Part shown: positions 1 through 64,000 of the stretch, piece by piece
How the letters are laid out: each line of letters begins with the position of its first letter
Numbering within the stretch: position 1 is the first letter of the stretch
NCBI RefSeq assembly: GCF_014230085.1
Contig: NZ_JACHVB010000012.1
Coordinates: 434,001 to 498,000 of the forward strand
Direction: 5' to 3'
Origin: Ruficoccus amylovorans
GTDB lineage: Bacteria; Verrucomicrobiota; Verrucomicrobiia; Opitutales; Cerasicoccaceae
DNA: 64,000 nucleotides
Position numbers and translations under genes: made by a program
Notes under the pieces: model-generated
Told to the model about the DNA's origin: nothing
The model's input: the letters and a program-made list of their open reading frames with translations, nothing else
The model's database searches: none

Positions 1-987
1 ATTTCCCGCGTCAAGGTGCTCTCGAACCTCAACATCGCTGAGCGCCGTATCCCGCAGGACGGTCGTATCAAAATGACCATCGCGGGTCGTCCGGTTGACC
101 TGCGCGTTTCCACGCTGCCCACGCAGTTCGGTGAGAGTGTGGTGCTCCGCGTGCTCGACAAGTCCGTCGTCAACCTCGACCTGGAGCAGCTCTCCATGCC
201 CGAGGACGTGCTGGCCAATATCCGCGATCTGGTTGCCCGCCCGAACGGCATCTTTATCGTGACGGGGCCGACCGGCTCCGGCAAGACCACGACTCTGTAC
301 TCCGCGCTGCGCGAGGTGAACAAGACCGAGATCAAGATCCTCACTGCCGAGGACCCGGTCGAGTACGAGATCGACGGCATCATGCAGGTCGCGATCAACC
401 ACACCGTCGGTCTGACCTTCGCCGCGGCCCTGCGCTCCTTCCTGCGTCAGGACCCGGACAAGATCATGGTTGGTGAGATCCGCGACCTTGAAACGGCCCA
501 GATCGCTGTGCAGGCCTCGCTGACGGGGCACGTCGTGCTCAGCACGCTGCACACCAACGACGCCGCCGGGGCCGTCACCCGTATGATCGACATGGGGCTG
601 GAGCCGTTCCTGATCTCGGCCTCGGTCGAGGGCATTCTCGCCCAGCGCCTTGTCCGTCGCATCTGCCCGACCTGCAAGACCGCCTACGAGCCCGACCAGG
701 AGCTGATCGATGTGCTCGGGGCTGACCCGCTCGACATCGCAGACAAGCACTTCTACTACGGTCGCGGCTGTCCCGAGTGCAGCCAGACCGGCTATCGCGG
801 ACGCCAGGGTCTCTTCGAGATGCTTTCCGTCACCGACCAGATCCGCGAGCTGATCACGAATCGCGCTCCCACGCTCGTCTTGCGCCAAAAAGCGCTGGAG
901 CAGGGCATGCGCACTCTTCGCGATGACGGCTTGCGTAACATCTTTGATGGTGCAACCACGATCGAGGAAGTGTTAAAATACACCTAA
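1..987 (+). CDS. gspE: GspE/PilB-type secretion ATPase, 5' truncated by window edge
   Basis: Cytoplasmic hexameric ATPase that powers type II secretion or type IV pilus assembly. The frame is already open at base 1, so the gene starts outside the window; 328 residues are visible. They contain the Walker A motif GPTGSGKTT (near 265-291), the Asp box and Walker B-type GEIRD (near 475-486), and the C-terminal zinc-binding cysteine pairs CPTC (near 663) and CPEC (near 770) typical of GspE and PilB. The GspF/PilC partner follows 115 bases downstream on the same strand. GspE, PilB and the related PulE/MshE types cannot be separated without the missing N-terminus. Confidence 0.95.
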
Positions 988-1102
988 ACCCACCGCCTTT
1001 GAGCGAACCGGGCTTCCCGAAAAAGGGGGCTTGTTTTCGTCCCCTAAATGGCTTTTTATCTGAATCTTCGCTCGTTTCACCGTAACAGAATCTCCCTATC
1101 CC

Positions 1103-2374
1103 ATGCCCAAATTCAACTATACCGCAATTGATGCCTCCGGTAAGCAAAAGACCGGTAAGATCGTAGCCAACAGCGAGGACGAGGCCAACAGCAAGCTCTC
1201 CGCCAGCGGCCTGATGGTGAGCAAGCTGAGCGTCGCCACCGGTGGCCCGGCCCGTAAAGGCCCTACCGGCAAAGCCGCCGCCAAGCCCAAGAAGGCCAGT
1301 GGCATCAACTTCGGCAAGGCGATCAACGAAGAAGGCCTGACCATTTTTACCCGCCAGTTGGCGACCCTGCTCCAGGCCGGTCTGCCCCTGCTGCGAAGCC
1401 TTGAGGTCATGATCCGTCAGGAGAAAAACCCGCGCTTCCGCGACATCCTCAGCGCCATCGCTGACAACGTTCGCTCCGGTAACAACCTTTCCGATGGCCT
1501 TGCCCAGCACCCGAAGGTGTTCGAGCCCATTTACATTAACATGATCCGCGCCGGTGAGGCTGGCGGTGTGCTCGACGTGGTGCTCTCCCGTCTGGCCCGT
1601 TTCATGGAAAAGAACCTCAAGACGAAGAAAAAGGTCAAGTCCGCCATGATCTATCCGTTGGTGGTTGTGGCCGTAGCCGTGATTATCGTCGCCCTGCTGC
1701 TGATCTTCATCGTCCCGCGCTTCCAGAAAATCTTCTCCGACATGCTTGGAGGGGCCGAACTGCCCTTGTTGACCCAGATCGTGATCAATATCAGTAATGT
1801 GATCACACCGAAGAGCTTCCTCAGCGCGGGTATCATGGTCGGTGTCATTATCGCCCTGGTGGTTGGCTTCCGTTACGTGGTCAAGACTGGTCCCGGGCGC
1901 AAGATCATCGACTGGCTCGCGCTGAACACTCCGAAGATCGGGGAACTCTCCAGCAAGGCTGCGGTGTCGCGCTTCACCCGTACCTTTGGGACGCTGCTCT
2001 CCTCCGGGGTGCCGATCCTGCAGGCGCTCCAGATCACCCGCGACATTATCGGCAACTCCATCCTCAGCAACGCTCTCGACCGCGTGCACGACCGTGTGCG
2101 TGACGGTGAACCGCTGGCCGCTCCGCTTGAGCAGCAGCGCGTGTTCCCCACCATGGTCACGAGTATGATCGACGTGGGTGAGGAAACCGGCGAGCTCCCC
2201 GAGATGCTCAACCGCATCGCCGACAACTACGACGACGACGTGGATAACGCCGTGAACAGTATCACATCGATTATCGAGCCGATCATGATCGTTATGCTCG
2301 CGCTTGTGGTCGGTACGATCGTTATCGCGCTGTTCCTGCCGATTATTGAAATCATCAAGCAACTGACCTCCTAG
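1103..2374 (+). CDS. gspF: GspF/PilC-type inner-membrane secretion/pilus platform protein
   Basis: Polytopic inner-membrane protein on which the type II secretion pseudopilus or type IV pilus is assembled; it partners with the ATPase encoded just upstream. The 423 residues follow the family plan: a short N-terminal region, then two T2SSF domains (roughly residues 70-195 and 275-398). Membrane segments lie near residues 180-205, 240-262 and 390-415. The glycine/proline-rich spots [13 protein letters not shown] and [12 protein letters not shown] mark the start of each repeat. A lysine- and alanine-rich linker (near residues 50-65) precedes the first domain. The length is normal for the family, and a rho-independent terminator follows. 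Confidence 0.95.
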
Positions 2375-2408
2375 CAGGCAGCGCTTCCGATTTATTCCTT
2401 TGCCAAAC

Positions 2409-2440
2409 AAAAGGCCGTCTCGTCGTGAGGCGGCCTTTTT
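2409..2440 (+). terminator. rho-independent terminator after gspF
   Basis: An AAAGGCCG-type stem pairs with CGGCCTTT around a short loop and runs into a T tract at 2436-2440. It lies 35 bases after the gspF stop and ends the gspE-gspF unit. Confidence 0.85.
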
Positions 2441-2625
2441 CTGTGAGGAGGGGAAGAAAAAACTGTGCCTCTGAAGGGACGGGAAGAGGGCGGGGCCTAC
2501 CATGCTCGTCAGGCCACCATCGTGGGCTGCTGACTGCCTGGGCCAGAGAAAATGCGGTACTCAGTAATAGCTAGAAAAATCTTTTTTGAGGGGTTTGGGC
2601 CATGTCTGCGTTTAGATGGACATAG

Positions 2626-3954
2626 ATGGACCGAAGCCGACGTAGAAAAACGCTGAAGATAGTGTTGGGCCTGGCCTTGAGCGTGGGGTTGGTCAACCCC
2701 CTGTTGGAGGCCGACGAGGCGCCAGGAAACCCGCAGTTGTCGGGGCTGGAGGACTACCTGAGACAGGCGATGGCTGCGAACCCGCAATTGGACGCCTTTG
2801 AGCGACGCTATGATGCCGCCATGCAGCGCATCCCACAGGCGTCGGCCTTACCCGATCCGATGTTTCAGGTGACGCACTTTGTGGAGTCGGTTCAGACGCG
2901 GACCGGCCCGCAGGAGAATATCTTCATGCTCAGCCAGAAAATCCCCTGGTTTGGAAAATTGAGTAGTCGGGAGAATGCCGCCTCAGCCGAAGCGCAGGCA
3001 CTCTGGTTCGCCTATCAAAGCCAGCAACTGATGCTGGCCCGGACGGTCTCGGTGGCATTTTACGAGTACGGCTATATGGAGGAGGCGATCCGGATTACTG
3101 AGGAGAATCTGAACCTTCTGCGCAAGCTTGAGCCCATCGTCGAAGAAAAGGTGAGGGGAGGAGACAAGATCAATGCTCTCCTGCGTTTGAAGGTTGAGAT
3201 CGGGAAGATCGATGACCGTCTGCAATCCCTGCGGCAAAAAAGGGTGGGCCAGTCGGCCAGGCTGCGCGAACTGCTCGCCCTGCCGGGAACTGACTTGCTA
3301 CCCTGGCCAGAATGGACAGCGCCGGAAATGATTACTCTCGATGGTCCTTCTCTGGTCGCAGCGATTGAGGCTAACAACCCCGATCTGCAAATGCTGGAGC
3401 GCAAGATATCCAGCGCGGAGGCGCGCCGGGAGATTGCCCGCCTGGAAAGCTATCCGGACATTACCCTGGGTTTTAACTACATCCAGACGGGCGACCCGGT
3501 GGTCAACCCGAATACGCCCGACGCCGGACAGGACCCCTGGGGCTTCACGGTCGCGGTGAATATCCCCATCTGGTTCGACAAATACGATGCCGCCAAGGCC
3601 GAAGCCCTGGCCAACCAGCGCTCTTATGAAAGCGAGTACGACAACCGCTCCAATGCCCTTCGCGCGGAACTGTCCGCGAGCCTGGCCAGCCTGAAGGACG
3701 CGAACCGCCGCCTCCGGCTCTACGGCGAGGATTTGCTGGGGCTGGCCAGGCAGGCCGTGGAAAACAGCCGTTCGGACTATGAGAGCGGGCGCATCGGTAT
3801 TCTTGATGTGATCGACAGCGAGCGTTCACTGCTCGACCTGCAACTGCTTTACTGGAGGGCTGCGGCCGATGCCTGGCAGCAGCGCATCACCATTCAGGCC
3901 CTGGCCAATCTGCCCATTTTAGGAACCTTTCACGCAACGCAGAACGATGAATAA
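2626..3954 (+). CDS. TolC/CusC-family outer-membrane efflux protein
   Basis: Outer-membrane channel of a tripartite heavy-metal efflux pump. The protein has 442 residues, with an N-terminal Arg/Lys-rich stretch and a hydrophobic signal segment (residues 1-30). Two OEP repeats of long amphipathic helices follow, as in TolC-family proteins: one from about residue 45 to 215, the other from about 240 to 425, with the familiar YPDITLGFNY strand at the start of the second. The stop overlaps the start of the CusB-like gene by 8 bases, and the CusA-like gene follows, so this is the CusC position of a cusCBA operon. The cysteine for lipid attachment seen in E. coli CusC is not obvious. Confidence 0.93.
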   Translation: MDRSRRRKTLKIVLGLALSVGLVNPLLEADEAPGNPQLSGLEDYLRQAMAANPQLDAFERRYDAAMQRIPQASALPDPMFQVTHFVESVQTRTGPQENIFMLSQKIPWFGKLSSRENAASAEAQALWFAYQSQQLMLARTVSVAFYEYGYMEEAIRITEENLNLLRKLEPIVEEKVRGGDKINALLRLKVEIGKIDDRLQSLRQKRVGQSARLRELLALPGTDLLPWPEWTAPEMITLDGPSLVAAIEANNPDLQMLERKISSAEARREIARLESYPDITLGFNYIQTGDPVVNPNTPDAGQDPWGFTVAVNIPIWFDKYDAAKAEALANQRSYESEYDNRSNALRAELSASLASLKDANRRLRLYGEDLLGLARQAVENSRSDYESGRIGILDVIDSERSLLDLQLLYWRAAADAWQQRITIQALANLPILGTFHATQNDE

Positions 3955-5869
3955 AAAACTGGTTTTCACTCTTGGAGGAACGACCGCGGCGGCCCTGATC
4001 GTTGGGATTATTATCGGGCGGATGATTTCAGGTGGCACGCCGGAACATGCTCCGGCCTCCGCCAGCCATGTCGTGGCGGAAACGGCTGATGATGCAGAAA
4101 AGCCGACTGTCTGGACCTGCTCGATGCACCCGCAAATCCGCCAGCCGGAGCCGGGCCAATGCCCGATTTGCGGCATGGATCTTATTCCGCTGGTCGAAGA
4201 CGCCGGCGCCGATGACGGACCCCGCGTTCTGAGCATGAGCGAGTCCTCGCGGGCGTTGGCGGATATTCAGACCTCGGAGGTGAGCCAGGAATACCCCGAG
4301 GCGGATATTCGCCTGGTCGGCAAGCTGGCCTACGACGAGACCCGGGAAAAGTCCCTGACCGCTCGCTTCCCGGCACGGATAGATGAGCTGTTCGTCAATT
4401 TTACGGGCATTCGCGTGAAGGCGGGCGACCACCTGGCTGTGGTTTACAGCCCTGAACTGCTGACGGCGCAGCGAGAGTTGCTGACCGCGTACCGGGCCGA
4501 TCCTGATAGCTCGATCACCCGTGCCGCCCGAGATAAATTACAGCTCTGGGACTTGCTGCCCGAGCAGGTAGACGCCATCATTGACAGCGGAGAAGCCAAA
4601 GCTCACTTCGAACTGAAAGCTCCCATCAGCGGCGTGGTTGTCGCGAAGAACGTGAAGGAGGGCGATTATGTCAAGACCGGTGAGCCCCTTTTCAAGATCG
4701 TCGATTTGAGCGAACTGTGGGCCTTTCTGGATGCCTATGAGACGGACCTGCCCTGGCTGCGTTACGGGCAGGCAGTGTCCTTTACCGCCGAGGCGATTCC
4801 TGGTGAAACCTTTCAGGGGCAGATTGCGTTTATCGAACCCGAGGTTAACCGTAAAACGCGCACGATTCCTGTGCGGGTCAATGTGCCGAACCCGGACGGA
4901 CGCCTGAAGCCGGGCATGTTTGTGCGTGCCGTGGTCAAGTCCCGCCTCGCCGAAGACGGCAAGGTCTATGCGCCGGAGTTCGCGGGCAAGTGGATCAGCC
5001 CGATGCACCCGGAGATTGTTAAAGATGGCCCCGGCGAGTGCGATGTGTGCGGCATGGACCTTGTCCCTGCTGAGCAACTCGGTTACGTGGACAACGCCAC
5101 CGAATCCGCGCCTGTCGTTGTCCCGTCCTCGGCCGTGTTGCGCACCGGCAAGCGCGCCGTCGTTTATGTGGAAAAACCGAACGTGGAGCGCCCCACCTAC
5201 GAGGGCCGCGAGATCGTGCTTGGACCCCGTGCCGGGGACAACTACGTCGTCGTCGCCGGGCTGGACGCCGGGGAGCGAGTAGTCACCAACGGGGCTTTCA
5301 AGATCGATAGCGCCCTGCAAATCCAGGCCAAACCCAGCATGATGAACCCGGAAGGCGGCGGCCTCATGCCCGGCCACAACCACGATGGTCCGGCAACGGG
5401 CGCAAACCGAGCGTCTGCACACGTTGAGACTGTCATACTGGAGGTTCCCGCCCGGAAGCTTCCCGCGCTGATTGAGCCCTATCTGGAAATGGAGGATGCG
5501 CTTGCTTCCGACGATCTGAACGCGGCCAAAGCGCAGGCCAAGGCGATGATGGCCATCACCGGACACAGTGGCAGTCTGCCGGAGTTACTGCATGAGATGC
5601 TCGCTGCCGAAACCCTGGACGCCTTTCGCGTCCCCTCCTTTGAAAAGCTCTCCCATGTCCTCATCGCCACCGCGAAGAAAACTCCTCAGGTGTTGGAGCA
5701 GCCGCTGCTTGTGATGGTTTGCCCGATGGTGAACAACAACACCGGGGCCGAATGGCTGCAAGCCACCGAACCACTGCGTAACCCGTACTTCGGTGCAGCC
5801 ATGCTGAGCTGTGGCGAAGTGAAGGAAAAGATCGAGAGCAACGCTCAGGACCACGCAGGCCATGAGTAA
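3947..5869 (+). CDS. cusB: CusB-type periplasmic adaptor with two heavy-metal-binding domains and a C-terminal DUF3347 domain
   Basis: Membrane-fusion protein linking the RND pump to the outer-membrane channel and probably handing Cu(I)/Ag(I) to the pump. The 640 residues begin with a membrane anchor/signal (about 5-30). A heavy-metal-binding domain follows (about 57-85; WTCSMHP...CPICGMDL), then the hairpin/lipoyl/beta-barrel adaptor core (about 95-335). A second metal-binding domain (about 345-375; SPMHP...CDVCGMDL) lacks the first cysteine. After the adaptor C-terminus and a His-rich linker comes a DUF3347-like domain (about 500-630) ending in CPM...NPYFGAAMLSCG. Both junctions overlap by 8 bases, so translation is probably coupled with the upstream channel gene and the downstream pump gene. 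Confidence 0.94.
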   Translation: MNKKLVFTLGGTTAAALIVGIIIGRMISGGTPEHAPASASHVVAETADDAEKPTVWTCSMHPQIRQPEPGQCPICGMDLIPLVEDAGADDGPRVLSMSESSRALADIQTSEVSQEYPEADIRLVGKLAYDETREKSLTARFPARIDELFVNFTGIRVKAGDHLAVVYSPELLTAQRELLTAYRADPDSSITRAARDKLQLWDLLPEQVDAIIDSGEAKAHFELKAPISGVVVAKNVKEGDYVKTGEPLFKIVDLSELWAFLDAYETDLPWLRYGQAVSFTAEAIPGETFQGQIAFIEPEVNRKTRTIPVRVNVPNPDGRLKPGMFVRAVVKSRLAEDGKVYAPEFAGKWISPMHPEIVKDGPGECDVCGMDLVPAEQLGYVDNATESAPVVVPSSAVLRTGKRAVVYVEKPNVERPTYEGREIVLGPRAGDNYVVVAGLDAGERVVTNGAFKIDSALQIQAKPSMMNPEGGGLMPGHNHDGPATGANRASAHVETVILEVPARKLPALIEPYLEMEDALASDDLNAAKAQAKAMMAITGHSGSLPELLHEMLAAETLDAFRVPSFEKLSHVLIATAKKTPQVLEQPLLVMVCPMVNNNTGAEWLQATEPLRNPYFGAAMLSCGEVKEKIESNAQDHAGHE

Positions 5870-8800
5870 GAAAACATCTTTTAATCCCATCAACGGCCTG
5901 ATCCGGTTTTGCCTGGAGAACAAGCTGGTCGTCATGCTCTTCACCGTGGTCCTGATCCTGTGGGGCGTGGCCGTGGCGCCCTTTGACTGGGAGTCGGATA
6001 TCCTGCCGCGCGACCCGGTCCCGGTGGATGCCATCCCCGACATTGGCGAGAACCAGCAAATCGTTTTCACCGAATGGATGGGGCGCTCACCGCAGGACAT
6101 TGAGGATCAGATCACCTACCCGCTGACGACCGCCCTGCTCGGGCTGCCCGAGGTCAAGACGATCCGGAGCTACTCAATGTTCGGGTTTTCATCGATCTAC
6201 ATCATCTTCAAGGAGGACGTGGAGTTTTACTGGACGCGCAGCCGCATCCTGGAAAAGCTCAATAGTCTGCCTTCCGGCACCTTGCCGCAGGGGGTCTCGC
6301 CCCAGCTTGGACCGGATGCCACCGCCCTGGGGCAGGTTTTCTGGTACACGCTCGAAGGCCGTGCCCCGGACGGCAAACCGGCGGGCGGCTGGGACCCGGA
6401 GGAACTGCGTAGCGTGCAGGACTGGTATGTCCGCTACGCCCTTCAGGGCGTGGACGGCGTGGCCGAGGTGGCCTCCATCGGTGGCTACGTCAAAGAGTAT
6501 CAGGTGGACGTCGATCCCGACGCTTTACGGACCTATAACATATCGCTTCAGGAGGTCTTCGATGCCGTGCGTGGCAGTAACCTCGACGTGGGCGCCCGGA
6601 CGATTGAAATCAACGCCGCCGAATACGTCATCCGCGGCCTCGGGTTTATCAAGAATCTGGACGACCTGCGCAAGACCGTTGTTACCCAGAGGGACAATGT
6701 GCCTATAACGCTGGATCAACTGGCCCAGATCCAATATGGCCCGGCGCTACGCCGGGGCGCTCTCGACAAGGCGGGCGCGGAAGCGGTGGGCGGGGTCGTT
6801 GTCACCCGATTCGGAGAAAATCCGCTGGCCGTGATCAAGCGCGTCAAAGACAAGATCAAGGACATCTCACCCGGCTTGCCGAAAAAGATCCTCGCCGACG
6901 GTACGGTCAGCCAGGTGGAGATCGTACCTTTCTACGACCGCGCCGGTCTTATCTACGAAACGCTCGGGACGCTGGAGGATGCCGTCCGCCAGCAGATTCT
7001 TGTCACGATCATTGTGGTCGTGCTCATGGTGCTGCATCTGCGAAGCGCCGCACTCATTTCCGGCGTGCTGCCACTGGCCGTGCTGTTCGCTTTCATCGGG
7101 ATGAAGCTCTTTGGGGTGGACGCCAACGTGGTCGCCCTCTCCGGGATCGCCATCGCCATCGGGACTATTGTGGACATGGGGGTGGTGCTGATCGAAAACA
7201 TCCTCAAACATCTCGACGACTCGGCCCCGGACGAGAATCGTCTGGAGGTCGTCTACCGCGCCTGCGCCGAGGTCGGAAGCGCCGTGGTGACAGCGGTGTT
7301 GACGACCGTTATCAGCTTTTTGCCGGTCTTCACGATGGAGGCGGCCGAGGGCAAGCTGTTCCGCCCCCTGGCCTACACCAAGACCTTCGCGCTGATCGGC
7401 TCGATTGTGGTGGCGCTTACGATTATTCCGCCGCTGGCACACTGGTTCATTGCCGGGCGCTATAAATCTACGTGGTCAAAATACGGCCTCTGGGGTGGCA
7501 TTGGCGTGATCGGCCTGCTGGGGGCGCTGCTGGTCAGTTGGTTCCCGGGCTGGCTGGGGTTGCTTATGGTTGTGGTTGCCAGCTTTCACCTGGCGGGATC
7601 AGCCATCCCGCAAAAGGTACGCAAGGGCGTTTTCTTCGCCTTCAATTTCATCGTGGCCGTACTGGTTGCGGTATGGTTGGCGGCGGACTGGAAGCCGCTC
7701 GGCCCTGAGCAGCATCTGCATAACATTCTCTTTGTACTGATTGCCGTGGGCGGCCTGCTCGGCTTCTTCCTGCTCTTTATCAGGTTTTATGCACGGATGC
7801 TGACCTTCCTCTTGCGGTTCAAGGCCGCTTTCATCGCCCTGAGTTGCCTGATCGTTGCCTTTGGCTTCACCGTCTGGATGGGGTGGGGTAAGGTCGTTGG
7901 CTGGTTGCCGGAGTCCATCCGCCAATCGAGGCCCTACGTGGCGATGGCCCATGCTGTACCGGGCTTGGGCAAGGAGTTCATGCCCGCCCTGGACGAAGGC
8001 TCCTACCTGCTCATGCCCACGACCATGCCGCATGCCTCCATCGGCGAGGTCATGGACGTACTAAGTAAGCAGGACATGGCCATCAACGCCATCCCTGAAG
8101 TCGAGAACGCGGTTGGAAAACTGGGACGCGTGGAAAGTCCGCTCGACCCGGCGCCCATCTCAATGATCGAAACCATCATCTCCTATAAGTCCGAGTACAT
8201 CACCGACGAGAACGGGCGCATCCTCACTTTCGCCTATGACAAGGGCGCCGGAGCCTTCGAGCGCGACGAGGCCGGGGAGTTGATCCCCGACAAAGACGGG
8301 CGACCCTACCGCCAATGGCGCGACCAGATCAAGAGCCCCGATGACATCTGGGACGAGATCGTCAAGGCCGCGACCATCCCCGGGACGACCTCGGCTCCCA
8401 AGCTCCAGCCGATAGCGGCGCGCATCGTCATGCTCCAGAGCGGCATGCGCGCTCCTATGGGCCTGAAAGTCTTCGGCCCGAACCTGGAGACACTGGAGAA
8501 GGTGGCCCTGGAGATCGAGGCATACCTGAAGCAGGTACCGTCCATCAAAGCCGAGGCCGTGCTGGCTGACCGCATCGTGGGCAAGCCCTATCTGGAAATC
8601 GATATCGACCGTGACGCCATCGCCCGCTACGGCATCAAAATCAAAACCGTGCAGGACGTGATCGAGGTCGCCATCGGCGGCAAGCCGATCACCCAGACTG
8701 TGGAAGGGCGCGAGCGCTACCCGGTTCGTGTGCGCTACATGCGCGAGCTTCGCGACACGATCGAGTCAATAGAGGACATCCTTGTCGCCGCGCCTGATGG

Positions 8801-9635
8801 GACCCAGATTCCGCTCCGTGAACTGGCGAGCATCGACTACGTGCGCGGCCCGCAGGTCATCAAGAGTGAGGACACTTTCCTCGTCGGCTACGTCATTTTC
8901 GACAAGCGCGAGGGCTACGCCGAGGTGGAAGTCGTCGAGCAGGCTCAGCAGTTTATTCTCGATAAAATCGACAGCGGCGAACTGGTCATCCCCGCCGGGG
9001 TCAGCTACAAGTTCACCGGCAACTACGAGAACCAGGTGCGCGCCGAGAAAAGGCTCCGCATTGTCCTGCCCATCGCCCTTTTCGCGATCTGGCTGATCCT
9101 GTACTTCCAGTTCAAGCGTATATCCACGACGCTGCTGGTCTTCTCCGGTATTCTTTTCGCCTGGTCCGGTGGCTTTATCTTGATCTGGCTGTACGGCCAG
9201 CCCTGGTTCCTGGACTTCAGCCTCTTCGGGCATAACCTGCGGGAGCTGTTCCAGATGGGCACGGTTAACCTCAGCGTGGCCGTATGGGTCGGATTCCTCG
9301 CGCTCTTCGGCATCGCCACGGACAACGGCGTTATCGTTTGCACCTACCTTCAGCAAATCTTCCGCGAAAAAAATCCTCAAAGTCTTGAGGAAATCCGCGC
9401 CGCCACCGTCGAGGCGGGTGACCGCCGTGTGCGACCGGCCATGATGACCAGCGCCACCACCATTCTTGCGCTCATGCCGGTGCTCACTTCGGTCGGACGC
9501 GGCTCAGACATTATGGTGCCCATGGCGATTCCTTCCTTCGGCGGTATGCTGCTGGCCATCCTCACCATCTTCGTAGTGCCCGTGCTTTACTGCGGGATGG
9601 CCGAAATCTCACACTCATTAGCGCGGTTTAAATAG
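5862..9635 (+). CDS. cusA: CusA-type heavy-metal RND efflux pump
   Basis: Proton-driven inner-membrane pump of the HME-RND family, which exports Cu(I)/Ag(I) through the CusCBA complex. The 1257 residues are about 200 more than E. coli CusA. Family features include the N-terminal FCLENKLVVML helix, the PDIGENQQIVFTEWMGRSPQDIEDQITYPL-like opening (positions 6034-6123), and the TM4 proton-relay segment GTIVDMGVVLIENI near residues 425-440. Two insertions stand out: extra hydrophobic segments near residues 543-676 between the two halves, and a charged insertion near 780-835 in the second periplasmic loop. Copper or silver is inferred from the family and the metal-binding partner; zinc/cobalt CzcA-like specificity is less likely but possible. 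Confidence 0.95.
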   Translation: MSKKTSFNPINGLIRFCLENKLVVMLFTVVLILWGVAVAPFDWESDILPRDPVPVDAIPDIGENQQIVFTEWMGRSPQDIEDQITYPLTTALLGLPEVKTIRSYSMFGFSSIYIIFKEDVEFYWTRSRILEKLNSLPSGTLPQGVSPQLGPDATALGQVFWYTLEGRAPDGKPAGGWDPEELRSVQDWYVRYALQGVDGVAEVASIGGYVKEYQVDVDPDALRTYNISLQEVFDAVRGSNLDVGARTIEINAAEYVIRGLGFIKNLDDLRKTVVTQRDNVPITLDQLAQIQYGPALRRGALDKAGAEAVGGVVVTRFGENPLAVIKRVKDKIKDISPGLPKKILADGTVSQVEIVPFYDRAGLIYETLGTLEDAVRQQILVTIIVVVLMVLHLRSAALISGVLPLAVLFAFIGMKLFGVDANVVALSGIAIAIGTIVDMGVVLIENILKHLDDSAPDENRLEVVYRACAEVGSAVVTAVLTTVISFLPVFTMEAAEGKLFRPLAYTKTFALIGSIVVALTIIPPLAHWFIAGRYKSTWSKYGLWGGIGVIGLLGALLVSWFPGWLGLLMVVVASFHLAGSAIPQKVRKGVFFAFNFIVAVLVAVWLAADWKPLGPEQHLHNILFVLIAVGGLLGFFLLFIRFYARMLTFLLRFKAAFIALSCLIVAFGFTVWMGWGKVVGWLPESIRQSRPYVAMAHAVPGLGKEFMPALDEGSYLLMPTTMPHASIGEVMDVLSKQDMAINAIPEVENAVGKLGRVESPLDPAPISMIETIISYKSEYITDENGRILTFAYDKGAGAFERDEAGELIPDKDGRPYRQWRDQIKSPDDIWDEIVKAATIPGTTSAPKLQPIAARIVMLQSGMRAPMGLKVFGPNLETLEKVALEIEAYLKQVPSIKAEAVLADRIVGKPYLEIDIDRDAIARYGIKIKTVQDVIEVAIGGKPITQTVEGRERYPVRVRYMRELRDTIESIEDILVAAPDGTQIPLRELASIDYVRGPQVIKSEDTFLVGYVIFDKREGYAEVEVVEQAQQFILDKIDSGELVIPAGVSYKFTGNYENQVRAEKRLRIVLPIALFAIWLILYFQFKRISTTLLVFSGILFAWSGGFILIWLYGQPWFLDFSLFGHNLRELFQMGTVNLSVAVWVGFLALFGIATDNGVIVCTYLQQIFREKNPQSLEEIRAATVEAGDRRVRPAMMTSATTILALMPVLTSVGRGSDIMVPMAIPSFGGMLLAILTIFVVPVLYCGMAEISHSLARFK

Positions 9636-9661
9636 AGTCGTAGCCGCCTGCTCAAAGACCG

Positions 9662-9732
9662 AATGGCTAAATAGTTAAATGGCTAATTGTTCTTTTCTAC
9701 GTTTCGCATCCAACAATTAGCAATTAGCCATT
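9662..9732. repeat. imperfect inverted repeat built from an AATGGCTAA motif
   Basis: After the cusA stop, AATGGCTAA occurs twice in direct orientation (9662-9670 and 9679-9687). The reverse complement of the second copy with its extension, AATGGCTAATTGTT, is found as AACAATTAG...TTAGCCATT at 9712-9732. The right arm contains an extra CAATTAG unit. RNA from either strand would fold into a long A/T-rich hairpin. It could be a weak terminator or a member of a dispersed intergenic repeat family; no other copy was seen in this window. Confidence 0.6.
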
Positions 9733-9790
9733 CAAATACTGTGACCACAGCATTTTTTTGAAACGCTCTAAAACTCAAATCAACCCGATC

Positions 9791-10348
9791 ATGAAAACCA
9801 AAAACATCCTGGCCCTCGGGCTTTCGCTCCTGTTAACGAATCTGCTTCACGCGGGCGATGAAGTCCTTGCGCCGGGCTTTGTCAGTGCACTCGTCCCCGG
9901 CTACTTGAGCATCGAAAAAGGCCTCGCGGCGGACGATCTCCCGGCTGCCCAAAAAGGAGCCAAGGGCTTCCTCGCCGTCATGGATAAAGCGCCTGATGCG
10001 AGCAAAGGTGCCGGGCGAGCAGACGAGCACCTAAGCAAGCTCGCGCAGGCGATAGCCGGGGCCAAGGATCTAGCCGCTGCCCGTGAAGCTTTCCAGGGCC
10101 TTTCGGTCGGAATGGAACGCCTGATTACGCATGTCGGTGTGAGCGATGACTCCAGCCTGTACCTGCTCCACTGTCCAATGGCTTTCGACGGTAAGGGAGC
10201 TAGCTGGATTCAGGACGACAAGAGCGTGGCCAACCCTTATTACGGCCAGAAGATGCTGCGCTGCGGTAGCGTCCAGAAACAAATTGCTGGTGAAACCTCT
10301 GAGATGAACGCCCTTGGTCGGCCCCCTGTTTTCGTACCAGCACGATGA
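9791..10348 (+). CDS. secreted DUF3347 protein, probably a periplasmic metal-binding partner of the Cus system
   Basis: A 185-residue exported protein with an N-terminal signal peptide (MKTKNILALGLSLLLTNLLHA). The rest is one DUF3347 domain: helical, with the conserved C-terminal block CPMAFDGKGASW...NPYYGQKMLRCGSV. The same block ends the CusB-like protein upstream. Conserved Cys and Met residues suggest Cu(I)/Ag(I) binding, an inference since the family is uncharacterised. The ATG at 9791 is chosen because it opens directly into the signal peptide; an in-frame TTG at 9758 would add a polar leader. It lies 155 bases after cusA and is probably part of the same metal-resistance group. Confidence 0.85.
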   Translation: MKTKNILALGLSLLLTNLLHAGDEVLAPGFVSALVPGYLSIEKGLAADDLPAAQKGAKGFLAVMDKAPDASKGAGRADEHLSKLAQAIAGAKDLAAAREAFQGLSVGMERLITHVGVSDDSSLYLLHCPMAFDGKGASWIQDDKSVANPYYGQKMLRCGSVQKQIAGETSEMNALGRPPVFVPAR

Positions 10349-10390
10349 GACACTGGTTGGGTATGCTTATGTTGGTTGTATTGTGGCTTG

Positions 10391-10443
10391 AGGGAGTGCT
10401 TGGTGCAGAGAGCCCGTAGGGCGAACGGAGCCAAGCACTCCCT
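10391..10443. repeat. perfect 13-bp inverted repeat enclosing a smaller hairpin
   Basis: AGGGAGTGCTTGG (10391-10403) is exactly reverse-complementary to CCAAGCACTCCCT (10431-10443). The 27-base loop itself contains GCCC-GTA-GGGC. The structure sits directly beside the decayed transposase and looks like a REP/MITE-type hairpin or the end of a lost mobile element. No T tract follows, so a terminator is unlikely. Confidence 0.7.
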
Positions 10444-10450
10444 TGGCTTG

Positions 10451-10915
10451 CTACCAGAGTTTGGCAAAGGCGTCGGGGGATATAAAGCCCAAACGACTAT
10501 GCGGATGCTGGCAGTTATATTTACGTTGCCAGTTTTCGATAACGACGCGCGCTTGAGTCACAGAGAGGAACCACTCCTGCTTGAGGCATGTCTTCGCTGT
10601 GCTCGAGTGTCGCCGCGCTTGTCAGCACAGGTTCGGTACGTCCTGCAAGCGGTTGTGGAAGCTCTCCACCTGCGGGTTTTGCCAGGGCGAGCCCGGCTCA
10701 ATAAAGAGGGTTTTGATGTGTTTGGATTCCAGGTAATCCTTGGTCGTCGTGGCGATAAACTCCGGCCCGTTATCGGATCGGATGTGCCCCGGGCTTACCA
10801 TTTTTTGCGTTCACCTGCTCCAGAACTTTGATGTTCAACAACTGGTCGGGTTCTACCCGCCAGTGTCTCAAACGCAATGGTACGGTTCTAGGAGGTCACG
10901 CCACATGTTGAAGTC
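10451..10915 (-). pseudogene. decayed IS3-family transposase (OrfB C-terminal part)
   Basis: Minus-strand translation gives pieces of an IS3-family DDE integrase. One reads HIRSDNGPEFIATTTKDYL. A second reads FIEPGSPWQNPQVESFHNR, where the glutamate after the SPWQN-type motif is the catalytic E. A third ends NWQRKYNCQHPHSRLGF and closes at a TAG at 10453-10451. An in-frame stop falls after VPNLC, near 10625, with a frame change after it, and the upstream part (about 10780-10915) changes frame again. The N-terminal half, OrfA and clear terminal repeats are missing. The right boundary is approximate. It cannot make an active enzyme. Confidence 0.85.
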
Positions 10916-10942
10916 CTGCCACATCCAAGGGACCGACCACGG

Positions 10943-11785
10943 TCATTTCCATATGTCTTTGAGTGATAATGCCGCTTTATCCACATTCGATGAGGCGTTT
11001 ATGTCGTGACGCCAACGGTTTGGAGTTACGTTAAATTCCTTTTTGAACGATCGGCAGAAATCTGTTGCGGTTTGGAAACCACATTGTTCCGCAATTTGAT
11101 CCAGCGTATCGGAGGTCGTCGATAGTAATTGGGCGGCTCGCTGCATACGTAGTTTTATGAATATGGGCTTAGGGCTTTTTCCGAATTCTTCGTAAAAATG
11201 TCTTCGTAGCTGAGTTGGTGAGACATGCACAATGCCTGCGATGTCCGATAGCGAAGGGGACTCGTCGATGTGCTCGGAAAACCAGGCGACCGCGTCAACA
11301 ACGCGCTGTCTTCCTATGTTGTCGAGGGGGGTGACTTTCTCAAATTTGAATTCTCGCAGTGCCAGCATCGACAATTGCAATAGCGCCAACTCAAATGCCA
11401 ATGATGATAGTTCGGTCGGCCCGTCGAAATGTGGTTTGATCTCTTCGGCGATTTTCTTCACCTGCTGAAGCAGTTCTTCACTAAGTGTTTGCCAGTATAA
11501 ACCATGCTTCGTTACGACTTTCCGCAATAAATCGGAGACATGGGAGAAGTGAAAGGCTGCCCGGAAGCATGAAGGTTTACTTGCTATTAATACGTACTTG
11601 GTATCTGGGGGTATTATAAAGAAATTGGCGGATTTTGAGATTTCAGGGGACCCTTTTTTCGGCGTAGTTAGTTTGGGGCGCAAACTTCCGTCAAACGACA
11701 CTAAAAATATCCAATTGTATCGAATAGAGGCTACATCCGGGAGCAATCTAAAGTCACGATGACCATAATTAAAGTGTCTTAGCAT
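10943..11785 (-). CDS. AraC-family transcriptional regulator
   Basis: A 280-residue DNA-binding regulator. The N-terminal half (about 1-150) resembles a cupin-like sensor with a short His/Asp-containing strand region. The C-terminal half (about 165-268) carries two helix-turn-helix motifs: SLSDIAGIVHVSPTQLRRHF and LDQIAEQCGFQTATDFCRSF, the second being the AraC-family signature, closing with FNVTPNRWR. The ligand is unknown; nearby carbohydrate genes suggest a sugar. It ends 28 bases from the transposase relic. Base composition is lower in GC than the flanking efflux operon, which may indicate separate ancestry. Confidence 0.9.
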   Translation of the reverse strand: MLRHFNYGHRDFRLLPDVASIRYNWIFLVSFDGSLRPKLTTPKKGSPEISKSANFFIIPPDTKYVLIASKPSCFRAAFHFSHVSDLLRKVVTKHGLYWQTLSEELLQQVKKIAEEIKPHFDGPTELSSLAFELALLQLSMLALREFKFEKVTPLDNIGRQRVVDAVAWFSEHIDESPSLSDIAGIVHVSPTQLRRHFYEEFGKSPKPIFIKLRMQRAAQLLSTTSDTLDQIAEQCGFQTATDFCRSFKKEFNVTPNRWRHDINASSNVDKAALSLKDIWK

Positions 11786-12422
11786 AACGAGAATTATTTA
11801 CAGAATGAAGCGCCTTGTCAAAAATAACCCTTATGGATATGTCCGAGATGCACAAGAGGTTAAGAGGCCGCTATATATGCTTTTCAGGGGACTTCGGTTA
11901 GCCTCAAGGATCCCGGAGAAATATTTTGCAATCCCGCATGAGTACAGCAACTCGTTCTTGCAAAAGGCGGGTAAGCGGAGTGCCCTATTTTATGCCGCTT
12001 TGAGAGTTTAGCTTAGCAGGCGCGAGATGAGCGTGCGGAGTTAAGCGTTCCTCTGTTCGTTCCCGATTCTTTCGGGGATAAATAATCTCCGATCCCTGAT
12101 GCCCCCAGTTCGGCCACCGCAAGCCTACTGGAACATCCCTTCTCTAGGGTAACAGACCTTGCCACAGCTGGTCTCCTTTTAAAAAAAGCAGGTATTGGCA
12201 GTCCGAAAAGACATCCAATACCTGCCTAAATGGCACAATAGCTCCATCCTTAATCGTTACATGTGCTATTTTGCAGCCGGGATTAGTTGGGCCTAGCTGC
12301 TGCGTGACATAATCTCGACCCCCTCCATGCCGCTTGGAGGGATTTATGGCGAGAGCCGTAATTTTAGAACATATCAGCAACAGTCGTTGGAGGCATCGGT
12401 GCTTTTCAGGTAAGCTATCGGC
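11786..12422. other. 637-bp region without a convincing gene
   Basis: Between the start of the AraC gene and the end of the DapA-family gene. Short open frames exist (for example 68 codons at 11805-12011 plus and 78 codons at 12144-12380 minus), but neither resembles a known family, and the second runs through a terminator hairpin. The only firm element is the minus-strand terminator at 12178-12224. Confidence 0.6.
12178..12224 (-). terminator. rho-independent terminator, minus strand
   Basis: An 11-bp perfect stem (GCAGGTATTGG at 12188-12198 with CCAATACCTGC at 12214-12224) is followed on the minus strand by seven T residues. It lies about 200 bases downstream of the DapA-family gene and would end its transcript. 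Confidence 0.85.
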
Positions 12423-13400
12423 CTAGCGCAGGCACTTGACGCCAATGGCTTCAAGCTCTTGTCGGATGGTATCAACCTTTGCTTGCGAGAGCGGACGCAG
12501 GGGTCTGCGAATGAGGGGACTGGAGAGCTTGCCCATCAGCCAGCGTGCGCATTTCATGCGTTGGTGCGCCTCGCTGCTGGGCTCTCCGAAACTGTAGATA
12601 ATTCGGGCCAAGGGATCGACCAGAGCCTGAGCCTTGCGGGCCCCGGCAAGGTCGCCATTGAGCGCGGCGTGTGCCAACTGAACGATCAGTTCAGGAGCAA
12701 ATCCGGCAAAGCCCACAAGCGCGCCGTCGGCCGCCTCCAGTAAGGTGGCCAAGAGATATTCGTCATGGCAGGTGATGATCGGCTTGTCCGGCTCAATTTC
12801 CTTGAGTTTCTCGTAGTCGTAGCGGCAACGGGCCATTTCTCGCGTCCCCATCTTGATCCCTACGACTTGCGGGATCTTGATCATTTCCTTCATCTCATCG
12901 AGCGTATAGCCGGCCTTTGTCCAGGCCGGATATTGGTGCACCATGATATTGATATTGGCACCTTCAGCCACGTCGCGCATGAATCCGATGGCCGTCTCGC
13001 TTGATCGGCCAAACCGGAGCCAGTGGTGCGGCGGCATGAGCAGGATGGCATCCGCTCCGGCTTCCTTGGCTGCGATGGCATGCTCTATCGCTTCGAGGCT
13101 TCCTTCGGCGCTCAAGCCGGAAATGACTTTTTTTCCGTTCGCCACTTCGGCAGCGATGCGGGTTACGCGGGCCCTTTCCTCTGGCAGGAGCGACATGATC
13201 TCTCCGGTGTGGCCATTTGTCACTATCCCCTTGATGCCGTCTACGGCGATAACGTCTTTCAGGTAGGAGCGAAGTCCTTCTTCATCTATCGACTCATCGT
13301 CATGAAACGGGCAGAGTGTCGCCGCGAAGACGCCCGCCCATGGATGGGTCTTCCAGTTATTTTCTACCTGTGGTGAATATTGTACTTGATTCGATTTCAT
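12423..13400 (-). CDS. dihydrodipicolinate synthase/N-acetylneuraminate lyase family aldolase
   Basis: Class I aldolase of the DapA/NanA superfamily, a TIM barrel that makes a Schiff base with pyruvate or a 2-keto acid. The 325 residues include a TNGHTGE stretch at the position of the pyruvate-binding GTTGE loop, the catalytic-tyrosine region INIMVHQYP and the Schiff-base lysine in VVGIKMGT. The N-terminus is about 20 residues longer than DapA. The GHTGE loop, and the sulfatase and sugar-enzyme neighbourhood, fit a catabolic 2-keto-3-deoxy sugar-acid aldolase or a dehydratase better than lysine synthesis. The substrate is not determined by sequence alone. Confidence 0.88.
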   Translation of the reverse strand: MKSNQVQYSPQVENNWKTHPWAGVFAATLCPFHDDESIDEEGLRSYLKDVIAVDGIKGIVTNGHTGEIMSLLPEERARVTRIAAEVANGKKVISGLSAEGSLEAIEHAIAAKEAGADAILLMPPHHWLRFGRSSETAIGFMRDVAEGANINIMVHQYPAWTKAGYTLDEMKEMIKIPQVVGIKMGTREMARCRYDYEKLKEIEPDKPIITCHDEYLLATLLEAADGALVGFAGFAPELIVQLAHAALNGDLAGARKAQALVDPLARIIYSFGEPSSEAHQRMKCARWLMGKLSSPLIRRPLRPLSQAKVDTIRQELEAIGVKCLR

Positions 13401-13454
13401 GATTATTAAAGTGCAGCCTGCGAACTGGTTTTATTGTTAACTATTTAATGTATT

Positions 13455-13478
13455 TTATAGTATATAATATTACTATAA
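13455..13478. promoter_or_regulatory. AT-rich palindrome upstream of the aldolase gene
   Basis: TTATAGTA at 13455-13462 and TACTATAA at 13471-13478 are perfect inverted repeats around an 8-base AT core, 55-78 bases upstream of the aldolase start. The position suits an operator or the -10/-35 region of that gene. Confidence 0.45.
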
Positions 13479-13552
13479 ATTTAAATATGAACCTTTATCG
13501 CAGCGGGCCGATTTGTTTTTACTATGTGCTTACCGGGGACAGACCTTCAGGC

Positions 13553-14968
13553 TTACGGGCGGCGACGGCGGATGAAAGTAATCGTCAATGCTCCCAGGCC
13601 AATGAGCATGGCGGAGGTTGAGGGTTCTGGCACGACTTTCAGGATGCCGGACGTGGCTAGCGCGGACGTGTCCCAATAGAGGCCATCACCAAGATCGATA
13701 CCTTCGATCAAGGTAAAGGAGCCGGTAATCGTATCCCAGCCGCTAAGTATCGTGATCGTGTCTCCGAGCATCGCCGTATAGCCGGTGTTATCGATGATCA
13801 GGGTCCCATCCAGGTTTAATGTGTTGGCTCCGTCTCCGGCTAACTGGTCGTATTCGCCCGCAGAAGCCCCGGTGACTTCAATGTTGACCTCAGCGGTGGA
13901 CTCCAGGGTAACATTATCCACGAAGGTCAGAGTGCCGGCGCTGTTGCCCGGAGTGAGGATGCCCGCAATGCTGGTGTTACCTCCGATGATGCCCGAGCCG
14001 CCGAGTGTGGCACCGGAAAGAACGACGAAGTCGCCTGAGGCCGCGGATTGGTCGCCGTTGACGATCAGGGTGCCATCCGACACGCTGGTGCCGGCTGTGT
14101 AGGTGTTCGCGCCGCCCAAGGTCAGTGTTCCCGCCCCTTGTTTATTAAAGCCGGCAGCGTCTCCGGTATAATCGCTGATGACACCGTTGATAGTCGTGTT
14201 GTTTTCGATAGTAAGAGTACGCAAGGCTCCGCCGGCATACGCAATCCTGACATCCGCATTTGTGGTCAAGTTACTTCCGGTGAAGCTGACGTTACCGATC
14301 AATCTGATGGAGCTGTTGGTGAGGGTTCGGGCGCCGACGCTATTGATTATACCGCCGTTCAGGATCAATTCCCCTGTCCCCAAAGCACCGTCAGCTTCTA
14401 GCGAGAGAGTGGTTGTATTCCCGTTGAGCAGCAATTGAGAGACGAAGGTATTCGTGGTCTGGAACACCACGGTTCCGTTACCATCGACGGTGAGCCTTGA
14501 GTTCACATTCGTGCTCACGTCATATAAGGTTCTTTGGAGCACGAGCGTCGATCCGGAGGTCACGGTCCAGGCTTGTTGGCCCTGGCCCATGTTCATGCGG
14601 ATCGGGGCGTCAATGGTGTTGGTTCCACTGGTCTGGCCTGTCGTGTTGATGCCCTTATTGCCGAGGGTGATTATGCTGCCGTCGCTGTCTAGGGTCCAGC
14701 CGCCGGTTTCAGTTAAAAACTGGATGCCACCTATATCCGCGCCTGTAGAGAGGTAGGGTTGGTTGGCCGTGGTCGTGCCGGAGAATATCGCAAGGTCGAA
14801 GCTTCCCGGCACTCCGTTCGTCCAATTGGCGATATCATTATAAACCGTGCTGTTGGCACCGGTCCAGGTAGAGTCTGCGGCAGGGGAGGGGGTGGCCGAT
14901 AGCGCCAGCAAGAGAGCGCTTCCGAGTGAGGCAGTTGAAATAAACCTAACGGGATATTTTCTTTTCAT
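13553..14968 (-). CDS. PEP-CTERM protein with autotransporter-type beta-strand repeats
   Basis: A 471-residue exported protein. It has a signal peptide (about residues 1-30, cleaved near ATPSPAADSTW) and a long beta-solenoid region rich in Gly, Thr and Asn with passenger-type repeats such as LTLGGANTYTAGTSVSDGTLIVNG (positions about 14050-14130). The C-terminus is a PEP-CTERM anchor: VPEPS, a hydrophobic helix, then RRRR. PEP-CTERM proteins are sorted by exosortase and are linked to extracellular polysaccharide or biofilm in this phylum. No binding or catalytic residues are recognised. It lies upstream of the aldolase gene on the same strand, 152 bases apart, so co-transcription is possible but unproven. 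Confidence 0.92.
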   Translation of the reverse strand: MKRKYPVRFISTASLGSALLLALSATPSPAADSTWTGANSTVYNDIANWTNGVPGSFDLAIFSGTTTANQPYLSTGADIGGIQFLTETGGWTLDSDGSIITLGNKGINTTGQTSGTNTIDAPIRMNMGQGQQAWTVTSGSTLVLQRTLYDVSTNVNSRLTVDGNGTVVFQTTNTFVSQLLLNGNTTTLSLEADGALGTGELILNGGIINSVGARTLTNSSIRLIGNVSFTGSNLTTNADVRIAYAGGALRTLTIENNTTINGVISDYTGDAAGFNKQGAGTLTLGGANTYTAGTSVSDGTLIVNGDQSAASGDFVVLSGATLGGSGIIGGNTSIAGILTPGNSAGTLTFVDNVTLESTAEVNIEVTGASAGEYDQLAGDGANTLNLDGTLIIDNTGYTAMLGDTITILSGWDTITGSFTLIEGIDLGDGLYWDTSALATSGILKVVPEPSTSAMLIGLGALTITFIRRRRP

Positions 14969-15432
14969 AGGTGATTATGGGGTTTTGGTTTGAGTTCCAA
15001 CGCTGGTAACAAAACTCAGTGAACGAATACTAGTGGATTTCCCCAATTTCGTCATCAGCATAAGAAATCAGTGAATTGGTATTTTCAACCATGGGTATTT
15101 CGCTCAATAGGAGGCACTTCCCGTGAGGTGACTGTCATTGGAAACCTATTGGGAAGGTTATGTTTACCCTGTCGCCCGTGTTTATGAGAATGCACGATCT
15201 TGGCTTCAGACACAGGGGGAGTCTGGGTTTATGGGGAGAAGTGACGTAAAATGAGTATTCTATGGCAGATGATTGCTATATTAAAAACGTCATACTGGTG
15301 GTAGAATGTGCCTGCCCTTATGTAGTCCGGTATGCTCGGTGTCGGCCTGACCAGCCCCGAAAAGTTGCCCGATTAACATCTTATAATTCGCATGTCCGTT
15401 GCCTGATTTTTGAGTTGCCTAAGCTTGCCTCT
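14969..15432. other. divergent intergenic region
   Basis: A 464-bp spacer between the PEP-CTERM gene (minus) and the isomerase gene (plus), which must hold both promoters. A separated inverted repeat CAATAGG...CCTATTG lies near 15107-15153. An in-frame extension of the isomerase gene reaches back to 15262, but its translation is unlike the family and is not included in the gene. Confidence 0.5.
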
Positions 15433-16326
15433 ATGAACTTTCCCATCCATCTGGTCCTAGATGAAATTGACTGGGATCCGCGCCGGGCGTTGCCTGTGGC
15501 GCAAGGTCTCGGAATACGTACCTATACGCTGCGTATGATTAATCAGCGGCGCTACCCGGATGTGCCCGAGGAGGAGCATCGCTGGCTGGAAAGTTTGCGC
15601 AAAGGCGGAGTTTGCCGCTTCGATGTGATCTCCCCTGGTATTAATAAGGGCCTCTTTGACGAAAAGGACATCGGTCGGGTCATCAATGAAGCGTTCCCCA
15701 AATGCCTGGCGGCAGCTCGACGAATCGGTGCGAAAGATATTTCGCTCTTTTCCTGGGCCAAAGCTCTGGGGGCCCTCCCTCCGAGCACGGCGGGAGGGCT
15801 CAGTCCATCCGCCCCGGTGAAAGCCATTTGCGCCGCATTGCGTCAAATGGCTGACATGGCGGCCAGGGCGGGCTTGACCATTTCCGTAGAGGTTGGCTAT
15901 CAGTGTTGGGGAGATACAGGGCTGGCAACGGCACAGCTTATTGAGGCCGCCGACCACCCCGCCTTGCATATGCTCTGGGACCCCTGCAACTCACTATGCG
16001 GGCGAGCCTTATGGTTGGGAAACGCTACGGCCAACCGCGCGTTCACGGATCCCGTAAGCGTTTTGACCGCCGAGTTGGAGCAGGTAGCCGGGCTCATTAA
16101 CGGGGTTCATGTGAGAGACCTTGTGCTCTGTCCGCCCAAGTGGGAGTATGTGTTGGCCGGGCGGGGACAAGTGGATTGGACGGTATTGACGCAGGCCCTG
16201 TGGAGTTACGGGTATCGTGGTCCATTGATGATCGAGCATCATATCCCGGCCCCTGACAAGGAGGCAGCAACGCGACATACCGCCCGCTATCTTGAACAAA
16301 TAATACATACGAAAAATCATGGATAA
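15433..16326 (+). CDS. sugar phosphate isomerase/epimerase-like TIM-barrel protein
   Basis: A 297-residue member of the AP-endonuclease-2/xylose-isomerase-like TIM-barrel family, which epimerises or isomerises sugars and inositols with a divalent metal. Likely metal ligands are the Glu in ISVEVGYQ, the Asp in MLWDPCN, the His in GVHVRDL and the Glu in LMIEHH. The ATG at 15433 is chosen because similarity begins at MNFPIHLVL; the upstream extension looks non-coding. Its last 8 bases overlap the Gfo/Idh/MocA gene, a pairing often seen in inositol- and sugar-oxidation pathways. Confidence 0.88.
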   Translation: MNFPIHLVLDEIDWDPRRALPVAQGLGIRTYTLRMINQRRYPDVPEEEHRWLESLRKGGVCRFDVISPGINKGLFDEKDIGRVINEAFPKCLAAARRIGAKDISLFSWAKALGALPPSTAGGLSPSAPVKAICAALRQMADMAARAGLTISVEVGYQCWGDTGLATAQLIEAADHPALHMLWDPCNSLCGRALWLGNATANRAFTDPVSVLTAELEQVAGLINGVHVRDLVLCPPKWEYVLAGRGQVDWTVLTQALWSYGYRGPLMIEHHIPAPDKEAATRHTARYLEQIIHTKNHG

Positions 16327-17323
16327 GCCACTTAGAGTCGCCCTCTTGGGGACAGGGACTTGGGCATCGATTTGTGTTAAGTCTTTACGCGAAGTCTCCG
16401 GGATGGAGCTTGTCGGCTGCTATAGTCCCCTCCGGGCAGAGCGCGAAGCCTTCTCGAAGGAAACGGGCATACCGGCCGTCACGAGCGAGGAGGAACTCTT
16501 CGGTTTGCCGGGACTGGAGGCGGTCTTGGTTTTAACGCCCAACTTCTTGCACCGTGATCAGGTTGTTCGCGCTGCCAGCCGAGGACTTCATGTGTTTGTC
16601 GAGAAACCCATGGCATCCAACCCGGATGAATGCCGGGCAATGATCGAAGCGGCCCGACACGCCAACGTGGTACTTTTCGTGGGGCATAACAGTCGACGGG
16701 AACTCCGGTTCCGGCTGATGAAAAAGATGCTGGAGGACGGCGTGCTTGGACAGCCCTTGATGGCGGAAATCTGCTATACGTCAGAGGCGGGTCTCTTGTC
16801 AGGCAATCAGGGGTGGCGTTACGATCCTGAGAGGACGCCTTCCCTGGCCCTTGCCCAGATCGGTATCCATGCGATCGACATTCTTCATTCGATTTTTGGT
16901 CCGCCGGAAATGGTACAGGCGTGGATCAGTAATGCGGCGATGGAGGGAGAAGCGAAGGACCTTTGCCTAGCCCATTTGAAATTCGGAAATGCAGTTAGTG
17001 CGATGTTTACGAACGCCTACTGCATCCCGAGGGTACGTTCTCTGAATATTCTTGGAACGACCGGAAACCTTTTCAGCGATACCGAAACGGTGGTTTATAA
17101 TCAGAAAAGCCGGTCGATCGAGCGGGAACCTATTCAGGTGGAACAGAATAATACCGTGCGGGATGAGTTTGAGGAGTTCGTCGCCTGCTGCCGGGGTGAG
17201 CGTGAGCCTGAGACTGGCGGAAGTGAGGGGTTGGCCGCCATGGAAGTCATGGATGCCATGTTGCGTTCCGCTGCCCTAAAGAGTCCGGTCGATTATGTGT
17301 CATCGATTCGGAATAACCCTTGA
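16319..17323 (+). CDS. Gfo/Idh/MocA-family NAD(P)-dependent oxidoreductase
   Basis: A 334-residue dehydrogenase that oxidises or reduces a sugar or cyclitol using NAD(P). The Rossmann dinucleotide motif is at the N-terminus (ALLGTGTWA), the conserved cofactor/active-site EKP motif is VFVEKPMASN near residue 98, and the alpha/beta substrate domain follows (LAQIGIHAIDILHSIFG). The 8-base overlap with the upstream isomerase and the sulfatase 48 bases downstream point to one transcript acting on one substrate family. The substrate is unknown. Confidence 0.92.
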   Translation: MDKPLRVALLGTGTWASICVKSLREVSGMELVGCYSPLRAEREAFSKETGIPAVTSEEELFGLPGLEAVLVLTPNFLHRDQVVRAASRGLHVFVEKPMASNPDECRAMIEAARHANVVLFVGHNSRRELRFRLMKKMLEDGVLGQPLMAEICYTSEAGLLSGNQGWRYDPERTPSLALAQIGIHAIDILHSIFGPPEMVQAWISNAAMEGEAKDLCLAHLKFGNAVSAMFTNAYCIPRVRSLNILGTTGNLFSDTETVVYNQKSRSIEREPIQVEQNNTVRDEFEEFVACCRGEREPETGGSEGLAAMEVMDAMLRSAALKSPVDYVSSIRNNP

Positions 17324-17371
17324 GGCGTGTCTCCCAATAACGAAATTGTTGCGATAATAATACTATCCCCT

Positions 17372-18748
17372 ATGAACCAGCCCAACATTATCTTCATCCT
17401 CTGCGACGACCTTGGCATCAACGATCTTCATTGCTACGGGCGCGAAGATCACTGCACGCCCAATCTCGACCGGCTTGCGCGTGAGGGAACGCGTTTTACC
17501 TCGGCCTATGCCTCGCAAGCCATCTGTTCTGCCTCCCGCGCTGGTATACTCACCGGGCTCAACCCCGCCCGGCTGCACCTGACGACCTTTCTACCCGGTC
17601 GTCCGGACGCGGCCAGCCAGCGCGTGCTACACCCGGAGATCATGATGCACGTCCCGTTGAGCATTAAGACCTGGCCCCGCTACTTTAAAGAACTCGGCTA
17701 CGTCACAGGCCTTATTGGCAAGTGGCACATCGGCAGTGAGCCTGGGCCTCGCGAACACGGCTTCGATTTTGTCTATCATCCGGGGGATGCCAAGGACACG
17801 GAGCCTTCGGCCAGCGAGGGTGGCAAGGCCGAATTCGAGCTCACCGGCGAGACTCTCCGTTTCATCGAGGAAAACCGCGATCAGCCCTTTGTCGCCTATC
17901 TCGGTCATTTCACCCCGCACATTCCTTATTGCGCGCGGGCGGATCTTGTTGAGAAACATAAGGACGCCTTTGAGCCGGTTTATGCCGCGCTTGTCGAGAC
18001 GCTCGACACCACTGTCGGCCTGCTTCTGGACAAACTGGAAGCCTACGGGCTGGCTGAGAATACTATTGTCGTTTTTACCTCGGACAATGGCGGCTTGCAC
18101 GTGCCCGAACTCGAACACCAACGCGTGACACACAACACTCCTTTTCGCGCTGGAAAGGGTTATGTCTATGAGGGCGGCCAACGCGTGCCGCTCATTGTCC
18201 GCTGGCCGGGCCGCGTGCCTGCTGGTCGTGTGATTGATACGCCCGTTAATAACGTTGATTGGATCCCCACACTGATGGAGTTGGCAGGGGCCTCGCCGCC
18301 AGATGGGCTCGATGGCGTCAGCTTCGCGGCTGGCCTGCTTGGGGGCGACATGCCTGAGCGTCCGCTATTCTGGCATTTCCCCCACTACACCAACCAAGGG
18401 GGGCGCCCCAGCGGTGCGATGCGCGAGGGTGATTGGCTGCTGGTTGAGATGTATGATGAGGCAAGAGCCGAACTTTACGATTTGTCAGCGGACATTGGCG
18501 AGAGCCTCGATCTCTCGGTTGAAGAGCCGGGCCGCCTGGCAGCGATGCGGGCGGCACTCGAAGCCTGGCGCCAGAGCAACGATGTGCAGTCCAACACGCC
18601 CAATCCCGAGTGCGACGAAGCCTTTTTTCGGCGACTTTATATAGACACTGACCCGAGCCGCTTCGATCCCCTCACCGCCGATACCGCGCAGTGGCAAACG
18701 ATCCAAGAATGGCGACAAGGGATGAATGCCGCGACGCGTAAGACTTAG
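17372..18748 (+). CDS. sulfatase (type I, formylglycine-dependent)
   Basis: Hydrolyses sulfate esters, probably from an algal or animal polysaccharide. The 458-residue protein opens with NIIFILCDDLGIND (metal-binding Asp pair). The formylglycine motif CSASR has its Cys at residue 52. IGKWHIG and FTSDNGG carry further active-site residues, and the C-terminal subdomain runs to the end. The ATG at 17372 directly precedes the conserved N-terminus; an in-frame extension to 17327 is not supported. No signal peptide is evident, so it may act in the cytoplasm or need another export route. The Ala in CSASR still fits the C-[PA]-S-R recognition pattern. Confidence 0.93.
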   Translation: MNQPNIIFILCDDLGINDLHCYGREDHCTPNLDRLAREGTRFTSAYASQAICSASRAGILTGLNPARLHLTTFLPGRPDAASQRVLHPEIMMHVPLSIKTWPRYFKELGYVTGLIGKWHIGSEPGPREHGFDFVYHPGDAKDTEPSASEGGKAEFELTGETLRFIEENRDQPFVAYLGHFTPHIPYCARADLVEKHKDAFEPVYAALVETLDTTVGLLLDKLEAYGLAENTIVVFTSDNGGLHVPELEHQRVTHNTPFRAGKGYVYEGGQRVPLIVRWPGRVPAGRVIDTPVNNVDWIPTLMELAGASPPDGLDGVSFAAGLLGGDMPERPLFWHFPHYTNQGGRPSGAMREGDWLLVEMYDEARAELYDLSADIGESLDLSVEEPGRLAAMRAALEAWRQSNDVQSNTPNPECDEAFFRRLYIDTDPSRFDPLTADTAQWQTIQEWRQGMNAATRKT

Positions 18749-18860
18749 GGTGTGGGCGCGTTACTGTTGAAAATGCACGGGTCTTTCGGGGCATTTTTTG
18801 CGCATTTTCTGGTCTGATGTGCTCTTGTTGAGAACCAGTCATTTGTGTAACATTATTTCT

Positions 18861-19583
18861 GTGAAACATTACCCCAATCTCCTCCGTTCACAGCGTCCTT
18901 TGGGTCGTGCATTTACCCTGATCGAGCTACTGGCCTCCATTGCTGTCATTGCAATACTGGCAGCTATCTTGATACCAGTCGTTTCGTCAACGATTGAGAG
19001 GGGAAGGTCTGTGCAATGTATAGGGAATTTAAAAATGTGGGCGAGCGCTATCCAGTCTTACTCATTGGACAATGGGAACGAGATCTACTGGTATGCGCAC
19101 AGCGATGGAGATGGGAACTGGATTTCAAGTGGTGGTCCTTACCGTGATTATTTCGGGACGGACTATCGTCAGGCACCTCAACTGATCGAGGAGTACCGAC
19201 GTTGCCCAGGTGACGATGAGGATCATGTGGCTGGCTACGCTTTTGTCTTACCATCTTATGACGATGGCAGCGGCGGGGTTGGCGCACGGTTTGGCAGTAG
19301 GACTAAATTGAATGCGGGGGATATTGCGAATCCTGCTGATTTTCTACTTATCACGGATGCGGTGTATGGTTCAAATGGCGACATCTCGGCCGGAAGGGGA
19401 GCCTTGGGGATCGAGAATATGATCAAGCCGATCATGGATGGAACGAGAGGGCAAAGGGTTCGTCATCAAGGGCATGCCAATGTGCTGTTTGCGGATTTTC
19501 ATATCGGCTCTCATACCTATGAGGATTTTGAAGAGAATGGCGACCGTTGGATGGTGCTGCAGGGGGTGACGAATTCACCGTGA
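18861..19583 (+). CDS. type II secretion/prepilin-like protein with H-X9-DG-type C-terminus
   Basis: A 240-residue protein whose N-terminus is a prepilin signal: a basic leader ending at GR, then AFTLIELLASIAVIAILAAILIPVVSS (positions 18910-18990). A globular region follows, with the motif RHQGHANVLFADFH near the C-terminus. This is the H-X9-DG pattern common in planctomycete and verrucomicrobial pseudopilins, here with Phe in place of Gly. The start is uncertain: GTG at 18861 gives a normal-length leader; TTG at 18843 or 18798 would lengthen it. The role is unknown; many such genes sit beside sulfatases in these phyla. Confidence 0.82.
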   Translation: MKHYPNLLRSQRPLGRAFTLIELLASIAVIAILAAILIPVVSSTIERGRSVQCIGNLKMWASAIQSYSLDNGNEIYWYAHSDGDGNWISSGGPYRDYFGTDYRQAPQLIEEYRRCPGDDEDHVAGYAFVLPSYDDGSGGVGARFGSRTKLNAGDIANPADFLLITDAVYGSNGDISAGRGALGIENMIKPIMDGTRGQRVRHQGHANVLFADFHIGSHTYEDFEENGDRWMVLQGVTNSP

Positions 19584-19760
19584 CAGGCGCTGTGAATCCC
19601 ATCTGAGTTCCTTTGTCTTTTCCGAAGAATCATAAAGCCTTGTTCCCTCATCCATTGCTTATTCGAATTGCCTCTTCGGTGTATTGCCGGGACGCTTTTG
19701 TTGCGGTGCGGCCAATGTGGGTCTCGACATTTTTTTAAGATTATCCGCTACGGCATTTTT

Positions 19761-21140
19761 ATGAAAAAATCAGCATTCACACTTGTCATCGCGTTCATGC
19801 TTTTGCGCCACCTTTACTCCGTGGAGGCATATACTCATAAGGTAACCGCCAATGCCTGTGACTATACATCACTGCAAGAGGCTATCGACAGCAATCCGGG
19901 GCAGCGGATCGACATCGGTGTGGGCGATTGGACGGTGGACCGGCGTATTCGAATTACGCATGATGGCTCCGGGTTGGTTGGCTATGGGCGAATCATCCAA
20001 AGCACGCCGTCCGAACCCGTTGTCGAGGTGAAGGGGGCGAAAAACGTGTTGCTGCGGGACATTACTTTGACACGGACGGAGGGCACGGATGGAGAAGCTG
20101 AGGGCCTGTTTGCGGACTCATGCAGCTTTCTGCGGGTGGACGGGATTACCGTCCTCGACAACCGTTCTCGCTCAGGCGCAATCAGCCTGCGGGAGTGTGT
20201 CTCCTCAACAATTAATAACTGTACCGTGCTTAACTATATGCGGATCGCGATCGACGACCGCATGGATTCGCCCAAGTACTACGGCTTTGCTTTTCATTGC
20301 ATTGATGGCACGGGGATCTCCGCCCGCGATTGCGAGGGAACCCTGATTGCCGAAAATACCGTGATTGAAGAAAATCTGTGCCCGACACCGGAGATTAAAG
20401 AACAGTATCAACTGGGAACTTTCAGTGAGAAAGCCGAGGTAAAAGGAAGCCTCATTGCGCAGGAAGCCTGGGACAAAGAATACGTGGCGATGTGGCAACA
20501 GGGCTCGGCCATTTGGGTCGGGAACCCTGTAAGAAGCCGGTTCACGCGTATCCTGGGGAACAGGGTTCAAAATGCCGCTCAGGGGATCGATCTGCATACC
20601 GACCAGGTCATCGTCGCAAACAATCTGGTCGATAACGCCTTTATTGGTATGAAAGCGATGCATGGATCGCGCAATGTCCTGATCACCGGTAACCAGTTTT
20701 CCAGAAATGTCCTCTGGAGTATCGGACTGATGCCCGGCAAGGCTTCGCATGGCGCTAAGGATGAATTCGGTGAAAGTATCCCTCCAAACAGTGATGGATC
20801 GAGCGTCATCGCAAACAACATCATTTCCGATTTTGGCTATGGGGACGCCTATTGGGTCTGGGAAAATGAAGGGCCGACGAAATGTGTTTTTCGCCTAGAT
20901 ATAGGACAGGAGCCGGATGATCCGCCCCTGACAGATGTCATCGTCACTGGTAATGTGATTCAATCGAACCCTTTTACCAGTCTGGAAACGGAGTTGCAGC
21001 AGACGCCTCGCTTTAAGTACGCCGTTTTGATCGAAACCAGTAGCCCAGAACGTGGCGAGTCGCCGCGCGGATTGCGCATCAGTAATAACATCCTCCAGCC
21101 CGGAACGGACGGGATATCCAACCAACCGCTGCCGGAATGA
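19761..21140 (+). CDS. secreted right-handed parallel beta-helix protein
   Basis: A 459-residue exported protein with a signal peptide (MKKSAFTLVIAFMLLRHLYSVEA). Its body is a beta-helix made of short Asn-containing coils such as LIAENTVIEEN, RILGNRVQNAAQGI, VLITGNQFSRN and VIANNIIS. This architecture is used by polysaccharide lyases, pectinases and epimerases. No catalytic triad could be assigned by eye. The ATG at 19761 opens directly into the signal peptide. It overlaps the next gene by four bases (ATGA), indicating coupled translation with the acetylesterase-like protein and a shared role on an extracellular glycan. Confidence 0.87.
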   Translation: MKKSAFTLVIAFMLLRHLYSVEAYTHKVTANACDYTSLQEAIDSNPGQRIDIGVGDWTVDRRIRITHDGSGLVGYGRIIQSTPSEPVVEVKGAKNVLLRDITLTRTEGTDGEAEGLFADSCSFLRVDGITVLDNRSRSGAISLRECVSSTINNCTVLNYMRIAIDDRMDSPKYYGFAFHCIDGTGISARDCEGTLIAENTVIEENLCPTPEIKEQYQLGTFSEKAEVKGSLIAQEAWDKEYVAMWQQGSAIWVGNPVRSRFTRILGNRVQNAAQGIDLHTDQVIVANNLVDNAFIGMKAMHGSRNVLITGNQFSRNVLWSIGLMPGKASHGAKDEFGESIPPNSDGSSVIANNIISDFGYGDAYWVWENEGPTKCVFRLDIGQEPDDPPLTDVIVTGNVIQSNPFTSLETELQQTPRFKYAVLIETSSPERGESPRGLRISNNILQPGTDGISNQPLPE

Positions 21141-23224
21141 TCGCGATGGAAAAATCTTCACGATTGTTGGCCGTCCGTCATTGGGTACTTGTTGCCCTTG
21201 TCCTGAGTTCGGGAATCGCCCGTGCTGAAGTCCGGCTCCCGGCAATCTTCTCCAGCGGGATGGTCTTGCAAAAGGGTACGGCCACACCCGTTTGGGGCAC
21301 GGCAGACCCGGGTGAGACTGTCACGGTTAAGATGGAGGATGCGTCGGCGGAGGCTGTTGCGGATGAGTCGGGCTGCTGGATAGTCCGCCTGGACCTGAGC
21401 GGTACCGGCGCAGGCCCCTTCGCCATGACGGTTGCCGGCAACAACCGGATTGTTCTGGGCAATGTGTTGGTCGGCGAGGTCTGGCTGGCTTCGGGACAAT
21501 CCAACATGGAGCTCTTCTTGCGCTATACGAGCACTTACCCCGAGGAACGTCAGAAGCCCCGCAACGAGTTTATCCGGGAATTCAAGGTTAGCAAACATCC
21601 TGCGGCTGAGCCCACGCGTGAGCTCGGTGGTAGATGGGAAACGGCCAGCCCGGACAGTATCGGGCAAATGTCCGGGGTCGCTTATTATTTTGCCTGTTGC
21701 GTGCAGCAGGCGCTGGGCTGCCCAGTGGGGATTATAAACTCGTCGTATGGCGGCACCAATGTCGAGACATGGATGAGCGCGGAAGCTATTGCTGAAAACC
21801 CGGAGCTTCAGCAAGGTTGCCGAAAAGCAAGCGAGGAGTTCAATACTTATCCGGAGCGCATGCGGAAGTACTGTGAAGCCTGCGAGGGCTGGATGCGGGG
21901 GCAGGGCAGAGAAGACCGGGCGGTTGATGCCCAGGAATATGCCGGGCTTGATGTCGATCCCTCGGGCTGGAAAACCGTGCGAATGCCAGCAGCCTTTCAG
22001 GATGTTGGGCTCCCTGAGTGCGGGGCGGTGTGGTTGCGCAAGCGTGTACCCATTACGCCGGACCGTGCCAATCAGCCCATGATTGTAAACCTGGGACATG
22101 TTCGCGATTACGACCGGGTCTACTGGAACGGCAAACTTGTTGGCGAGACTTCGACTGCCACGCCGACGGCTTCGCTTGGGCGGCAGTATAACCTGCCCCC
22201 GACGCCGGAGGGCGAATCGCTGCTGGCGGTTCGTGTCTTTAGCCCCTACGGACGGGCAGGCCTAAGCGCCAGCCGTAACTCGTTCCGTGTCGGGAACGAC
22301 CCTTCAAACATGTTTTACCTTGAGGGTGACTGGCTAGCGAAGATCGAGTTCACGATGCCCCCCCTTGCCGCAGACTCCCCCCTGCCCCCGAAGCGGCCCC
22401 GGGAGCCAATGGTGGAAAAAAATCTCTGCTCGCGTCTCTATAACGGGATGATTTATCCGCTGATTCCGGTCGGGCTGCGCGGGGTGATCTGGTATCAGGG
22501 GGAGAGCCAGGATAGTAGAGCCTGGCAGTATCGAGAGACTTTCCCTCTTCTGATCCAAGACTGGAGGCATGCATGGAAGACAGAGCTTCCCTTCTATTTC
22601 TGCCAGCTTGCCGCATATCGCGATAAAGTTTCCACGCCCGGTGAGAGCTCATGGGCCGAGGTGCGTGAGGCTCAGAGCCTGGCACTCGAGTTGCCGGGCA
22701 CGGGGCAAGCGGTGCTCATTGATGCGGGTGAAGCGGGCGATATTCATCCGCGTGACAAGAAGACTGCCGGAGAACGACTGGCGGCCATTGCTTTGGCGAA
22801 TACATACGGAAAGGACGTCGCTTTTTCCGGACCTGTTTTTGAGGGGGAGACAGTTGAAGACGGAGCGATCCGTCTTTCGTTCAGCAATGTTGGCGGCGGG
22901 CTGAAAGCAAGAGCGCTGGATGCCTCCTATCCGGTGCGTACTTCTGATGGCACCGTGAAACCGCTGAAAATCCCTGTCCCGGGGAGCCAATTACAGGGCT
23001 TTACAATCTGCGGCCCGGATCACCGGTGGTATTGGGCTGAGGCTAAAATCGACGGAGAAACAGTGATTGTGTCCTCGGAGCATGTTCCCCATCCGGTAGC
23101 GGTTCGCTACGCATGGCAGAACAATCCAACCGCGAACCTGATCAACATGGACAACTTTCCTGCTGCGCCGTTTCGGACCGATGAGTTTCCGCTAACGACC
23201 CGCTTGGTGCGCTACCCTGAATGA
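21137..23224 (+). CDS. sialate O-acetylesterase-like carbohydrate esterase
   Basis: A 695-residue secreted SGNH-fold esterase that removes acetyl groups from sugars. A signal peptide ends near SSGIARAEV. Block I LASGQSNME carries the nucleophilic Ser. Block III is IWYQGESQD, and the catalytic Asp/His lie in AGDIHPRDK. The domain is interrupted by a beta-sandwich insertion (about residues 270-400, including VPITPDRANQPMIVNLG) typical of long SASA proteins. The substrate need not be sialic acid; acetylated plant or algal glycans are equally likely. A four-base overlap ties it to the beta-helix gene. It ends just before a sulfatase relic. Confidence 0.92.
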   Translation: MIAMEKSSRLLAVRHWVLVALVLSSGIARAEVRLPAIFSSGMVLQKGTATPVWGTADPGETVTVKMEDASAEAVADESGCWIVRLDLSGTGAGPFAMTVAGNNRIVLGNVLVGEVWLASGQSNMELFLRYTSTYPEERQKPRNEFIREFKVSKHPAAEPTRELGGRWETASPDSIGQMSGVAYYFACCVQQALGCPVGIINSSYGGTNVETWMSAEAIAENPELQQGCRKASEEFNTYPERMRKYCEACEGWMRGQGREDRAVDAQEYAGLDVDPSGWKTVRMPAAFQDVGLPECGAVWLRKRVPITPDRANQPMIVNLGHVRDYDRVYWNGKLVGETSTATPTASLGRQYNLPPTPEGESLLAVRVFSPYGRAGLSASRNSFRVGNDPSNMFYLEGDWLAKIEFTMPPLAADSPLPPKRPREPMVEKNLCSRLYNGMIYPLIPVGLRGVIWYQGESQDSRAWQYRETFPLLIQDWRHAWKTELPFYFCQLAAYRDKVSTPGESSWAEVREAQSLALELPGTGQAVLIDAGEAGDIHPRDKKTAGERLAAIALANTYGKDVAFSGPVFEGETVEDGAIRLSFSNVGGGLKARALDASYPVRTSDGTVKPLKIPVPGSQLQGFTICGPDHRWYWAEAKIDGETVIVSSEHVPHPVAVRYAWQNNPTANLINMDNFPAAPFRTDEFPLTTRLVRYPE

Positions 23225-23323
23225 CCAGCGGGGATAGAGTTGCCAAAAAAAATGAAGGAAGGGCCGGTGAGGCTCAGGTCCACCCTGTACAAAGGTTTTA
23301 CTGTAGGAATGTCGGCGCTAAAA

Positions 23324-23890
23324 ATGAGCACTCTAAACATTATATTTTTCATGGACGACAAAGGCGTTGGGATTGGCTGGAAATCCAACTGGAGCCATGG
23401 CTGGGAAAATCGTTCTGCTTCGACGCGGAGGTTTGATGTGCGCGGGATCGGCCCGGCCAATGACGAGCAGGCTTATGAGACCGGAGCTGTTTTGATGGGA
23501 GAGCGGAATCCGGATTTGTTAGAGATCTATGAGGATGAAGTGAAAAATTACGGCCAGGGCGAGGAATATCCTGCCGGGTACTCGGGCTGGACCAGCAAGC
23601 TGCCCCTTCCCTCGTCGCAAGCCGGTGAGGAGGGAATGTATACGCCCGCCGGAGAACTCTATTCACTCCGAGATGACCCCAATGAATGGAATAACCATTT
23701 CGACGATCCGGGACATGCCGAGATATGGGAGGAAATGACGCGCAAGTTGTTGGTGCACGTTTCCGTCAGCAACGCGTGTTATCCGCACTGGCCTGAGGAT
23801 CCTTCTGGCGCCCGCAGATTGATTTTCCACATTTTACGGTATGGGAAAACAAACAGGTGCGCTTTACACGGAGAGATGCGCGTGAGATAA
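23324..23890 (+). pseudogene. internally deleted sulfatase relic
   Basis: A 188-codon frame that starts like a sulfatase (MSTLNIIFFMDDKG, matching the metal-binding N-terminus). It then loses the whole catalytic middle, including any C-x-[PA]-S-R motif. It resumes with a sulfatase C-terminus: EQAYETGAVLMGERNPDLL, then GELYSLRDDPNEWNN and a terminal helix. Intact family members have about 450-500 residues. The segment between about 23360 and 23440 matches nothing recognisable. The parent sulfatase was probably a third member of this locus. Confidence 0.75.
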
Positions 23891-23937
23891 CCTTTGTAAA
23901 ATAGCACACGAAACAACGTTGATTATATTTTTAGAAA

Positions 23938-25560
23938 ATGGAACAAGCTACCCCTGAGAACTACATGACTTGGCTGGACTGGGGCATGATCGTGACCTAC
24001 ATGCTGTTTGTTATTGCTGTCGGTTCTCTGTTCGCAAAACGCCAGACATCTACGGACCGCTATTTTGTGGCCGAGAGGAAAATTCCGGGCTGGGTGGCGG
24101 GAATATCGATGTTTGCCACGCTGTTGTCTAGCTTCACATTTATTGCCTTTCCGGGTTGGACATATGATCATGATTGGCAGTTAATATTACGCGAAAGTAT
24201 GGCTCCGTTCGCGGTTATTTTTTGCGCGATTCTAATTATACCGATATACCGAAGAGCCATCCGAATGAGTGCCTATGAATACCTCGAAAAACGATTCGGA
24301 TATATCGGGCGACTTTACGGCACAATCGGTTTTTTGATCGGCCATTTCATCAAGGTTGGCGTGGTCCTGTATGCGCTCTCGCTTACCTTGAGTACGGTCC
24401 TTGGGCTGGATACCAAGACTATTATCTTGATTCTAGGATTAGGGACGCTGATTTTCACTTTTTTCGGTGGAATTGAGGGCGTGGTTCTGACGGAGGTAGT
24501 TCAAGGGGCGCTGATGCTCTTTTGCGGACTCCTGGTCATTGCCTTTTTATCCTTTAAGACGGACACCTCATTTGCCGCATTTTCGACGGCTTGGGACGCC
24601 GGAAAATTTAAAGTTATCGATCCCACCTTTGACCTCTCCCGGGAGTCCTCCTGGGTTTTCGCCTTGTTTGGACTGTTCATGTTTCTGACAAAATACTCAA
24701 CAGACCAGACCATGGTTCAGCGCTACCTCCTGGCTCCCAGTGTGAAGGAGGCTGTTCGGGGGACCATGATCGGACTGGCATGTTGTATTCTCGCTTGGGT
24801 CATCTTTTTCCTGATCGGTTCGCTGCTTTGGGGTTTCTATGACCTGAACCCGGGCCGCCTCAGTGAAGCCATTACGAAGGGCGACGAGGTCTTTCCCTAC
24901 TTCATCGGGAGCGAGCTGCCAATGGGTGTTACCGGGTTGGTGATGGCGGGCCTGTTCGCCGCCGCCCAGTCCACCATTTCGGGAGATCTCAACTCTATCG
25001 GTGCATGCATAACGAGCGACTTTTACTGCCGCTTCTCCAAATCCCAGAACGCCAGAACGCAGTTGCTGATGGGGAAGATGGTGATCCTGCTCTCAGGATT
25101 GCTGATGATCGGACTGGCCATCTTGATGGATCTTTATCCGGGTGGGATCGCAGAGTTTACCATGGATGTCGGGGCTATCGTCGGTGCGATTATCGGGGGT
25201 GGATTGCTAGCCCTGTTTCTAATGGGGTTTTTTACCCGTCGGGTGACTAAAAACGGGATATATTTTGGGCTTTGTTGTTCTGTTATAATTACGTTTATAT
25301 GTGTTATATTCAAAGATGGAAAGATCGTTAGCATTATACCGGGTTTCCCGATTCATTTATGGACGTTACCTATTTTTACGAATATTATAACAATGGTCCT
25401 CGCGTATCTGGCCAGCTTGACGCTGTTTCGGGGAGCTCCGGCCCCCATTGAGCTTACCGTACATGGATATGATCTATACTCTAAGCTATTGCTTAGCGTT
25501 AAAAATATTTTCAGGGGCAAGAGTAAAGCTCCCAAGGCAAAGCCACCTATTGGCAGGTAG
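23938..25560 (+). CDS. sodium:solute symporter (SSS family)
   Basis: A 540-residue inner-membrane Na+-coupled transporter with about 13 hydrophobic segments. Family features are RYFVAERKIPGWVAGISMFATLLSS near residues 40-65, the FFGGIEGVVLTEVVQG segment, and GLVMAGLFAAAQSTISGDLNS, a TM8-type sodium-binding region with adjacent Ser/Thr. Its place among sulfatase, esterase and rhamnosidase genes suggests uptake of a released monosaccharide or sugar acid. The last 40 residues are basic and cytoplasmic. It is the only obvious sugar importer in the carbohydrate region. Confidence 0.93.
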   Translation: MEQATPENYMTWLDWGMIVTYMLFVIAVGSLFAKRQTSTDRYFVAERKIPGWVAGISMFATLLSSFTFIAFPGWTYDHDWQLILRESMAPFAVIFCAILIIPIYRRAIRMSAYEYLEKRFGYIGRLYGTIGFLIGHFIKVGVVLYALSLTLSTVLGLDTKTIILILGLGTLIFTFFGGIEGVVLTEVVQGALMLFCGLLVIAFLSFKTDTSFAAFSTAWDAGKFKVIDPTFDLSRESSWVFALFGLFMFLTKYSTDQTMVQRYLLAPSVKEAVRGTMIGLACCILAWVIFFLIGSLLWGFYDLNPGRLSEAITKGDEVFPYFIGSELPMGVTGLVMAGLFAAAQSTISGDLNSIGACITSDFYCRFSKSQNARTQLLMGKMVILLSGLLMIGLAILMDLYPGGIAEFTMDVGAIVGAIIGGGLLALFLMGFFTRRVTKNGIYFGLCCSVIITFICVIFKDGKIVSIIPGFPIHLWTLPIFTNIITMVLAYLASLTLFRGAPAPIELTVHGYDLYSKLLLSVKNIFRGKSKAPKAKPPIGR

Positions 25561-26078
25561 TCTTGATGGTGGCGCTCACGTGAGACGAAGCGTCTATAGG
25601 GCTTTAAGCAATATTTTAACTACGATTGGTTACGTGGCTAACAGGTTGAATGTTGAATACGTGTAGCTTTCCGCCGCGCTGGGTGTGGTCGCTCATGAAG
25701 TCGAAGCTTCGCACATGGTCGCAAAGAAACGCCACAGTCGGAAGCCCGGTGAACAATCCCTCAAGGGGTAGGAGAGGTTTGGGCGCGGATACTTGCAGAT
25801 ACTTCTCGCGACGCATGCGCTGCACAAGGTTCTTGCCAACGAAGCAGACATGATCACGAGAATTTTAGGTGATCTTGCGGTAGTCGAAAAACGGCCTCAA
25901 AACCACCCTGCCCGGACTCGCTCCGTAATATGAATACACGACTTAAAGCGATACCGATAGGTCGAGCGATGGATCGCGAACAGTCTCTTCGGTTTGCATT
26001 CGTCCTTTTTCACCCGATTTTACGGTCCCATCTTGACCGAAGAACCTATCGACAAAAATGGTCCTTCGATGAAGGTCC
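25561..26078. other. 518-bp gap with possible decayed coding sequence
   Basis: Between the symporter and the convergent sulfatase. The minus strand has an interrupted frame (about 25620-25930, stops near 25870) reading CFVGKNLVQRMRREKYLQVS and onward. It looks protein-like, but I could not place it in a family. A small AGACG-AAG-CGTCT hairpin lies near 25584, with no clear T tract. Confidence 0.4.
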
Positions 26079-27593
26079 TTAATTAAAATCAGAGGACTGT
26101 TGGGCTTCCGCCTCTGATTCAATCACCGCCAGGCCCGGCGCTGCGTATATGGGGTAATCCGAGACCTTCTTGCCGTTGGGTAATTTGATGTCGGGGGAAA
26201 AGATATCGGCCTCGCGCGAATACGGGCCGTTGACGTCGGCGTACCTGACTTTCATCTCAGCCAACAGTTTCTCCGTTACTTCGGGATATTCGTCCTTCAT
26301 GTTCCATTTCTCATTCATGTCGATCTCCATGTTATAGAGTTCGATGCCGGTAAAATCGTCATTACAGAGCATTTTCCAGCGGCCATCGCGCAGCGCCAGC
26401 GGAGGGCTCGTGTCCTCGGTGCCGTCCCTGAGCGAAGTGCCTCGCCAGGGCGCCTGCCAATACATCGGGTCTTTACGCGTGAAGGGCTTACCCTCTAGCA
26501 ACGGCTCGATGTTCACACCGTCAAACGGGTATTCCGCCGGCGGTTTCTCATGCACATAGTCACACAAGGTCGCCGCTATATCCGGTGTCCAGACGGGCGT
26601 ATGGATGACCGACCCCGGCTTCGTGACGCCTGGCCACACGATTAATCCCGGTGCACGAATGCCACCGTCGTACAATTCATGTTTGGCTCCACGCAGCCCA
26701 CCGGCGGAGCCGCGAGCCCGGTCGCTCCATGTGATCAAATGTGGCTCCGGCCCGTTGTCGCTTGTGAAGATGATGATTGTCTTCTCCATGAGTCCCTGCT
26801 GCTCCAGGAAGTCAAACAGACGGCCATAGGCCGCATCCATCTGGGTGATTGCGCCGCAGAAGTACTGCTCGCTTTCCGTGCGGTCTTTGTACAGCGCTCG
26901 GTATTCGTCGCTCGCATCTACTTCCTGATGCGGAGCGAAGCTCCACAGGTTCACGAAAAACGGCTTATCACCGGCCTTGCTGATGAAGTCGATTGCCTTG
27001 TCCACATACACGTCCGCCGACCACTGGCCCGGTGTCTGGATGCGAGTCGTTTTATGGTTCACCGACTCATCCCAGCCCGAGTCCTTGTAGCTGTTATGTC
27101 GGCCCGCGTTCAGCACTGCGGCGTAGTCGTACCCATAGTCCCACATGCGGGGGGAGCCTGGTCTCTCAGGGAAACTGCAATGCCACTTGCCGATATGTGC
27201 TGTCGTGTAGCCTGCCTTTTGGAGCAAGCGCGGCAGTGTCGGCTCTTCTGGCGGAATATATTGGAACAAGGGAAGGCGTTCTTTTTCGCCAGCATTAATC
27301 AATTGATTCAGCCCGAACCGGTTTTGGATGCGGCCCGTCACCATGCCGACTCGTGAAGGGGAGCACACCGGTCCGGTGACATAGAAATCCGTCAAGGTGC
27401 ACCCCATGACTGCTAGCCGGTCGAGGTTCGGTGTCTTCAAAAAAGGGTGCCCCTGCGAACCCAGGTCGCCCCAGCCCTGATCGTCGTTCACAATGTAGAG
27501 AATGTTCAGGAACGACTGGTCTTCGGCCGGAAGCGATACCACGCCGACACCGAATACCAGTGCGAGCGTTTTGAGGAATCTAAATGTTTTCAT
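26079..27593 (-). CDS. secreted sulfatase (type I)
   Basis: A 504-residue sulfatase with a signal peptide (MKTFRFLKTLALVFGVGVVSLPAED). It contains the metal-binding NILYIVNDDQGWGD, a formylglycine motif CSPSR with Cys at residue 77, AHIGKWHC, FTSDNGPEPH and the GGLRGAKHELYDGG segment. The ATG at 27593 is chosen because an AGGAAG ribosome site lies 7 bases upstream and the signal peptide starts there; a frame open to 27680 is not needed. It would desulfate polysaccharide in the periplasm or outside the cell, unlike the leaderless sulfatase at 17.4 kb. Confidence 0.94.
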   Translation of the reverse strand: MKTFRFLKTLALVFGVGVVSLPAEDQSFLNILYIVNDDQGWGDLGSQGHPFLKTPNLDRLAVMGCTLTDFYVTGPVCSPSRVGMVTGRIQNRFGLNQLINAGEKERLPLFQYIPPEEPTLPRLLQKAGYTTAHIGKWHCSFPERPGSPRMWDYGYDYAAVLNAGRHNSYKDSGWDESVNHKTTRIQTPGQWSADVYVDKAIDFISKAGDKPFFVNLWSFAPHQEVDASDEYRALYKDRTESEQYFCGAITQMDAAYGRLFDFLEQQGLMEKTIIIFTSDNGPEPHLITWSDRARGSAGGLRGAKHELYDGGIRAPGLIVWPGVTKPGSVIHTPVWTPDIAATLCDYVHEKPPAEYPFDGVNIEPLLEGKPFTRKDPMYWQAPWRGTSLRDGTEDTSPPLALRDGRWKMLCNDDFTGIELYNMEIDMNEKWNMKDEYPEVTEKLLAEMKVRYADVNGPYSREADIFSPDIKLPNGKKVSDYPIYAAPGLAVIESEAEAQQSSDFN

Positions 27594-27766
27594 GTTGAGT
27601 CTTCCTGGGGTTGGTCGGCTGGGATCCATTATTGATCGGAGCGTGGGGTTTGGTGTTAGGGGTCGAAAAGGGGGCTGCACACTAAAATCGCTCCTGTCTT
27701 ATCCTACGAAATACACCTCGTCGTGGGACGTGTTTCTCGCGATTGTGCACGAAGGAGGAGTCCCTC

Positions 27767-28462
27767 CTACTTCGATAGGCTTGCGGAAAAATTATCGAAT
27801 AGAACTTCGCTTTCCCCAAAGACCTGAAGCGCAATCGATCCTTTATCACACGAGAGTCCGGCCAGGTTCACGTTCCCGGAGGCAAGGGTGGTCTTCTCGG
27901 AGCCGACTTCACTGAGGCTATACTTCAGGGATGGGAACTCGTCGCATGTAATGGACAGGGTATACCATTTTCCGGGTATAAGCAGAAGACCTGAGGACAT
28001 GTTCTCGCCTCGAATTTGCTCCTGATTGCCGATCGCCAGAAACTGAATCGTCTGTCGAGAGCCATCTGCCCGAAAGCGGATGCAATTGAAATTACGGCGG
28101 TCTCCCGGCGTGCCTGTATAGTTGAACAGTATTCCGAGAGCGAGGCCACTGCCGGATTCATCCCACTGTTCGGGTATCATGAAATCAACCGAAGCCTTGA
28201 AATCCGTCCCTTTGGACAACGGCGTTTTAAACGATTCGAGCACAATTTCCTTTTCCTGGGGATTGGCTGGGTCGGTCGCGAGCGCATTGTCTTTGATTCG
28301 GAACTCGCCCCGGTAGACCGTGTATCCCTCACAGCCATCGGGCGGGGACTGGTAGATGTCGAACCACTCGCTGTCGGGCTTATTGAAATCGTTATTGATT
28401 TCGGTGGAGAAGGCACTTGCGCTAATAAGTAAGCTAACGAGAAGAGGTATGTGTGATTCCAT
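27767..28462 (-). CDS. secreted beta-sandwich protein of unknown function
   Basis: A 231-residue exported protein with a signal peptide (MESHIPLLVSLLISASAFS). The rest alternates short hydrophobic strands with Gly/Asp turns (FKASVDFMIPEQW, GLALGILFNYTG, WYTLSITCDEF, VLFDNFSASLSK), as in concanavalin-A/laminin-G-like or DUF1080-like folds that bind glycans. No catalytic residues are evident. The start may be ATG 28462 or, eight codons earlier, 28486. It lies 173 bases upstream of the secreted sulfatase on the same strand and may be a carbohydrate-binding helper. Confidence 0.72.
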   Translation of the reverse strand: MESHIPLLVSLLISASAFSTEINNDFNKPDSEWFDIYQSPPDGCEGYTVYRGEFRIKDNALATDPANPQEKEIVLESFKTPLSKGTDFKASVDFMIPEQWDESGSGLALGILFNYTGTPGDRRNFNCIRFRADGSRQTIQFLAIGNQEQIRGENMSSGLLLIPGKWYTLSITCDEFPSLKYSLSEVGSEKTTLASGNVNLAGLSCDKGSIALQVFGESEVLFDNFSASLSK

Positions 28463-28698
28463 ATTGTTATGAATACCTAACGACATAAATGCATATCAAT
28501 AACAAAACCCATGTATGAGTATGCCAAATCATTCATTTAATTTACGAATTACACCATGATCAGCGTAGCCATTCAGAGCACGTTGAAAAAGACTGCTTAA
28601 TAACGGTTGATTTTGCCTATAAAACGTCGGTTTCAGGGGGATGACAAGGAACGTGCTTTTCGCTATAGTTGGCCCGTTAGGAAAACCCCATATTGAAA

Positions 28699-30558
28699 AT
28701 GACGATAGTTGCCCTCCCGATGTCTTTCCCTGGATTCCGTTCTGCTTTTCGTGCTTCCTGCTATGGCATAGTAGAACGCACCCGTACCAGAAATTCATTG
28801 GTCTTCTGCTGTATACTGATGCTTTGTACGTCCTTGTTCGCAGCCGAGGGAGGCCTGGAGAGCTGGGAGGAAGCGTGGCCCATAGATGCTCCGCTAGATA
28901 TCGAATGGCTTGCAGAATTCCAGTATAAGACGGTCAAGGTGAGGAGCCTTCGCTATACCGGATCTGTTGCTGGTGGAAAGGCGCAGCGGGTTTATGCGCT
29001 CTATGCGGTGCCACAAGGGGCGAGTGCAAAGAAGAAAGTTCCTGCGATCATACAGATTCATGGTGGAGGGCAGACCTGCACAGCGCAGAATATCGCTTGG
29101 TATGTCGAGCGCGGTTACGCCTGCATTGCGTTTGACTGGGGCGGCCCGCGAGACGGAAGGACAGCCGATGTCACGACGGCGTGGAGTTCACCGGTGCGTG
29201 TTGATTACATCGATCCGCCACCTGGCGGTGTCGGCGATATGTTTCTCTTTCATACTGTGCTGGCTGCGCGCCGGGCTATTGATGTGCTTCAGGCCCAACC
29301 CGAGGTAGATCCTGAGCGTATTGGCGTGCAGGGCATTTCCTGGGGGGGGCTTCTCACTTGGGTGGTCGGCGCCCTCGATGGCAGGATAAAAGCTCTTGTT
29401 CCGGTGTATGGTGCTGGCGGACTTGATGCTGGGGATAAGGCCGAGGGGCATGCACTGCTCAGAAGAGGGGCCGACTGGGCACGCGTGTGGACGGAGACTT
29501 TCGATCCACGCCGTTTCGCTCCTTACATCAAGGCCCCCGTGCTGTTCTGCAATGGGACGGACGACTGGTTCGGGACATTGACGGCTTCCGAAGAAGTGTT
29601 GAATGCCTTGAACTCTCCGCATGCCCGCAGTTACAGCGCGAACCGGAACCACAGCCTTGGGCCGGACAATGTCCGCGCCGCCATGGCCTGGCTGGACGGC
29701 TATCTGAAGCCGGACGCGGAGGCACCAGTCGCGTCACCCCAGGTCACCCTCTCTGCATCCGGAGACGGGAAGTTGCTGGCCAGTATTCAAGCTCCAGAAG
29801 CCGTCGAGGTCAGCCTGCTGGTTGCCAGAGGAGGGCGGCCGGATATCATAAAATGCTGGATGAATGTGTCTGCCGAGCGGCAGGCCAAGGACCAGTGGTC
29901 GGCAATCGTTCCGGTGTGGACGGCGCAGACGCCGGTGAGCGTGATTGCCCAGGCCAAGGCGGCAAGCGGTGCGCTTATCAGTTCAGATGTCATTTTGAAT
30001 TGTGTGCCGTCCTCCGTTGAAGGTGTTACGGATGGACAGGAGCCTGCTGTGGCTGGTGACACGATTGCTGCGGCTGGAGATGCGGAGGCGTGGTTTGTGG
30101 AAACCAGCACGGATTTCTATGCGATCGCCAATGGTTTCGAGCCGGTTCTCGCCATTGAGGTGGATGGTCGATTCGGAGTGGCGTCCACGGATGAGTCCGG
30201 CAGGCGGTTGAGTCTCATCACGACACGGCGACTGACCGATCCGTCGGTGCGTAGCGGAGAAGATTCCCGTCTGGTTATCTGGACGCATGATCTTGGATCT
30301 GCGGAGATCACGCTCAACGCGAATTCCTATCGCTTGTCCGGGGCAGAACGTTGGCGTGCGATGATTCGTCCGGGAGCGGGATGGGTACGCACAGTTTTAC
30401 GCCCGGATGATTTCTCAGCGGCTAACGGAGGCAATGCCTCTTCGATGAGAAGTTTTACCTCTATCTATGACATTAGCATCACGGGGGGAGCAGTCAGGCA
30501 GGGGACACCCGCTGTCGGTGAAATTGCCTGGGAAGCCGATACCCGATTCTCGGAGTGA
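28699..30558 (+). CDS. secreted alpha/beta-hydrolase, acetylxylan-esterase/dienelactone-hydrolase-like
   Basis: A protein of about 619 residues. A hydrophobic export signal (NSLVFCCILMLCTSLFAAEGG) is preceded by an unusually long basic leader, so the true start is uncertain; ATG 28720 is also possible. The hydrolase core (about residues 60-330) has the oxyanion stretch IQIHGGGQT, the nucleophile elbow GISWGG, an Asp in FCNGTDDWF and the His in NRNHSLGP. A C-terminal half of about 270 residues is rich in beta strands. Likely role: removal of acetyl or other ester groups from a polysaccharide. The rhamnosidase gene follows 60 bases downstream. Confidence 0.85.
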   Translation: MTIVALPMSFPGFRSAFRASCYGIVERTRTRNSLVFCCILMLCTSLFAAEGGLESWEEAWPIDAPLDIEWLAEFQYKTVKVRSLRYTGSVAGGKAQRVYALYAVPQGASAKKKVPAIIQIHGGGQTCTAQNIAWYVERGYACIAFDWGGPRDGRTADVTTAWSSPVRVDYIDPPPGGVGDMFLFHTVLAARRAIDVLQAQPEVDPERIGVQGISWGGLLTWVVGALDGRIKALVPVYGAGGLDAGDKAEGHALLRRGADWARVWTETFDPRRFAPYIKAPVLFCNGTDDWFGTLTASEEVLNALNSPHARSYSANRNHSLGPDNVRAAMAWLDGYLKPDAEAPVASPQVTLSASGDGKLLASIQAPEAVEVSLLVARGGRPDIIKCWMNVSAERQAKDQWSAIVPVWTAQTPVSVIAQAKAASGALISSDVILNCVPSSVEGVTDGQEPAVAGDTIAAAGDAEAWFVETSTDFYAIANGFEPVLAIEVDGRFGVASTDESGRRLSLITTRRLTDPSVRSGEDSRLVIWTHDLGSAEITLNANSYRLSGAERWRAMIRPGAGWVRTVLRPDDFSAANGGNASSMRSFTSIYDISITGGAVRQGTPAVGEIAWEADTRFSE

Positions 30559-30618
30559 GTTGTGGTGCGCTCCTTATGAGCCTTCCTCTGGCCTTTGCAG
30601 TATAAATCAATATTATCC

Positions 30619-33219
30619 ATGAGTACTGACGCAACACGCATGGGAGCTTTTCCCCCGTCTCATTTATTATGCGAATACCGGGTGAATCCCCTTGGTATTG
30701 ACGAGACGGAGCCGCTCTTTTCTTGGCGGGCGGAATCCGAAAAACCTGGAGCCGCGCAAACCGCTTATCATGTTCTCGTTGCGACATCGGAGGAAGTGCT
30801 TGCCACCGATAACGGTGACCTGTGGGACAGCACGCAAGTTTTCACCGCGCAATGCAATGCGATCCGTTATCAAGGCAAAAAGCTCAGTAGCCGCCAGCAA
30901 TGCTACTGGAAGGTTCGGATTTGGAACGAAGCAGGGGAGGTGAGTACGTACAGCGAACCAGCATCCTTTGAAACCGGTCTGCTCAAGGAAGAGGACTGGG
31001 ACGCATCATGGATCGGTTGGCCTGCAGGGCGACCGGGGCAGGCTGCGTACTTCCGATGTGAATTCGATTTGGACTTCAGACCCCGCAAGGCCCGTTTGTA
31101 CATCAGCGGCCTGGGGCTTTATTCCGCCTATGCCAACGGTAGGGAACTGGAGGGCCATTTGCAGCCAACGCTAAGCAACGTCAGCAAGCGTATTTATTAT
31201 AATGTCCATGACGTGACCGAGGATTTGAGATTCGGAGAGAACGTGCTGGCTGCCGTCGTCGGAACGGGTTGGCAGGGAAGTCCGATCTTGCTGGCGCAGC
31301 TCGAGGTGGAAAGGCCGGACGGAACGCGATACGTCGTCAACACCGGTCGTCGTAATGGCGTGCCTCGCTGGCAGACGGCGGCCGGCCCGATCCGGCTCAA
31401 CAGCATCTATGACGGCGAAACCTATGACGCGCGCATGGAAAAAATCGGTTGGGAACGGCCCGGCTACGTCATGGAGCCCGACTTGCCGCGAACCGAGCGC
31501 TGGATGTACGCTTCGGTGGTGAATTCTCCCGCAGGGCATATGCGTGCTCAGTCTATTGAGCCAATCCAGATAGTTAGAACCTTACCTGTAAAAATCCAGA
31601 CAGAGCCATGCCCCGGTGTGCTTGTTTTCGATTTCGGGCAAAATCACGCTGGTTGGGTTCGCCTGTGCGTGGAAGGTGTCGAAGGTACGGCCATTTCGCT
31701 CAAGTATGCGGAGTCCCTGCACGAGGACGGAACAGTTGACCAAAGTAACCTTCGCACGGCCGCAGCTACGGACACGTATATTCTCAACGGTAAGGGCGTC
31801 GAAACCTGGGAGCCGCGCTTCACTTATCACGGGTATCGTTATGTTCAGATCGAAGGCTGGTCGGGCCGTGCGAATGTCGACTCCGTTATTGCCTGTGTGG
31901 TGCGAACGGATGTCGCGCCTCGGGGCGAGTTCTCATGCGCCGATACACTGCTCAACCGTATTCACCGCATGGTCGTATGGACGGAGGAAAGCAACCTGCA
32001 CGGTATTCCTACGGACTGTCCGCAGCGCGATGAGCGCATGGGCTGGCTGAACGATATGGCTGCTCGCTCCGAGGAGCTTGTTTACAATTTTGAGACGGCA
32101 CGCTTTCTCGGTAAATTTGTCGCCGATATTGCCGATGCCCAGGACCCTAAGACGGGAGCAATTAGCGATACGGCACCATTTTACTGGGGCTTCCAGCCCG
32201 CGGATCCTGTCAGTATCGCATATCTGCTTATTCCGGTCCTCTTGTATCAGCATTATGGGGACACGCGACCCATGGTGCGTCACTATACAGGGATGCAGCG
32301 TTGGGTGGATTTCCTTACGTCGCAATCATCGGAAGGGATTCTCCGGTACAGCCATTTTGGGGATTGGGCACCTCCCGCCTCTGAAGCGGTTGAAGGCAGC
32401 GAGGGGACCGGAGCGATATCCGCCAGGACACCCGGTGAATTGGTTTCCACGGCGTTTTACTATCAATCGCTGGTCCTCTTCTCCAGGATTTCCAGCTGGA
32501 TTGGTGAGAAGGCGAACGCCGAGCTTTATGCTTCCCGGGCAGAGGATGTGAGCAAGGCCTTTCACGCTGAATTTTGGAACGAAGAGCTCTCCGGATATGG
32601 TTCTGGCAACCAATCATGCAACGCCATCGCCCTGTATTTCTCGCTCACTCCTGAGGACTTACGGGCTCGCGTTGTACAGGCTTTGGTCGCAGATGTACAA
32701 AGCCGGGACTTCCATCTGAGCACGGGCAATCTCGCCACTAAGTATCTGATGGAAGTTCTCTCTGGCGAAGGGTTTTCAGACGTTGCTTTTCGCGTGGCAA
32801 CGCAAACCACCTATCCGGGATGGGGGTTCATGCTTGCCAGGGGGGCGACGACGCTATGGGAGCGCTGGGAAGAGCTCCAGGGAGAGGGAATGAATTCCCA
32901 CAATCATCCGATGATGGGATCGGTTGGCTCCTGGCTGTACCGTCATGTGGCGGGTATACGCTTCGAGGAACCGGTCGGAAATGTCCCGAGAATCGCGATT
33001 TGCATTCCCGCTATTGCCTGGCTCTCTGAAGCCAGCGCAAAGCTGCGGGTAATCTCAGGGGACGTCCGTGTGAGTTGGATGCGTTATGGCGACACCTTTC
33101 ACATCATAATCGACCTCCCATGGAATTGTTCGGCAACCCTCATCTTTCCCGATGGAGATACCCGTGAGGTCAAGTCCGGCACGCATGAGTTTTTCATTGA
33201 TATTAACACTGCAAACTAG
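30619..33219 (+). CDS. alpha-L-rhamnosidase (GH78)
   Basis: An 866-residue glycoside hydrolase that releases terminal L-rhamnose by inversion. N-terminal beta domains (WRAESEKPGAAQTAYHVLV; then ARLYISGLGLYSAYANG) precede the (alpha/alpha)6 barrel. Its signature is GIPTDCPQRDERMGWLNDM, with the acidic residues of the general-acid region, followed by HFGDWAPP and the C-terminal WERWEELQGEGMNSHNHPMMGS. The ATG at 30619 is preferred over an in-frame TTG at 30595. No signal peptide is visible, so it probably cleaves imported oligosaccharides in the cytoplasm. It sits in a four-gene row from the esterase to the beta-helix protein. Confidence 0.95.
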   Translation: MSTDATRMGAFPPSHLLCEYRVNPLGIDETEPLFSWRAESEKPGAAQTAYHVLVATSEEVLATDNGDLWDSTQVFTAQCNAIRYQGKKLSSRQQCYWKVRIWNEAGEVSTYSEPASFETGLLKEEDWDASWIGWPAGRPGQAAYFRCEFDLDFRPRKARLYISGLGLYSAYANGRELEGHLQPTLSNVSKRIYYNVHDVTEDLRFGENVLAAVVGTGWQGSPILLAQLEVERPDGTRYVVNTGRRNGVPRWQTAAGPIRLNSIYDGETYDARMEKIGWERPGYVMEPDLPRTERWMYASVVNSPAGHMRAQSIEPIQIVRTLPVKIQTEPCPGVLVFDFGQNHAGWVRLCVEGVEGTAISLKYAESLHEDGTVDQSNLRTAAATDTYILNGKGVETWEPRFTYHGYRYVQIEGWSGRANVDSVIACVVRTDVAPRGEFSCADTLLNRIHRMVVWTEESNLHGIPTDCPQRDERMGWLNDMAARSEELVYNFETARFLGKFVADIADAQDPKTGAISDTAPFYWGFQPADPVSIAYLLIPVLLYQHYGDTRPMVRHYTGMQRWVDFLTSQSSEGILRYSHFGDWAPPASEAVEGSEGTGAISARTPGELVSTAFYYQSLVLFSRISSWIGEKANAELYASRAEDVSKAFHAEFWNEELSGYGSGNQSCNAIALYFSLTPEDLRARVVQALVADVQSRDFHLSTGNLATKYLMEVLSGEGFSDVAFRVATQTTYPGWGFMLARGATTLWERWEELQGEGMNSHNHPMMGSVGSWLYRHVAGIRFEEPVGNVPRIAICIPAIAWLSEASAKLRVISGDVRVSWMRYGDTFHIIIDLPWNCSATLIFPDGDTREVKSGTHEFFIDINTAN

Positions 33220-33226
33220 AACTATT

Positions 33227-34228
33227 ATGAGATCAAAATACTCCGTAATTCTTGGCAATCTCGGCAATACTTGCGACCGCTTTCTTCCTACCGGCTACAA
33301 GGATAAAGTGTCCAAGGAAGAAATGATCACCATGGCGGCGAATATCCCGGAAATAAAAGGACTCGAACTGGTTGGCACTTGGGATATCACCCGGGAAAAT
33401 GTGAAGCAGATGAAGCAAATGCTGGGCGATCATGGATTAGCATGCGTCTCCATTATCCCCGATCTGTTTTCACAGAAGCGCTGGGGGAGCGGGAGCTTCT
33501 CGTCCAAGGATCCGGCTATCCGGCAGCAGGCTATCGATGAAACGAGAATAGTCAGTGAAGTCGCGCAGGAAATGGGCTGCGATTTGATCAACCTTTGGCT
33601 GGGACAGGATGGCTATGACTACCCGATGCAGGCGCATTATGCCCGCGAGCATGAATGGCTGGTTGAAGGTATTGTGAAGGTCGCTGGCGAGTTTACCGAC
33701 CTTCGCTACGCACTCGAGTATAAGCCCAAGGAGCCCCGTACGCACTCCTATCAGGCGCGGATGGGGGACACCTTGTTAATGGCGATGGAAACGGAATTGC
33801 AGAATGTGGGCGTTTGCATCGACGTCGGCCATTCCCTGATGGCTTCCGAAAATGTCGCCGAGGCCGCGGTGCTCCTGAACCACTACGGCAAGCGATTGTT
33901 TCACATGCATTTCAATGACAATTACCGAACGTGGGATGACGATATGATTGTTGGTTCCCTCCATTTCGTTGAATACCTTGAGCTCCTTTTCTGGCTGCAT
34001 GAGATTGGCTACGATGGTTGGTACTCCATGGATCTCTACCCTTACCGTGAAAATGCCTCCGGAGCGGTTCGCGAAAGTGTTCTCTTTCTTCAAGGTGTCG
34101 ATCGCCTGCTTGTGCCAGAAAATCGTGAGCGGATACGGCAGTTAATTGCCGAGGGCGACGCTACGGCTACGGCCGGATTTGTACGCGAACTGATTCTTCC
34201 TGATGCTTTATCTAAGAGCTATGAATAG
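33227..34228 (+). CDS. sugar phosphate isomerase/epimerase-like TIM-barrel protein
   Basis: A 333-residue xylose-isomerase-like TIM barrel, start ATG 33227, eight bases after the rhamnosidase stop. Motifs of the family include EYKPKEPRTHSY (metal-binding Glu), CIDVGHSLMA (Asp/His), FHMHFNDNY and WYSMDLYPY (Asp). L-rhamnose isomerases of the RhaI type share this fold and a similar length. With the GH78 gene directly upstream, isomerisation of released L-rhamnose is a reasonable hypothesis, but no rhamnulose kinase or aldolase is visible here. Confidence 0.87.
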   Translation: MRSKYSVILGNLGNTCDRFLPTGYKDKVSKEEMITMAANIPEIKGLELVGTWDITRENVKQMKQMLGDHGLACVSIIPDLFSQKRWGSGSFSSKDPAIRQQAIDETRIVSEVAQEMGCDLINLWLGQDGYDYPMQAHYAREHEWLVEGIVKVAGEFTDLRYALEYKPKEPRTHSYQARMGDTLLMAMETELQNVGVCIDVGHSLMASENVAEAAVLLNHYGKRLFHMHFNDNYRTWDDDMIVGSLHFVEYLELLFWLHEIGYDGWYSMDLYPYRENASGAVRESVLFLQGVDRLLVPENRERIRQLIAEGDATATAGFVRELILPDALSKSYE

Positions 34229-34293
34229 TAAGTGTACGGAAATGTAATTCTTGGTTAATCATCGTTATATAAGCCTAATTTAAAGAAAAAATA

Positions 34294-35511
34294 ATGAATA
34301 AAGTAATTAGATCATCGTTTATATTCTCAGTATTATCCCTGTTTGTTTTTTTGGGTGATGAACTTGGGGCTGAAAACTCCCCGAGTAATGACGTCCCGCC
34401 GGGGGCAGGTGCGATCCTTGAGCCGTTGGCAGATGGCGGTGACGCGACCGCTCTCATTCAAAATGCCTTACGTGAACATGGTATTGTGCGCCTGCGAGAT
34501 GGTGCGGAGTTTCATCTTCAATCGCCCATTCGACTGACTTCGGGACAAGGTCTTGTTGGTTCCGCCGTACTTATTCCAGAATTTGAATCCAAAGAGATTA
34601 ACGCGAATCTGAGTGCGGCGATTGTTATCCACGGGAAAAATGTTCTTTTGGATGGATTGGAGATTCGGAAACCTTTTGTGGACGGCTCCTATGGCATCGG
34701 TGTGATGGTAAGCTCAGGAAGCGAAAATATAACCTTACGCAACCTTGAGATCAGCCGCTATAGCGCCCGCTATGGCATTCTGGTCCTGGAATCCTCCTCT
34801 ATTGAGATTACGGGATGCACAATCCGGGATTTCATGATGAATGTCGCGGCGGACATGATTTCAGACTCGCCGGCGGGCATATGTATCAAGCGTTGCAATA
34901 ATGGGATTGTCAGTAATAACCGGGTTTTTAGAATTAAGAATGGCCCGGCGGGGCGTGCATCCATATCACCGCTCAAGCCGCAGTACGGAAAGCAAGGCTA
35001 CCAGTCTGACAATATTTTTATCGGATCTTCGACGGGCTTTGCTGTCACTGGAAATGTGCTGGAAACCAGTGGTGAGGGGATAGACCTGTTGCTGTCGTCT
35101 AGCTGCACCGTGACCGGAAATGTCATTCGTGACATTTGGTTCCAGGGGATTAAAATGCTGGGCGCATCCAACTGTACCATCAGCGGGAATTATATCAGTG
35201 ACTGCTATCAGGGCATCGGTTTAGCAACACACCGAACTTACGACGCAGAATGTGAGAACAACTCAATAACTGGAAATGTGATTCGAAACACAGGGACTCC
35301 CGGCTCATTTGGGGTAGCGGCTCCGGGGCGTGTAAGATATGGGGAGACGGCTGGCATCGACATTAACGATACCAGTAAGAACAATGTAATTGCCAACAAC
35401 GTGATTGCGATTACCAGTCCCGATGCGGAAATGACGTCCGCCATCCGTAAGAACGACGAGTATAACCTTATAAAAAATAATATCCTTCCGGATGAAAAAG
35501 AGGCACAGTAA
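34294..35511 (+). CDS. secreted right-handed beta-helix protein
   Basis: A 405-residue exported protein with a signal peptide (VIRSSFIFSVLSLFVFLGDELGAE). Repeated coils of the pectin-lyase-like fold follow: ENITLRNLEISRY, SIEITGCTIRDF, CTVTGNVIRDIWFQGIKML and CTISGNYISDCYQGI. It is a distant relative in architecture of the protein at 19.8 kb. A lyase, glycosidase or binding role is possible, and no catalytic set could be assigned. It closes the esterase-rhamnosidase-isomerase row. Confidence 0.87.
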   Translation: MNKVIRSSFIFSVLSLFVFLGDELGAENSPSNDVPPGAGAILEPLADGGDATALIQNALREHGIVRLRDGAEFHLQSPIRLTSGQGLVGSAVLIPEFESKEINANLSAAIVIHGKNVLLDGLEIRKPFVDGSYGIGVMVSSGSENITLRNLEISRYSARYGILVLESSSIEITGCTIRDFMMNVAADMISDSPAGICIKRCNNGIVSNNRVFRIKNGPAGRASISPLKPQYGKQGYQSDNIFIGSSTGFAVTGNVLETSGEGIDLLLSSSCTVTGNVIRDIWFQGIKMLGASNCTISGNYISDCYQGIGLATHRTYDAECENNSITGNVIRNTGTPGSFGVAAPGRVRYGETAGIDINDTSKNNVIANNVIAITSPDAEMTSAIRKNDEYNLIKNNILPDEKEAQ

Positions 35512-35878
35512 TGAAGTGACCTGCCTGAGCAAACAGTGCCGCCAGTCGAGTTACCCGATGTGCACGGGAGACCCCGTGTTTATCAGCAGCCGTTTGGAGA
35601 CGACGGGGTGGGGGATGCGTACCTGGCCGCCCCTGGTATGATGCCCCGAAAAACTGCGGCTCTTGGAGCAACTTGAGGCAAAGCCGAAATAGGTCGCGAT
35701 TTCAGGGCGTTGATAGTCATTGCTCGTCAACGGCTTAATGGGATATGCATATGCGCCCAGCCACCTCCCGTTGGGCGTGTGTGCTTGAGATTGCCCATTC
35801 GTTGGATGATCTTTATACCTACAATGTACTCCACACCGCTAGCATACGCGATTCGGGCTAAGCAAACCGCTGCGCTTC
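35512..35878. other. 367-bp intergenic region, nothing recognised
   Basis: It separates the carbohydrate region from the housekeeping block. Minus-strand frames of up to about 67 codons are present, with no family match by eye and no convincing terminator. Confidence 0.5.
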
Positions 35879-37165
35879 TCAGTCTGAATATTTTTTGTAA
35901 GCGATGACGGCGCGGGCTCCCCCGAAGCCCATGGCGGTTTTCAGGTGGATTTGATGGGAGAGGTTTTGGGTTTCTTTTGCCAGGGGGATGGCAATCTCGG
36001 GATCGACTTGCTCGAGCTGCGGATTTCCGGGGAGGTAATTTCCGTGCATACTGAGGATGCCGCCGATGATCTCTAGCACAGCGCTGGCGCCGCCCGAGTG
36101 CCCCATAAAGCCCTTCAGCGCCATCACCGCGGGTAGCTTCTCAGCGAAGACCCGCTTCAGGGCGCGGGCTTCGGTCAAGTCGTTAAACTGCGTGCCGGTG
36201 CCGTGGGCGTTGTAGGCATCGACGGCATCGAGCGGGCATTGCGCTTGCTCCAGGGTCGTGATTATCGACTGCGCCAGTTGCTCACCGCTGGTATCGGGTG
36301 AGGTGAAGTTCACGCCCGGCGCGTTCTCCGCATCATAGTGGTCGTGCTGCTCGTCGAAGCCGATGATTTCGGCCAGCGGCTTGGCACCGCGCTTGAGCGC
36401 GTCGCTCTTGCGTTCGAGGACGAGGACGCCCGCGCCCTCGGCGGGGCCGAAGCCGTTGCGGTTGACATCAAAGGGACGCGAAATGCCCTCAGGGCTCATG
36501 GCTTTGGCCGCGAGGAAACTGGCACCGACAAAGTCCGTCAGTGATACCTCCGCCCCACCGGCCAGGATCATGCTGGGGCTACCGGGGCGATTGAGTTGCA
36601 GGATGTCGCAGGCGCGGATGATGGCCGTCAGCGAGGAAGCGCACGCGGTATTGACCGTAAACGGCGAGCCCTTGAAATTAAAGTACGTGCTGATGACCGA
36701 GGCCGATGCGCTCGTCATGTACATGGGGACGGCGAAGGGTGAAACTTTCTTTCCCTCGGCGAAGTCCGCATGCAGGCGGTCGTAGCTCTCCACCCCGAGC
36801 AGGGCGATACCCATGATGACGGCGCTGTTGGCCGCGTTCATGTCAATGAGGCGGTCCTCTTCACCAATCAATCCGGCTTGCGAGGCCGCCAGCTTGGCGG
36901 CGACCAGCGCGCACTGTGACGCCCGGTCGAGGCGTTTGGGCCGGACCGAGCCACGGTACTTGGCATCCGCCGGGAAGCTCAAATAGTCCTCTGCCGGGAA
37001 GTCACCGATGGCGCCGCCGTACATTAGCGGATATTTATCGCTCTTTGTGGACGTTGAGATATCTTTATATCCGTGTTTGCATTGCCGCAGACTTTCGTCC
37101 ATAGCTGCATTTCCAATTCCGATCGGGGAGACACCACCCATTCCTGTAATAACAATTGATTCCAT
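35879..37165 (-). CDS. beta-ketoacyl-ACP synthase (FabB/FabF type)
   Basis: Condensing enzyme of fatty-acid elongation, 428 residues. The N-terminus MESIVITGMGGVSPIG is canonical and fixes the start. The catalytic triad is Cys in NTACASS, His in NAHGTGT and His in FMGHSGGAS; the glycine-rich GFGGARAVIAYKK ends the thiolase fold. Its start codon overlaps that of the divergent dehydratase gene. The pair resembles a FabA/FabB-like set for unsaturated fatty acids, or a dedicated aryl-polyene-type or secondary fatty-acid set; a general FabF role is also possible. Confidence 0.93.
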   Translation of the reverse strand: MESIVITGMGGVSPIGIGNAAMDESLRQCKHGYKDISTSTKSDKYPLMYGGAIGDFPAEDYLSFPADAKYRGSVRPKRLDRASQCALVAAKLAASQAGLIGEEDRLIDMNAANSAVIMGIALLGVESYDRLHADFAEGKKVSPFAVPMYMTSASASVISTYFNFKGSPFTVNTACASSLTAIIRACDILQLNRPGSPSMILAGGAEVSLTDFVGASFLAAKAMSPEGISRPFDVNRNGFGPAEGAGVLVLERKSDALKRGAKPLAEIIGFDEQHDHYDAENAPGVNFTSPDTSGEQLAQSIITTLEQAQCPLDAVDAYNAHGTGTQFNDLTEARALKRVFAEKLPAVMALKGFMGHSGGASAVLEIIGGILSMHGNYLPGNPQLEQVDPEIAIPLAKETQNLSHQIHLKTAMGFGGARAVIAYKKYSD

Positions 37166-37724
37166 GATTAGTTTTTTTAATACACCTAGCTCCTCGAATT
37201 ACGTCACTGAAAAAGAAGAGACCCTGGAAGAGTCGCAAATTCGTCACTGTGAGACTGGCAGTCTCTTTGGGGCAGAGTTTGGCAAGCTACCTAATGGCAG
37301 GTTCTTACTGATCAATCGAGCGCATTTTCAGAAATACGAAGAAAACGCTGACGGTGTCTACGGCTACGCCAAGGCGGAATTCGACCTCTCGGCAGACACC
37401 TGGTTCTTTGCCAACCACTTCCACGGAGACCCCGTCATGCCGGGCACACTCCAGATCGAGGCGGTGCTGCAACTGGCCGGTCTTTACCTGGCGTGGGCGG
37501 GCATTCCGGGAGTTGGCCGGGCCAGGGAAGTCGGACGCACCGTGTTTTTCGATGAAGTCCGTCCCGACAACGGATCAAAATTCTGCTTTGAATTATTCGT
37601 GACCAAAATCCAGGGCAAAGGAAAGCTCTCCTTTCTGGCCGGAAATGCGCTGGGGTTTCTTGAAAACGGCGCCCGCGTCATGGCGATGGAAGGCATCAAG
37701 CTGATCAAATCCATCCGAAGCTGA
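37164..37724 (+). CDS. FabA/FabZ-type 3-hydroxyacyl-ACP dehydratase
   Basis: A 186-residue hot-dog-fold dehydratase. The active-site helix reads FFANHFHGDPVMPGTLQIEA: the His and GDPVMPG are FabA-like, while Glu takes the place of the FabA Asp, as in FabZ. The N-terminal 60 residues are longer than in FabZ. No ATG, GTG or TTG occurs in frame between 37164 and the conserved region, so 37164 is the most downstream possible start. It shares CATG with the divergent ketosynthase start. No ribosome-binding site is visible. It probably works with that ketosynthase. Confidence 0.9.
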   Translation: MISFFNTPSSSNYVTEKEETLEESQIRHCETGSLFGAEFGKLPNGRFLLINRAHFQKYEENADGVYGYAKAEFDLSADTWFFANHFHGDPVMPGTLQIEAVLQLAGLYLAWAGIPGVGRAREVGRTVFFDEVRPDNGSKFCFELFVTKIQGKGKLSFLAGNALGFLENGARVMAMEGIKLIKSIRS

Positions 37725-38274
37725 GCCGTCTCGACCGGGCCGGCTCTAGTCGGCAACGTTGATCTCGCAGCCGTTGGGTTCGGTCTTCGTGCGCGAAAGC
37801 GGGGTTCCGGCCTTGGTCTCGGCGATGGCGAGATTGACGTAATTGGTAATCGCACGTTTCCCGACGAACCGAAAAGCAGCCACAGCACACAAAAGCCACT
37901 GGCGGTGATTCTACTCGTCGAAAATAGTCCGTAATAAAGCTTGCGTTCCTTCCGCGTCCTGAAAGGGTGTGCGCATTCAAGCAGAGAAATCTGCGGGTGA
38001 CCGGTCAACGAAGCTTGCGCGGTTCCCAGCCCTGACCGGTCTATAATCGATGAGAGGTTTGCCAGGGGTTTAAGACTCGTCGACAACGGCACAGAAGCCA
38101 CATCCTTTTTCACCCTGATCTGATCGCGCTGTTTTTACGCAAGCGCACCTCTCTTTGACCACTTTGATTTTTTGCCTGGGGGTAATGTATCCGCAGGCTG
38201 TGCGATCCCGGGCATTCACGTCATTCGCCCGGTTTTGCCCGACACGTAACAATGACGAATGAAAGTATAAGACA
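37725..38274. other. 550-bp gap with a redoxin-like relic
   Basis: Between the dehydratase and RRM genes. It contains the minus-strand fragment at 37746-37874 described separately. The rest holds no convincing frame. The last 200 bases are probably the promoter and long leader of the RRM gene. Confidence 0.5.
37746..37874 (-). pseudogene. possible C-terminal fragment of a thioredoxin/peroxiredoxin-like protein
   Basis: Minus-strand codons ending at TAG 37748-37746 read ITNYVNLAIAETKAGTPLSR and then TKTEPNGCEINVAD. The spacing of a helix, then a K/R-T-K stretch, then GC near the end resembles the tail of redoxin-family proteins (AGKPV..TK..GCSI). The upstream sequence does not continue the frame, so only the tail of a gene remains. 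Confidence 0.4.
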
Positions 38275-38610
38275 ATGGATATATTCGTAGGCAACCTGCC
38301 TTATGAAATCACTGAGAACGAACTTAAGGACATGTTCTCCGCTCATGGTACCGTCAACCGCATCAAGCTGCTGACTGACCGTGACACCGGCCGCCCCCGC
38401 GGCATCGCCTTCGTCACGATGGATGACTTTAAAGAAGCCCAGGCCGCCATTAAGGCGACGGACGGCCAGGAAGTCGGCGGACGCCCGATGAAGGTCAACC
38501 AGGCCCGTGAGCGTGACCCGCAAGGCGGCGGTGGCGCTCCGCGTCATGGCGGCGGTAACTTCAATCGCGGTGGTGGCGGCGGAGGCTTCCGCGGTCGTGA
38601 CCGCTACTAA
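38275..38610 (+). CDS. RRM-domain RNA-binding protein, glycine-rich tail
   Basis: A 111-residue protein with one RNA-recognition motif (residues 2-80): RNP2 is IFVGNL and RNP1 is RGIAFVTM. A Gly/Arg-rich tail (GGGGAPRHGGGNFNRGGGGG) follows. Bacterial proteins of this type are often cold-induced RNA chaperones. A fatty-acid desaturase gene overlaps its 3' end, which strengthens a cold or membrane-fluidity link as an inference. Confidence 0.95.
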   Translation: MDIFVGNLPYEITENELKDMFSAHGTVNRIKLLTDRDTGRPRGIAFVTMDDFKEAQAAIKATDGQEVGGRPMKVNQARERDPQGGGGAPRHGGGNFNRGGGGGGFRGRDRY

Positions 38611-39646
38611 GCGATCGTCTCAGCCCGTTTCTTCGCTGTGCCCGGGGCAACCCGGGCGCGGCCCTGAAACGGCTCCGCGAACGGGCAAGACGCTGATCCA
38701 GGCGACCCGGTCCTTTGCCCGTGAAAGCCGCGCGCGCAGTTGGTGGGAAGTGCTTTTCACGCTGGCGCTGCTTGCCTTGAGTGTTCTCGGGACACTGGCT
38801 CCGTGGGCCTGGCCTGCCCGGCTCATTTGCAGCGTTATTGCCGGTCTGTTGATGGTACGTGCGTTTGTCATTTTTCACGACCACCAGCACCACGCCATCC
38901 TGGATAACTCCTTTCTGGCCGACCTGCTCATGCGCTTCGTCGGCATCCTCGCGCTGACTCCGAGCAGCATCTGGAAAAGCTCGCACAACTACCATCATCA
39001 TCACAACTCCCGCCTATTGAGCGCACGCATCGGCTCCTATCCGGTCATGACGCGTGAGCACTACGCCCGGGCCAGCTTCCGCACCCGCTTGGAGTACCGC
39101 TTTATGCGGCATCCGCTGAACATGCTCTGCGGGTACGTGACCGTGTTTTTCCTGGGCATGTCCCTGCTGCCTTTCATCGAGAGCCCGAAAAAGCATCTCG
39201 ACGGACTGCTGGCCATCGTGCTGCATGCAGCCTTTGCCGCCACGTTCTTTATCTTTGGTGGATTCTGGGCGCTGTTCTTTGCGCTGCTGTTGCCCTACGC
39301 GCTGGCTACGGCTCTGGGCTCCTATCTTTTTTATGTGCAGCATAATTTCCCCGATGTGACCTTCCGCGACTCGGCGGGCTGGACCTACGAAGGCGCCGCT
39401 CTCGACTCCTCGAGCTTTCTGCGTTTGCCGCGCCTTATGCACTGGTTTACCGGCAATATCGGCTATCACCACATCCATCACCTCAACGCGAAGATCCCAT
39501 TCTATCGCTTGCCTGAGGCCATGCGTGCCCTGCCGGAGTTGCAGCATCCGAAAAGCTCCTCGCTGAGCCCGCGTGATATCTGGACCTGCCTGCGCCTGTG
39601 CGTCTGGGATGTGGAAGCCCAGCGGATGATTCCGCTCCCGCGATAA
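38597..39646 (+). CDS. membrane fatty-acid desaturase
   Basis: A non-haem di-iron desaturase of about 349 residues with the three histidine boxes: HDHQHH, HNYHHHHN and GYHHIHH. About four hydrophobic segments flank them. It introduces double bases-to-carbon unsaturation, that is C=C bonds, into acyl chains. The start is uncertain: GTG at 38597 overlaps the RRM gene by 14 bases and is the only standard start between the RRM stop and the first membrane helix. The overlap suggests co-expression with the RNA-binding protein, as expected for a cold response. Carotenoid ketolase/hydroxylase relatives share the boxes but are less likely. Confidence 0.88.
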   Translation: MTATKRSSQPVSSLCPGQPGRGPETAPRTGKTLIQATRSFARESRARSWWEVLFTLALLALSVLGTLAPWAWPARLICSVIAGLLMVRAFVIFHDHQHHAILDNSFLADLLMRFVGILALTPSSIWKSSHNYHHHHNSRLLSARIGSYPVMTREHYARASFRTRLEYRFMRHPLNMLCGYVTVFFLGMSLLPFIESPKKHLDGLLAIVLHAAFAATFFIFGGFWALFFALLLPYALATALGSYLFYVQHNFPDVTFRDSAGWTYEGAALDSSSFLRLPRLMHWFTGNIGYHHIHHLNAKIPFYRLPEAMRALPELQHPKSSSLSPRDIWTCLRLCVWDVEAQRMIPLPR

Positions 39647-39703
39647 CGTGTAGTCTGCACCGAATGCTTTTTACTTTTGGCCGGGTGTCTCTAGTGTGCG
39701 GCG

Positions 39704-40546
39704 ATGTTACGACTGGGAGAATTTCATAAGTTAATCATTGATCGCGATGTTGAGCCAGGGCTGTACCTGCGCAATGACGACGGCGACGAGGTCCTGCTGC
39801 CGGGTAAGGACATGCCCAAGAGCTTTCGACTTGGAGAGGTGATTGAGGTTTTTGTCTACCTGGACCATAAGGAACGCCCGATCGCGACCACGCGCCAGCC
39901 CCTGATCCAGACAGGCCGCTTCGCGTACTTGCGGTGCACCTCGACGACCGGGATCGGGGCCTTTGTCGATTGGGGGATGGACAAGGAACTGCTGGTTCCG
40001 TTTGCCAATCAGGAAGACTCCATGCGCAAGGGCGACTCCTACGTGGTGTATATGGGGTTGGACGAGGTAACGGGCCGCCTGGTTGGCTACACGAAATTGA
40101 GCAAGTTCCTGCGCTGCGAGAAGAGCGACCTCAAACGTTACGAGCAGGTGGATCTGCTTGTTTCCCACTTTACCGAGCTAGGGGCCAATGTGATTGTGAA
40201 CGACCGGCACCGGGGCATGATTTTCAACAACTCGATTTTCGAGGAAATCCATGTGGGCGACCGCATGAAAGGCTACGTGAAAAACGTGCGCGTGGACGGG
40301 AAGCTGGATATCGTCCTGCAGCCGGAGGGGGAGCGTGGCGTGGCCGACTCAACGGCGCTGGTTTACGCGGCGATCGAGAAAAACGGCGGCGTCCTCCCGC
40401 TGCATGACAAAAGCTCGGCCGAAGACATCTATGCCATGCTCGGAATCAGCAAAAAAGTCTTCAAGCGTGCCGTTAGCGCGCTCTACAAGGAGCGCCGTAT
40501 CGAGTTGAACAAGGACAGCATATCGATCACTGCTGGCAGGGCCTGA
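39704..40546 (+). CDS. CvfB-like S1-domain RNA-binding protein
   Basis: A 280-residue protein of the CvfB/YitL family: three tandem S1-like OB folds followed by a winged helix. The central S1 signature is IGAFVDWGMDKELLVPFANQ, and the C-terminal helix region is AEDIYAMLGISKKVFKRAVSALY. CvfB proteins bind RNA and affect virulence and stress genes in Firmicutes. The cellular role here is unknown. It stands alone, convergent with the amidase gene. Confidence 0.9.
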   Translation: MLRLGEFHKLIIDRDVEPGLYLRNDDGDEVLLPGKDMPKSFRLGEVIEVFVYLDHKERPIATTRQPLIQTGRFAYLRCTSTTGIGAFVDWGMDKELLVPFANQEDSMRKGDSYVVYMGLDEVTGRLVGYTKLSKFLRCEKSDLKRYEQVDLLVSHFTELGANVIVNDRHRGMIFNNSIFEEIHVGDRMKGYVKNVRVDGKLDIVLQPEGERGVADSTALVYAAIEKNGGVLPLHDKSSAEDIYAMLGISKKVFKRAVSALYKERRIELNKDSISITAGRA

Positions 40547-40609
40547 GTATTGAAGATACTACCAGGCCCAGAAGAGTCGCTCTGCATGTCAAGCAGGACG
40601 CGACATTGT

Positions 40610-41371
40610 TCAGGCCCGATAGCGCTGGGTCATTTCCTGATAGGGGAAATGCTTCCCGGGGCAGAGGGTGTGGCGTGCCCCATCGACCCATTTGTGGACG
40701 GTAAAGGTGTAGTCGGAAGCCACGCAGTTTTTCTGCAAGTAATCCACTAACTGGATAAAGGAGGCGTGCTGACGTTCGGTGGGCGGATGGTTTTCAAAGT
40801 TGCCCACCATGCAGATGCCGATGCCAACATCATTGACGTGGGAGTCGCGGACGTGACCACCGCGAAGTTGCTTGTACCAGCGCGGGCCGATCTCGATCTC
40901 GCCATCGCCGGAATCGATGCCGTTGCCGATGACAAAGTGATAGGCGAGGCCATTCTCCATCCCCCGGCGTTCATGTGCGGAGCCGTAGATGGCGGCATTG
41001 CCCTTCTCAATAGCGCTGTGGTGGGCCACAATGTACTGCCAACGGGAGCGGTCCACCGAGAGCTTTTGCGTTGCTGCGATGACCGGTGCCATCGCGGCGG
41101 GTTGCTTATTGGCGTCACCAGGGATGACCAGCGACTGCCCAGCCAGGATGCGGTCCCCGCTCAGGCCATTGGCCCGCTGGATGTCGCGTACCCGGACGCC
41201 GAATCGACTGGCGATCCCGCTCAAGGTGTCGCCACGCTGGACGCGGTAGGTCCGCTGGGACGAACTCGCCCCCAGCAGGCTGGCGGGAATGACCAGCGCC
41301 GATCCCACTCCCAATGCCCATTTCAGAAAGTGGCGGCGGGAGGAGAAATGCGTTGGAGAAGGTAGTCTCAT
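40610..41371 (-). CDS. LysM-containing N-acetylmuramoyl-L-alanine amidase/PGRP-like protein
   Basis: A 253-residue exported protein. The N-terminus has SRRHFLKWALGVGSALVIPASLLG, a Tat-like signal. A LysM repeat (YRVQRGDTLSGIASRFGVRVRDI...LVIPG, residues about 42-86) binds peptidoglycan. An Amidase_2/PGRP domain follows, with zinc ligands likely in YIVAHHSA, the His of FTVHKW and CPGKHFP. It probably cleaves or recognises peptidoglycan stem peptides in the periplasm. Confidence 0.92.
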   Translation of the reverse strand: MRLPSPTHFSSRRHFLKWALGVGSALVIPASLLGASSSQRTYRVQRGDTLSGIASRFGVRVRDIQRANGLSGDRILAGQSLVIPGDANKQPAAMAPVIAATQKLSVDRSRWQYIVAHHSAIEKGNAAIYGSAHERRGMENGLAYHFVIGNGIDSGDGEIEIGPRWYKQLRGGHVRDSHVNDVGIGICMVGNFENHPPTERQHASFIQLVDYLQKNCVASDYTFTVHKWVDGARHTLCPGKHFPYQEMTQRYRA

Positions 41372-41476
41372 GTGGAGGTCGAATCAGGGGCAATACGGCT
41401 GCAATAGCATGCCTGTCATCTTTTTAATGTCAAGCAGGCGACCTGGCAATCCTGTTGGCAGGAAGAGGTGTCCATA

Positions 41477-41512
41477 CGAAAACAGGCCGGGGAAAGCTGA
41501 CTCCCGGCCTGT
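41477..41512 (-). terminator. rho-independent terminator after metE
   Basis: A 10-bp perfect stem (ACAGGCCGGG at 41482-41491 with CCCGGCCTGT at 41503-41512) is followed on the minus strand by TTTT. It begins 25 bases after the metE stop. Confidence 0.9.
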
Positions 41513-41537
41513 GTGAGTGGTTAGCGATCTGCGGTGG

Positions 41538-43850
41538 CTATCGGACCGTTTCCGCCGGGACGAGCTGTTCGCGCAGGGCTTGGGCGGCTTCGACCATATG
41601 GGTGAGGGAGGGGATGACTTCGGTCCACTGGCGGGTTTTCAGGCCGCAGTCGGGATTAACCCAGAGACGCTCGACGGGGATACGCTCGGCCGCCTTTTGC
41701 ATCAGTGTGACCATGTGCTCGACGGTGGGAATATTGGGCGAGTGGATATCATAGACCCCTGGGCCCATCTCATTCGGGTATTTGAAGTGGTCGAAGACAT
41801 CGAGCAGTTCCATGTCGGAGCGCGAAGTCTCGATCGTGATCACGTCGGCGTCCATGGTGGCGATGGAGGCGATGATGTCGTTGAACTCCGAGTAGCACAT
41901 GTGGGTGTGAATCTGTGTCTCGTCGGCCACGCCGTTACCGGTGATGCGGAACGCCTCCACCGCCCAGTCCAGGTACTCCTGCCACTGAGATCGGCGCAGC
42001 GGCAGGCCCTCGCGCAGGGCGGCTTCGTCGATCTGGATGATGCGTATGCCCACCTTCTCCAGATCGAGCACTTCCTCGCGAATGGCCAGCGCGAGTTGAC
42101 GGCACGAGACCGAACGCGGTTGGTCGTCGCGGACAAAGGACCAGTTCAGAATCGTCACCGGTCCGGTCAACATGCCCTTCATCGGCTTGTCGGTGAGAGA
42201 CTGAGCGTAGGTGATCCATTCGACGGTCATGGGCTTAGGGCGGCTGATGTCGCCGAAGAGGATAGGGGGCTTTACGCAGCGCGAGCCGTAGGACTGAACC
42301 CAACCGAACTCGCTAAAGGCATAGCCCTCCAACTGCTCGCCGAAGTACTCCACCATGTCGTTGCGCTCGGGTTCGCCGTGGACCAGCACGTCCAGCCCGA
42401 GCCGTTCCTGTTGCCAGACGCACTGGGCAATCTCCTTGCGCATGGCCTCCCGGTAAGCGGTCGCATTAAGCTTACCTTTTTTAAAGGCGCTACGCGTCTG
42501 GCGGATTTCCCTTGTTTGCGGAAAGGAGCCGATTGTCGTGGTCGGGAAGAGCGGCAGCTTCAGCCGGGGGCGTTGTTTTTTCGCACGCTCAGGGTAGGGG
42601 CTCTGGCGTTCGCCCAGGCGGGCGTCGATTTTACCAAGAGCTGCCTGCACGGTGGGGTTATGAACGCGGGGCGAGTGTCGGCGGGAGGCGGTGGCGGCGG
42701 CGTTGGCATCAAGTTCTCTCTGGACGACGGCACGCCCCTCGTTGAGCGCGACGGACAGGATGAGCAGTTCGTCCAGCTTTTGCCGGGCAAAGGCGAGCCA
42801 GGATTTAATCTCCGGGTCGAGTTTTTCCTCGCTCTCAAGATCGACGGGCACGTGCAGCAGTGAACACGAGGGCGCGAGCCAAAGGCGTTCGCCCAACTGG
42901 CGCGAGATCGGCTCCAGCCAGTCGAGCGTGGCGCTGAGGTCGGTCTTCCAGATGTTTCGCCCGTTGATCACCCCGAGCGAGACGACGCGGTTGGCGGGAA
43001 GCTTTTCGATGAGCACCTCGACTTCGTCGCGCGCGTTGATGGCGTCCAGATGCACGCCCTGCACGGGCAGCTTTGCCACCAACGGCAGGTTTTCTTTCAG
43101 TTGCCCGAAGTAGGTCGTCAGGAGCAGCTTGACCGCTCCTGTATTCAAAGTTTGATACGCAGTTTGGAAAGCGTCCTGCCACGGTGCTTCTAATTCAGTT
43201 ACGAGGATGGGCTCGTCGATCTGCACCCACTCGACACCCTGGGCAGCCAGTTCTTTTAGCAACTGACGGTAAACGAGCAGCAACCCGGGCAGCAGGGAGA
43301 GCTTGTTTGTCTCGTCCTTGGATTTACCGAGAATGAGGTAGGTGACCGGGCCAATGATGACGGGCTTGGCCGGGACGCCTTGAGCGCGGGCTTCAGCGAG
43401 TTGCTCCACCAAGCGTGAGGGGTCGAGCTTGAATGCCGTCTGCGCGTCAAACTCGGGCACGATGAAGTGGTAATTCGTGTCGAACCACTTGGTCATTTCC
43501 CCGGCGGCCACGCCACCACAACCGCAGGTTTCAGACTCTGCGCTTTTGGCCGAGCGGCCACGGGCGACGCGGAAGAAATTGTCGAGCGAGTCGCCCTCAA
43601 AGTTCCGCACGCGCTCGGGCAGGTTACCGAAGGTGAAGCTCATGTCGAGCATCTGGTCGTAAAAGGAAAAATCGCCTGCCGGAACGAAGTTCAGCCCGGC
43701 TTGATCCTGCCAGTGCTGTCGGCGCAGGTGAGCGCCCGCCGTCTTGAGTTCCTCTCGGGAGGACTGCCCCTTCCAGTAGGATTCGAGGGCAAATTTCAGT
43801 TCGCGCTTCGCGCCGATACGCGGGAAGCCGAGATTGTGTGTGATGGCCAT
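41538..43850 (-). CDS. metE: cobalamin-independent methionine synthase MetE
   Basis: Transfers the methyl group of 5-methyltetrahydropteroyltriglutamate to homocysteine, using zinc and no B12. The 770 residues are the normal family length with two TIM-barrel halves: N-terminal [19 protein letters not shown]-terminal [14 protein letters not shown] and [20 protein letters not shown]. The zinc ligands lie in [11 protein letters not shown] (His, Cys), a later Glu, and [10 protein letters not shown] (Cys). The neighbouring divergent LysR-type gene and the palindrome between them fit MetR-type control by homocysteine. Confidence 0.97.
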
Positions 43851-43930
43851 TGGTTCGTTATGCTTTCGGGTTATGGTGTGCCCCGATAATACCAGCTTGA
43901 ACCTATGAAGTAAAATGGTATGTTTTCACG

Positions 43931-43955
43931 TATCCATGAGTTTGACTCATGGGTA
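43931..43955. promoter_or_regulatory. palindromic operator between metE and metR
   Basis: CCATGAGTTTGACTCATGG at 43934-43952 is a perfect 8-3-8 inverted repeat, extended by outer TA pairs to 43931-43955. It contains T-N11-A, as expected of LysR-type sites. A looser TGAA...TTCA pair (near 43904-43927) lies beside it toward metE. In enterobacteria, MetR sites are TGAA-N5-TTCA, so the half-site differs. Location in the only shared intergenic space supports regulation of both genes. Confidence 0.7.
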
Positions 43956-43964
43956 CATTCCGCC

Positions 43965-44879
43965 ATGATCGAACGCATCCACCTGGAAATCCTGCGTGCC
44001 GTCGAGGAGCACGGCTCGCTCACCGCCGCCTCAAAAAAGCTCCACCTGACACAATCGGCGCTCAGCCACAGCATGCGCAAACTGGAGGAGCAGCTCGGCG
44101 TCGAAGTCTGGCTGCGCGAGGGTCGTACGCTGCGTCCGACCCAGGCGGGCGAGTACCTGCTGGGACTGGCGAACCGTCTCGTGCCGCAGTTAGAGCACGC
44201 CGAGAAGCGCCTACAGCAGTTTGCAGAAGGTGAGCGCGGCACGCTGCGCATCGGGATGGAGTGCCACCCATGCTACCAGTGGTTGCTGAAGGTTGCCTCG
44301 CCCTTTCTGGCGGCTTGGCCGGGCGTCGATATGGACGTGATTCAAAAATTTAAATTCGGGGGCATCGGCGCCCTCTTTGGCTACGAGATCGACATGCTGG
44401 TCACGCCTGACCCGCTCTACAAAACCGGGCTGATATTCGAGCCGGTTTTTGACTATGAGCAGGTGCTTGTCGTCGGTGACGATCATCCCCTGTGCCGCGC
44501 CCGTTTCGTCAAGCCCGACCAGCTCTCTGGCGAAGTTCTCATCACGTATCCGGTCCCCGCCGATCGGCTGGACGTTTTTACGCGTTTCCTCACCCCCGCC
44601 GGGATTAGCCCGCGGCAGCACAAGCTGATTGAAACGACTGACATCATGCTCCAGATGGTGGCCAGCGGACGCGGGGTAGCTGCCCTGCCGCGTTGGCTGG
44701 TCGAGGAATGCCGCTCGCGCTTCGCGGTCCATCCGGTGCGCTTGGGTAAAGGCGGCGTGCAAAAGCAAATCTTTCTCGGCATCCGCGAAGCCGACGCCGA
44801 CATCGACTACATTCGCGCTTTCCTGGAGATGGCCCGCTCTCATGCAAAAGACGCCTTCAAACGGCCCGTTGGCAAGTAA
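43965..44879 (+). CDS. metR: LysR-family regulator, probable MetR
   Basis: A 304-residue LysR-type activator. The N-terminal helix-turn-helix (GSLTAASKKLHLTQSALSHS) is followed by LGVEVWLREGRTLRPTQAGE. The co-inducer domain begins IGMECHPCYQWLL, matching the MetR motif around a bound homocysteine. The ATG at 43965 is chosen to match family length; an in-frame extension to 43920 would run through the operator. Divergence from metE and family resemblance make regulation of methionine synthesis likely. Confidence 0.92.
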   Translation: MIERIHLEILRAVEEHGSLTAASKKLHLTQSALSHSMRKLEEQLGVEVWLREGRTLRPTQAGEYLLGLANRLVPQLEHAEKRLQQFAEGERGTLRIGMECHPCYQWLLKVASPFLAAWPGVDMDVIQKFKFGGIGALFGYEIDMLVTPDPLYKTGLIFEPVFDYEQVLVVGDDHPLCRARFVKPDQLSGEVLITYPVPADRLDVFTRFLTPAGISPRQHKLIETTDIMLQMVASGRGVAALPRWLVEECRSRFAVHPVRLGKGGVQKQIFLGIREADADIDYIRAFLEMARSHAKDAFKRPVGK

Positions 44880-45120
44880 CTACGTATTTCCCCGCCCAGT
44901 CGTTACCTTCCGAACCTTGTGCGCATGGTTCTCCGCCTTGGTTGGGGCGTTTTCGGCCTCATCGCTAGCCTGCTTGGCCCAGGCGGGAAGCCCGTGCGGC
45001 TCCTGGCTTTAGGGAACCGGCAAGGATGTTCTTCCGACCGGCTTGCCCTGCCGGAAGCAGTTACGGGGGCGAAGATAACAATTTTTAAAAATTACCCAAA
45101 TCGGGATTGACAAGATATTC

Positions 45121-45138
45121 ATGTAGCACAAGCTACGT
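45121..45138. promoter_or_regulatory. MntR-box-like palindrome 1
   Basis: ATGTAGC-ACAA-GCTACGT: seven-base arms with one mismatch around a four-base spacer. It overlaps the expected spacer and -10 of the promoter with TTGACA at 45107, so a bound repressor would block RNA polymerase. Confidence 0.75.
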
Positions 45139-45181
45139 CGAACTGATGGACGCAGACCCTCTGCACATTGCCAAGCACAAG

Positions 45182-45198
45182 ATGTAGCATGGGGTACG
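45182..45198. promoter_or_regulatory. MntR-box-like palindrome 2 (degenerate)
   Basis: ATGTAGC-ATGG-GGTACGC-type sequence: the left arm is identical to the other copies and the right arm has two mismatches. It is 61 bases from copy 1, close to six helical turns. Confidence 0.5.
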
Positions 45199-45230
45199 CT
45201 CCTGCCTTAGGCTCTTTTTATTTAACCACG

Positions 45231-45250
45231 AATGTAGCATAGGCTACATT
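45231..45250. promoter_or_regulatory. MntR-box-like palindrome 3 (perfect arms)
   Basis: AATGTAGCATAGGCTACATT: eight-base perfect arms around a four-base spacer, 40 bases before the porin start. The AGC-N4-GCT core and total size resemble the enterobacterial MntR box (AACATAGC-N4-GCTATGTT). Copy spacing of 50-61 bases suggests cooperative binding. Confidence 0.8.
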
Positions 45251-45289
45251 ATTGAGAAATAACATAATCATCCATCTGCATTCTTCGCT

Positions 45290-46606
45290 ATGAATCCAGT
45301 CTCTACGAAACACCGCTCATACAACAACACCCGGGGCCTCTTTGGCATGATCGCCGCCTGTTGTGTCTATGCCGGGCTTGCCGAAACCGTCCGCGCGCAG
45401 ACTCCGACCGAGGAAGGAACAGCGGTAGAGGCGCAATTGACCGGAGACGCCTTCGGGGCGGACTGGATGAAGACTGTCGGCTTGACCGGCGGTTGGGGCG
45501 GTGTCCGGCAGGGGGTCGAGGACGCGGGGCTGGTCCCATACGCGGTCTTTACCGGGGAGTTTCTGGCCAATGCCAGCGGCGGTTACGCGGACGGATCGGC
45601 CTGGGCTGGGCTCTTGGATTTTGGGCTGGAGGCCGATCTGGACAAGCTGGTCGGCTGGACGGGCGGGAGCTTTTTCGTCAACGCTTTCTACTTTCACGGC
45701 AACGACGTGTCGGGCAGCTACGTGGGCGATTTCAACGCGGTCAGTAACATCTACACCGACACGGAGTTCAACGTCTTCAACATCTATTTTAGGCAGAGCT
45801 TTCAGGACGATCGCTACTGGTTCAAGCTCGGCCAGATCGCGGTGGACGATGATTTCATGCTCTCCGAAAGCGCGTTCCTGTTTATCAATGCCTCCTTCGG
45901 TCCGCTACCGACGGAGTCCGGCAACATCGCCGCTCCGATCTATTCGTTGGCCGCTCCTGGCGCGCTGGTCTATGTCGAGCCGGTTGAGAACTGGTTCATC
46001 CAGACGGCCATCTACGCCGGGGACGCCGGACCGGCGCAGTCCAGCAACCACGGATTTGACTGGCGCACGGGCGGCAGCGCGGGCTGGGCCTGGTTTGGAG
46101 AGGTGGGAACGCGCTACGATCTGGCGGCAGGCGGTGTCATCAAGATCGGCGGCTACTACGCGACCGGAGAGTTCACCAACTACGCTACCGGCGCGAACGA
46201 GCGCGGCCTGGGCTCGGTTTATGGCGTGATCGACCAGCAGGTGCTCGCCGCCGAGGACGGCAGTCCCGGTCTGAGCGTGTTTGTGCGCGGCGGTCTCGCC
46301 CCCGATGACGACCTTGTAACCGTCAGCGCCTACGTGGACGGCGGGGTGGTGCTCAGCGACTTGTTTCTCGACGGCGATGCTTTCGGGGTGGCGGTTTCGC
46401 AGACTTTTTTCGGTGACGAGTACCTGAACGCGACCCGCGCGGGCGGCACGCCGGTGACCTCCTCCGAGACCGTGATCGAGGCGACCTACCAGTTCAAGCT
46501 CACCGAGTGGCTGGCGGTCCAACCGGACCTCCAGTATGTATTCGATCCTCACTACAGTGACAACGACGCGCTGATCGTCGGCGTGCGCGCCGAGCTGGCC
46601 TTCTGA
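45290..46606 (+). CDS. OprB-type outer-membrane porin
   Basis: A 438-residue outer-membrane beta-barrel with a signal peptide (about residues 1-37, ending VRAQT). It belongs to the carbohydrate-selective porin OprB family: LTGGWGGVRQGVEDAGLVPYAVFTG, then paired strands such as FNVFNIYFRQSF and a terminal aromatic residue (VRAELAF). OprB proteins were named for glucose uptake. Here it directly follows three metalloregulator-type operators and precedes a metal ABC transporter, so diffusion of Mn2+ or Zn2+ across the outer membrane is the better hypothesis. The Mn-responsive porin MnoP of Bradyrhizobium is a functional precedent. Confidence 0.9.
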   Translation: MNPVSTKHRSYNNTRGLFGMIAACCVYAGLAETVRAQTPTEEGTAVEAQLTGDAFGADWMKTVGLTGGWGGVRQGVEDAGLVPYAVFTGEFLANASGGYADGSAWAGLLDFGLEADLDKLVGWTGGSFFVNAFYFHGNDVSGSYVGDFNAVSNIYTDTEFNVFNIYFRQSFQDDRYWFKLGQIAVDDDFMLSESAFLFINASFGPLPTESGNIAAPIYSLAAPGALVYVEPVENWFIQTAIYAGDAGPAQSSNHGFDWRTGGSAGWAWFGEVGTRYDLAAGGVIKIGGYYATGEFTNYATGANERGLGSVYGVIDQQVLAAEDGSPGLSVFVRGGLAPDDDLVTVSAYVDGGVVLSDLFLDGDAFGVAVSQTFFGDEYLNATRAGGTPVTSSETVIEATYQFKLTEWLAVQPDLQYVFDPHYSDNDALIVGVRAELAF

Positions 46607-46661
46607 TCAGCCAGAAACTCCTTCATGTATCCGAAATTAAATACGAACGACCATCATCATC

Positions 46662-47672
46662 ATGAACCTGTTGAAAACAAAAAATCTATTCGCAAAGAAA
46701 CTGCGCCCGCTGGCGCTCGCCGTTGCGGCTGCGCTGACGCTTGCCACGGCTGTCCCCACTGCGCTCGAAGCCGCGCCAGACAAATACCCCTATACGGCGG
46801 TGACGACCGTGGGGATGATCACAGATATCGTGCGCAATGTCGCTGGTGATAAGGCCGAGGTCGAGGGGCTGATTGGTGAGGGCGTGGACCCCCACCTGTA
46901 CAAGCCGACGCGCGGCGATGTCATGGCGTTGAGCCGGGCGGATATCATCTTCTACAGCGGCCTTATGCTGGAAGGGAAAATGGCCGACGTGCTCATTCGC
47001 GTGGCCCGCAAGGGCAAGCCGGTCTATGCCGTGACGGAGGAGATTCTCGACCAGGGCGACTACGTCATGACCGACGAGCAGGAGCACTATGACCCACACG
47101 TATGGATGGATGTGGGCGGCTGGATCATGGCGACCGATGTGGTTGGCGATGCCCTTGGCGAGTACGACCCGGCCAACGTCGCCTACTACCGTCAAAACGC
47201 CGACGCCTACATGGAAAAGCTACGCAAACTTGACGCCTATGTGCGCGAAGTCATCGCCACCATCCCCGAGAACCAGCGTGTACTGGTCACGGCGCACGAT
47301 GCGTTCAACTACATGGGCCGGGCCTACGATCTGGAGGTGATGGGCATTCAGGGCATCAGCACCGAGTCGGAGGCCGGGGTCAAGGACATCGAAAATCTGG
47401 TCAACTTCCTCGTCGAAAACCACATCCCGGCTGTTTTCGTGGAGACCTCGGTGTCGGACAAAAACGTCCGCGCACTGGTCGAGGGCGCACGTGCTCGCGG
47501 GCACGACCTGAAGATCGGAGGCTCGCTCTTTTCTGACGCGATGGGGGCTCCCGGCACCTACGAGGGCACCTACATCGGCATGCTCGACCACAACGCCACC
47601 ACCATCGCCAAAGCCCTCGGCGGCAATCCGCCCGCCAAGGGCCTTAACGGCAAGCTTTCCAACGGACAATAA
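46662..47672 (+). CDS. TroA/ZnuA-type Mn/Zn-binding ABC transporter substrate protein
   Basis: A 336-residue periplasmic cluster A-I solute-binding protein. The signal peptide ends near [10 protein letters not shown]. Likely metal ligands are His in GVDPHLY, His in YDPHVWMD, His in [14 protein letters not shown] and Asp in LFSDAMGA, that is the His-His-His-Asp set of TroA/ZnuA rather than the His-His-Glu-Asp set of PsaA/Mnt[10 protein letters not shown] is also TroA-like. No His-rich zinc loop is present, which leans away from a dedicated ZnuA. It is separated from the ATPase gene by 113 bases containing a terminator-like hairpin. Confidence 0.93.
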
Positions 47673-47707
47673 CGGAAGAACGTTGTCCAGCGGAGGTTAA
47701 CAGTAAC

Positions 47708-47774
47708 GCCTGGCGGCGGCCGTGCCGGTGTCGTGTCCATCTAAGCGGGTACGCGCCGCTGTCAGGCTTTTTTT
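47708..47774 (+). terminator. terminator/attenuator hairpin inside the metal-uptake operon
   Basis: GCCTGGCGGCGG at 47708-47719 pairs imperfectly with CGCCGCTGTCAGGC ending at 47767 and runs into TTTTTTT (47768-47774). It lies between the binding-protein gene and the ATPase gene and would give fewer transcripts of the membrane parts than of the binding protein. Confidence 0.65.
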
Positions 47775-47785
47775 ATTCAATCATC

Positions 47786-48598
47786 ATGTCCAAATCCGAA
47801 CCTCAATCCGTCGCGTATCAGGCGGGCAAGTCCGCAGGTCCGCTCCCTCTCTCGGTGCGGGACCTGACCGTGGCGTATCACCGCAAGCCCGTCATCTGGG
47901 ACGTGGACCTGCAAATCCCCGAGGGTAAGCTGGTCGGTATCGTTGGCCCCAACGGCGCAGGCAAGTCCACCCTGATCAAAGCCTGTCTGGAACTGATCCC
48001 ATCTGCTTCGGGGCAGGTACAGATTTACGGCAAGCCCTACAAAAAGCAGCGCTCCGTCGTCGGCTACGTGCCCCAGCGCGAGAGCGTGGACTGGGATTTT
48101 CCGGTCAGTGCGCTGGATGTCGTGGCGATGGGGCTTTATGGACGTATCGGCTGGTTTCGTCCGGTGGGGAAGAGCCACAAGGCGCTTGCCCGTCAGGCGT
48201 TGGAACGCGTGGGAATCGCCCACCTGGCCGACCGGCAGATCAGCCAGCTTTCCGGCGGGCAACAGCAGCGGGTCTTTCTGGCCCGGGCACTGGCGCAGGA
48301 CGCGCAGCTCTACTTCATGGACGAGCCCTTCGCGGCGGTGGACGCCGCCACCGAGCGTGCCATTGTCGCATTGCTCAAGGAGCTGAAGACACAGGGCAAG
48401 ACGACGCTGGTGGTGCATCACGATCTCGCCACCGTTGCCCAGTACTTCGACTGGGTCGTGATGCTGAACATGCGTGTCGTCGCAGCCGGACCGACGCAGG
48501 AAGTCTTTACCCAGGAAAATCTGAAAAAGACCTACGGCGGCAAACTCACGCTGTTGGCAGAAGCCGAGCACGCACTCTCGCAGTTGAAAGTCCAATGA
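47786..48598 (+). CDS. Mn/Zn ABC transporter ATP-binding protein
   Basis: A 270-residue ABC ATPase of the MntB/ZnuC/TroB family. Walker A is GPNGAGKST, the Q-loop [13 protein letters not shown] is typical of metal (cluster A-I) importers, the signature is LSGGQQQR, Walker B is [12 protein letters not shown] and the switch His is in VVHHD. It overlaps the next gene by four bases (ATGA), so it is translated with the permease. Confidence 0.95.
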
Positions 48599-50067
48599 AA
48601 CGCCTCCCGCTCATTCTCACGACCGTAGTGCTGACGCTCGCCGGGACAGGCATGGCCGGAGCGCACGGCGACAGCCCGTCTCCCGCCCGGAGCGCGGGCT
48701 TGTATAACACGCAGTTCGCTTGGCCGTCGATGGAGGACATCTTTCGCGTGGCCACGCTTCAGGACTACAACACGCGGCTGGTCGTACTCACGACATTTAT
48801 TCTCGGGCTCGCCTCGGGGCTGATCGGAAGCTTTCTGCTGTTGCGCAAGCGTTCGCTCATGGGCGACGCACTTTCGCACGCGTGTCTGCCGGGCATCGGC
48901 CTGGCCTTTATCATCATGGTCGCTGCCGGAGAAACGGGAAAGTATCTGCCCGGCTTGCTGGCCGGGGCCGCCATCACCGGGGTGGCGGGTGTCGGACTGG
49001 TCATGGCTGTGAGGAACACCTCGCGCATCAAGGACGACACCGCGATGAGCCTTGTGCTGAGTGTCTTTTTCGGCGGCGGCATCTCCATCCTCGCCATGGC
49101 GCAGGACATGCCGGGAGCCAGCGCCGCCGGGCTGGAGTATTTTATCTACGGCAAGACCGCCTCGATGGTCATGCAGGATTTCTGGTTGCTGACCGGCGTG
49201 GCCGGGCTGGTGCTGCTTGGCTCGCTTCTGCTGATGAAGGAGTTCACGCTGCTGTGCTTTGACGAGGGCTACGGAAAAAGTCTCGGCTGGCCCGTTCACA
49301 CGCTGGACCTGGTCATGCTTGCGCTCGTCACACTCGTGACCGTGGTCGGACTGCAAGCGGTCGGCCTCATCCTGATCATCGCCTTCCTCATTACACCGGC
49401 TGCCGCCGCCCGTTTCTGGACCGAGAACCTGAAAAAGATGCTCTTGCTGGCCGCCGTAATCGGGGCGCTCAGCGGCTGGCTTGGGGCGGCGGTCAGCGCC
49501 TTGTTGCCACGGTTACCCGCCGGGGCTGTCATCGTATTGACGGCGGCCAGCCTGTTTCTGCTCAGCATGATTTTCGGCAGCGCGCGGGGCGTGCTCAAGC
49601 GCGCGCTCGGCCATGCGCGACTCAAGCGCAAAGTCGGCCGCCAACACCTGTTGCGGGCGGTTTACGAGATACAGGAAGCGCATTGTGAAAACGAGTCACA
49701 AGCGCCTGCCAATGTGCCGGTCCCTTTTGACGAACTGTCTCGCAAGCGGAGTTGGACACTGAAGCAGTTGCGTAAGCTCATCCAACGCGCCGGGCGTGAA
49801 GACCACATCGAGTCTTTCGATGGCGAAACTCTCAGCCTGTCCGAATCCGGCTATGGCGAGGCTGCCCGCATCACCCGCAACCACCGCCTGTGGGAAATCT
49901 TTCTCATCACCCACGCCGACATCGCGGCCAGCCACGTGGACCGGGACGCCGATTCGGTCGAGCACGTCCTGAGCCCCGACATGGTGCGTGAGCTCGAACA
50001 GAAACTCGATATGCGCACGGTGCCTGCCAGCCCGCATCCGCTCAACCAAGGAGAATCACTTTCATGA
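48595..50067 (+). CDS. metal ABC transporter permease fused to a DtxR/MntR-like C-terminal domain
   Basis: A 490-residue fusion. Residues 1-25 form a signal-like helix. Residues about 60-330 are an ABC-3 metal permease with eight or so helices ([40 protein letters not shown]). Residues about 346-480 are DtxR-like: a helix [13 protein letters not shown], a winged helix ([20 protein letters not shown]...LSESGYGEA) and the dimerisation/metal motif RNH (His430)...DSVEHVLS (Asp453, Glu456, His457). Compared by eye with B. subtilis MntR, His77, Glu102 and His103 are kept and Glu99 is Asp. The N-terminal Asp8 and Glu11 are replaced by His351 and Arg354. It overlaps both neighbours by four bases. Confidence 0.93.
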
Positions 50068-51011
50068 ACTGGTACGCTTACGATACCTGGATCGTTATTA
50101 TCGGCGCGCTCTGCGCCATCGCTGCCGCCTTGCCGGGAACGTTTCTCGTCCTGCGGCGCATGAGTATGATGGGCGATGCAATCAGCCACGCCGTCCTGCC
50201 GGGGCTGGCCGTGGCCTTTCTCGTCACGGGCACCCGGGCAAGCCTGGCCATGTTCGCGGGGGCCGCTATCGTCGGCGTCCTGACGGCAGTCTTCACCCAA
50301 TGGATCAGCAGTTGGGGCAAAGTGGACCGGGGAGCCTCCATGGGCATCGTCTTTACCACGCTGTTTGCCTTTGGACTGTTGCTGATCGTGCAAGCCGCCG
50401 ACCATGTCGATCTAGATCCGGGATGCGTCCTCTACGGGGCTATCGAGTTGACCCCGCTGGATGTACTGGCCGATATCGAAGTCGGCGGCATTCTGCTGGA
50501 AATCCCCCGGGCCGCTGTCGTGCTGGGGGCAGTTGCTGTTGTCAACCTGCTGCTCATTGTGAGCTTGTACAAGGAATACAAAATCAGCGCCTTTGACCCG
50601 GACCTGGCGACCACGCAGGGCGTCAATGCCGGGCTCATGCACTACCTGCTGATGACGCAGGTCGCCGTGACTACGGTGGCGTCCTTCGAAGCGGTGGGGA
50701 GCATCATCGTGATCGCCATGCTCATCGTCCCCGCCGCTACCGCGCACCTGCTCACAGACCGCCTCGGGCTGATGCTGGTGCTGGCGACTGGTTTCGGGGC
50801 TTTATCGTCGTTTGTCGGGCATGTGCTCGCCCTGTGGTTGCCACCGCTGATGGGATTCGCGGGCACAACCACCTCCGGCATGATGGCTGTGGCCACGGGC
50901 CTGTTTTTCCTGCTGGCCTGGTTGTTTTCACCCCGCTATGGCGTGGTGCGCCGCATTGGGCGTCAGCGTTTGGACGTTGCGGAGTTGCCCGAAGAAGAGA
51001 GACTGGCGTGA
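50064..51011 (+). CDS. metal ABC transporter permease (second subunit)
   Basis: A 315-residue ABC-3 family permease with eight to nine helices (LRRMSMMGDAISHAVLPGLAVAFL; FEAVGSIIVIAMLIVPAATAHLLTD). It lacks the regulatory domain of the upstream subunit. Two permeases (C and D) per operon is the TroCD/MntCD arrangement. The four-base overlap with the upstream fusion gene points to coupled translation. The C-terminal 25 residues are basic and probably cytoplasmic. Confidence 0.95.
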   Translation: MNWYAYDTWIVIIGALCAIAAALPGTFLVLRRMSMMGDAISHAVLPGLAVAFLVTGTRASLAMFAGAAIVGVLTAVFTQWISSWGKVDRGASMGIVFTTLFAFGLLLIVQAADHVDLDPGCVLYGAIELTPLDVLADIEVGGILLEIPRAAVVLGAVAVVNLLLIVSLYKEYKISAFDPDLATTQGVNAGLMHYLLMTQVAVTTVASFEAVGSIIVIAMLIVPAATAHLLTDRLGLMLVLATGFGALSSFVGHVLALWLPPLMGFAGTTTSGMMAVATGLFFLLAWLFSPRYGVVRRIGRQRLDVAELPEEERLA

Positions 51012-51124
51012 ACCTGGCGGGTGGCCTGCGGACGCCGATGCTTAATAGTTGGTTGCGCGTTAATTCCAAGAAATCCTTGACGCTCGCTGTAGCCGGCTGA
51101 AGTTGACTGCGAAGCAAAGGCTCC

Positions 51125-51649
51125 TTGTTCGAAGGCGGCACCCTTGTCTGCGCTTTTGCGAACTGGCCGGGTCACATCCAGCCGCAAGAGGTGGACGAGG
51201 TCATCCATGTTGTTGATATTTACCCGACTCTGACCGCCCTGGCTGACGCCTCCACCGCCAAGTGCAAACCACTGGACGGCCTCAATGTCTGGGAAAGCAT
51301 CGCCCGAGGAGAACCGTCACCACGCGACGAATTTTTCTACAATATTGAGCCCTTTCGTGCCGCCATGCGGCAGGGCGACTGGAAACTGATTTGGCGCACG
51401 ACCTTGCCGTCCTCCGTGGATCTCTACAACCTCGCAGAAGACCCCTACGAGCAAAACAACCTCGCCGCCACCGAACCGGAACTCGTTGCGTCCATGCAAA
51501 GACGTATAAACGAAGCCGCAAATGATGCGCAAAAACCACTCTTTTTCGCCGACCAGTTCAAGGTCGTCATGCGTAATATGAACGGCGAGCCCGTCTTACC
51601 CTACGAAAATGGGTTCGGAGAAGCGGAACAATTCACCAGCGAACATTAA
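51125..51649 (+). pseudogene. N-terminally truncated sulfatase relic
   Basis: A 174-codon frame matching only the C-terminal third of an arylsulfatase. It begins at SLFEGGTLVCAFANWPGHI (the SLYEGG region), continues through VVDIYPTLTALAD and MRQGDWKLIWR, and ends with DLYNLAEDPYEQNNLAA and a long tail. There is no N-terminal metal site and no C-x-P-S-R motif. The first codon is a TTG with no clear ribosome site. The frame extends upstream about 15 codons without similarity. It lies between the metal operon and the tRNA remnant. Confidence 0.85.
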
Positions 51650-51673
51650 AAAAGCCCTCCCGGGAAGGAGAGC
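51648..51673 (-). terminator. rho-independent terminator downstream of the tRNA remnant
   Basis: On the minus strand GCTCTCC-TTCCCG-GGAGGGC is followed by TTTTTT: a 7-bp stem and 6-base loop. It sits 10 bases beyond the CCA end of the tRNA fragment, exactly where the terminator of an intact tRNA gene would be. Confidence 0.85.
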
Positions 51674-51683
51674 GAAAAAGTAG

Positions 51684-51705
51684 TGGTGGAGCCGATCGGG
51701 ATCGA
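51684..51705 (-). other. 3' end of a tRNA gene (probable tRNA-Ala), likely attachment site
   Basis: On the minus strand, 22 bases match the 3' end of a tRNA from the T-loop to the encoded CCA: TCGATC of the loop, CCGAT of the T stem, CGGCTCC of the acceptor, then A-CCA. The sequence before the loop does not pair, so the 5' two-thirds of the tRNA is absent. A tRNA end of this kind, followed by its own terminator, is the usual scar left at one side of an element integrated in a tRNA gene. Confidence 0.75.
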
Positions 51706-51986
51706 GCGGGATGTTGGCTATAAAGGTGTTGTGAATGTTGGTTGTGCTCTGGTTGTTGTTTTCAGGGAAAATGTAAAGCAGCGAAGAGCGTGGTCGAAAG
51801 GTAACGTTTTACTTATATGATCGCGTGGGTTGTGAGATGGTGCGAGCAGCGCTTGCTTACCGTCTATGGTTCCTCCCGTTTACCGAACGCTCGCTGTCGG
51901 GCGTCGGCTCAAGTCAACTGTGGAACAAACGCAGTCTAGCGATGGCCTATCCGAAAGCTTTGGGAAGGCATATTATTCGAAAACTA

Positions 51987-52970
51987 ATGGGATCGAGTTG
52001 GCACCTGGGATTTGATATCGGGGGTACAAAATGTGCCGTCATTTTAGGCCAATACGAGCCTGCTTTGGCGCGTCCGGTGATTGTGGAACGTCGGGCATTC
52101 AAGACGAATGAGTGGGAGCACCCGTCGGAGGCGCTTGCAGCCATGGCAGCCACTGCTGTTGGGATGGTGAAGAAACACGGTTTGCTCACCTCTGACATTG
52201 CCTCGGCAGGAATCAGTTGCGGAGGCCCCCTCGATAGTGTCCGTGGTGTGGTTCTCTCGCCCCCGAATCTACCCGGTTGGGATGAGGTCCCGGTGGTTGG
52301 GGTTTTGAGTGAGGAATTATCCATCCCGGTAAAACTACAAAATGACGCCAATGCCTGCGCACTGGCGGAATGGCGGTGGGGGGCGGCCCAAGGCGCCGAT
52401 ACGGCGGTTTTTCTGACCTATGGCACGGGCTTGGGTGCGGGCCTTATTATCGGAGGTCGGCTGCACGAGGGACGTATAGGACTGGCGGGTGAAGTCGGGC
52501 ACTGGCAACTGGCAAGTGAAGGACCTGTCGGTTACGGTAAGTCGGGCTCGTTCGAAGGCTTCTGCTCCGGAGGTGGAATGGCTCGATTGGCGAGTTCACT
52601 GCTGACCCGCCGGGCTGCAAGCAGTACGTTCGGCCAAGTCTGGAGCGGCCACTCAGGCACATCCATCTCTCCTGATGTAAAGGCGCTGGCGACGGCGGCA
52701 CGTGAGGGGGATCCACTGGCCCGCGAGGTCTTTGAGACGGCGGCTCGGAAGTTGGGGCAAGGACTTGCCCTTATCATCGATTTACTCAATCCGGAAGTCA
52801 TCGTTATCGGGAGCATTTTTACCCGCTGCGAAGACCTTCTGCGGCCCGGGATGGAGTGTGAGCTGAGCGCGCAGGCTTTACCCGCCGCCCTGGCTGCCTG
52901 CCGGGTTGTTCCTGCCGCGCTGGGAGAGCAAATCGGGGACTACGCCGCGTTGGCGGTAGGCAGCCTGTGA
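51987..52970 (+). CDS. ROK-family sugar kinase
   Basis: A 327-residue cytoplasmic kinase that phosphorylates hexoses or N-acetyl-hexosamines. The ATP motif is LGFDIGGTKCAVILG at the N-terminus, and the ROK signature region is TYGTGLGAGLIIGGRLHEGR followed by GLAGEVGHW. The usual zinc motif (CxCGxxGCxE) is missing; in its place is GYGKSGSFEGFCSGGG, which occurs in a ROK subgroup. The ATG at 51987 sits just before the kinase fold; the longer frame from 51825 is not supported. The SIS isomerase and alpha-mannosidase genes follow on the same strand. Confidence 0.9.
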   Translation: MGSSWHLGFDIGGTKCAVILGQYEPALARPVIVERRAFKTNEWEHPSEALAAMAATAVGMVKKHGLLTSDIASAGISCGGPLDSVRGVVLSPPNLPGWDEVPVVGVLSEELSIPVKLQNDANACALAEWRWGAAQGADTAVFLTYGTGLGAGLIIGGRLHEGRIGLAGEVGHWQLASEGPVGYGKSGSFEGFCSGGGMARLASSLLTRRAASSTFGQVWSGHSGTSISPDVKALATAAREGDPLAREVFETAARKLGQGLALIIDLLNPEVIVIGSIFTRCEDLLRPGMECELSAQALPAALAACRVVPAALGEQIGDYAALAVGSL

Positions 52971-53012
52971 CGAAGTAAATGGCACGGTTATTGGAATATT
53001 TTTGGACTTGGA

Positions 53013-53645
53013 ATGAACAAACACTTAAACGATTTACTGAGGCGCTACCCTGCGCTGGAAGCATGTCTGGGAGATATTGAGCAGGCTTTTAAGCAACTGC
53101 ACGCCGTCTTTCACGGCGGCGGTAAGCTACTTCTGTGTGGCAATGGAGGTAGCTGTGCCGATGCCGCGCACATAGCTGGTGAGCTAATGAAGGGCTTTAT
53201 GCGATCTCGGCCTCTTCCTGGCGACCTGGCGGCTCGATTGATGGAGGCAGACCCGGAACTGGGGGAGGCTGGAGTACGGAAACTACAGGGGGCTTTGCCC
53301 GCCGTTGTACTCACGGGTAGCGACCCATTGGCCACCGCCATCGCAAACGACATCGACGGCGAGCTCGTTTTTGCGCAGCAGGTGCTCGGCCTGGGCAGGG
53401 AAGGGGACGCGTTGCTGGCGATCAGTACCTCCGGGCATTCGCGAAATGTCTGCCGGGCGGTTGGGGTGGCGCGGGCACTGGGCTTGCGGACGCTTGGCTT
53501 AAGCGGTGGGGACGGGGGGTGGCTGACCCGCTCCTGCGAGACATGCATCGTCGTGCCCGGTTCTACCGTCCCCGAAATTCAGGAACTGCACCTGCCGGTC
53601 TATCACTGTTTGTGCCGGATGCTGGAGGATGCTTTTTTCGCCTGA
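53013..53645 (+). CDS. SIS-domain phosphosugar isomerase (GmhA-like)
   Basis: A 210-residue isomerase with one SIS domain. LLCGNGGSCADAAHIAGEL is the phosphate-binding loop of GmhA/DiaA-type proteins, and LLAISTSGHSRNV is the second. GmhA converts sedoheptulose-7-phosphate for heptose synthesis. Here it sits 42 bases after a ROK kinase and upstream of an alpha-mannosidase, so a catabolic phosphosugar, for example from mannosides, is also possible. Acidic C-terminal helix PVYHCLCRMLEDAFF ends the domain. Confidence 0.9.
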   Translation: MNKHLNDLLRRYPALEACLGDIEQAFKQLHAVFHGGGKLLLCGNGGSCADAAHIAGELMKGFMRSRPLPGDLAARLMEADPELGEAGVRKLQGALPAVVLTGSDPLATAIANDIDGELVFAQQVLGLGREGDALLAISTSGHSRNVCRAVGVARALGLRTLGLSGGDGGWLTRSCETCIVVPGSTVPEIQELHLPVYHCLCRMLEDAFFA

Positions 53646-53972
53646 CAGTCGCGTGAGCTTGGCTTCTGCATCCTGAGTGCCGAGGCTCCTGATTGGGGTC
53701 ACTGGCCATAGATATTCCCAAGATTACTGGGTAAAGGTGTCGCCCGAGAGTCCCCCACTCAGGCCGCGATCTCATCAACGCCATCCTCGGCACTGAAGCC
53801 TTGCTTTAAGCCGATAGGGTGTTCCTTACACCAACCCCAAACCTCGATGAAAACGGTATGACGTCGCACGAAAAGTCGACGCAGGGTTGAACCAAAATCG
53901 TCTTGGCTGGATCCAAGCCGGGAGTCGGGTAAATGGTAAGATAGCTCCAGATAAGCTTTTTCTCACTTTTAC
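53646..53972. other. 327-bp gap before the alpha-mannosidase gene
   Basis: The minus strand has an open frame of about 67 codons with no start codon (53759 to about 53961) reading LELSYHLPDSRLGSSQDDFG and onward. It may be the tail of a lost gene; the family is unrecognised. The promoter of the mannosidase gene must also lie here. Confidence 0.45.
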
Positions 53973-56096
53973 ATGAAGACGGTTCATCTGATTTTCAATG
54001 CTCACTTGGATCCGGTTTGGCTATGGGGCTGGCAGGACGGCGTGGACGAGGCGCTCTCGACGTGCCGGAGCGTATGCTCGCTGCTGGAGGCCAACCCGGA
54101 TGTCGTTTTCACGAGGGGAGAGTCCTGGGTGTATGAGCAAATAGAGCGCCTCGACCAGGTGTTGTTTACACGCATCCGAGCATTGATCAAGCGGGGCCAG
54201 TGGGAACCTGTCGGCGGCTGGTATATCCAGCCGGACTGTAATCTGCCCAGCTGGCGGGCTTTTGAGAAACAGATCGAACTCGGTCGGACGTACTTCGAGC
54301 AGAAACTGAGGGCGTTTCCGCAGATCGCCTACAACGTCGATTCCTTCGGACACGCGGCCACTTTGCCCACGCTGATGAGCCGGGCCGGGCAGAGTCACTA
54401 TATCATGATGCGTCCGCAGGAGCACGAGATGACGCTCCCGGCACGGCTCTTTCGATGGTGCGACGCGGCAACCGACTGCGAAGTGACGACATTCCGTATT
54501 GCCGGGGAGTACTGCACGCCCGAGGGGATCACGAAGGAGTTCATCGAGCGCTCGCTGACGGAGCTCCCCGACGGTGTGGAGCACACGATGTGCTTTGTTG
54601 GCCTCGGCGATCACGGGGGCGGGCCCAGTCAGGCGATGATCGAGTGGTGCCGCGAGCACGCGTTGGCGATTCCTGGCGCACGCTTGGTCTTTTCTTCACC
54701 GAGCCGGTTCTTCGCCGCTGTTGCGGGGCAACGGGAGTTGCTCCCCGTCGTGACGGGCGAGCTACAGTACCACGCGGTCGGCTGCTACAGCGTGATGCAC
54801 GACCTGAAAACGGCGCAGAAGCGAACGGAACTGCGCCTGGAGCAGGCCGAGCAATGTGCCGGATTGTTGCCCGAGGAAAAGGCCGAGGTGGACGTGGCTT
54901 GGCGGCAGGCGTGCTTTCACGCCTTTCACGATACACTGGGCGGTACCTGCATCCCCAGCGCGTACCGGCACGTCCGCAATGAAATTGGCGCGGCCGAGGC
55001 GACGGCGGAGCGAACGATGGCCTACGCGCTTCGGCGCGAGGTGGTCCGGCTGGCTCCCGACCCCTTGCAGCGGCTGGTCATATACCATCCGGGGCCGCGG
55101 GACTGGAGTGGCTGGATGGAGGTTGAGCCCTGGCTGGAGTGGACGCCATGGCAGTCCGGCTGGCGCGTGCTGGATGAGACGGGGGAACCGATGCCTTTTC
55201 AGGAAATTGCCGCCGAGGCCATGCATCAGCGCCAGACGCGTTTGCTGTTTTTCCTGGAAATCGCAGCGGGTGAAATCCGCTGCCTGCGACTGGACCGCTC
55301 TGTGGAGGGGATTCCGGCAGTACTGCCGTCGGCTCAGGGCGCGCCTGCGTTCGCGTGGCGTGCAGGGGCCTTGCCCGGTTTGTCCGGGAGGGCCGGAGAG
55401 CTTACGCTGAATCTGCTTTTGCGGGAGGACTTGACGGATACGTGGTCGCATGGCGCGGATCGGTACGACGGTGATATCCTCGCACAGGCTCATTGGGAAG
55501 ACCCTGTCGCGCTGGAGACGGGCCCCTTGCGGTGGGCCTGGGCGCAGGCCGGGACGCTTGGGGAGCGCTCCACGTTGCGGGCCGAGTGGCGGAGCTACGC
55601 CGGAGAGGAGTCCGTGGTCGAATTGATCCTGCGGGTGCACTGGCACGAGCAGCGGGCGGTGGCCAAGCTGGAGATCGGCGGTTCATCGATATTAACGGCC
55701 CTGCAGGCAGGCATACCCGGCGGTGAACTCCGACGCGAACCGGTGGGACGGGAGTTTCCATTCGCCGACTGGGTCTGCGTGGTACCGACCGCGGGCGAGC
55801 CCTGGGGCGTGGCCAGTCCGGATGTTTTCGCGGCAGACGCGCGTCCCGAGCGCCTGGCGCTGACGCTTCTGCGCGCCTCGGTCATGGCGCACCACGAGCC
55901 CAACCCCGGCACCTCTCCGCGTCGGGAGATCAGCGACCAGGGCGAACACCTCTTCTGCTTTCGCTTCGTCCTGGGAGGGATGATGTCGGGTGATACGCTG
56001 GCCTCCATGGCCCGCGACTATGTGCAACGGCCGCTTGTTGCCACCACGACCGACGGCATGCCCCGGCGTTACCTGCGTGGCGAGGCCGGTTCCTGA
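53973..56096 (+). CDS. alpha-mannosidase (GH38)
   Basis: A 707-residue retaining glycoside hydrolase that removes alpha-linked mannose. The zinc-binding N-terminal motif is NAHLDPVWLWGW, and the nucleophile lies in YNVDSFGHA (Asp123). The conserved QHDxxxGT-type zinc site of the middle domain appears as CFHAFHDTLGGT. Beta-sandwich domains follow. The protein is shorter than eukaryotic lysosomal enzymes but within the bacterial range. No signal peptide: it probably acts in the cytoplasm on imported mannosides. Confidence 0.93.
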   Translation: MKTVHLIFNAHLDPVWLWGWQDGVDEALSTCRSVCSLLEANPDVVFTRGESWVYEQIERLDQVLFTRIRALIKRGQWEPVGGWYIQPDCNLPSWRAFEKQIELGRTYFEQKLRAFPQIAYNVDSFGHAATLPTLMSRAGQSHYIMMRPQEHEMTLPARLFRWCDAATDCEVTTFRIAGEYCTPEGITKEFIERSLTELPDGVEHTMCFVGLGDHGGGPSQAMIEWCREHALAIPGARLVFSSPSRFFAAVAGQRELLPVVTGELQYHAVGCYSVMHDLKTAQKRTELRLEQAEQCAGLLPEEKAEVDVAWRQACFHAFHDTLGGTCIPSAYRHVRNEIGAAEATAERTMAYALRREVVRLAPDPLQRLVIYHPGPRDWSGWMEVEPWLEWTPWQSGWRVLDETGEPMPFQEIAAEAMHQRQTRLLFFLEIAAGEIRCLRLDRSVEGIPAVLPSAQGAPAFAWRAGALPGLSGRAGELTLNLLLREDLTDTWSHGADRYDGDILAQAHWEDPVALETGPLRWAWAQAGTLGERSTLRAEWRSYAGEESVVELILRVHWHEQRAVAKLEIGGSSILTALQAGIPGGELRREPVGREFPFADWVCVVPTAGEPWGVASPDVFAADARPERLALTLLRASVMAHHEPNPGTSPRREISDQGEHLFCFRFVLGGMMSGDTLASMARDYVQRPLVATTTDGMPRRYLRGEAGS

Positions 56097-56125
56097 TTGT
56101 TTATGTATTCAAAAACAGATACACC

Positions 56126-57025
56126 ATGATGATGTTTTTCCTTTTTCGTTCCCTGCCTTTGCTGGGCCTGCTGGTGGCGACCACTGCGCTACCCGTTGGG
56201 AGTGCTGGCGCGGAGGTAGCGGGCACCCCGATTGTTTATAAAACCGTGGACGGGCACGAGTTGAAGCTCTATGCCGTCAAACCCAAAGACTGGCGCGCAA
56301 GCGACGAGCGGCCTGCACTGGTCTTTTACCACGGAGGCGGCTGGGTGGGGGGCGCCCCGAGCGCGTTTAACGAGCAGGCGGAGTATCTGGCCTCGCGCGG
56401 TATGGTCTGCATCCTGCCCGAATACCGACTGCTGGAGACGATGGATCCGCCCGCCATCTGTATCGAAGACGCGAAGTCGGCCTTCCGCTGGGTGCGGGGC
56501 CATGCCGACGAACTGGGGATCAATCCGGCCCGCATCGCCGCCGGGGGCGGATCGGCGGGAGGGCATCTGGCGGCGGCACTGGCGCTGCTGCCGGGGTACG
56601 ACAGCCCGGAGGATGACTTGAGCATATCCTGTCGGCCGGATGCGCTCGTCCTCTACAATCCTGTGCTCGACAACGGCCCGGACGGCTACGGCTACCGCCG
56701 CATCGGTGATCGCTACCCGCAGTTTTCGCCCTTTCACAACGTCCGCTCGGACGCCCCGCCGACGATCATCTTCGTCGGAACGGAGGATAAACTGGTCCCC
56801 GTGGAGATGATCCTCGACTTTGAAAAGCGCATGCAGGAGGCGGGCGTGGAGTGCGAGGCTTTCGTGTACGAGGGGCTGCCGCACAGCGTCTTTCACCGGC
56901 GCTACGCCGGCGACCGCGGTTTTTATTTGTGCTTGAGGGAAACGGACCGGTTCTTCGAGGATTTGGGATGGCTCAAGGGGAAGCCCACGCTGGAAAAGCC
57001 CGCCGGACTCAGGGACCTGGAATAG
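56126..57025 (+). CDS. secreted alpha/beta-hydrolase (esterase/lipase, HSL type)
   Basis: A 299-residue esterase with a signal peptide (FLFRSLPLLGLLVATTALPVGSAGAE). The oxyanion motif is YHGGGWVGG, the nucleophile elbow AGGGSAGG, the acid Asp lies in VGTEDKLVP, and the His in GLPHSVF. Thirty bases separate it from the mannosidase stop, so the two are probably one transcript. It likely de-esterifies a polysaccharide outside the cytoplasm. Confidence 0.9.
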   Translation: MMMFFLFRSLPLLGLLVATTALPVGSAGAEVAGTPIVYKTVDGHELKLYAVKPKDWRASDERPALVFYHGGGWVGGAPSAFNEQAEYLASRGMVCILPEYRLLETMDPPAICIEDAKSAFRWVRGHADELGINPARIAAGGGSAGGHLAAALALLPGYDSPEDDLSISCRPDALVLYNPVLDNGPDGYGYRRIGDRYPQFSPFHNVRSDAPPTIIFVGTEDKLVPVEMILDFEKRMQEAGVECEAFVYEGLPHSVFHRRYAGDRGFYLCLRETDRFFEDLGWLKGKPTLEKPAGLRDLE

Positions 57026-57063
57026 AGCGCTCGTCGTCTGATTTGGAGTCCTGAGCGATCCAC

Positions 57064-58074
57064 TCAGGCGGGAGAAGGGGAGCCTTCGTTCCGGCCTCCC
57101 CGATGCTGGTGCAGATACTGACTGGGCGTGCAGCCGCTGAGTCGGCGAAAGACGCGCCCGAAGTGGCTCTGATCCTGAAACCCAACCTGATAGCAGACCT
57201 GGCTGATGTTGAAGCGTCCGGATTGGAGCAGGCGCCGGGCACAGGCGACGCGCACACGCAGCAGGTACTGGTGAAAGCCCAGTCCCGTCTGCGCCTTGAA
57301 AAGCCGTCCGAGATGGTCCGGATGACAGCCGAGCGAGTCAGCGGCATCGGCCAGCGTGAGCGCCTCCGCGTAGCGGTGCTGGATGAACTCGATGCCGGCC
57401 CGCACCAGCGGGGCGAGCTTGCGTTGTAGGCCCATGAACTGTGAACCGCTGGCACTGGAGTAGGTGAGGATATTCAATCCGCAGGCTTCGATCAGGCGCA
57501 GGCTTAGCTCGCGCACGAGCATGAGCGTGCGCTGGTGATGGCCAAGCTCCTCGACGGTGACGCGCGGCACGGTCTCCAAGATTCGCAGGTAGGGCTCAGG
57601 GGCCTGCCGCAAGCGGCGGCACTGGCGGTAGATGTTGGCCTTGGCTACGACCTCCGTGCCACAGACCACGACCGAGCCGAAGTAAAACACCCCGAGCAAC
57701 CGGCCGTGGCGGGCGAGCGGCTCGGCCAGGTCGGTCAGACCCAGCCGGCACTGCCCGCCGAGCCCTCCGTTCCGCCGCCGCACCCGGCGGTTGACCGCGA
57801 GCTTGTTGCGGATGCAGGCGGCGTGGCCCTCGGCGGTGCTTTTGGCCAGGGTGCAAAAGGCGCAGTCGTGCACGCGGAAGCGCGGCTCCAGCCGCAGGTC
57901 CGGGTGGTCGAGGGTGATGCCCGAGAGGTCTTCGAAGAGGATTTTCAGCCCCGTCCGTTGCGCGGTCAATTCCAGCAACTGATTGAAGACCGAATTGAGG
58001 TCGCCGGGGATGGCGCGTTGCGCGATCCCGTCCGGGAGTGCGGGGAAGCCCGGCCCTGGGCGACGGGCGGTCAT
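57064..58074 (-). CDS. AraC-family regulator with an N-terminal PocR sensory domain
   Basis: A 336-residue regulator. Residues about 25-190 form a PocR domain: FEDLSGITLDHPDLRL, the cysteine cluster CAFCTLAKSTAEGHAAC, and GLTDLAEPLARHGRLLGVFYFG. Residues about 230-325 are the AraC DNA-binding domain, with helix-turn-helix LTLADAADSLGCHPDHLGRLF and ISQVCYQVGFQDQSHFGRVF. PocR domains sense small metabolites such as propanediol derivatives or sugars. Its start overlaps the stop of the upstream GH39-like gene by four bases, so it is transcribed with the hydrolases it probably controls. Confidence 0.92.
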   Translation of the reverse strand: MTARRPGPGFPALPDGIAQRAIPGDLNSVFNQLLELTAQRTGLKILFEDLSGITLDHPDLRLEPRFRVHDCAFCTLAKSTAEGHAACIRNKLAVNRRVRRRNGGLGGQCRLGLTDLAEPLARHGRLLGVFYFGSVVVCGTEVVAKANIYRQCRRLRQAPEPYLRILETVPRVTVEELGHHQRTLMLVRELSLRLIEACGLNILTYSSASGSQFMGLQRKLAPLVRAGIEFIQHRYAEALTLADAADSLGCHPDHLGRLFKAQTGLGFHQYLLRVRVACARRLLQSGRFNISQVCYQVGFQDQSHFGRVFRRLSGCTPSQYLHQHRGGRNEGSPSPA

Positions 58075-59444
58075 TTTGCGGCGGGCGAAGGAGAGGCGTC
58101 CGGGCTGAGGGTGATTTTCAACAGCGCGTCACTCTGCGCCGGCCACTTGAAGGCCACGGTGTGGGAGCCGTCGCTCTCCGGTGTGAGGCTGTGCGTGAGC
58201 GAATGGGTCTCGTCGCCGTAAAAGGCGAGGATCTCAGCGGTGACCGGGCCCCGCAGACCGGAGACGTTGACCTGATAGCGTTTCCATGAGACCTCGGCGG
58301 GATAGTCGCCTGCCACGGGGACGTAGAGGCGGACGGTGTCGCCGTCGCGGCAGGCTACACTGTAGCCTAGGCCGGGCCCCTTCTCGGTTACGCTCAGGCG
58401 TTCGCCCTGGTAATCCTTCCAGAACTTGAACGCCTCGACCACCGGACGGGGTTGACCGTCGGGCGCCCACGGGCAGAAGTCACTCTCCCACCAGCCGATG
58501 CAGAAGTATTGCGCGGCGGCGACATCGCGGGCGGCGAAGAGGCCGAGATTGAGGGCGGTGATCAGGCTCTGCTCGGCGAAGGAGACACCGCGTTGCGTGA
58601 AGTCCTCGTGCATGAGCGCGTTGTATTCGGTGATCAGGATGGGTTTCTCCGTCTGGAGCTGCTCGCGCATGATCGCCCGCATGCGGGCGAGGGCGTCGTC
58701 CACCGCGCCGTTGGCGGGGTTTCCGTAGTAGGTGTGGATGGCGGCAAAGTCCATCACCTCGCCCACGCCGTAGTCGGTGATGAGCGGAGCCCACCACTTG
58801 CGGATGCCTCCGCGCCACGGGTCGGCCATGCCGCCGGTTCCCACGAGGATGGTCGGGTCCACGGCTTTCATCTTGCGCACGGCGGCGTGAAAGAGCTGGG
58901 CGTAGCGTTCGGAGCCGCTGTTCCAGGGCTGCTTGAACCAGAAGGTCGGGCTGTCGGGCTCGTTCCAGATTTCCCAGTAGCGGATGCCGGCCTTGTTTTC
59001 GATATTGGCGTGACGGACGACGGCGGCAGCGTGGTCACTCCAGTCTTCGATGAAAAACTCCCAGTCCTCGGGCTCGGTCGTGCCCTCGCCGAGCATCCAC
59101 GGGGCATAGTTGCTGAGCGTGCACACACCGGTGATGTTGTTCTCCTTGAGCCAGACGAGCCACTGATCGAACTCTTCCCAGTGCCACTGGCCGGGCTCGG
59201 GCTGAATCTTACGGGCGGAGGCATCGCCGGGGCTGGCCTCACGGTTGCTGCTGAGGCCGAGTTCCTCGTAGGCGTCGGTGTGCTGCCGGAAGTCCAGGTA
59301 GCATCCGCCGAAGATGAGGCGGTTGACCGGGGTACCGGGATCCGCGGCGTTTACGCTCAGGGTGATCTCCTGGGCGGCGTTGAGCAGGGGGGCGGAGGCG
59401 CCCAGGGTGAGGGCGCAGCATAAGGCGAGGGAAGGATTTTTCAC
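58071..59444 (-). CDS. secreted GH39-like glycoside hydrolase (clan GH-A)
   Basis: A 457-residue exported retaining hydrolase. After a signal peptide (SLALCCALTLGASAPLLNAAQE), the TIM barrel carries the acid/base Glu162 in YWEIWNEPDSP and the nucleophile Glu273 in ILITEYNAL; a small beta domain follows. The motifs fit GH39 (beta-xylosidase/iduronidase) or related arabinofuranosidase families. GTG 59444 is chosen as start because the signal peptide opens there and an extension upstream would overlap the previous gene. Confidence 0.85.
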   Translation of the reverse strand: MKNPSLALCCALTLGASAPLLNAAQEITLSVNAADPGTPVNRLIFGGCYLDFRQHTDAYEELGLSSNREASPGDASARKIQPEPGQWHWEEFDQWLVWLKENNITGVCTLSNYAPWMLGEGTTEPEDWEFFIEDWSDHAAAVVRHANIENKAGIRYWEIWNEPDSPTFWFKQPWNSGSERYAQLFHAAVRKMKAVDPTILVGTGGMADPWRGGIRKWWAPLITDYGVGEVMDFAAIHTYYGNPANGAVDDALARMRAIMREQLQTEKPILITEYNALMHEDFTQRGVSFAEQSLITALNLGLFAARDVAAAQYFCIGWWESDFCPWAPDGQPRPVVEAFKFWKDYQGERLSVTEKGPGLGYSVACRDGDTVRLYVPVAGDYPAEVSWKRYQVNVSGLRGPVTAEILAFYGDETHSLTHSLTPESDGSHTVAFKWPAQSDALLKITLSPDASPSPAAK

Positions 59445-59464
59445 TGTGGAAACGGATGGGTGGG

Positions 59465-61270
59465 TTATTGCGGGTCGAGTTCGATGTAAAAGACGTTGCG
59501 GCGCAGGGTGGCGGGCACGCGGATAAGGGTGCCCGCCGCGTCGGGGCGGACATCCAGCGCGGGCGGACTCCACTGCAGGTACGAGCGCACCTGCGAGCCG
59601 GTGCCGTTGCGGCCCAGCCAGGCATCGAGGAGCCGGGCGCTGCGGGCGCTCACCCCGGCGGGCAGGATAATCTCCAGATCGTCGCGGGCATGAGTGTCGG
59701 TGGAGTGAACGGCCAGGATGCGCCGCTCCCCGGCGCGCAGGGCGCAGACCGAGACGGGGCCGGATTGACCCGAGCCGAGCGGGCTGAGCGGCCCAAAGCC
59801 CAGGATGTCGTAAAAGGCGTCGAGAGCTTCGCCGTGCGGATACGTCAGACCGCAGTGGCCGTCGCGCCCGGTGATCAGGTGCATGCCGGGCTCACCGTGG
59901 CCGCCCCCGGCGCAGGCGCGGTACAGGTCGTACCAGAAAAGCCGGTAGCGCTCCGGCTCGGCCCCGTGCGTGAGCAGCCAGTACAGCAGGCGCGGGAGCA
60001 GCCGTGGCACGTAATCGGGGGTACGGGTGGTGTTGCCGAACTCGGTCATCCACAACTGGCGGACGCGTCCGTCGCGGACGTAATGCTCGTGCAGGTAGTC
60101 GAAAACGTCTGTTTCGGCGTAGTGGACGGTGAGGATGTCGATGTGTTTCCACAGCTCGTTATAGCCCAGCCAGTCCTCCATGTCGCGGTAGAGGTAGTGC
60201 GAGCGGGAGTCCTCGTGCAGGTTGGCCCAGCCGCCGAAGACTGCCTTGCCGCCGTGCTCGCGGATGATCCGTGAACTGGGGATAAAGACGCGGTCGATGA
60301 ACTCCTCGTGCGACCCGAGCCAGTAGCCCTTACTGTTGGGCTCATTCCAGATCTGCCAGTGTGAGATGTTCCAGGGCGGGCGGCTGTAGCGCTCCACGGT
60401 GGCGCGCACGTAGCGGTAGAAGCGTTCGTAGTCCCGCGGCGGGGCTTTACCCAGGCTGCCGGAGGGGAGGGCGCGTTCCGCCGGGTCGCTGCTGGCCCAG
60501 GGCGTGGTGCGGCCGACACCGGCGATGACGTTCAAGCCAAAGCGTTGCACTGCTTCCAACTCGTGGTCGCTGCGGCTGAACTCGAACCGCCCGTCCTCGG
60601 GCTCGATCGCGCTCCAGACAAAGCTGCCGTTGCGCACCCAGCCGATGCGCCAGCGCTCGTAAATCCAGCGCAGTTCCTCGGCGTAATAGCCGTGGGTGTT
60701 GAATCCCATCAACTCGTCGAGCGAAGGCTGCCAGGCGGCGGCAGTGGCGGAGGCCTGAAGGGCGACGCGCACCGGTTCGGAAACGGGGGCCGTGAGGGGA
60801 GCGAGCGCGACGCGGATGTCGTCGAGGATCAGGCGTATCCGGCCGCGCAGGCCGAGGGTCAGCCAGAGCGGGCCGCAGGTGCGTACCGGCAGTTCGGCGG
60901 TCAGGTAACCGCCGGGCGTGTGCGCATCCCAGCTGTGCTCGGCGTGGATGTCGTTCCCGTCCGGGCCCGTCAGACGGGCATAGAAGCCCGCCCCCGGAAA
61001 GTACTGCGGGATGCGCTGGAGCAGGCACAGGCCGAGCGTTTCTCCGGCCATCGTTGTTCCCAGCGGCAACCGCAGAAAATCCCGTTCCCCATCCGCTTCG
61101 GGGGCGGGCAGGGTATCGGCCAGCAGGCTGGCGTTGCCGCAGAGAATGTACTTGCCGATGGTGCGATTGAGGTGGGCGGTGTCCGTGTCCATCCAGGCTT
61201 GCGGTGGAAGACCTTCGTTGGCCCGCCAGTGCAGGCTGCAGAGGGGCAGGGGGGGAGCGGGGTCGTGCAT
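59465..61270 (-). CDS. clan GH-A glycoside hydrolase (GH39-like), leaderless
   Basis: A 601-residue retaining hydrolase. The N-terminal 190 residues form beta-sandwich strands resembling a carbohydrate-binding module (WLTLGLRGRIRLILDDIRV). The TIM barrel has the acid/base Glu310 in HWQIWNEPNSKG and the nucleophile Glu410 in LWMTEFGNTTR. A C-terminal beta domain ends the protein. Its substrate could be a xyloside, arabinoside or glucuronide. No signal peptide is seen, in contrast to its downstream partner, so one enzyme acts outside and one inside. It is first in a three-gene operon with the AraC-PocR regulator. Confidence 0.85.
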   Translation of the reverse strand: MHDPAPPLPLCSLHWRANEGLPPQAWMDTDTAHLNRTIGKYILCGNASLLADTLPAPEADGERDFLRLPLGTTMAGETLGLCLLQRIPQYFPGAGFYARLTGPDGNDIHAEHSWDAHTPGGYLTAELPVRTCGPLWLTLGLRGRIRLILDDIRVALAPLTAPVSEPVRVALQASATAAAWQPSLDELMGFNTHGYYAEELRWIYERWRIGWVRNGSFVWSAIEPEDGRFEFSRSDHELEAVQRFGLNVIAGVGRTTPWASSDPAERALPSGSLGKAPPRDYERFYRYVRATVERYSRPPWNISHWQIWNEPNSKGYWLGSHEEFIDRVFIPSSRIIREHGGKAVFGGWANLHEDSRSHYLYRDMEDWLGYNELWKHIDILTVHYAETDVFDYLHEHYVRDGRVRQLWMTEFGNTTRTPDYVPRLLPRLLYWLLTHGAEPERYRLFWYDLYRACAGGGHGEPGMHLITGRDGHCGLTYPHGEALDAFYDILGFGPLSPLGSGQSGPVSVCALRAGERRILAVHSTDTHARDDLEIILPAGVSARSARLLDAWLGRNGTGSQVRSYLQWSPPALDVRPDAAGTLIRVPATLRRNVFYIELDPQ

Positions 61271-61697
61271 GGGGACTATTCTAGCTTTCCCATGCGTCCG
61301 TCCGCTAGTCGATTTCCGTCTAGAAACTGGTCTAAAACCGACATGACGCTTGCTCGCCGCCTGCTGTTCTCCCGGCTCGGAGAGCTTATCTCCCGTGGGC
61401 TGAACCCGAATTGGTATAAAGCGCCCTTCGATTCTGGCGATTCATACACCAGATGAAGACTAAATGCGGGTTGATTATGGACTAGCTGACGGGCACATCC
61501 GACCGCTATGATATGGCCCGTCTCCCATACCCTCTTTTATCTCCCGATACCGCCTGTTTCGAAGGCACAACCCCCTTTTTGCTTGTGAACATTGGCTTTC
61601 TCGTCGCCCTGCCCGATGTCGCGCCGCGAAGCGTCGCTTTACCCACTATCGATTGCGGCTCGGCGATGGCTAACTTCTCAACCGCCAACCGCCTGTG
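61271..61697. other. 427-bp divergent intergenic region
   Basis: Holds the promoter of the hydrolase operon, with the direct repeat described separately, and probably that of the PilX-like gene. An inverted repeat GACGGGC/GCCCGTC lies at 61488-61522. A 61-codon frame at 61513-61698 touches the next start but looks like nothing known. Confidence 0.55.
61318..61340. promoter_or_regulatory. direct repeat, candidate AraC-type operator
   Basis: GTCTAGAAACTG and GTCTAAAACCG are adjacent direct repeats about 50 bases upstream of the hydrolase operon. AraC proteins bind tandem direct half-sites, though usually spaced about 21 bases apart, so this is only a candidate. Confidence 0.4.
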
Positions 61698-64000
61698 ATG
61701 ATCTCGAACTCCATTGACACAGCAGCGCGTGCGAAGAGCTCTCCCCGTCACCCCCGCCGGGGCATGGCTCTGGTCATTGCCATGGTCCTGATGGGCTTTA
61801 TCCTGCTCCTGCTGATCTCTCTGAGCGTGCAGCTCCAGGTGGAGACACGCGCGGCCTCTATTTCCAACCGGCAGCTCGATGCCCGTGCTAACGCGCTTCT
61901 GGGCCTGTCGCAGGCGCTGGGCGAACTCCAGGCCGCGGCGGGACCCGATCAGCGGGTCACGGCGACAGCCGGTATTCTCGACGACACCCGTGACGAGAAT
62001 CGCTACTGGACGGGCGTCTGGAAGGTCGAGGGCGACAATCCCTTCGATTACACCTCGGGCATCCGTGACGGCGCGGGCCGGATCGATGCGACCGAGCGCC
62101 CCCCGACGTGGCTTATTTCCAGCAACAACGCTCCCGACCCCAGCGCGACCATCGAGTCCGTCAATGTCTTGGACGGGGAAGTGCAAACCGTCCGCCTGCT
62201 GGGTGCAAACACCTTTACCCCGCAGGCCCCCTCCGATTCGGGCGAGATAATCGCGGGTCGTGTCCGGGTGGAGGAGCCGAGCGGCAAGGTCGGCGGCTAT
62301 GCCTGGTGGGTCGGAGACGAGGGCGTCAAGGCCAAGCTCAACCTCGTCGATCACACGGGCGAGTTCGACGCAGGGACAGCCGATGAGCGCCGCCAGCGCG
62401 ACCGCCTGCCGCTGGTGACCAGCCAGCGCACGGCGGGGGAGCTGCTGCTCGACGCGGGGGCGGACTACCCGGTTAACGCTGCCAAGCTGGAACAAGTCGG
62501 GTCGGGCACAGAACTCTCCTGGCTTTCGAACAAGGCTCTCAACGCCGATTGGATAAAAGAGAGCTTCCATGACGTGACTTTCGCCTCGGCGGGTGTCCTC
62601 AGCGACACCCGGCACGGCGGGTTGAAAAAAGACCTCAGTCGCGGCCTGGGCGACCAGTGGCAGACGTTCATGCAGGAACTCCAGAGCGACAGCACCCAGT
62701 GGTCGAACGGTTGGCCGCGCCCGCAGGCGGTCTTTCAGGTGCCGGGACCGGGCGGGCTCTACGGAGCGCCCTACGACGGCAATCTCTATGGCCCCTACTG
62801 GGATGTGCTCTACCACTACGCCAACCTTTATCAACCGCATCAGCCCTGGATCCCGAATCTCCATGACTTGAACAGCTCCATGACCTTTCGCGGGTACGTC
62901 AGCGGGGAGAACGGTCCGGCTGGCCTCGGTGATCTCAGCGCCGGCGACGCGGACATCGAGGTGCGCGGCATGGGGCCGGATGACCAGAATTTCCTGCCCC
63001 GGCACGACTTCACCAACGACAGCAGCAAGTGGATGCGCGGAAACTGGTTCGCGCTTCCGCCGACCCTCCATGCGGGCAACACCTATGACCTCGGCGACAG
63101 TGCCCGTCGCGATCCGGTCTGGAACACACTCGCGCCCGTCCTGGCGCGCCTCCAGATCGTCTTCTCACTCTCCAGTGTCGAGGTCACCGACCCTGCCACC
63201 GGTCTGCCGGTGATAGACCCGACCACCGGAGGAAAGTCCTATCGCCTGCTCCTGCACATGAGCCCCGCTGTCGTGCTCTGGAACCCGTACAACGCCACCC
63301 TCGCGGCCACGCGGTATTCGTTCAATTTCGAGCCCATCGTGCGCCTGCAGATCCAGGTGGACGGGGTGGATTACCTGCCCGGCCCCTCGAATGGTAAGTA
63401 CAACCTCATCGACCTGCTCAAGGTTAACGGCTGGGGGCCGGCGACCCGGACGGACGCATCCGGCAATCATTTCGCTGATATTAGTTCGGACGGGTACAAG
63501 CAGGTCATGCTGCTGGAGACCCAGCCGGTCACGCTGGCGCCCGGCGAGGTGCGGGTTTTTTCACTGCCCAGCTCGGATATTCCCTGGCATCCGCTCATGA
63601 ACAAAGGCTCGCAGAACTCAAGCTACTGGCTGAGCAATCAGTTCAACCCCACGAACTCCGCCTACGTCGAGCTGCTCAAGACCAGCCAGAGCGGCACCTT
63701 TATCAACTACAACGCCAGCACGCCCAACCCGACCACGGACCTGCCGGAGATCAAGGTGGACACCGGGCATCCCGGCGACATCACGGTTAAGTTTTTCGCC
63801 GAGTCGATCGGCACCCAGTATGGCAACAACGGCTTTCTCACCGTCGAGGGCATTGACCTGAACACCGAACCGAACCATTTCTCCGGCAACACGCCGATCC
63901 GCATGGGCGGAGGGCTGCGCTACGCGCGATTCGTCACGAGCGACACGCCGTATTCGCTGGGGACGGTTGATGGCCTCGTCGGCAACATCGTTCCCTTTGC
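61698..64000 (+). CDS. PilX/Verru_Chthon cassette A-like large protein, 3' truncated by window edge
   Basis: An open frame of at least 767 codons running off the window. The N-terminus is HPRRGMALVIAMVLMGFILL: a short basic leader then a hydrophobic helix (about residues 18-50), as in PilX-type and Verru_Chthon cassette protein A. A long, low-cysteine region follows, including YAWWVGDEGVKAKLNLVD (near 62297), a phrase typical of verrucomicrobial cassette A proteins. It is probably a minor component of a pilus or secretion pseudopilus; smaller prepilin genes would be expected downstream. The ATG at 61698 gives a normal leader length. Confidence 0.8.
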   Translation, partial: MISNSIDTAARAKSSPRHPRRGMALVIAMVLMGFILLLLISLSVQLQVETRAASISNRQLDARANALLGLSQALGELQAAAGPDQRVTATAGILDDTRDENRYWTGVWKVEGDNPFDYTSGIRDGAGRIDATERPPTWLISSNNAPDPSATIESVNVLDGEVQTVRLLGANTFTPQAPSDSGEIIAGRVRVEEPSGKVGGYAWWVGDEGVKAKLNLVDHTGEFDAGTADERRQRDRLPLVTSQRTAGELLLDAGADYPVNAAKLEQVGSGTELSWLSNKALNADWIKESFHDVTFASAGVLSDTRHGGLKKDLSRGLGDQWQTFMQELQSDSTQWSNGWPRPQAVFQVPGPGGLYGAPYDGNLYGPYWDVLYHYANLYQPHQPWIPNLHDLNSSMTFRGYVSGENGPAGLGDLSAGDADIEVRGMGPDDQNFLPRHDFTNDSSKWMRGNWFALPPTLHAGNTYDLGDSARRDPVWNTLAPVLARLQIVFSLSSVEVTDPATGLPVIDPTTGGKSYRLLLHMSPAVVLWNPYNATLAATRYSFNFEPIVRLQIQVDGVDYLPGPSNGKYNLIDLLKVNGWGPATRTDASGNHFADISSDGYKQVMLLETQPVTLAPGEVRVFSLPSSDIPWHPLMNKGSQNSSYWLSNQFNPTNSAYVELLKTSQSGTFINYNASTPNPTTDLPEIKVDTGHPGDITVKFFAESIGTQYGNNGFLTVEGIDLNTEPNHFSGNTPIRMGGGLRYARFVTSDTPYSLGTVDGLVGNIVPF

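Follow-up and report, generated by a model that had tools for sequence, protein, structure and literature searches.

The operon for an OprB-family porin and an ABC metal importer in Ruficoccus amylovorans is preceded by three palindromic sites, which are very probably the operators of a small MntR protein encoded elsewhere in the genome (C35:498238-498666); the manganese-loaded dimer of this protein would repress the whole operon. We infer the binding, the repression and manganese as the effector, and identify this MntR as the regulator because the presence of the boxes follows that of an MntR orthologue across genomes and operons. The reading of the sites as MntR-type operators is well supported, and the predicted regulon is of a known kind, with a different half-site.

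Within the 64-kb stretch of DNA that we analysed (the window), copy 1 lies at 45121-45138 (ATGTAGC-ACAA-GCTACGT) and is a single base short of a perfect palindrome. Copy 3, predicted like copy 1 to be an MntR operator, is a perfect palindrome at 45232-45249 (ATGTAGC-ATAG-GCTACAT), 40 bp upstream of the porin start codon, and extends to the 8-base arms AATGTAGC/GCTACATT starting at 45231. Copy 2, at 45182-45199 (ATGTAGC-ATGG-GGTACGC), keeps an intact left half-site with 3 mismatches in the right one, and is predicted to be a degenerate, weak or accessory operator. A preliminary description of this DNA had reported palindromes at 45121 and 45231, the latter with perfect 8-base arms, and a weaker copy at 45182; all three are present in the sequence as described, arms included, and take the top ranks in a matrix scan. 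The matrix was trained on 44 sites from other genomes, with the consensus ATGTAGC-N4-GCTACAT, weak A/T flanks and a training range of 18.8-34.0 bits. Across the 64 kb it placed copies 3, 1 and 2 in the first three ranks, with 34.5, 23.1 and 11.4 bits and the next match at 4.8. The training sites were chosen by likeness to the same pattern, so that there is some circularity in how high the two strong copies rank. Copy 2 falls below the training range and has support only as a weak site. There are three forward-strand ATGTAGC heptamers in the window, one in each copy. Allowing up to two mismatches, the palindrome is found at 4 places in the 4.5-Mb genome, against 21 for a reversed control pattern. 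The window accounts for two of the 4 places, and the promoter of another metal operon for a third.

It had been proposed that the copies are spaced near whole helical turns, but the centre spacings of 61, 50 and 111 bp correspond to 5.8, 4.8 and 10.6 turns, out of phase, and in relatives the spacing varies between 16, 23-25, 28, 41 or 56 bp, with tandem pairs 23-25 bp apart being common. Helical phasing was rejected on both counts. A promoter overlapping copy 1 had also been suggested. Its TTGACA hexamer is indeed present at 45107, but we rejected the promoter itself, as the hexamer has no acceptable -10 partner and the promoter scan found no convincing sigma-70 promoter near the boxes. The scan for terminator-like sites at the boxes was likewise empty.

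The sites are inverted repeats with an AGC-N4-GCT core in a 7-4-7 layout, as is characteristic of MntR operators. The box of E. coli mntH, which we took directly from the MG1655 genome, is AAACATAGCCTTTGCTATGTTT and has this same layout and core, and E. coli MntR is a regulator of the same type as the protein proposed here (its structure, 2h09, is the nearest solved one, E 7e-25). The half-site differs, however, being ATGTAGC here and ACATAGC in E. coli. Among 40 loci the E. coli-type arm gave 0 matches, against 39 for the arm seen here, and it was rejected as the true motif. The core had previously been equated with that of the enterobacterial MntR box; the core and layout hold against mntH of MG1655, the half-site does not. 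Because of the ATGTAGC half-site and the missing E. coli arm, the sites are predicted to be the operator of a divergent MntR with variant specificity, and not the enterobacterial MntR box. The region of the recognition helix also differs, VTHVSVIRALARLE here and VSQPTVAKMLKRLA in E. coli MntR, which would fit a changed specificity. The targets are different too, mntH in E. coli and an ABC operon with a porin here.

The candidate mntR gene (G000:C35:498238-498666), which encodes a small DtxR-family protein, is found on a contig other than that of the window, as the third gene of an operon; the first two are the gene of a DtxR protein that carries two FeoA domains (C35:501028-502050) and feoB. 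The only further site in the genome with at most one mismatch (G000:C35:502022-502039) precedes this operon, 31 bp upstream of the likely ATG of the DtxR-FeoA-FeoA gene, and a genus-mate (L086) has the same gene order with a box at the same place. The candidate MntR is short, ends just past the dimerisation domain and contains two DtxR domains and no FeoA domain in Pfam, as is typical for MntR. Against the NCBIfam MntR model NF008273 it scores 148.5 bits (E 1.2e-43), short of the curated cut-off of 153, which is a naming threshold and not a biochemical feature. The equivalents of D8, E11, H77, E99, E102 and H103, the six residues that bind metal in B. subtilis MntR, are invariant in all 22 MntR orthologues. 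This ligand set is reported to confer manganese selectivity on the B. subtilis protein (PMC2628430), and on the strength of its invariance we predict Mn2+-dependent repression of the porin, the TroA-like protein, the ATPase and the permeases.

We compared box and regulator across the order: of 103 genomes, 22 encode an MntR orthologue (E 1e-28 or better) and 81 do not. Exact boxes occur in 13 of the 103, all among the 22 with MntR and none among the 81 (Fisher 4.6e-11, on related genomes that are not statistically independent), and nonetheless span four families (f1, f4, f14 and f22). The reversed control pattern showed no association with MntR (p 0.32). Cerasicoccus frondis and C. maritimus, of the family Cerasicoccaceae, are among the named relatives. 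Three genomes with MntR (G028, G057 and G072) have only 2-mismatch boxes, and one (G004) has no box with one mismatch or fewer. Among 21 orthologous ABC operons, in which the fused permease is 54-100% identical, a box with at most two mismatches lies upstream in 14/14 cases with MntR and in 0/7 without (p 9e-6). The preliminary description had read the sites as MntR-type operators and proposed a motif search over this genome and its relatives; that search has now been run. Boxes are kept upstream of the orthologous operons in precisely those cases where the genome has an MntR orthologue, so that the reading passes the refutation test set for it there. The mntR gene of most relatives diverges from the operon with the box; in the genome of the window it sits inside the feo operon instead. 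In a wider sample of the phylum the exact box occurs in 7 of 289 genomes, all seven with a member of the close MntR group, and in the one box genome new to this sample the box adjoins mntR. The presence of the box thus tracks mntR, and the box precedes mntR or metal-uptake genes, as an MntR operator would.

Two other palindromes were noted. In a Verrucomicrobiales operon with mntR and a porin (L174:908) the site is ATGTAGT-CATC-ACTACAT, a symmetric change in both arms, alongside a diverged MntR of 42% identity. In the Coraliomargarita group, two orthologues of the operon that lack MntR (L077 and L078) share a different palindrome, CATACTTTGA-N4-TCAAAGTATG, some 140 bp upstream of the troA-like gene; a replacement regulator may use it as its operator.

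The five genes of the operon all lie on the forward strand. The first encodes the OprB-family outer-membrane porin (45290-46606; Pfam PF04966, E 1.8e-54), and an orthologue of it is found behind a box in Cerasicoccus and UBA4506 as well. It is followed by a TroA-like periplasmic metal-binding protein (46662-47672; Pfam ZnuA, E 3.8e-81), whose closest relative of solved structure is TroA of Treponema (1toa, E 2.6e-78). Aligned to TroA it has His/His/His/Asp at what we take to be the ligand positions, and with this ligand set the sequence alone is indecisive between manganese and zinc. The ATPase (47786-48598; Pfam ABC_tran) is of the Mn/Fe/Zn type, and its top NCBIfam models are Mn/Fe ATPases, which it matches below their cut-offs. 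The next gene (48595-50067) encodes an ABC-3 permease that ends in a DtxR-like domain, a fusion of the YtgCR type recognised from Pfam ABC-3 and Fe_dep_repr_C matches and from the alignment, and the last a second ABC-3 permease (50064-51011; Pfam ABC-3, E 1.1e-44). In the fused permease H430, E434, E456 and H457 are invariant or nearly so, and no equivalent of D8 or E11 is evident. Since the His and Glu residues are kept and a D8/E11 equivalent is not evident, the DtxR-like domain may sense metal without being a repressor that binds the boxes. Directly after the operon a frame at 51125-51649 matches only the C-terminal part of sulfatases and is probably a gene remnant.

Under the mechanism we propose, with sufficient cytoplasmic Mn2+ the manganese-loaded MntR dimer would occupy both strong boxes, possibly along with the weak copy between them, blocking transcription from the porin through the TroA-like gene and the ATPase to the two permeases. 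A drop in manganese would release MntR, and the outer-membrane porin and inner-membrane importer would then be made together. It is possible, although we hold this only tentatively, that two sensors govern the operon at once, one being the soluble MntR at the boxes and the other the membrane-tethered DtxR domain of the operon's own permease, with the OprB porin serving as a manganese-admitting channel that is made only under manganese shortage. For an OprB porin, which annotation would name carbohydrate-selective, the system gives testable ground for a metal assignment, and the operons with and without MntR provide a natural experiment on the role of the widespread permease-fused DtxR domain.

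That same domain raised the question of self-regulation. YtgC of Chlamydia joins a permease to a repressor domain that, once released, represses the protein's own operon, and permease-repressor fusions have been reported in 11 phyla (PMC5599777). As the operon here contains a permease with the same C-terminal DtxR-like fusion, its domain might be cleaved off in this way and bind the boxes. The boxes, unlike in the chlamydial case, do not follow the fusion: seven orthologues of the operon have the fusion without a box, so that the boxes do not behave as its own operator, whereas they are found exactly where MntR is present, and also in genomes that lack this operon and in front of other genes. 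We consider self-regulation very improbable and rejected the fused domain as the cognate regulator. We give as little weight to binding by another DtxR-family protein, either the DtxR-FeoA-FeoA protein (C35:501028-502050), whose gene is the first behind the third genomic box, or a 219-aa protein (C12). The presence of neither is associated with that of the box (p 0.56 for DtxR-FeoA and 0.99 for long DtxR), genomes of the Cerasicoccus group have boxes without either protein, and both were rejected as cognate regulator. A Fur-family regulator (Mur or Zur) binding the palindrome is unlikely because the boxes track MntR. The palindromes could also be due to chance, to transcript structure or to the upstream LysR gene (43920-44879), which is on the same strand. 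With 3 mismatches allowed the window contains 6 matches against 5.2 expected from shuffled sequence, a count that alone is not above chance, unlike the exact and one-mismatch matches, which are. However, the boxes hold matrix ranks 1-3 in 64 kb without a terminator-like site, and they are kept in relatives whose loci have no LysR match, on which ground LysR was rejected as the box regulator; we regard this explanation as next to negligible, since it is at odds with both the conservation of the boxes and their co-occurrence with MntR. The LysR gene is divergent from metE (41538-43850) and therefore more likely that gene's regulator, and the two, just upstream of the boxes, are most likely metE/metR and unrelated to them.

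A separate question is which metal MntR would respond to. The sites could be MntR operators with Fe2+ or Zn2+ as the co-repressor, or manganese and iron jointly, rather than Mn2+ alone. The TroA-like binding protein is compatible with this, boxes precede feoB in four loci, TroR of Treponema denticola responds to manganese and iron alike (PMC2628430), and the MntR targets of Stenotrophomonas respond to combined manganese and iron limitation (PMC13217887). Against this, the full MntR ligand set is invariant, including the D8 equivalent linked to manganese selectivity, and one box-bearing operon (L099) has a manganese-type binding protein with Glu at the third ligand. We consider a co-repressor other than manganese alone unlikely but worth weighing, and infer that the effector is manganese rather than iron or zinc. 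Because boxes also precede feoAB genes (L008, L086, L091 and L096), co-regulation by iron is possible.

The other box-bearing targets are metal genes as well, comprising feoA/feoB, the manganese-type ABC operon of L099, and CQNC TonB receptors accompanied by a thioredoxin-fold partner. In the Opitutales such receptors lie directly behind boxes at three loci (L081:1308-3922, L090:5780-8571 and L092:6192-8372); the thioredoxin-fold gene adjoins the receptor in L081 and L090, and the receptor was seen alone in L092. In L071 and L093 the boxes precede small proteins without a Pfam match, which look like outer-membrane barrels. We predict a compact regulon in which metal uptake at the outer and inner membranes, through a porin or TonB receptor, an ABC importer and feo, would be switched jointly. 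Its predicted operator, of new half-site specificity in the Verrucomicrobiota, is here paired with its proposed regulator.

Parts of this arrangement are known from other bacteria. MnoP of Bradyrhizobium belongs to a porin family other than OprB and is under Mur, a Fur-family regulator, whereas the porin here is an OprB predicted to be under MntR. The two would share the theme of an outer-membrane protein for manganese uptake under scarcity (PMC9334652). The troABCD-TroR system of Treponema likewise combines a TroA-type binding protein, an ABC operon, a DtxR-family repressor and an 18-bp operator (PMC2628430), but the proposed regulator here is of the MntR type and its residue 8 is D, against N in TroR, its gene is outside the operon, and a porin has been added. 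In the MntR module of Stenotrophomonas maltophilia, with mntH, mntP and a CQNC TonB receptor plus thioredoxin-fold protein, MntR-box control reaches the outer-membrane entry route, as is predicted here (PMC13217887). In the window, by contrast, the outer-membrane component is an OprB porin that shares an operon with the ABC importer. The Stenotrophomonas study describes the CQNC receptor pair as a module under MntR regulation and notes its synteny in Opitutales; an Opitutales box was not found in the available passages (PMC13217887). A literature search by title and abstract for MntR in Verrucomicrobia returned no matching topic, and one for MntR with an OprB porin and manganese nothing relevant.

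Two further observations come from other genomes. All three Cerasicoccus-group genomes have a box in the gap between pstB and phoU (L087:8621, L088:9309 and L089:9278), which suggests manganese control of a phosphate regulator. In three Verrucomicrobiales loci (L156, L157 and L167) the gene for an OprB porin sits between those for the binding protein and the ATPase within one operon, from which a long DtxR gene diverges; OprB porins recur in metal operons under different regulators.
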